From: Odontesthes bonariensis | Taxonomy: Eukaryota; Chordata; Actinopteri; Atheriniformes; Atherinopsidae | NCBI RefSeq assembly: GCF_027942865.1 | Contig: NC_134526.1 | Span: 8,660,784-8,724,783 of the forward strand | Reading direction: 5' to 3' | Length of the DNA: 64,000 nucleotides | In this document: positions 1-64,000 of the stretch, one piece after another | Layout: each line of letters opens with the position of its first letter | How positions within the stretch are numbered: the first letter of the stretch is position 1 | Notes under the pieces: generated by a model | What the model saw: the letters and a program-made list of their open reading frames with translations, nothing else | What the model was told of the DNA's origin: nothing | Database searches by the model: none | Translations under genes and position numbers: made by a program

Positions 1-166
1 TCTCCCCTCTCCATCTTTCTCCCTCTCCCCACCTGTTGAAGCAATTGTTGCGCAGACCTTATTGTTTGTCTTCGTATTATTTTATGTCACTCATGAGGGT
101 CACCGCCCCCTCTCTGTGGCTTTTTCCCTTCCCTCTTGGTCACTCCCTCTTTCGCTCCCTGCTAAG

Positions 167-173
167 TATAAAA
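167..173 (+). promoter_or_regulatory. TATA box of the cyclin gene
   Basis: TATAAAA lies about 187 bases upstream of the cyclin start codon, which would place transcription initiation near position 195-200. The preceding 160 bases are pyrimidine-rich. A TATA-type promoter fits a tissue-restricted gene better than a housekeeping one. This is motif evidence only. Confidence 0.5.
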
Positions 174-215
174 CTCTGAGAGAATAATGAGGAGTGATAT
201 TCAGCTGAGCAACTC

Positions 216-344
216 ATGAAGAAAAGCAAGGATCTGCAGGGATTATCCATCTTGCACTTACCTGGAAAACATACAGCATCCCTGAGTGACAGAGGGACAA
301 AATCTCTTCCTTTTCTTTCCCACTTGGACTATATACCCCAGTAG
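216..344 (+). other. Upstream ORF in the cyclin 5' leader
   Basis: An ATG at 216 opens a 42-codon frame that ends at TAG 342-344, nine bases before the cyclin ATG at 354 and in the same frame. A shorter frame (187-219) overlaps it through ATGA, but probably lies upstream of or at the transcription start. If the leader is transcribed as read, initiation at 216 would reduce translation of the cyclin. No sign of a conserved peptide is evident. Confidence 0.4.
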
Positions 345-353
345 GCTGTGCAG

Positions 354-1789
354 ATGGACAGAAGAATGTCTGTATCTCTTTGGTGTGAGGAGGTGGAGGA
401 CGACCAGAGCCAGGACCAGGAACAGAATGCACAAGTACAAGCACAAGGCCATATCAGGGGCTCTCCTCAGCTGAGAGCTGCCTGGGACCCCAGCGTATCG
501 GGGCATCGAGTGATCCAGAGGCTGCTTCACATGGAGGAGAGGTACATGCCCTCCCTGCTCTACGTCACTCTCATCCAGCGGGATCCAGAGCGCAGGGAGG
601 AGCTCGCCAAATGGGCCCTGGAGGTACCAAACTCCCTCTTGTTTCAGCATCTTGGTTTTCCTCGCAGTTCTGGGAGAATTATGTCATCACGGCAGCTGCA
701 TTGCTGATGTCTTCCTTCTTTTTTTTTATCTCTTCAGGTGTGCTGTGACTGTGGTTGTGATGAGACAGTCTTCCCCCTGTCTGTCTCTCTGATGGACAGG
801 TTTCTGTCTGCATCTCTGTCTACACCCGTCTCACTGTACTGCCTGGCTGCCAGCTGCATTCTGATCGCCTCAAAACTCACAGAATGTGACTCTGTCACTG
901 CTGACACTCTCTGTGCAGCAGCTGAGTACAGCTTCCAGTCTTCCAACCTGCGGGTGAGTTAGTTTCACAGCATCCTCTGACAGGGGTAGTTAACAGAAAG
1001 CTTAGTTTTCAAATCAAAGCTGTATTCCCAAGGGTCTTTTCCAACTCTGCGCCTCAGTTTTAGCACTAACTTTAACTTTAAGGGTAATCTAGATGAGCAT
1101 CCTTGTGTTTCTGTTTCTTTTTCCATGCCATTCCTTAACAAGATTTTGTCTTAAGTGCATTATTGTGTTTCCTGTTCCCTCCACCAGGAAATGGAGCGTG
1201 TTATACTGGCCACCCTCCGGTGGGACACAGCAGCAGTCACTTCGCAGGACTTCCTCCCACATTTTCTTGCTACTTTGGAGGAGACGTGGGACTCGGAGCG
1301 GGAGCTCTTCTCCACCCTACGGCGACACAGTGACACACTGGCGGCCTTATGCGTGTGTGACTCCCGTTTTCTCGGAGCTCCACCTTCACTTGTTGCTGCA
1401 GCGTCACTTAACTGTGCTCTGCGGGGTCTTGGCAACAAGGGGTCCACTCAGCTGGCTTTCATGGGTGAAGCACTGGCAGAGTTATGCCAGACAGACGTGG
1501 TGAGTCTAAGTTGACTTTAAATGGTTTAAATCCAGTTTATTGTTTAAAGTTTATGAGTTTTAGGATGATTGCAAATACAAGGATATTGTCATATGTATAT
1601 ATTACAAAACCCATTTATTGTGTCTGTCTTGCTTCCCAGGCAGTGCTGCAGTGCTACAGTGAGATGATCGAATATGCCCTCAAACAGCGGCTGAGGAGTG
1701 GGCTGCAACAAGGCCCAACAGAGAAGGAGGAAGAGGTGGAGCATGAAAGGCCTGGAACACCAACAGACATGAGAGAGATTGATTTCTAA
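354..1789 (+). CDS. ccndx: D-type cyclin, ccndx-like
   Basis: Four coding exons (354-623, 738-953, 1188-1499, 1640-1789) join in phase 0 with GT-AG introns to give 315 residues. D-type cyclins bind CDK4/6 and direct them to retinoblastoma proteins in G1. The sequence shows the LxCxE Rb-docking motif at residues 9-13 (LWCEE), a cyclin box from about residue 50 (MEERYMPS, KWALEV, FPLSVSLMDRFLS, IASKL), the second fold (QDFLPHFL), and a C-terminal TPTDMREIDF. That tail matches the cyclin D1 Thr286 degradation motif, with Thr306 equivalent. The length fits the family (about 290-320). The start is the first ATG in frame after a TAG at 342. It differs enough from cyclins D1-D3 that I favour the fish/frog Dx paralogue. 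The family is certain; the paralogue symbol is an inference. Confidence 0.85.
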
Positions 1790-2129
1790 ACACTGAATCA
1801 ACTACATTGAAAGTATAAATCAATCAATACCCCTTAAGTTCATCAGTCAAACTGATATAAATTGATTATGACCTCAACATGCAATGACATGTACTTATAT
1901 AACTTTAATTACTTTATTGAGTGACTGTTAATTTATTTCTGTTTTATTTATTTGTGAAAATTGTGTGCTCCATGTGCCATACTTGATTATCTATTTGAGT
2001 TATCTTTATTATAGGCCTAGATGTTTTTTGATGCATTATATTTATATCTTTATTTATGACCACGTGCAATTGTTCTCTCTTTTGATGTTAATTTATTACA
2101 GAAAGCCATGATTTTTTTTTGTGAGCTAA

Positions 2130-2135
2130 ATTAAA
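2130..2135 (+). terminator. Polyadenylation signal of the cyclin gene
   Basis: ATTAAA lies about 340 bases after the cyclin stop, at the end of an AT-rich 3' untranslated region. It is the only good signal before the nucb1 promoter region. Confidence 0.45.
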
Positions 2136-2500
2136 GATACAACAAATCTATTTTTCAAAGCAATTAAAAACAAGAAATCCCACTTGTACAGATCTGTGTT
2201 CATGTGTTATTTGGACAGATGATACCTTCAGGTGCTCATCGTATACACGTACTTCCCATACCAACATAATGGGCTACATATTTAACACAAGTTTCCTGAT
2301 AAATAATACAAGAAAAAAGGACAAATTTGAACACATTAATAAACTTGCACGTTTATCATGAGTTTACATAACCTCAGCAGCGATAATAATACATAAAGTT
2401 TGACATGCTTAGGGACAGCTAACGGGATTAGCTACACCGCACACTTATTTCCGAGTGTACATGAAAGCAGCACACGCCAAAAAAAAGCACTGCATTCTGG

Positions 2501-2568
2501 TGACGTCATTTTTATCCGACGCATAAACAGATTCGTGCTCGGCACATAGGAGCAGATTTAAAAAAACG
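2501..2568 (+). promoter_or_regulatory. nucb1: nucb1 promoter CRE and non-coding first exon
   Basis: TGACGTCA at 2501-2508 is a perfect palindromic CRE, the core recognised by CREB/ATF factors. A good splice donor (ACG|GTAAGAAAC) follows at 2569, suggesting that a short non-coding exon 1 ends at 2568. The next acceptor that fits is the one at 4497 before the nucb1 start codon. Mammalian NUCB1 is connected to the ATF6 stress pathway, so an ATF-type site is plausible here. The transcription start was not determined. Confidence 0.45.
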
Positions 2569-3234
2569 GTAAGAAACGATGTATTTTTAAAGTGTTTCCA
2601 GTGTTTTGACGCATTTTGTGAGTGAGTTTAACATCGGCCAATATTTTACGTGGTATTTATTAAAAAAATGGGGGTTAAAGGGAGGCAACGTAGACAGAAT
2701 CGTGCTAGACTTTTCTAGATGTTTTCTTAGATGTTACATCACCTGTTAAAGGACGTTTGTAAGATAAATGTGTTATTTAAGGTTAAAACTGTTTTCCATG
2801 CTTTACTGTTACAGACAGTATACTATGCAAACATCCATGTGTGCTGAATCCTCCCACGCCTTTTTCCACATCCGTGTCCTTGCTGAGCTTCTTAAATCAT
2901 AAGGCATACAAGGAAAATACGAATAACGCCAAAATCATATTTAGATATTTTATTATATTCGTATCAACGAATAAGAAAGTAAGAAAATACGCTTTATAGA
3001 AGAAATGTCGAATATGATCAGGGTTGCTATCGCAGATGTGCTTTAAACTGGAGTTGTACCCCATTTAAAGACATTTTGGGAAGCATATGATTATTACAAT
3101 TATTTATATTTTTCAGCAGCATGCAGTAACTTTCAGGGAGCGTCTCCAGAAGGTTTCAAATCCTGTGACCCTTAAGGAACGTTTGTGGAAAGTTCACTTA
3201 AAGTTAACCTCCAGGGAACCCCCGGGATTGTTCC

Positions 3235-4213
3235 ATGGATAATGTTGAGAACAATAAATTGACCTCCGCCATCACTATTGGGGCTCCACCCCTGTGCTCA
3301 TTGTACACAAATGACTGGATTTCACATTCCCAGAGTGTTAGGATGTTCAAATTTGCCAGATCTCTGGGAATGATGAAACTGCTAACAGCAGGGGGATTTT
3401 ATTCCTGGTGGATCAGTGCCACTTAAACAACCTGGAGCTGAAACGTTGATTAAAAGGTGATCATTCTGGATGTAAAGAGTTGGGAGGCCCATCTTCCCTT
3501 TATTGTCAACAAGAGAGTCATAGAAAAGGTGACCGGCTTAAAATTTTTGGGGATGACAGTCCTGTTTTGACACTGTTTCATCGTTAACTTGTGGAGAGCA
3601 TCCTCACTTCTACAATAACAGTCTGGTTTGGACATTTGTTTGTACTGAATGAGAACTAGTTGAACAAGGTGGCGCGCACTGCATCAAATATCACTGGGTT
3701 TGGCCTTCCACCTGTAGCAGAACTTTATTAAGCTAGACTTCAACAAAAAGACTTGAAGGTTTTAACAGACTCTTCTTACCCAGCTACAGGAACGGCCTTT
3801 TTTTTTTCCTCCCATCTCGCATAACATTTCAATTTAATTAAGATAAACACAACCGGACTTCAACAAAGCACATATGCCAATGCTTTTTGCTTCCTTAATT
3901 ATCTCCATTTTGCAGTTGAAGCTATTTATTATTGTTTTGATGCTATCTTAGGTTGCTATATAAGTCTTTCAGTCTTCATATCTGAAGCACCTTATCCAGA
4001 TGATATTGGTACGGCTGCTAAACCCCTCTTTGGGTATTAGAGTATTTGGGTTTTTTGTTGGTTTGATTTTTAAACTTGAATATTTTTGTTTTTATGTATC
4101 TGGTCTTACCATCTGTTGCGTTCTTTTATGCATTTTATTTATTTTATGAGTGAGTGGTGAGCTCACCACAACAGATTCCATTAAACTGTGTTGACATGGC
4201 AATAAAATATAGA
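3235..4213 (+). mobile_element. Degraded non-LTR retrotransposon (LINE) fragment
   Basis: Broken frames resemble the reverse transcriptase and C-terminal region of fish LINEs. A block like the RT stretch before the catalytic DD (SLYTNDWISHS then KFA) lies near 3295-3360. A RFLG-like stretch lies at about 3535, and a VWFG-like block at about 3615. The copy carries many stops. The 3' end resembles LINE tails (tgacatggcaataaaa, about 4193-4208). It lies in nucb1 intron 1. The exact clade was not determined. Confidence 0.55.
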
Positions 4214-4501
4214 ATCAGATGAGATGGTATTGATATTGAGTGCACTTAGGGGCCCGTATGCATGTGAAATATTCCAAGGTGCATTTGCTTTGAAGTGAAA
4301 AGTCAGATTGGCGTTTTGTTGTGGGCCCTTTTAATGGAATAAAGTGCAACCTGGTGCTCTAATTGGTTCACATGGATTTCTTAAAGGTCCTGATTGACAT
4401 ACTCGTACAAAACTTGCATACTCTGGATTTATCACTGAGCCACAGAGTTGGAGAAGTGATTTGGAATAACTTTTTTTCACTAATGTTCATATTGCAGGAG
4501 G

Positions 4502-7500
4502 ATGAACTCAAATCCTGGAGTTCTGCTGCTCCTGCTCATCTCTGCTGGGGTGAGGTCAGTGCCCATTGATCGCAATGTAGGTAACCAGGAGCCTAAACAG
4601 GAGGTGCAGGAGGAGAACATGGTAAGCATGTCAAATGCTCTCTTGATATTAGATTTAGCTGAGAGTCAGTTTGTTATAACCCGTACTTTCCATCGCACGT
4701 TTTCAGGACACCGGCCTGTACTACGACAGGTATCTCAGAGAGGTGATTGAGGTTTTGGAGACTGATCCTCACTTCAGAGAGAAACTCCAGACAGCAAACA
4801 CAGAGGATATCAAGGTTAGCTTCTACTTGTGCAGCAGCATGGTTTGTTACCTCTTTTTTTTTATTTGTGACTGTCACACTGTGATCTCTCATTGAACTCA
4901 CCTGGTCATCTTGTGTTTGTCACCAGAACGGGCGTCTCAGTAAAGAGCTGGATCTGGTCGGTCATCATGTCAGGACCCGGCTGGATGAGCTGAAGCGCCA
5001 GGAGGTTTCTCGCCTCAGGATGCTGCTGAAGGCCAAACTGGACAGCACCAACACACAGAGTGAGTGGGCATGCTTTCCTACAGGCCACTGAAGAATGTTT
5101 GTCTTATTAGACACAACTTTTGACATTGTAGACTCCACGAGATGCTAAAAAGAGCACAATTCAGATCACCATTCACTATCCAAAGCCATAACTCAGTAAC
5201 AAAGGGGAAACTGTGACTATATTTACATCTGGAACTTGAATCATGAATGGTAACTATAGCTTGACATGCTGGTAGAAGCCCACCACCAGGAAGCTGTTAA
5301 TCTAGCTGGCTTTTGAAAAATGTGATGATACTTATTAATACTTAATATTATTCAGTATAAATTTATGTCAATTATTAGTGAATACAGAGTTGTGCCTGTG
5401 TGTTGGGTAAGATATACAGAACATAATATAAGTGCAGCATCTGGTTTATGATGAATGCATCTCCTCTGCAGGTCTTCAGATGGACCACGCCTCGCTGCTG
5501 AAGCAGTTTGAACATCTGGATCCACACAATCAAAACACCTTTGAGGCCAAAGACCTCAAGCTGCTGATTTCTACGGTAAGATGTATGAAGATTTGCCCCA
5601 ACTGACCTCGACTTTCACTTAAAGTCTTGAAAGTATTTTGAGAAAATGGCGTTTGTCTCATCGACTCTTCATCTAGGCCACTAAGGACCTGGAGAATTAT
5701 GACGCTGAGAGACACGAGGAGTTCAAGCGTTACGAGATGCTGAAGGAACATGAGAGGCGGGAGTACCTGAAGGGTCTAGACCAGGAGAAAAGGGAGAAGG
5801 AGGAGAAAAGGATGCAGGAGCTGAAGGAGAAACACCGCCAGCACCCTAAGATTAACGCTCCTGTAGGCAGCAGATGCTTCCATGTTGAATGTATAGTAAA
5901 AAAACTAAATGAGAGCAAAACACGTTTTAATTCTTTATTTTACATTTTCCAAATCTCAGGGCAGTGTTGCTCAGCTGCGGGAAGTCTGGGAAGAGAGAGA
6001 TGGACTGGATCCTCAGGAGTTTAACCCTAAAACCTTCTTCAAATTGCATGGTGGGTAAAAACTCTGTTGTTTGTCACTTCATTGAGATGTGTTTTATATG
6101 ACAAAAGTTTATTATTTCTTCTCCACTTTATGTAGATACGAATGAAGATGGTGTTTTAGATGAGCAGGAATTAGAGGCACTCTTCACAAAGGAGGTATTC
6201 AAAACTGAGGGTTTAACAAACCCTTATGAGAACATTTAACATCCTGGATTGATGGTCTGTTTAGAAATATAGTTGTTTTGTCTGCGGAAATCAGTTTCTG
6301 TAGAAACAAGGAAAATGTTGACCTGATGGCACTGGAATAGCTTCTAACATCTGCTGTTGTCCGTGCTCCAGCTGGAGAAGGTCTATGACCCAAAGAATGA
6401 GGAGGATGATATGATGGAGATGGAGGAAGAAAGGCTGAGGATGAGGGAGCATGTCATGAACAACGTAGGTCTTACATATTTCACTTTGCTCTTGCACAAT
6501 TTCCCATGATTTGCTTTGTCTGATACAGATCCGCACTCTGTTTAAAGGTGGATACAAACAAAGACCGGCTCGTCAGCCTGGAGGAGTTCCTCAAATCCAC
6601 AGAGAAGAAGGAGTTCAATAGTCCCAAAGAGTGGGAGGTAAATGGCTCAGGAGTGGCCTGATGTGTGTGGGTAACTGGAGAGTCTATGGTTCAAGTCCCA
6701 GGATAACCACAGTGAAGTCAGATTAATGCTATCAGCTCTGGATTGAACTGGTTTAAATTTGCTTGGTTCAATGAGGGTCTGTGAGAATCAGGATTTATTA
6801 GAGAGTGATGGGAATGTTTTTAGGGTGACGCTGAAATGTACCCACACACATCCTTTACATATATCCCCTCTCACTAGGATGGCTGGAGTGGTAGCGTTCC
6901 AACAAAGGGAGATTATCCATTCTTGTCCTTGAATGTGTAGCCCACTTGTCAAAGTATGTCCTGGTTCCCCAACATCTGACACGGACCTTGTTAATCCGGG
7001 TGATGTCCGAGCTGGCATGGCTTCATTTCTGTGTCTCTTGCTCATATTTGATTCCATGGAGGTATGCCCTGACCGGGAATCGGGAGGTCCCAAAGTCAAA
7101 ATGGAAGATGCCTCCAAAGGTGATGGGGAACAAGAGAGCTAAATCCTGTTGGACTTCCTGATAGCAATTCCAAGTGACAGCAACATGAAGAAAAAGAAAC
7201 ACAATGCTCAAGAGGGAACAAAGACTGAAAGAGATTAAAAAGATGTGCGAAGGGAAGGGAACATTAGTGCCAGTGGTAATCTGAGCACTCAGGATCGTGA
7301 TGTCCAAACTGGGAAAGTGGCTCTAATAGATCCCAGGACCACCATCAGAGATCTCTGCCCAGAAAACACACAGTTCTAGGAACAGATGAGATTCCGCGTG
7401 GAACTCTGAAGCTCCCAGGCCTCTGTTAGAAGACCCAAGCTTGAAAGGGCGTCCTCCCATAAGAGGGGCGAGTAGTTTTTATATCTGCTATCCAGATACG

Positions 7501-7875
7501 TTTTGCCTGTGGTAATGCTCATCGATACAGTGCATATACGATCCATGGGTGACATTAATAGAAAAGTGAAGACTTGAAAGTTTACTAGTTGTTAAGTCAA
7601 AAGACTATTTAAAGGAGTAAGAAGCACTGAAAACTGCCAATATAATTCTGTCAATATTAAATATTCTGCTACAGTAGCCCTACTCCTATGAGCACAAATT
7701 CCCCTTGAATACCATCAAATGCCAAAATTAAAAGAAAATCCTCATAACAAATAATGATTTAAAATAAATAAATAAATAAATAAAAAATGTTTTAATGCAT
7801 CTGATATATTGCCTGCATACTGATGCTACAGTTTAAGGTGTATTGTTGCTTATGAAGCCAAGATATCTCTATATA

Positions 7876-7915
<40 letters not shown>

Positions 7916-8636
7916 TTTATTATTTTGGCTGTTTTTTTTTTCTTACTGCTTTCATGATGCTTGCCTTTCATGTGAGAAATGGGCATCTTGCCAAAAAGTA
8001 TTTTCAGACTGTCAATAGAGGTGGTAATCTGTGTATTACATACTCGCCCCTCTCTCCCAGACTCTGGATGCCAACCCAGTGTACACAGAGGAAGAGCTCC
8101 AGCGATTTGAAGCCGAGCTCAAGGACAAAGAGGAGGAGCTGAAGAGGAAGGCAGAGACTCTTCGTCAGGAGCAGGAGCTGCTGAGGGAGAGAGGAAAAGC
8201 CCTGGAGGCCCAGAGGAGAGAGTACCAGCAGGTAACTGTTCCACATTACTGACAAAAGAAATTGGATTCTTTCAGTTTCATCAAGTTTTAAATTGAGTCA
8301 TGGTGTATGGATAGAGCCTAAGTGATTTTTTTTTTTTTTTTTTTTTTTTATGTAATTCCAGGCTGTGCTAGAAATGTCTCAGAGGCCGAAAGACCAGCAG
8401 GCAGCCGATGGACAGCCTCCTGCGGGTCCTAATGGAGATCTTCAGTTTCAACCACAGGCTGAAGTTAAAGGTGAACCATCTTAGCTGGAACCATCAAACA
8501 CTGTTGTTCTGTTTGTTTCCATTAAGTGAATCTTCCTATCTCTCTCTCTTTCTTTCTCTCAGTGGCTAAAGCCCCAGTTGAAGCCCAGAACAATCTGCCT
8601 GCTGAACCTCCACAGAATCTGCCCATACACACTTAA
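4502..8636 (+). CDS. nucb1: Nucleobindin 1 (calcium-binding Golgi/secreted protein)
   Basis: Twelve coding exons give 445 residues (human NUCB1 is 461): 4502-4621, 4707-4814, 4927-5059, 5472-5575, 5677-5862, 5960-6050, 6136-6194, 6372-6464, 6548-6637, 8061-8231, 8362-8470 and 8563-8636. Order: signal peptide (residues 1 to about 20, ending before PID); nesfatin-like block ([23 protein letters not shown]); basic region (about 183-215); EF-hand 1 (248-259, [12 protein letters not shown], canonical); acidic spacer; EF-hand 2 (300-311, with R where Gly is usual, as in mammals); then the LEEFL...KKEF stretch that binds G-alpha in mammals; and a heptad-rich coiled coil (329-385). EHLDP and TFEAKDL mark NUCB1 rather than NUCB2. 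The protein is a Golgi/ER-lumen calcium-binding protein that is also secreted. The large intron 6638-8060 holds repeats. Confidence 0.95.
6640..6706 (+). repeat. Possible tRNA-derived SINE head
   Basis: ggttcaagtcc at about 6689-6699 matches an RNA polymerase III B box. A weak A-box-like stretch (tggctcaggagtgg) starts just inside the nucb1 splice donor. This looks like an old tRNA-related SINE, but the match is short. Confidence 0.3.
6870..7450 (+). mobile_element. LINE fragment with R4/Dong-like endonuclease end
   Basis: The interrupted frames resemble the restriction-like endonuclease C-terminus of R4/Dong-type fish LINEs. The recognisable parts are an IAIPSDSN block at about 7160-7185, a following charged helix, and an LGTA-like stretch near 7375. 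Several stops and frameshifts show it is dead. It lies inside the 1.4-kb nucb1 intron. Confidence 0.5.
7761..7911. repeat. Microsatellites (AAAT)n and (TG)n(TA)n
   Basis: A short (AAAT)n run occurs at about 7761-7786. A compound TG then TA dinucleotide run occurs at about 7876-7911 and is followed by poly-T. Both are in the nucb1 intron. A second poly-T tract lies at about 8327-8349, just upstream of an acceptor. Confidence 0.85.
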
Positions 8637-8734
8637 GGCAGCACCCTCTGACAGCCTTAACACACACAGGCTCGCACATTTTACCTTGCACTGAGACAGA
8701 TGGGTTCTGCTAACTGAACGAGGTGAACTGTGTG

Positions 8735-8914
8735 AATAAACTCAGACAGGGCGGCTTGTTTATCGTTACATATTTTGCTGTGTGTTCATCTCTGTGGTCT
8801 ATATTAGATTAAAGATTTCCAAACACCAGCTGTTAGTACATGTTTGTTCAGGTGTCTTCAGTTTCATTGAAGCTTTCATTCATGCAGTGTCTTCAGTATT
8901 AAATCACAAATAAA
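8735..8914 (+). terminator. nucb1: nucb1 polyadenylation signals
   Basis: AATAAA at 8735-8740 and again at 8909-8914 lie 99 and 273 bases past the nucb1 stop. Either could terminate the message; the first gives a short 3' UTR. Confidence 0.55.
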
Positions 8915-8939
8915 GTCCTAATTTAAAACCTGTGAACCA

Positions 8940-9994
8940 GACTTCTTGAGCTCAGATTATTTGTGGGAACTCATCAGGAAAACGTTTTTCCTTTCCTCCT
9001 CCTGCTTGTCATTCTACACATTTATTTTTATTCCTTTTCATAAAATATTAGGGTTTAGCTTTAAGTTGCATGCACAATTAGAAAGATTTTAGAAGAAGAC
9101 AATTATTTTACACCATGACTACGACTGGCAGATGTACCCGAAATCTGAAAATAATCTAATATTAAGATTTACTGTTGAGATGAGACATTTCCACACGTTG
9201 GACTGTGGAAAGGACATTAGTTTACTGTTTTATTTACTTTTCATCAAACTGCACTAAAAAGAAAATGTATTGATGTTACCGTAAAAAAGGTCATTATATT
9301 TCAGTCTTTCTTAGTGTCACTGTTTTTTTTTGTTGTTGTTGTTGTTGATTGGCCAAACTTAGTACACTTTTAGGTATTCAAGTTTTTGGTTTGTGAGATA
9401 CTTGATCATTGTTTCAAGTTATAACTGAACCCTGCTCGAATGTGAGGTGAAACATGTTCAAGAATCAACAAAAAGAAGAATAGTTGCCTCAAGGTCTTAG
9501 AATGACGATAATACAGATTCCTTTTTTCTACTCTTTGAATATTGATATGTACAGTGCATCACTGTATAATTAGCATTTTTTTGGGCTTCTCCTGGCCCAA
9601 CTGAGCCATAAGAGCCAAACGTAGCTTGGAATAGGGCTGAATGTGTCTGTTGTGTCTGTTGTTGGGCTTCTAGCCTTGTGGTGCTTCACTATTTTAAGTA
9701 GACCTTATAATATTAAGATCCATCAGTATGAAATATCAATAAAAAAAATCATAGAAAAATAGTTGTTTACAGAATATGGCAACTTGGCAAAAGACAATTT
9801 TGGTTTAGAATGAGTCTACATAAACTGAGATGGTCAAAAGAAAAAGCTCAATTTAACCAAGTTTCAAATAGACATTTTTGTCAAGCTTAAAACTAAAAAA
9901 GCGGCTAGATTAAAAACTTTAATTGACAATCGTAAAACTGTAAACCGACTGTTTTGATAGATTTATTATGTAAAATATTTTGTAAGTAGTCTAT
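8940..9994. other. Intergenic, no gene seen
   Basis: AT-rich sequence between nucb1 and the inverted-repeat transposon. It holds a short (TTG)n run at about 9331-9347 and no ORF, RNA gene or repeat family that I recognise. Confidence 0.6.
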
Positions 9995-10773
9995 AGCCCC
10001 TTTCACACTGCCGAATAACCCGCGTTTAATTCGCTAATTTAGCGTGTCCGCTGTTGCGTTCACACTGCCGACCCGGGCTGCCGCGTCAACTCGACTCGCC
10101 TTTCGACCCGCGTCGGACCCTAGTCTTTTTGCCGAGCCGAGTTTGGTGTGAACGCAATCGACGCGGGTCAGACGTGGGCGTGGCGTGACGTGAGGAGTTT
10201 AAAAGACAGAATGGACAGCTGATTCAGAACAACAGCGACAGGTGAGGACAAGTTTTACTCTGTTTTAGCCTACATCAAGTTCGAGACATTTTTTATTATG
10301 GCCAACTGGGAAGACAAGGAGGTCCGCGAGCTCCTCAGCCCCCGAGCAGAGGACGTTATTTACCGCCACATGTCGGGGACGGTGAAGGATGGACCTCTGC
10401 TGGAAGGGCTGGCGAGAAAGACGGGAGAGCGCGGTTTCCCACGCAGCAAGACGCACTGTAAAGTAACATCTCCATGAACTGCATATACAATTGCAAAAAC
10501 GAGTTCTCAAGGTGTCCCGCCATCGTTTGTTTGAAAAATTTGATGCAGACAGGTGTATTTCACCCTACCTCCGACGCATGGCTTGTGCCTACGTCATTGT
10601 ACACGCCCAGCATTTTATGTGTTTCGTGTGACGCTCTGCCACTAGGCAACTCCCCCTGAACTCGGCTTCTGGCGACACCGGTCATCAACACGCCAAGCGT
10701 TCACATTGCTCAACGCGGGTCGAAGGTGCAATTTGGACCCGCTAAGGTAGCGGGTCGCAGTGTGAAAGGGGCG
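9995..10773 (+). mobile_element. Non-autonomous Harbinger-like DNA transposon
   Basis: Terminal inverted repeats of about 16-17 bases (gcccctttcacactgc at the left, its complement at the right) bound 779 bases. They are flanked by TAT at 9992-9994 and 10774-10776, a likely 3-base target duplication. Inside is a 59-codon ORF (10298-10477) starting MANWEDKEVRELL and containing GTVKDGPLLEGLARKTGERG. This resembles the Myb/SANT-like DNA-binding protein carried by PIF/Harbinger elements. No transposase is present. The interior is GC-rich with CGACCCG-type repeats. Confidence 0.6.
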
Positions 10774-10846
10774 TATGTCCTCTGGGCTCATGTTTGTATT
10801 TTGTAAAGCAACTGCATTCAGTAAAGTTTATGTAGAAAAAAAAGTC

Positions 10847-10872
10847 TCACTTCCGGTGAAGACCGGAAGTGA
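10847..10872. promoter_or_regulatory. Palindromic double ETS/GABP site
   Basis: tcacttccggt and accggaagtga form 11-base inverted arms around a 4-base spacer. Each arm is a full ETS/GABPA consensus (ACCGGAAGTG). Paired sites like this are typical of TATA-less broadly expressed promoters. They lie 86 bases before the ATG of the HTH exon at 10958, so this is the likely promoter of the transposase-derived gene. Confidence 0.55.
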
Positions 10873-10957
10873 AAATAACGGATTCGGAGTGTTTCCTTGT
10901 TGCTAAAAGAAAAATAACAATAATAAATGTTTGGAGATATTAAAGGGTAGCGTCATA

Positions 10958-13900
10958 ATGCCTCGCAGAAATGAGATCCCAGAAGGTATCCGATCGGCAG
11001 TTGTGGAATTGCACGTGGCCGGAAAGGGCTATAAAGTGATTTCAAAGAGTTTAGATGTACATCATTCTACAGTAAGACAAATTATCTACAAATGGAAGCG
11101 GTTTAATACTGTGGCTACGCTGCCTCGATGTGGGCGTCCCTCTAAATCTCCAAAAAGAGAACCATGGATGCCCGGCGAGGTAAGAAACAGCAGAAAGCTT
11201 CGTGGGTGGCACAGCTTCAGAACATCTCTGTCAGACTGTCAAACTAAACAAAGCTCTGCACACTAAACGCTGCTCAGACGCATGTCAAGGATGCTCACAT
11301 ATTTTGGCACTGGATCATAATCTGTCTTCTGCTGCACAGATTTGTTTTTCAGATATGTTCACTTTCTCCTATTTGTGTCCATTTTCCATAAATAAAGCTT
11401 TCTTAAATAAATAAATAAGTCACTTCTGGGTTATTCCCGTGGAATCGATAAAAATGTCAATTTCTCGTCCTGTGTTGCCTTAAATGTGTTTGTTATTTGC
11501 CCTTTTTCATGACCCTATTATTCACAAAGTAATATCTCAGAATGTCTCTTCTTTGATATTAGTTTCATGTGTTATTTAAGATGGGTTCTTTCTGTCTTAA
11601 TAAATCCAAACCTTTTATTGGAGCACATGGCTCAAAGCCGGTAACAAAACTCAGTAAAAATCTGAAGTACAAGTAGATGAACGACCAGCTATTTTGAAAG
11701 GGTATCGATAGGTGGATTTTGGTACTATAGTTCCATCTGGTCTTATGTCCTGTCATTTGAACAGGCACCCAGTCCAGAGGATTTTTTAAATGTGCTTGTC
11801 CGCTCTGGTGTTGCAAAGAAAGACCTGCGGCTCATCTCATGTTTCCTCTGTCCTCCATCCTCCTGTCTGTGACCTGAAAATCAATCCAAGCTTAGAATTT
11901 TGATGGTTCTGTTGATGTGTCTCTATGTATGACCAGGATAACAGCAAATATGGGCAGCAATATATTGAAACAAATGAAAACATAAATGGAAATTCTATTC
12001 TATGAGATGAAAGTCAATGTTTGGTCTGATCTACTTTGTTCTTCAACACAACCTGAACCCTCAGACAAGCTTCCTTGTCATTTCTTTAAGTAGTCTTTGG
12101 GAATAGTTCTCCAGGCTTCTTGAAGGACAGTCCAAAGCTCTTTTTTTTTGCTCTGTTCTCTGTCACAATGACCCCACACTGCTTTATTAATGTTGAGGTC
12201 CGGGTTCGGATTCATAGGTCCGTGTTAAGTAGCTTTACAAACAAAAAACAAACATTCCTCTGAAAATAGTCAGGTACAGAGACTGAAGTGAGAAAACAAT
12301 CATTTTTATGATGCATCGGTGCCACACATCACATTTAGCCAACATCGGTTTAGCATCACAGCTCAGAAGCAAAGATGTCTCGTTTTATTTATTGCTTTTG
12401 TTAAAGATCTGCCTGTGGTGAAGTTATCACAAGTCATGTCTGAATAATTCTTTTTCATAATTTTCCGTCTCTTAGCCTGATGATGCCTCAGCGGGACCAG
12501 CAGATGACAGAGGAAGATATTTGGACCATGAAATGGTAAAATGTCTTCACGCAAGGATTTCTTAATTGAAGAAAGTTCACTGATTGTTTTCCTTTTGAAA
12601 CACAGAAATACCGCAATGTCATACCTGAAGCTACCAGGAATGTAGGTTGTTCCACATCTGCTCCTGAAGCCTCAGATGAAGATCCGACGGTGTGTGAGCT
12701 AATCAAACATATAAAACAAGTAGTTACAGATACTATACTGACCACAGGGAGATCCTAGAAACTGATCATTTGCTGCCTCTTAGGCTGTTCGCGTGTCTGC
12801 TGGGCCAGCTCGTGTCAAACAGGAAGACCCGGACCACGACACGGTAAAATATGTTCACGCAGAGATGGTTTGACTTCAGTCGGAGAAAATGTCCTCACTC
12901 TGTTTTCATGTTGAAATCCAGAGAGACTACAAGATTGTCTACGACGTCGGTGAGGACGCAGAGTCCCTCTCATCTGACATTGATGAAGAAGATCCCATGG
13001 TGCGTGAGCTTCTTCTACATGAAACAGATTTTCTACAGATACTTAAATGTTTATGTCAAGATTCTTATCAGATTTCTTTTTGTGCGTCTCATAGGCCAGT
13101 TATCTGTCTGGAAGGCCAGCAGACGACACAGGAGGAGATCCAGACCCTGACCTGGTAAAATACAGTCATGTGCATAGTATTTTCCACTAAATAGTAAAAG
13201 ATTATACATAAAGTTGTGTAGTTCTTTGCCATTTAGCCATGAGGTGTCATCATGCCAGGACCAGAGGAGCCTTTAATGCCGTCTTTATTAAAGGCAGATT
13301 AGAAAGCAAGCGCTTTGTGAAAGAATTGATACTTTCTTATCCAGTGGGGGGAGTGGAAGAAGGCTTGGATAAAGCAGCGGCTGCTTTGAGTTTTTTGAGT
13401 CGGTCTCTCCTGAATCACGGTGATCGCTTAGTCTTCAGTCTCTTCGCTTCATCATGTTGTTGGGAGACGTGTTGCTTGTTTTTGGAGAGATGAAGACAGC
13501 AGATGAGAACAGATCGTGTGGGACAGCTTGAGTTCATACAGATGTTGGAAATCCTTCAGACAGGATAGAGACATATTTGCCTTTAATGGAGACGACTCGG
13601 CAAACTTCACCGGCTCTCTGAGTCTGTGGATGTGGCTGTATTATTATGGATTTGTTGACATTTTATCCAAAAAGACTCAAAGAGCTGATGGACTGCCTTC
13701 GTCAAAGACCAATGCTCTCGTAGATGTTGGAAAATTAGTCCAAATATAATTCATTTGATGAATGACTGTTTGATATTTAACAGATTATTCAGGAAGCAAA
13801 TTATCCTCAAAGATAACTGAGAAAATGTGTAAACTTGTTGGTGATTGCTTTTCCTTTCTCACCCTTCCATAGATTCTATCACAAAGCATCATTTTGGTTC

Positions 13901-16539
13901 TTTATAGGACAATGAAATCTGATTTCTTAAGGCGAGGAATGGAAATCATCCCCGTCTTTATATTTGTACTGTTCGAGTGCATGTTATTTATCACCATGGT
14001 AAAGTGCTGCAAAGGCTTCTAAATGTATGTAGATGTTTTCAGATGCTCTCGACATTCCTGGCTTGGTGTGGAAAGGCCTTTGGCCATCAGACTGTGCTCA
14101 CCTGTCTGTCTCTCTGTTTCTTCTGTTCCAGCGCAGAGGAGAGAGCGGCTCGGCCTCATCTGATGACGACACCACAGAAGATCCAACGGTTTGTTTTTCA
14201 TTTGGGATATTCTTTCATTTGTTTATTCGGAGTAAGTTCATTTGGGTGTATCGTCATGGTTACTTTGTAAAACATCTTTCTGCTCTGTAACATGTCCCCT
14301 GGAGCAGCTTTTTGACCCGAGCTTTGACGGGGAGAAGAAGATCTATGCTGGTTCTGCCATCACCGTGGGTGCTCTCCTCCTCTTCCTCCTGACCTTCCTC
14401 CTGAAGCATGGCCTCTCACAAGCAGCAACCAAAGACCTCCTGGACCTCCTAAATTTTGCGGTGCCTGGATGTGTTCCCAGGTCCCTGCGGTGTTTGAAGA
14501 AACACTTGACTGATTATAACGATAAGACAGAGATTCACTTGTATTGTCCCAAGTGTGCCAACTACCTTGGTGTTGAGCCTGGTACTGAGTGCAGAGTGTG
14601 TCAGCAGCGCTTGAGCAAAAAAGTTCTACTTGAGAAGGCTTGTTACTTCCTTGTAATGCCGCTCGAAATTCAGCTAAGAAACATCCTTGCACATGTCCAC
14701 TCAAAGCTAGGGAAGCATTTCACAAAGAGCTCTTCCATTTCTGATGTTAACACTGGAAGCGCGTACAAGCTTGCTCAACAGGACGGCAGTATCACTCTCA
14801 CCTTCAGATGTGACGGCTCCCCGCTGCTCAGCACACCAAAGTTTTCTGTGTGGCCCATCCTGTGCACAATCAACGAGCTGCCGTACGTGGAGCGCTGTAA
14901 AAATGTTCTGTTGAACACGTTGTGGTTCGGCAGAGGAAAGCCACAGGTTCAGAGCTTTTTCACCCCGTTCATCAATGAACTTCATAAACTCGCTGACGAG
15001 GGGTTCATTTGGAAAGATGAGAGCGGCTCAGAACATCGCACCCGCGTAAAGGCTAAAATATGCGTGTGCAATTCAGTAGCACGGCCGCTGGTGCAGAACT
15101 TTCAGCCATTTAATCGAGAATTTGGTTGTGGGTTTTGCTACCACAGAGGTGAGATGGTTCAAAAGGGCCGGGGTTACACCAGAGTTTATCCGATACAGAT
15201 GGACGGGTGTGACCTGCGACATATGGCTGAAATAGAGCATCTGGCTGAGCTGGTTATAGAAAATGGTTATGAACAAGGCCAGATGGGTGTGAAAGGTCCG
15301 AGTCCACTGCTCCTGTTGCCATCATTTGACATTATCAAAGGCTTTATACCAGATTATATGCATTGTTTTTGTCTCGGTGTTGTCCCTGAGTTTGTCAATC
15401 TTTGGTTTAACCCTCTTTATACCAGCAAGCGCTTCCATCTGACACCTCAGCATTTGAAAGACCTGGACAAAGCTCTCTGTGCCATTCAACCACCAAACGA
15501 AATCCAACAGAGCCCGAGGCGGCTCAGTGAGAGGATGTGTTGGGAAGCGTCTGAGTGGAGAGCTTTTGCTCTCCTCTATTCTCCAGTAATACTGAAGAAG
15601 GCTTTACCAAAGCTGTACTACCAACACTGGATGCTTCTGATTTGTGCATTTCACTTCCTCCTTTCCCGGTCCGCCACTCAGGATGAACTCGGTTATGCAG
15701 AGTTATGTCTGGTTCAGTTTGTAGCACAAGTGCCTTCTCTGTATGGGCTTGAGCACTGTTCATTTAACTGCCACTTGCTGACGCATCTTACTGAGAGCGC
15801 CCGTAACTGGGGTCTGTTATGGGCCAGCTCGGCCTTTGTTTTTGAGGGCACCAACAGCAGACTCTTGCAGATGTACTCCGGCACGCAGTCTCTCTCCTCG
15901 CAGGTTTTCACGCAGCTCTTTTCTTTTGAGGAGGTTATCAGAAAAGGAAGTGCTGCACTTCAGAATTCAAACACAGAAATGAAAGACTTCTTTTGTTCTA
16001 TGGTGAGTTTTGATACCGTTTCTAAGTCATCAAATTACTCAGGAGAAAACGTGGTGGCTTTAGGATGTGGATCCCAAAGATCTTTAACCACAAGAGAAAT
16101 AACTGCATTGCAGGGCAATGACACAAAGTACCAGCAAGATCAGGGTGACGTGACTGAATACAAGTGTGTTGTTTATGATGACATGTTAGTCACCGCTGTG
16201 GATTACAGTGTCGCGTGCAAAAGGAACAACTCTGCCATAGAAACAAGCAGTGGCTTTGCTATGGTGGAGTCTGTGGTGGTTCTACCAAAAACCTGCAGCT
16301 GTGAGGAAGCCTCCAACTGCTCCTGCAGACAAGTTGTTGCTTTCTGCCAAAAACTGCTGCCAACAAGCAGCCAGCCAACTATCCACGACCCACAGATCAA
16401 CACCAACATAGCAAATTTCCTCGTAAGAGTAAGGAGCTCAGATGAGCTGTGTGCGGTGGCGTGTGGAGACATCGTCGCTAAATGTTGTGTGATTGAGCAA
16501 GACGGACGGTTATATGTGATGAGGATGCCTGTGTTTTAG
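10958..16539 (+). CDS. Putative chimeric transposase-derived gene: Tc1-type HTH plus EnSpm/CACTA transposase
   Basis: Eight exons, all phase 0 with usable GT-AG sites (10958-11179, 12476-12535, 12606-12689, 12784-12843, 12922-12999, 13095-13154, 14132-14188, 14308-16539), would encode 950 residues. Residues 1-74 are a Tc1-type paired-like HTH (HHSTVRQIIYKWKR, GRPSK). Then come six short acidic exons in three pairs. The last exon resembles EnSpm/CACTA TNP2-type transposase: LLKHGLS and DLLDLLNF helices, a CPKC...CRVC zinc-binding pair, DGSP...WPI...NELPY, DYMHC and FEGTNSRLL. Acidic residues at 14812 (D), 15352 (D) and 15844 (E) align with the family's conserved acids. The 2.2-kb last exon has no stop or frameshift, unlike every other transposon relic here. 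No terminal repeats were recognised. The link from HTH exon to cassettes is inferred; the HTH exon could instead belong to a separate short transcript. The function is unknown; DNA binding is likely. Confidence 0.6.
11391..11396 (+). terminator. Intronic polyadenylation signal after the HTH exon
   Basis: AATAAA about 210 bases past the HTH exon donor could end an unspliced short transcript. That transcript would encode 103 residues from ATG 10958 (stop at 11267-11269). This is the main alternative to splicing into the transposase exons. Confidence 0.3.
12043..12221 (-). mobile_element. Tc1/mariner relic
   Basis: On the minus strand the sequence resembles the C-terminal end of a Tc1-like transposase (an AWRTIPKDYLKK-like stretch), followed upstream by broken frames. 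It lies in the first intron of the transposase-derived gene and is truncated at both ends. Confidence 0.55.
12476..13154 (+). repeat. Tandem 310-bp two-exon cassettes
   Basis: Exon starts at 12476, 12784 and 13095 are 308 and 311 bases apart. Each start has a 20-codon exon with a SAGP/SGRP-like core, ending in gtaaaat donors. The paired second exons (12606, 12922) begin with a basic/aromatic stretch and end DEDPT or DEEDPM, with donors gtgtgtgag and gtgcgtgag. The introns are also similar (ttcacgca near the first donor, tacagatact in the second intron), so the DNA segment was duplicated rather than single exons. A third second-type exon lies at 14132-14188 (ends TEDPT) after a 977-base intron. 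Confidence 0.65.
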
Positions 16540-17113
16540 ACACCAAGTGTCTGTCTCTCTCACTGCGGCGGGCTTCTGTCCACATTCACACAGCAGGATT
16601 GTGTGACACACTGTGTATTCTGTAGGATGATAAACACTTTTGTAAATTTCACCGTCCGGTTCATGTACTTTTTTTACTTAAAATCATCACTCATGTCTTC
16701 GTTATCACACTCTAACTTACTATTGTATGATTGAACTTTTCAAGCGTACGTTTCTGTTTTGTATTGGTTGTAAAGTGGACTGATGAAACTCCCTTTTTTT
16801 GCATTTTTATTTTATTACAAAAAAATTCAGCACAAATGTTGAGCGGTGAGTTGTGGAAATTGAGATTGAGAATCTTTGGATTTAGCTGCTCTCCTCTTTG
16901 GGCAGTGACGGCAGCGCTGTCTGGAAGTGCCCCATAAATGTGCTGTTAACTTTGAGGCATGTTTGTTCTTAATATCTTGCATGGTGCAATATGGAGCCTC
17001 CTATTCAGTCTTGTTTAGAGAGATTTGTGTCCTTTTTAATTTTGTTTTGTTCTCATGAGAAATGTGCCTTTTCTTTTTTTTATTCTGGTTCCTTCACATT
17101 TCATGTCATGATA

Positions 17114-17318
17114 AATAAAAAAAAAGCCTCTTATTCTCACGGTGCCATCCAAACGTTGATAAATATTCCCCGGCACTGCCTGTTCTACGGTTATATCTTG
17201 TACATACTGTGAATAATCCACATAACTGCTCAGAAACAGTTGTAGGTATTGCTGTACCATGTAATACCATACGTATATCTCTGTATATGATAAGATATTT
17301 CATGTTAATAATAATAAA
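17114..17318 (+). terminator. Polyadenylation signals of the transposase-derived gene
   Basis: AATAAA at 17114-17119 and at 17313-17318 follow the stop at 16539 by about 575 and 775 bases. The intervening sequence is AT-rich and non-coding, as expected for a 3' UTR. Confidence 0.45.
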
Positions 17319-17655
17319 ATTTTACAAACGAGAAGTATGTTACAGGCAGCCTCATGATTTGGAGGGAAGTTGGGTTGTCTCAGGAAAAACACATCAGTAG
17401 GGGAGTTTTATTTAAACTAAAGAACCGATTTATTTTCAGTGAAGGACAAGAACTTCCTGTTGACATTTGTTCATTTGTTCTTTTGGTTTAATGTGCATTA
17501 AATCTTATATAGTCCAGTTTATGACTATGTGATGTAGTATAGTATGCTTGTATGCATAACACACTGTGTTCTGATCCTGTTCACGTGTTTTTGTAAACGC
17601 AGCCTCCCCCTCCTCTCCTCCTTCAGCTCCACCAGAGTCTCTGCAGACATTGGGT

Positions 17656-17858
17656 CTGTTGTCCACTGCCGCAGCTCCCAGAGGACCTCCTCATCCTCGC
17701 TGTTGTCCACTGCCACAGCTCCCAGAGGACCTCCTCATCCTCGCTGTTGTCCACTGCCACAGCTCCCAGAGGACCTCCTCATCCTCGTTGTTGTCCACTG
17801 CCACAGCTCCCAGAGGACCTCCTCATCCTCGCTGTTGCACCACTGGCTGCAGCTCCGG
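17656..17858. repeat. 44-bp minisatellite
   Basis: Four full copies start at 17656, 17700, 17744 and 17788. A diverged partial fifth starts at 17832. The core reads gtccactgccacagctccca and continues gaggacctcctcatcctc. Copies differ by one or two bases (for example gccgcagc in copy 1). Because 44 is not a multiple of three, the ORFs running through it change frame every copy and are not convincing genes. Confidence 0.9.
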
Positions 17859-17859
17859 G

Positions 17860-19110
17860 CATTCCTATCAGCATTCCTCTCACCCAATGACCTGTCATGA
17901 CCCTGCAGGGCCCCTCCCCTCCTGGTGTCCGTGCAGCTGCCACTAATCACTCACTAGTGTCACTTCAGGCAAATATAGACGTCTCAAAAAAGTTCTCTGG
18001 AGTTTTCATGTTTAGTGTGTGTAAATGCTTTTGTTCCTCCATTACAGAGGATCAGCATGAACACTGGGGATGAACAAAGATGCTTTTAGGAAATATTTAC
18101 ATGCAGAATGTTTTCATTTTTTAGCCAATTGTTCTGCACATATTCCCCAGTTAGTCAGATATATTTTACATGCTTTATTAAACCTTTTTCTAATTATTTT
18201 TTAAGGTAGACTAATTCAAAATAACTTGACATGTCAAGTTGTTGAAAGTGTTGAAAACAAGACGTGCAGTAAGAAATCATCACCATCATAAAAACTAAAG
18301 TGGATGTAAATGTATTAAAGTATATTTAGACCAAAAAAAAGAGGATAGGTTTGCGTGAATGTTTTTAATGAACTTTTGTGTTGTCTTTGTTTGTCTGTGG
18401 GGGACATCTCACTCCCCAGCAGATCTGAGGTTTCTGCCAAAGCTTTCTGAGCAGAGGCAGCACTGAAGCTGTCGACACAGTCAGCAAGTCCGTTTAGTTA
18501 AGACGTCACGGTCGGACGGCGTGATACTCCGTCATCTGGTGTTTTACTTCAATCAGATACAATGAAATACCGTTACTCCACATCGCTGTGACGCCTCACA
18601 ATATATTTTACAACACTTCAACACAGTCACTAATTGTTTCTTTGCTCAGAAATTTAAATGACCCTTTCATATAAATTCTGATTAAATGTATAATAACAGC
18701 TCTTTAACATTCAATACTTAAACTAGATTCTTTTGATAATGTTGTGTTTTACAGGGTTGTAAATGCTTGATATTCATACGTAATTTAAAAGCTATAAGGA
18801 TTGGATTTATAGTAATGTGTTCTGTGTATTTGATGGAATCAGATGGAATACTCTGATGTGAGCTGAATCATTGTCACGCAGAGAGAAATAGTGCCAACTT
18901 GCAGGAGCTTCAGACTGCTCATCTCCGGTCTCTCCTATGAAACGTCTGGTGAACAAACTGAATGTACATTATGCATATGTGTGTGTTTTTATGTGCAGGG
19001 AATAATTAAAAAAGATAAAGTATCTGAGCAGGAAAAGTGCAAGTGTTAGATAGTTTTAATAAGCACAGTTACGCCTACACTTTTCCTGCCACAGTGAGCC
19101 AAAATATCAG
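17860..19110. other. Intergenic, no gene seen
   Basis: AT-rich non-coding sequence. There is no ORF of note, no RNA gene and no repeat that I can name. Confidence 0.5.
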
Positions 19111-19118
19111 CCCATATC

Positions 19119-19195
19119 AATCAATTAATCAATCAAACTTTGTTTATAACACACTTTTCATACATTAAAAACGTAGCACAAAGTGCTCTACATGT
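19119..19195. repeat. Interspersed fish repeat tail (aatcaatcaa...)
   Basis: The stretch from the atcaatcaattaatcaatcaa run through ttataacacacttttcat to acaaagtgctctacatg resembles a very common teleost retroposon end (tttatttataaagcacttttcat type). Only the tail is present. Confidence 0.5.
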
Positions 19196-19254
19196 TTAAA
19201 AGCATCGGTGTGACGGTACAACTGATCCAGATAGGTATATTCAAATTTTGAAAG

Positions 19255-19545
19255 ACGTTTGCCACCTTCAAGGCGGTGTCTTTCCCAGGAGCTCGGTGGT
19301 TATTTCAGCAGGACAATGCCGGACCTCATTCTGCTGGACTTCCAGCAGCATGGCTTCATACGCACAGAGTGTGTGTGTCTGACTGGCCTGCCTGCAGTCC
19401 ACATCTGCCCGCGGTCCACATCTGTCTCCTGTTTAAAATGTATGGAGCGTCATGAAGAGGAGAATCAGACAACAACCACAGACTGTTGGGCTACTCTTGG
19501 ATCCAGCGTGAATGGACACAGATTCCTCTGAAAAACTGCAACTCG
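19255..19545 (+). pseudogene. Tc1/mariner-type transposase C-terminal relic
   Basis: One frame reads FQQDNAGPHSA and, further on, SDWPACSPHLP. These match the second and third catalytic blocks of Tc1/mariner DDE transposases (QQDNA-PH, DWPA-SPDLNP). The usual D of SPDL is H here, and the frame breaks soon after. It appears to be from the same family as the relic near 41.4 kb. Confidence 0.6.
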
Positions 19546-20575
19546 GTTCCCAAATGATCTAAAGTGAAGGATTACAAGCATGACTCTATAAAACCTTTTT
19601 GTTTTTTTGTTTTATGAGTGTATTGTTGGCATCGAACATTAAATTTGTTTAGATTTTCTAAATGCAATGAAATTGGTCATTGCAGATGCTGAAAATAATT
19701 TATTTGCTCTTAACTTGGACTCGGAATGAACAAATTACAGATTTTATTGCATTTTAGAAAACATTTAACTTGTGAAAGAATATCTAAATCATGTGTGAAC
19801 AAATTTACATACGGTACTTGAGATGCAGGGCTTTGACTTGTGACAAAGTAATTGTATAATGCAATACCAGTACTTCTACTTAAGTAAATTACCTGAAAAC
19901 GTCCCCCAATGTTGCCTTTAAATATTTTTTTAGGATCCGCATTGATGTTCGTAGCTACATATAGGTCCTGAGTATTTCTGCCCTAACTCATCATCATGGT
20001 GCAATCCCCTGAAGAGGAACCAACACTGTAATTCTGTAAATGGAGACTCCTCCTGCTGCTGTTGTGCTGAGCTTTTAGTAACAGATCTCCCTGAGGCGGC
20101 GTTGCCAAATCACAGTCTGCCTCTTTATCCATTTCTCTAGTGCCTTGCTTCTTCTTGTGCTTTTACATCCTCAGACAAAATCACAAAAAGTTATAATTCA
20201 AGGCTGATTTCCCCCACGTGCTTGCAGATCATGTTGAATTTTTTACAAAATAATTAAATTCTTAAAACTAAATCCTCTCTCGGGTTCCTCTCATCAGTCT
20301 GATCAGTGATCTACATTAAGACAGACCTGAGGCTTTTACAAACAAAAGTGCACATGTGCTTTTAACCAGTATCTAGACAGGGAGTTATATATCTTGAAAT
20401 CTTATAATCTGTATGTCTGATTTTGTTCTTTTCTTCCAGATTTGAAAAAGTTGACAAATTGCATGCGCAAAACTAGAAAAATGACCAAAAACTACCATTG
20501 CATTATCATTTTTTCAAATTTTCCCAATGTTATACTGTGATATATGATCGCTGGTACGGAGCTCTATTAATACTA

Positions 20576-20675
20576 TTAGAATAGAATAGAATAGAATAGA
20601 ATAGAATAGAATAGGATAGAATAGAAAAATACTTTATTTACCCCCCAATGGGGGAAATTCAAATTCGTCAAGTAG
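20576..20675. repeat. (ATAGA)n microsatellite with retroposon tail
   Basis: About ten pentanucleotide ATAGA units run from 20576. They are followed by aaaatactttatttaccccc and gggggaaattca, a common teleost LINE/SINE 3' end seen with this microsatellite. Confidence 0.7.
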
Positions 20676-20679
20676 CTCA

Positions 20680-22580
20680 ACATTTTTTTTAAATATTTAC
20701 AATGATTGAATTAACAACAATAAAACAACAATAATAATACTACTACTAACTTAATAATAATAAATGACTAAATGGCAAAATAAACAAATAAATAAAAATC
20801 AATCAATCAATTGTAAACAATATCGGGGGAAAAAATGACCTCTTTGTACTTTTGGTCTTTTCTCATATCTCATCAGATTTAATCTGGCTTCACTTAGAGC
20901 TTTCTGCAGAGGCCATTACATCGTCTCCTCCACCACCTCCTTCCACAGTATTACCTGGATGTGAAAAAGGTAAGAAATTGTACTTTAAATTAAACATTTG
21001 ATTATCTAGAAAGATCCCTTGTACCCACCGAAAAATGACTCACTTTAAAATAAACTCTCCAAACGTTTAGGGTTTTGATTTCTTTTTTTAAAGATGTTTA
21101 ATATTGATACCCACATTTTAAGAGCTGCTTGTGTGACAAAAGTGATATTGGTTACCTTAAAACCTTGTAGGGAGCAGAGTGCTGCAGGTACCTAATTTAA
21201 ACGCTAGAGGGTGCAATTGATCAATGATGTTGGTCAGTTTGTAATATCACAGAAACAGAATACACTGCGAATAAAATCTTATACGCGACAGTTGTGATGA
21301 AGGGCTTTAGATTGGCAACTTAATACAGTAAAAAGCTGCAGAAATCAGCTGGAGGTGTGTATGAGGATGGGAGGTGAAAGACGGTTGTAGAGTTTTGTTT
21401 CTTTAAGACGCAGCATCTTCAAGAGGAAGAGAAAAAAACCGATTGGAAGTCGTAAAGTTACACAGAAACCTGATAAACGCAGGCGGAAACAGCAGCGTTA
21501 ACCTACAAAAGAAAATGTCTCCTCATCTGTTTTCCATGAGAAATTACATTTATTATGTGCATATATAAACAAAGGCTTTATCTAGAAACAGTTTAAAAAC
21601 AGTGAGGCACTTTCGACTCGCATGTTTTTCTTTTAGTTGTTCTTTTTATAGACCTCGTTCATCCACATTAGGGACATTTGGATCCTCATCAACAGTCACA
21701 AATGAACAGTATAGAATATCAATAATAAAATCAAATATACAACTATAATACGCCATCGAAAATACAGAAATAAACATTGAATAAGAGACTTAAAATACTC
21801 TCAAGATAAGTAACAAAAAGACAATAACTTTAGACATAGATTTGAAAGGTTTGAAAGACTTGTCATGGGATTTTTGCAGCTACATTTATTCTTAATTCTT
21901 GTTTTCTTTGTTTTCTTGTTTCTTTTGGTTTTGTTGACTTTTACAGATAGATGCTATAAAATAATGGAGCCAGGAGTACCAAGGTTGAAAGAAACACAAA
22001 ACAACCACAAGCCGTGCTGAGATGATTCATCTTTTATTTCTCCAACTGTACCTTGCAGATGTTTTGGATCATTTCACATCTCTTTGTGGTCCTATTCTTT
22101 TTCCATTGTGTACATTTGAGCTCACTTTTCATCTTGTATTTCCATTGTTTGTCAAATATAGGCCATTTTGTGTTTTTTTGGTCATTCTTCAGTCCTTGGT
22201 GGCCTTTTTTTTCTGTCTCACTGTGGTTGTTTACATCTGAGGCCCTTTGGGGTAATATTTCATCATGTCTGAGTCACTTTGGCTACAAGGAGAGGCAACA
22301 TGAACAAAAAAAAAGCACATTCTTTGCGTTATTATGGTGATTTGACATTTGCTCTTTTTACTCTTCCTTTTGTTTCTTTTGTGTCTCATTCTTCTTGCAC
22401 TCTCATTCTAGAATATATATTACCTGTATTTGTTTAAAAACAAGGGGTTGCTTGACTCCTTGAGCCCTGGGCCTATCAATCCGTCCAAACCGGGAGGATA
22501 ATCTCAGGGGGGGGTTTGAGGTGAAACACAGTCACAGATTAAATGTGGTCCGCTGAGAAAGGTACGGACAACAGCTGGTT
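20680..22580. other. Intergenic, no gene seen
   Basis: AT-rich DNA upstream of ppfia3. Scattered short ORFs lack coding character (long runs of F, L and S from T-rich sequence at 22022-22340). No RNA gene was recognised. Confidence 0.5.
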
Positions 22581-22599
22581 CCTGTAGCTGTTTATTCTG

Positions 22600-22817
22600 A
22601 AGTCATGGCCGGATGTGGTCCGCGCTCCTTACGCACACCTTGACGCAGCAGCTGATCCGTGCCGTCGCTCCCACAGCAGAGGGAGGGAGGGGACGGGGAA
22701 GGCTGGTAACCGGGCTGTAACGGGGATAACCTGCAGCCTCCGTCTCTCAGACGCCCTGATGGAGTGAACCGGGTAACGATGCGCGTTTATTTCCTCCCTC
22801 TGTCGATCATGGAAAGG
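22600..22817 (+). promoter_or_regulatory. ppfia3: Probable ppfia3 promoter and non-coding first exon
   Basis: GC-richer, CpG-containing sequence ends in a strong donor (GGAAAGG|GTAAGACA at 22818). The next matching acceptor (ctccctccag, ending 23789) opens the exon that holds the ppfia3 start codon at 24126. The 5' end of the exon is not determined; the range is approximate. Confidence 0.45.
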
Positions 22818-24125
22818 GTAAGACACACAAGTGGTTTGGTGGCGATTGTAATCCGCAGCTAGTGCGGCACGCGCGGATGTAGCCGTGCGTTAGATCGTCC
22901 AGCTGTTTTTATGGGTGGGGGCAGTGGGGGGCAGCGGGGTGTTGATAGGAAATAGACGCCTTACTGTCGGAATAAAGCCAGAGCGGCGCACCGTTTGGCC
23001 CCATATAGGTTCAAAATACCACATGAAATAATCCAATTGTGTAACATTTTATGGTGTAATCTTGTTAATTAGGCTTGCATCATTTACAGGATGATTGGCA
23101 CCTCCCACCATGATGTGATAGCGGTGTGAGGCTATCCTGTACAGCCGTCAATGTACTGAAACAGGCTGTTTTTCCCCGTTTAGGCCCTTTATTTTTCCAA
23201 GACAGCATTTAATTATCTGCCCCAACACCCCGAAGACAATAAACATTTTGAAATGTTTTACAGATAGGCTCCGGAGACGTTAAAAAAGAAGCACATCTTC
23301 TCTTGGTACTGCCAGTAATTACAATTCATGATGACACCCTTTTTCCCCTCTCCACATAAATGTAAGAAACGGCGCGGCATCCTTCTCCAACCTCCAGGCC
23401 TTGACAATTCTTCTGTGTTTGCGTGACGGCGTTTTGTTGGCAGAAGCTGCTCTCATTTCCGTACATCATACGCATTTATCGTTACCATTAAGAGTGTGAA
23501 CGCTCGGATACATAAAGCCGTGACATGCACAGATTGATGAATTACTCCAGAGTATCGCGATGCAAGTCGGTGTGGTTATTTTTTTTCCTGTGAGGATTGG
23601 AAAAACGCCCGAGAAAAGTGTATATTCCGTCGGTGCATGTACCCGGGGGATCCACACGAGTGAGGACAGAAGAGATCACAACCTGGAGGGCAGTGCAGAC
23701 TTCTGGCGTCCATCCTCTCACATCTGATCTTCTTATCATGTCTGGTTTGCTTGAAAACAAGACTTCTCATCTTCTTCTCCTCCCTCCAGGTTCATCTGGC
23801 TGCTCTGTGAAGCTTGGACCGAGGGGTCAGAGGTCACCCACCGAACCTGCACTTCTCCCTCTTGTCCCTGCACCCCACTTCACCCCCTTCCCCAATCCCT
23901 GATCCATACACTGCTTCCCCGAAAACCTCCTAGAACCGTCATTTTATTCCCAGTTTTCCCTCACAAACACCTGCCCTTTGCCTGTGAATCCCACCAAGTC
24001 ATCTTGAGAGGAAACACCCCCGACAAACAAAATACTGGTTGTACTTTTCATGACGCGTGATCAGCTGCTCACCAGAGCCTCCTAGTCATCTCCTCAGATA
24101 ACGCCTCTCACAGCCAGGCGTCAAG

Positions 24126-52961
<28,836 letters not shown>

Positions 52962-53499
52962 GGGACTGAGGTGAGAATCCATCAATTATACTGTCTCGTT
53001 GTGTTCCACCCATGTGTGGGGTTTAACCTCTGTGCTGATGGCTTCCACATGTGCACAGTTTTTTTCAACCTTGTTTTATTTATTTATTTGTTGTAGTGCA
53101 TTGGTTTGATCTAGGATTTTAGTAGGTCCCCTGAGGTCTTAACAAAGGTTGGGAGGGGATTTGTCTGCGTTGAAATAAGGCCAACTGGCTCAGTGACGTG
53201 GCAGTAATACTGTTTCTCTTCTCAGGGCACGAACCGGATTGGGACTACAGGATCCTGTCACTCATCCACGGAGAAAGAGGCAATGAATATAACATTTTAA
53301 CGTAAAAATAAATCTATCTGTCTGACCATTCTGCAATAACAGAAGCAAAGGAATAAAGGGGAAAATGACTTGAAGAATGTATGAATGTATTCTCAGACTT
53401 GGAGGGTTGAATGGGATCAGCTGTTTTCTTTCTCTGTCTCCCTCTTCTTGTCCTTCTGTCTTTTCTCTCTAAGTGTAACTGTGCTGTGGGGTGAATAAA

Positions 53500-56050
53500 G
53501 GACGCTGCCGGTATTGGTTAGGTCTGTGCCGGTTGTGCGGGATTCCTGTCTGTGTCTGCACACAGTCAGCAGAGTTTGCAATATCAGGGCTCATTTTCCT
53601 ACCTTCAGAGGAAACCTCTTGCTGCCATTTATCGTCTTACAGTTTGAAAACAACTAAATGCGTCGCCTTACAACTTCTGCTCAACAATTTGTGCATTTCA
53701 CGAGGGCCGCGGCAGAAGTTAACCTCATTAAGGTTGGATTTAAAAACAAGAGGGCTGAGAGGGCGTCAACATTGTAAAGTGATTTGGAGTGATCGATAGA
53801 CATGTCAGAAACAACACCAGTCTTCTTCTTTCTGATAAAGAGTTGACTGGGGTCCGGTGTCAGCCATTGTGGCCCTATTGTGGACTTCTATAGTCCTGTC
53901 AGGGGTGTCCAGTGTCCCCAATAGGCTGGGGTGGTGTAGTAAAACATGTCCGAATTCGTCCACTATTTAGCCCGACCACATCAGAGGGACCCTCCTCATG
54001 CTACATCTATTGGCACCTTGAAAGCTGATAGGCTGAGTAATCTCTTTTGAAAGGAGCCCGTTAAAGAGATCAAAGGCAAAGAGCTGGATGGGACGGGGTG
54101 GAGCAAGGCCACAGAGGTATTGGGTTCAGTGGCTTCATGATGTCAGCAGGAGGATATCATTTAAGATACTTTGTAATAAGGTGTCCCTTACAAGATTCTT
54201 TGTAAGTTTTGGTTTTAGAAATGTTAAAAGGGTGCTTTGGGGATATCATCCCAGTCAAATAACTCGTCGTGATGAGCACGACTCGGCCTGTCAAAACAGT
54301 TTCACAAGAGGTCTGTGGTTTTGATGGGAGTGTTTGAAAATAGAGCCGTTATTATAATGCTGTACTGAGGTGGTCTGGCTTGACAAGTCTGAATGGGAAT
54401 TCAGCATTTTGGATGCAACACTCACACTGCAGACTAAAAGTCAGCATATTTTTATGTGCAAATTCACCCCCTCAATAATAATAAATAGTTGGAGCGATAG
54501 TTTAAGTATATTTTATTTATGTTTTGTTGATCAGTAAAGAGACATTTTGGGCTGCATTGTTGTAAAAAAAAATTATTTTCTTTTTTTTGGTGTCTTAGTA
54601 GAAGATAAAATCTAATGATTTACAACTTCAATAAGTTATCGAGTAAGTGGTTCAAAGTAAAGTTTTTTTTTTCTCTAAAGGAAAATGACATACCATGTGC
54701 AATTTAACATTTCTATATTATTATAAATATTTCCAGTGAGTTAAAGCACTAAAATAAAACAAAAGCTATACATTTATTTTTATAACCTTGCAACCCAAAA
54801 GTTCATGTGAACAGATAAGATTATCACTGGCTTATAAATTGTTAGTAAACAGTGTTTAATAATAAAATGATTTCCAAATGATATTCCAGGTATGAAGTAT
54901 GTCTAACTAGCACGTTTTAAGCCTGTTAAGTAGGACACATTACTAAAGCCAGACTCGAACTCCTCATGAGACCTCCACAAAGTCATCATTTCTGGCTCGT
55001 AATCATCAGCTCAGGGTCTTTGTTAATCCTGACAGGGCAGAGCAGACAGAGAGACCAAACAACAGCTCCCAGGGAGGAAAGAAAAAACTGAAAGGGATGG
55101 ACAGAAGCCGGTCATTTTACTGCACACACAAGCCATAACAGAAACTAAGAGCTCTCTGAAGGGGAAGATTACTGCAAGGCAGCAAAAGAGGGCAGCCAGA
55201 GGAAGCCCAGGAAACAAAACCTTTAGCCTCTGTGTTTACGATGCATGTCACATAAACGACAATGACCTAAAAACATTTTTTTGGTAGTGACAATGATATG
55301 AGGTGTCGTTAAAAAAATATATATATATATATATCTGTATGATAAACCTACATGGGGGAGCCTGGGGATCAATTTGTAAAATGTGTTTTTTTTCAGTTGT
55401 ATTTTTTATTTTTTACGATAACTATTTATTTTCTTCAGGTATGTATTGGATAAATGTATGTACATGTTCCGTTCCTTCTTTACTTCATTTGAACTAATTT
55501 TAAAAGTAAATATGAAACATAAAAAAAAAGAAGAAAAAAAAAAAAGGTCATTCAAATACGCTACTGTATGTGTACATTTTGAGAACAAATTGTGCAATGA
55601 TTTAACAGATTTCCATGACTCAAGTGATAGTAATATAAACTGAAAATATCATCTGGAAAATAAATAATGATGATGATGACAATGGTGATGTAAAAGGGAA
55701 AAAAATAAAGCAATCCAGGCAGATCTGCTAATCATCATAAACTTTCTGTTTTCTTCTTTTTCCGCATTGATCTGTTTCTTTGAAAATAATTTCAAGGTGC
55801 TGTTACAGTGTTGAGCTGAAATATAACTTTAACGTCGATGCAGGTTCAAATATTGTTTTTTGATGCTCAACTGCATTGATTTCAAAGCTCTATTACCTAA
55901 AAGAACTGAATGCTTCTTCCATTGCTGACATTTGTGTTTCTTCTTACTTCTTTTCACCAGCAGACTACAGCAGCGCCACATGGAAAATTCTCTGTTGTGC
56001 TTTGAGAATGCAATTCTGCATGTGCATGCATGAGAAAAAAAAATGAATAC
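53500..56050. other. Intergenic between convergent ppfia3 and ntf4
   Basis: Mostly AT-rich DNA with no convincing ORF. It holds an (AT)n run at about 55318-55334, poly-A/G tracts near 55520-55546 and (GAT)n at about 55666-55680. Nothing else is recognised. Confidence 0.5.
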
Positions 56051-56058
56051 AAAGATCC

Positions 56059-56064
56059 TTTATT
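56059..56064 (-). terminator. ntf4: ntf4 polyadenylation signal
   Basis: TTTATT on the plus strand reads AATAAA on the minus strand, 774 bases past the ntf4 stop. This gives a 3' UTR of plausible length. Confidence 0.4.
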
Positions 56065-56837
56065 ACCATTCTTGGCAGGCCAGCCGAACAAACCAGAAGA
56101 TGATAGCCTCTTTGGGTGTCTTAAAATTTACACAGCACATGGTTTTACATTCATGACCCACATTTAGCAAAGTATCCTGCAAACAAATCTTCAGCCTGAC
56201 TGACGTTGTGCTAAAATGTGCCCATGCTGTAATTTGTGTATAGGATACTGTTGCAACATTCATCCATACATTAAGAGTTGGGAGCAGTAAAAATAAAGCT
56301 CAGTAGGTGGCGCTCTTTGCTTTTACAACTCGAGCAGACCAAAGGCTGGAATTATCATCAGACACTGGAGAGACCTACTACTGCATGAAGACGTCTTCTA
56401 TAAATACACACTGATATACATAGCTTCATACATAAAGGTATACTGGTGTCATATTGAACACACATATAAAGGAATATATTAATATCAAAGACATACACAT
56501 GCTTACATACTAATCAAAAATAACTTAGATTATGAAAGATAAATCATACAAAAACAGTACTTCTTAATGTAAAATCTCTATATGACAATTTTCCCTAAGA
56601 TCTAGTATTGAGGTCTTCTTGTTTTTTTGCAAAAGTCATCTGAAGCTGTGTTGGGGGGAGGGATAGAAAAACGAGAGGCATGTGAAGAAGACTGGTCAAA
56701 GGCAGAGATAACTTCCACCGTGTTTCAGGAGACGCAGCAAGCACGTAAAAAGTGTACACAGAAGGATGTCACAGCTGCTCTGCTCTGTGTCACTTTCTAC
56801 TTCTTGCAATCATTCACAACCTTCCCTGCCTCCCGTC

Positions 56838-58262
56838 TTAGCCTCTCCCCCTTCTCGTCAAGACCTCCCTCCCCTGATTTGTTCTGGACAGCAGCACGCA
56901 GACGCAAGACGAGTCTATTCGAATCCACCTCCATCCAGTTTTGTTGCTTGCATCTTTGGTGAGTGCTCGAACAAACGACTGCTTGACCTTGCACTCGCTC
57001 TGCCACTGTTTTTTATCCACACCCAGGCATCCAGCCCCAGCTACACCTGTCCCCATGGATCTCACCGCTGAGCCCTTCGTTCTGCCGGTGTTGAAGTGCA
57101 GCTCGGCCTCGCGGCAGCGGGTCTCGTAAAAGTACTGTTTAATAGGCCCTTTCTGCGTCTGGATTTCCTGTAAGACGGTGACATTATGTCCGTACGAGTC
57201 GATGGCAGTCTTTTTGTCAGAAACCCAAACATTTACTGCCTCGCACACCGACTTCTCCCCTCTCCTTCTGTCAACCAAGTGTGAGCGTTTATCTCTTTTA
57301 ACAGGACGGACAGCCTTCTTACCAGTTACTTTGGAGTAGTCTGCCCAACTCAGTGTGGCGCTCCTGTCGATGGCCCGGTCGCCATGACCTTCTATGTGTC
57401 CGTCTGCATCCTCCTGATCCTCTACATCCCCATTTACCTCCAGCAGGCCGCTCTCCAGCATGAGCGGGAGGGGTGGGTGTTCTGGAGCCGATGGGGAGGG
57501 TGAGAACAGAACTCGGGGATGTGCATCCAAAAACATCTCATCTCCCTCCAGAAAGCTGTCCAGCCCTGCCCCCAGCCCCAAACCTTCCTCCATGGTCAGA
57601 CTCCCCTCAGTTGGACCTGCTGTCATCCCCAGTGTCTGCTGGCTCCCGGTCCTTATGGTCGGTGCATCTCTCAGCTGCTCTGAAGAAGCAGTTGGTTCTG
57701 GTCCTCTTTGACCCTTCAGAGTAGTAGCAGGACTGACAAAATAATGGTTTCCCACTGTGGAAACCTGTGATGGTGCATCTGTAGATTTCTGGGGTGTGTC
57801 CTTAGAAAACTCCTCAAAACTGGAGTGATCTTGCCTGCTGCTGCTGTCCACTTTGTAGTCCTTTGGTAAAGAATTATCCTCGGAAATGTCCTCAGTCCTG
57901 AGAGTTCCTCTTTCAGAAGGAACACCCAAACTGTCACTGGTTTTGTCATCGCTGCCTGAGTTGCTATGTGATTGGTATGTTGCTTGATTATCCAGTTTGA
58001 ATGTGGAAGTCTTTACATAATCCTTATGGTTCTGTCTGTTGTCGTGCCGGCTAAGAGCCGCAGCTGTGCTGTAGTCCGTTTGGGAGGCATTCCCTCTGTA
58101 GTCCACAGGATGAGCTGCGGGTCGAGAGGCTGGGTCACGATGGTGCTCTCTATGGTGGTCGGAGCCAGGCTGTGCGGTCGTAGTGGTAATCCTGGACACG
58201 GGGTTGTGAGGGAAGGGCAGGGCCGAGGCAATCACCATGGCAACCAGGGGAAGCCAGTGCAT
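56838..58262 (-). CDS. ntf4: Neurotrophin-4 precursor
   Basis: One coding exon encodes a 474-residue secreted neurotrophin precursor. The first true ATG is at 58262; a frame from 58271 would need a TTG start. An acceptor (aacaccag) ends at 58282, so the 5' UTR is spliced, as in other neurotrophin genes. A signal peptide ([17 protein letters not shown]) is followed by a pro-domain of about 300 residues, rich in S, D, T and E. A furin site KRDKR ends at residue 326, leaving a 148-residue mature part. The cystine-knot blocks are all present: [70 protein letters not shown] and GWRWIRID identify NT-4 rather than NGF, BDNF or NT-3. Mature NT-4 acts through TrkB and p75. The pro-domain is far longer than in mammals (human precursor 210 residues). 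Confidence 0.93.
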
Positions 58263-58284
58263 CACTCCCAAGACTTATCAGCTG

Positions 58285-61200
58285 GTGTTTCAAAGGGAGC
58301 AGAAACACAGGAGAAACAATGTTATTTTAAACAATGCAAATTGTGGATTTTATAGTCAAACAAAGTGCCTCAATTAGAACGTAAAATGAGCAGTTTTACT
58401 GGTGGCCTGCAGCTTTATGACGGTGGAGCTTTAACTGCTGAGGTATAGCTTTAAAATCTTGGCAGAGCTCGTGGAAACCAATTACAGCAAGATTTGCCCT
58501 GCTTTTTCACGTGGAGTTGGGCCGTGAATGCTGCAGAGTCTGCTGTCTGAGGAGCTGACCTTCAAATGGAGACACTGACAACCTGGTATGTATGCAAGTC
58601 CGAAATTATAACAATTAAAGAAAGTGGATTACACAGATTTTAAGGACTTGTTTTGGTCTTAATCTGAGAATCTCTTTAAATCAAATGCAATTTGCATTAT
58701 TTGTATCAGTGAAAAAGGCACTCATACACACTTATTACAGGAAGCTTCGATAACCACAGGTAGTCTCTGGTGAATTTGCTTTTCCTTTGAAAGGTAAGAA
58801 TAACTGGTTGAGTCTCACAGAGTTACAGTTATAGAGTGATGACAACTGTAAGCACTTTGCCTGCCAAAACAAGCAGGCACCGAGCTTCCTTTGGCTATAA
58901 CAGAATCAGAAGTTGTTTTTGTGCTGTGAAAAATAATGAAGCATACACTGAGCATAAGGGCTCAAAATTAAACAGTAGGTTTGCAAAAGCAGATGACATT
59001 TAGATCTCAGAGGAAGGACACTTTGTTACTAAAAATGTTAAAATGTCAGTAAAAGGTCATTAAAAGTGTATCTAATTTATTATCTGACCTACACGTTTGA
59101 CAAATTCCACACGTTTTTAAGCAAAGATACCAAACATTTGCTATTTTCAGCCTACCTGATGGTTGATTTACTGAGCAGGGGAAAAAATAAACATTACCAG
59201 CTATTTAAAGTCCTTATATTTTAATCTAAATAAATAAATTAAATTGATTAAATCTATAAGTAAAACATTATTCAGACACTTTTCTGGTTTTCAGTGTGAT
59301 AACACTTACACAACTTTACAAAAATGTAAACATTTCCAGAAGTCTTTTCAGCTGAATCATTTTTATCATCTCTGACATTGCGTGAAAGCAACTACAAAGT
59401 AATGACGTGAGCATCGATGATTCATCTGCGTTTCACCGTGAGATTCCCCTCTGACTAACAGGACAGATATTCCAGTCACCTGTCCTCGTGGTGGGCACAG
59501 CAGACCCGCTCACAGAAGCCTCAACAGCACATGTAAGTGTATTTGTTTGTTTGAAAGCCAGGAGGGCGCTACTTGGAAAGAGTTAAAATAGGAGGAATGA
59601 TCAGAATGTGAGTGATGCAGCATTACTGCGAAGCTCCTTCAGGCTTTCTTCAGACAGTGAAAATAAAATCTGATCACAAAAGAGTGGCTGAGCATGCTTT
59701 TTTTACTCATGTCAGTTTGTGTTTGTCTCCACGGGTGTGTTAGGGGTGACTGAGCGGATGTATCATCAGTGGCTATCATCAAGTGTGTTTGAACAAAAAA
59801 AAAAATCCCTTCTGTGACAGGAGCTGTACTCAGCAAAGCCACACCCTGGACACAATGCAGCCGACAAGGAGCGAGAAGGTTTCGTCGACACATCATACAT
59901 GCAGTCACCTCGGCAGCTTCAAGTGCCTTTTAATGCAGACGATAAACCACATCAAAGTGTGCAGCATCCTGTTCGTTCAGGCTACCGATTCCTACACAGA
60001 GACTGTTTTCAGTGAAAAAGGCTCAATTGCATGGTAAATCCGACTGTTTCCACAACACTATATTAAGACAATCTCACAAATTAAAGCTGAAACAAGGTCA
60101 GCAGCTAACTAGAGAAGAGCATTTCAAATTGTGGAGAGGAGGTGGAAAATTCTGACATGTGAATGCTTTCTGGAGCATTCAGACACCTGATGGGAGATAG
60201 GCAGGCAGACGCTCCACAGTAAGTGGTGTTTTTGTACAACAGCAGCGGGAGCAGCACTTTGTCGCCATGCTCCATTTGCTACAATGACATGCATCATTTG
60301 CCGGCAAGGCTAGAGGAGGAGCGCGACGTCCTTCCGCCCTCTGGACCAGACCTAAGCAGCCTCCATAAACTCACAGACATAACCCAGGCTCCATGAAAAG
60401 TAAAACTCCACTCAAGTCTACACACTTGTAATCCTAATCTCCGTATCCTGAAATACCCTGAAACCACAGAATAGGACCTAAACAAACAGATGGAAACCAA
60501 ACACCTCATCAAGCAAAACTCCATGAATAAACAGATTAAACAGACTAAACTATGACACCAACCACAAGGCCTCCCTGAACTACAGCACTGAGGATGACTG
60601 CGTGTTAATGAGGTAGCTCAGATGCTTTGTGTTCTTTTTAGATGCTCAGAAACAGGAAATCTGGAATCACAACTAATGGAGAAACTATTATTTTCTACAA
60701 ACTGCTTGAAGCGGCTCTACATGACTTTGCTTTTAACTAGTCATTAAACCGTCTGTCTTACTAATCAACATTAAAGACCTTTTCTGTCTTTTCAACATTT
60801 CCTTATTACACCTAGAAAAAATAAATCAATTCTAAACAGCAAGCCTAAAGCTAGATTTTGGATGAATTGTTCATATACAATTTGGTAAAGGCTGCAATTA
60901 ATTTCCATTTTTAAGCTATGGATTCATCTACTGATTCTTTTTGGAGTTATTCAAATAAACTTTGGTGACTAAACCAACAGAAAATAGAGGAATACAAAAA
61001 GCGATTTCCTAATTCCTGAGGTGCAAGGAAATTGAATTAAATATTTAGTTTTGTTAGACCAACTCTCTCAAACCGAGATAATCTACAACTATTGTAATGT
61101 GAGACTTTCAAATAACTTTTTTAGCTTTAGAACTTACAATAAAGTAGCCTCTCTAAAGCCGTTCTTCTTTTCTTGGTAAAAACAAATAACTGTTAGTTTT

Positions 61201-61480
61201 TCACTTTAAATTGACATGAAAACGAATCCATCCGTTCTGTGTAGCTACGGCAGTGGCCTTACTAAAAGCAACAGAAGAACTTGAACGTACAGTGCACCAT
61301 AAACAATGAAGGTAAGCATTTCTGTAGTAAATTCAGCACCTGGCGAAGGTGCGACTCCTGTTCTGAGAGCTGTCCGTGTGAACAACAGGGATTCAATCCA
61401 GATGAGAAGAAAGAACTGAGGGGGGGATTATCGTGCGTCTTACTTCAAGTTCCCCCTTACAGGAAACAGATGCCATAAAG
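58285..61480. other. Non-coding DNA upstream of ntf4
   Basis: No supported coding exon. It probably holds introns and untranslated exons of ntf4, but I cannot place them. The ORFs here are short and not family-like. Confidence 0.45.
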
Positions 61481-62330
61481 CAGCTCCACACCTGGCAGTG
61501 GCTACTGTGCTATTAGCCTGTTTACAAAGTAATCCCCTCCTCATGCGTGGCTAATGTCAGGCATGTCAACCTGACGGAGAGATAATGGATTCCAATACTG
61601 TTAGAGCTGTGCCCCATCCCGTCTTAATCCGGCCTCTTTGAAGTTGTGCAACCCACAGAGCGACAGGAGTGGAAGATCTCTGGAGGCAGGTTGACAGGAG
61701 GAAGTTTCCCAAAAAAACTCTTTGCACCTCCATTTGTGTCTTTGGATGGCAAGTTTGGTCTAGTCAAGAGGTTGCTGACATCATGTTGCATGGAAAAAGC
61801 ATGCAGGTGAATATTTGTCCTCCTCTGTGGACGTAATGGGAAAACCTAGGCCTCACATGTGCTCATTTACAACACCCTTGCTTTCCCACTGTGCAAACAG
61901 CCCATTAATTCCAGCCCTGTGATTGTTTCTTACCATGCTAGGCCTGCAAGATTGAGCCCCCTCTCCTGTGTGAAGGGCTCTATCTGTAACACTGCTTATA
62001 TAAATTGTAGATTTCCCTTGCAGTGAAGAAGAAACTTCTAATGAAGTAGTCCATGACAGCAGAGATGAATATATTTGCAATATTTGGGAGGTCTTCATTT
62101 GCATTTTTTGCTAAAATACCTCCCACAACGCCCATCCGGTCCCTTAATCTGCTAACAATATCGAAGTAAGAGATCAGTAGCAGATCTGTTTAAAGTGCTG
62201 TGATCTACCTGCGGGTTTATTTTGCTGTTCTCACCACACCTGAGAGGCTGCCAAGGAAAACAAAGCGTGAATGAAACAGCCTACGAGTGCCAGACAATCC
62301 TGGCAAATGCAGAATCAAAGAGGAATAAGT
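61480..62330. promoter_or_regulatory. Candidate conserved non-coding elements upstream of ntf4
   Basis: Blocks at about 61490-61600, 61850-62160 and 62215-62330 look more complex than the flanking AT-rich DNA. They contain homeodomain- and octamer-like sites such as atttgcat and ttaatctgctaac. They have no ORF. This is a visual impression without comparative data. Confidence 0.25.
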
Positions 62331-62689
62331 GTGTGTGTTAAGTGTCTTCAGCCAGGATATATTTTGAACATTTGCATGAAATATGATCAAATTTATAAGG
62401 AAAAATTATCCATATTATAACTTTACAAGAGCAGGCTATTCTACATGTCTACATGTCTGAATGTAAGTTAATAAGTGAACAGAGAAATCCTTGAAATTCA
62501 TAAAAAATAAGCAAAGTTTCCGTCGCCAAACTGGTTCATAAACTGACCTAATTGTTATTCTCGTTATCTAAAAGGCTGCATGTCTTCCCGTTTAAATGCA
62601 TCAGTAAATCCGTGCGTATATCATATCATATGTATAAAAAACCAAAACAGCATGTATTGTGCACAGTTTAAGGCCTACAAGTGTGATTT

Positions 62690-63260
62690 ACCGTTTAGGT
62701 GAGATCCGGACCCCGCGTCCTTCCAGCTGACACCACATTGATTATAGAGTCCTGTCGCCAGTTGCTCAACTGGTTTAAAGATATAAACGCAAAACAAATA
62801 AAAAAAAAATAAAAAATACACCCGATCACTCATCAAACACAAAACTAATCAAAAACATTTCTTTTTCTTTTTAACAGTCCGTGACATCGCATGTGCCGCG
62901 AAGAAACCGACGAGGAGTGAAGGGGGGAGAAGAGAAGCTAAAGTGGTTACAAACCAGAAAACTATCTCCTGTCCGGGGAGCGCTTCCACTGGGAGACAAA
63001 TGCTGCGTAAAATAAGCCAAGAAAACCTTCACAGACTAACAGTGCCTGAAAATGCAGATATTCCATGAGTTGGTGGACCAGGGAAAGTGTAACTCCGTCC
63101 AAATATGTGAACGAGTGGAAGGCTGAAGAAGTTTGCCAAATGTTTTATGTTCTGAACTCCGCCTGAAACGCGTAAAGTCGCGCTGTGTCAAGCCGACGTG
63201 AATCGGAAACATAACTTCCGGTTACAACTTTCAAGACAAAGCTCACTTGCAAAATCTACC
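62690..63260 (-). promoter_or_regulatory. ntf4: Possible ntf4 distal promoter and first exon region
   Basis: CpG-containing sequence with a minus-strand donor (CCTAAACG|GTAAATCAC, boundary near 62692) could mark the end of a non-coding first exon of ntf4. An ETS-like site (acttccggtt) lies near 63213. Both are motif-level hints only. Confidence 0.25.
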
Positions 63261-63669
63261 CCGCAATGAAACGTTGAAGGAGTGACAATGCTTTTATTTT
63301 GAAGACAAAAGGGATTCCTATAGTGCACTCTCTTGTTGGCGTATGTAAATTTGACTCGTCCAACAACTCCTGTTTCTCATGGGAAGCGCAGAAACAAGGC
63401 GAGGTTAGTAAATTAAGGAGATATATATAACATTAAACAATATAGTAATATTATAAGAGTCGATATACAAAAGACTCACCTTTTAAACAGAAACGTATTA
63501 TATGAAACAGCAGGTAGACTCCTTTTAGTGAAATCTTCCAAAAAGTCATGTTTTTTTCTAGAAATAATTGAAATATTCAATTTAATGTGCGAGACGGAGA
63601 TATTATTAAAAGCAATCGGCCCCCCTTTTTTGAATCTCTGTCGCACACACACACACAATAACGTCAAAA

Positions 63670-63779
63670 ATGGCTGCTGGCAAAGCGGCGCTGGCACGGA
63701 TCCATGTTTTCATCTGTTTATTATGGGCTTGTAACTGTGCAAAAATATTACAGGAAAAGCTGTGGCGAACCTGGATGGC
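63670..63779 (+). CDS. Possible first coding exon with signal peptide, gene unknown (partial)
   Basis: An ATG in good context (aaaATGGCT) opens a frame reading MAAGKAALARIHVFICLLWA then CNCAKILQEKLWRTWM. It ends at a strong donor (ATGGC|GTAAGT at 63780). The hydrophobic stretch followed by small residues looks like a signal peptide. The exon leaves in phase 2 and the next exon is not recognised before the window ends. I do not recognise the family. Confidence 0.35.
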
Positions 63780-64000
63780 GTAAGTCTTCAAGGTCCTCAT
63801 CTGCAAGTGCAAAGAGGTGCAACATGACCCGGTTTGGCACAATCAAACCGGAGGATGTAACCTTCAGTTTTAGTGCCAAATGTGAGACTGATTGCAGATT
63901 GCTTCCTGTTTGCTCGGGCCAGATTTTCTTTTGGTATGTAGATTTTTGTACGTGTCAAACGTGACGTCTTTCATTTTCACCATGACACATAGGTGGGACA

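Follow-up and report, generated by a model that had tools for sequence, protein, structure and literature searches.

Host-transposase fusions formed through transposase capture were reportedly described by Cosby and colleagues in 2021. Such capture normally unites the DNA-binding domain of a transposon with a host domain, and the commonest described fate of captured vertebrate transposases is transcriptional regulation. In nematodes, a Tc1/mariner HTH has been captured by F-box genes (PMC12062965). Multi-exon transposases are ordinary for the CACTA superfamily, because those of plants have one to six exons (PMC4158355). Across titles and the opening lines of abstracts in the open-licence literature, we recognised neither a domesticated vertebrate EnSpm/CACTA gene nor a fusion of Tc1 with EnSpm, and we noticed no description of such a fusion in PMC12062965, PMC8978399, PMC4158355 or PMC9341512.

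A candidate for such a fusion is found in Odontesthes bonariensis, in the 64,000-nucleotide stretch of DNA that we analysed (hereafter, the window). Eight predicted exons on the plus strand (10958-16539), separated by seven introns that are all of phase 0, lead from a Tc1-type HTH to an EnSpm-type transposase. Translation of the joined exons gives 950 codons and a stop, with no internal stop; all eight exon lengths are multiples of 3 and the boundaries are AG/GT. An earlier sequence-only reading of the window had proposed that a Tc1 HTH exon and an EnSpm-type transposase exon share one open frame with seven phase 0 introns, and both points hold. We believe, with slightly more confidence than doubt, that a Tc1 HTH exon was captured upstream of an EnSpm-type transposase gene and that the product was kept as a host gene. 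The features of the locus are as follows.

10848..10871, plus strand: inverted ETS-like pair, possible promoter, from an exact motif scan (CACTTCCGG ... CCGGAAGTG)
10958..11179, plus strand: exon 1, Tc1/Sleeping Beauty-type HTH (HTH_SB) with GRP motif, start codon and strong donor
11391..11396, plus strand: AATAAA within intron 1, where a short transcript with only the HTH might end, from a motif scan and translation
12476..12535, plus strand: exon 2, type A acidic exon of unit 1, phase 0 and open, aligning with exons 4 and 6
12606..12689, plus strand: exon 3, type B acidic exon of unit 1, phase 0 and open, resembling exons 5 and 7
12784..12843, plus strand: exon 4, type A acidic exon of unit 2, from open frame and unit alignments
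12922..12999, plus strand: exon 5, type B acidic exon of unit 2, from open frame and unit alignments
13095..13154, plus strand: exon 6, type A acidic exon of unit 3, from open frame and unit alignments
14132..14188, plus strand: exon 7, type B acidic exon of unit 3, acceptor ranking 1 of 224 AG sites
14308..16539, plus strand: exon 8, EnSpm/CACTA-type transposase, 743 codons, D-D-E kept
17114..17119, plus strand: first AATAAA/ATTAAA past the stop codon, possible polyadenylation signal, from a motif scan

As in host-transposase fusions and the F-box captures, a single-exon HTH of Tc1/mariner type is joined to an unrelated protein, and no transposon sequence was recognised around the HTH exon. 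Here, however, the partner is an EnSpm transposase gene rather than a host effector domain, and the joining splice is a predicted one. Splice sites were ranked with an approximate vertebrate matrix of general splice-site frequencies, and the scored sites had been preselected for an open frame, so the ranks are support for the model and not proof of it. The donors of introns 1-7 rank 1, 12, 4, 14, 3, 11 and 33 among the 211 GT sites of the region, and the acceptors rank 6, 23, 5, 59, 10, 1 and 50 among its 224 AG sites. The top-ranked sites are the donor of exon 1 and the acceptor of exon 7. Exon 7 also has the weakest donor, and the weakest acceptors belong to exons 5 and 8. Exon 1 would be spliced onto the remaining exons across an intron of 1296 bp.

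Exon 1 scores 60.7 bits against Pfam HTH_SB, well above the cut-off of 43, and matches the Sleeping Beauty transposase 2m8e by phmmer (E 3.3e-5), resembling its PAI subdomain. The candidate thus shares with Tc1 and Sleeping Beauty transposases an N-terminal HTH of PAI type and a GRP motif, but neither a second HTH subdomain nor a Tc1 catalytic domain was detected downstream in a six-frame Pfam scan of 11180-14131. HTH_SB alone exceeded its Pfam cut-off, and the full two-part HTH and DDE domain of Tc1/mariner elements was not found. The possibility that exon 1 heads a decayed full-length Tc1 is unsupported, those six frames being empty in Pfam. This silence is not strict, because a probable Tc1 fragment within intron 1 escaped Pfam too: at about 12040-12240 on the minus strand, in the orientation opposite to the HTH exon, lies what looks to us like the C-terminus of a transposase from a different kind of Tc1, for which neither phmmer against the PDB nor Pfam gave a match.

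A protein search of the genome with the HTH returned 150 scored matches among 3311 candidates, of which the closest others are 61% alike. Internal stops occur in 8 of the 150 and the other 142 are stop-free, so intact HTH frames are common in this genome; the intactness of the 67-aa HTH, earlier offered as a sign of selection, is by itself no evidence of it. Most of the copies that we read come from a single Tc1 family, which continues in broken frames into Tc1 sequence, and two matches at 48% sit in open frames of 353 residues. With DNA as the query (10840-11179), only six other places in the genome matched, at 78-82% over 68-77 bp, none of them before position 11021; the nearest, 82% alike, aligns over just 68 bp. 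The aligned HTH contains a stop in L006, L008 and L011, is split between frames in L007, is a short piece in L010 and is open over 50 aligned residues in L009, and Tc1 sequence follows it in L006, L008 and L009. Compared with a consensus of the Tc1 family (L047 and, for a gap, L059 left out, and the six DNA matches unused), the HTH exon differs at 19, 18 and 46 first, second and third codon positions (pS 0.886), while the differences of 17 family copies from their own consensus sum to 16, 27 and 18. Since L047, a second Tc1, shows 22, 20 and 41, the third-position excess may predate capture and have arisen within Tc1; by itself it would be no proof of selection after capture.

When pieces of one Tc1 family were compared with the window by tblastn, exon 1 alone matched at E < 0.05. 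Weak pieces in the window are a Tc1-like transposase piece at 19288-19422 on the plus strand (tblastn E 0.073) and another at 31112-31210 (tblastn E 0.16). A scan of 27-31 kb showed a Tc3_2 domain at about 30461-30586.

The frame of exon 1 reads on to 102 aa, with a stop ending at 11266, before the AATAAA at 11391. Taken with the commonness of intact HTH frames, the length of intron 1 and the lack of an HTH at the six related loci considered below, this would suit an explanation in which exon 1 is a leftover Tc1 HTH frame outside the gene, and the EnSpm-type gene has another start or has lost its 5' end. We find this rather unlikely, given that the exon 1 donor ranks first among the GT sites and has the right phase, that Pfam finds no downstream Tc1 remainder, and that the ETS-like pair lies just upstream. 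The 8-mers of this pair, which we take to be ETS sites, are two of only three exact ETS 8-mers in 64 kb and lie about 90 bp before the ATG.

A non-autonomous DNA element, young and high-copy, occupies 9994-10772 and is bounded by inverted ends that match perfectly over 16 bp; it had 1833 genome candidates, with 43 matches listed at 94-100%. Presumably it is of PIF/Harbinger type and holds a Myb/MADF-like frame, and it may affect the promoter because its end lies some 75 bp upstream of the ETS-like pair. A 44-bp tandem repeat in four near-identical copies is found at 17656-17831. Upstream lies nucb1, where NUCB1_N was detected in three pieces, two above the cut-off and one below, and a downstream frame at 24102-24482 is one that we take to be ppfia3. 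A PDB search with the first exon of this putative ppfia3 gave an unrelated weak hit only, and no Pfam families were detected in two of the three plus frames of 16540-27000.

Exon 8 scores 17.5 bits against Pfam Transposase_21 (PF02992), below the cut-off of 28.6, and has no sequence match in the PDB. We call it EnSpm-type because of its relatives in the same genome; the assignment made in the sequence-only reading is supported by these relatives and by the D-D-E, and Pfam stays below threshold. In a Pfam scan of three relatives, the matches of L013 and L019 to PF02992, DUF1258 or DUF4218 likewise stay below threshold, and L018 matches none of these families. Searching the genome with the exon 8 protein (60 scored of 104 candidates) gave 39 match rows with E <= 0.001, a count that includes the row of exon 8 itself and in which several rows share a locus; the three best other matches among those scored are 38-41% alike. 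Aligned with the relatives, the D-D-E falls on the D in FRCDG, the D in PDYMH and the E in FVFEG, columns that we presume to be catalytic. The second D is present here and is replaced by E in three relatives (L013, L014 and L015/L017). Zinc-ribbon-like Cys pairs can also be seen in exon 8 by eye. Because the D-D-E is kept, enzymatic activity of the EnSpm part is possible. Collections of viral, bacterial, plasmid and phage sequences held no real relative, the three viral hits being 18-residue matches.

A tree of 22 rows was built after exclusion of two double entries and of the six loci that had < 200 aligned residues; nine match rows had no locus. It shows five tight groups, and 8 of the 22 rows stand alone, the fusion candidate among these. 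The candidate's partner is a broken relic on C19, joining at 89/82, a placement to which the long-branch warning applies.

Like EnSpm/CACTA transposons, the candidate has a D-D-E transposase, and some of its relatives in the genome share the plan of acidic exons followed by a large exon. Ahead of the large exon, a single acidic phase 0 exon is predicted in the C24 relative, a counterpart of exon 7, and tandem series of four and three such exons are predicted in the C27 and C1 relatives, respectively. The latter two are 94-98% alike over their main shared stretches, and the large exon is broken in both. When up to 1.5 kb of upstream sequence was scanned at 13 loci, acidic exons were found at only two, namely C27 and C1 (antisense control 0/13; shuffles expect 0.2 in all). 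This plan appears to be common to part of the family. Because some relatives carry similar exons, the acidic exons would belong to the EnSpm-type gene, and therefore only the HTH exon would be foreign. The sequence-only reading had placed six short acidic exons between the HTH and the transposase; they would be part of the EnSpm-type gene, to which the HTH alone would have been added. A host origin for them is not favoured, the C24, C27 and C1 relatives having similar predicted exons.

The HTH itself has no such counterpart: upstream of six related loci, none convincing was found (best tblastn E per locus >= 0.09). These loci represent four distinct lines, as C24/C4 and C27/C1 are pairs, and at three of the six the sense frames of the upstream stretches were scanned with Pfam as well, the other three being covered by tblastn only. 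An HTH exon ancestral to the EnSpm family is accordingly unsupported. In a comparison of copies for element ends, C4 and C24 share only one edge, and the shared edge of C1 and C27 falls at TTAA, where it adjoins what we take to be a piggyBac piece; segmental duplication is a possible source of both pairs. On C24, a long tandem-repeat array lies directly upstream of the predicted acidic exon (L063/L015). A further relative, L013 (C26:15.93 Mb), has an intact 736-codon exon with E replacing the second catalytic D, and partial 99% copies of it occur only nearby on its own chromosome. A BED zinc-finger frame lies about 1.5 kb upstream of the L013 exon (L062:7144-7500), and perhaps L013 is another case of domestication, its DNA-binding head being a different one.

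Exons 2, 4 and 6 and exons 3, 5 and 7 resemble three copies of one two-exon unit. DNA alignment of unit 1 with unit 2 scores 53, and the top of 200 shuffles is 32. Unit 1 also exceeds the shuffle maximum against the exon 6 stretch (42 vs 27) and the exon 7 stretch (26 vs 23), as does unit 2 against the exon 6 stretch (33 vs 26). For two comparisons the score lies within the shuffled range: 21 for unit 2 against the exon 7 stretch (shuffle maximum 26) and 22 for the exon 6 stretch against the exon 7 stretch (shuffle maximum 29). For the encoded acidic proteins, z is 1.9 to 3.5 within type and <= 1.0 between types. Tandem duplication of the unit is shown for units 1 and 2 and supported for unit 3. 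Introns 2 and 4 (12536-12605 vs 12844-12921) are 82% alike (56/68) and exons 2 and 4 are 64% alike (37/58), which hints at fast change of the acidic exons, the numbers being small; introns 3 and 5 (67%, 60/90) and exons 3 and 5 (65%, 48/74) show no difference. As exon identity does not exceed intron identity, the acidic exons have changed no more slowly than the introns, and, within these small numbers, the acidic sequence is not visibly conserved.

With respect to mobility, exons 7-8, the acidic exon region (12440-13260) and the 3' flank (16540-17600) each matched only themselves in the 945-Mb assembly. An identical multi-copy element elsewhere in the genome, which the sequence-only reading had named as the observation that would overturn it, was searched for and not found, exons 2-8 and the 3' flank matching only themselves. 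As a control for the search, the element at about 9994-10772 gave its 43 listed matches, its own included. Counts of DNA copies are lower bounds, and absence from such a search is no proof of rarity; within that limit, the dispersed copies expected of an EnSpm/CACTA transposon were not found. Paired CAC[TG] terminal repeats, sought as 14-mers with up to 2 mismatches in 7000-10957 and 16540-21500, numbered 0 (null mean 0.14), in agreement with the earlier observation of no flanking CACTA repeats. The same scan around three relatives also gave none and so has no positive control, a qualification that extends to the lack of CACTA-type terminal inverted repeats with a short target duplication. The candidate thus differs from EnSpm/CACTA transposons in having no detected CACTA ends or copies and in carrying an HTH exon of foreign origin at its N-terminus. 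So far as the searches reach, it is a single, intact copy lacking mobile ends.

Singleton status is not remarkable in itself, because other EnSpm-type families are low-copy (L013 has 3 matches, all within 130 kb, and L019 is on two chromosomes) and because the tree contains other rows that stand alone. Low copy number, together with the intact frame, the kept D-D-E and the lack of any close relative in the genome, would also be expected of a recent arrival, for example by horizontal transfer, of an unusual EnSpm element with its own HTH exon, single and still or recently mobile. Against this, which we regard as quite improbable, paired ends and shorter DNA copies were not found, the 3' flank is unmatched elsewhere, and intron 6 (872 bp searched) holds diverged repeats that are 66-84% alike to sequences at 15 other places, with the exons still open.

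An open frame may also persist for a time under neutrality. In simulated neutral drift, by substitutions only, 40% of frames were stop-free at 1% change, and the probability fell to 0.12 at 2%, 0.04 at 3% and 0.0025 at 5%. The figure at 1% would allow for a neutral young relic in which decay has not begun for lack of time, an explanation that is very improbable in our view, as no sister copy was found at the DNA level and the HTH has only the short, 82% DNA relative described above.

Our best reading is that the gene is old and arose by transposase capture. Arguments from copy number, intactness and age suggest that it is probably domesticated, in keeping with the earlier proposal of a host gene, although low copy number counts for less than it seems to. 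The large exon and the short acidic phase 0 exons would derive from an EnSpm-type gene, a view drawn from relatives whose own exons are predicted from sequence, and the HTH exon would derive from a Tc1 element, added by splicing at the sites given above. Found once in the genome, between nucb1 and putative ppfia3, and without recognisable CACTA ends or sister DNA copies, the element is probably immobile and, within the limits of the searches, would be a host gene.

The protein would be expressed from the ETS-like promoter and bind DNA via its HTH, perhaps at Tc1-derived sites, and its EnSpm-derived part may serve in multimerisation, supply an acidic regulatory segment or retain strand-transfer chemistry. 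The fusion protein may act as a TF-like regulator. A more specific proposal, unlikely as it stands, is that a domesticated HTH joined to an EnSpm part with an intact triad has Tc1-derived sites as its targets and serves either as a regulator or as an active, re-aimed DNA-cutting enzyme. Transposase capture is already known, and the union of two transposase superfamilies is an unusual variant of it. If the captured-gene reading is true, the protein of one element can be re-aimed by the targeting domain of another.
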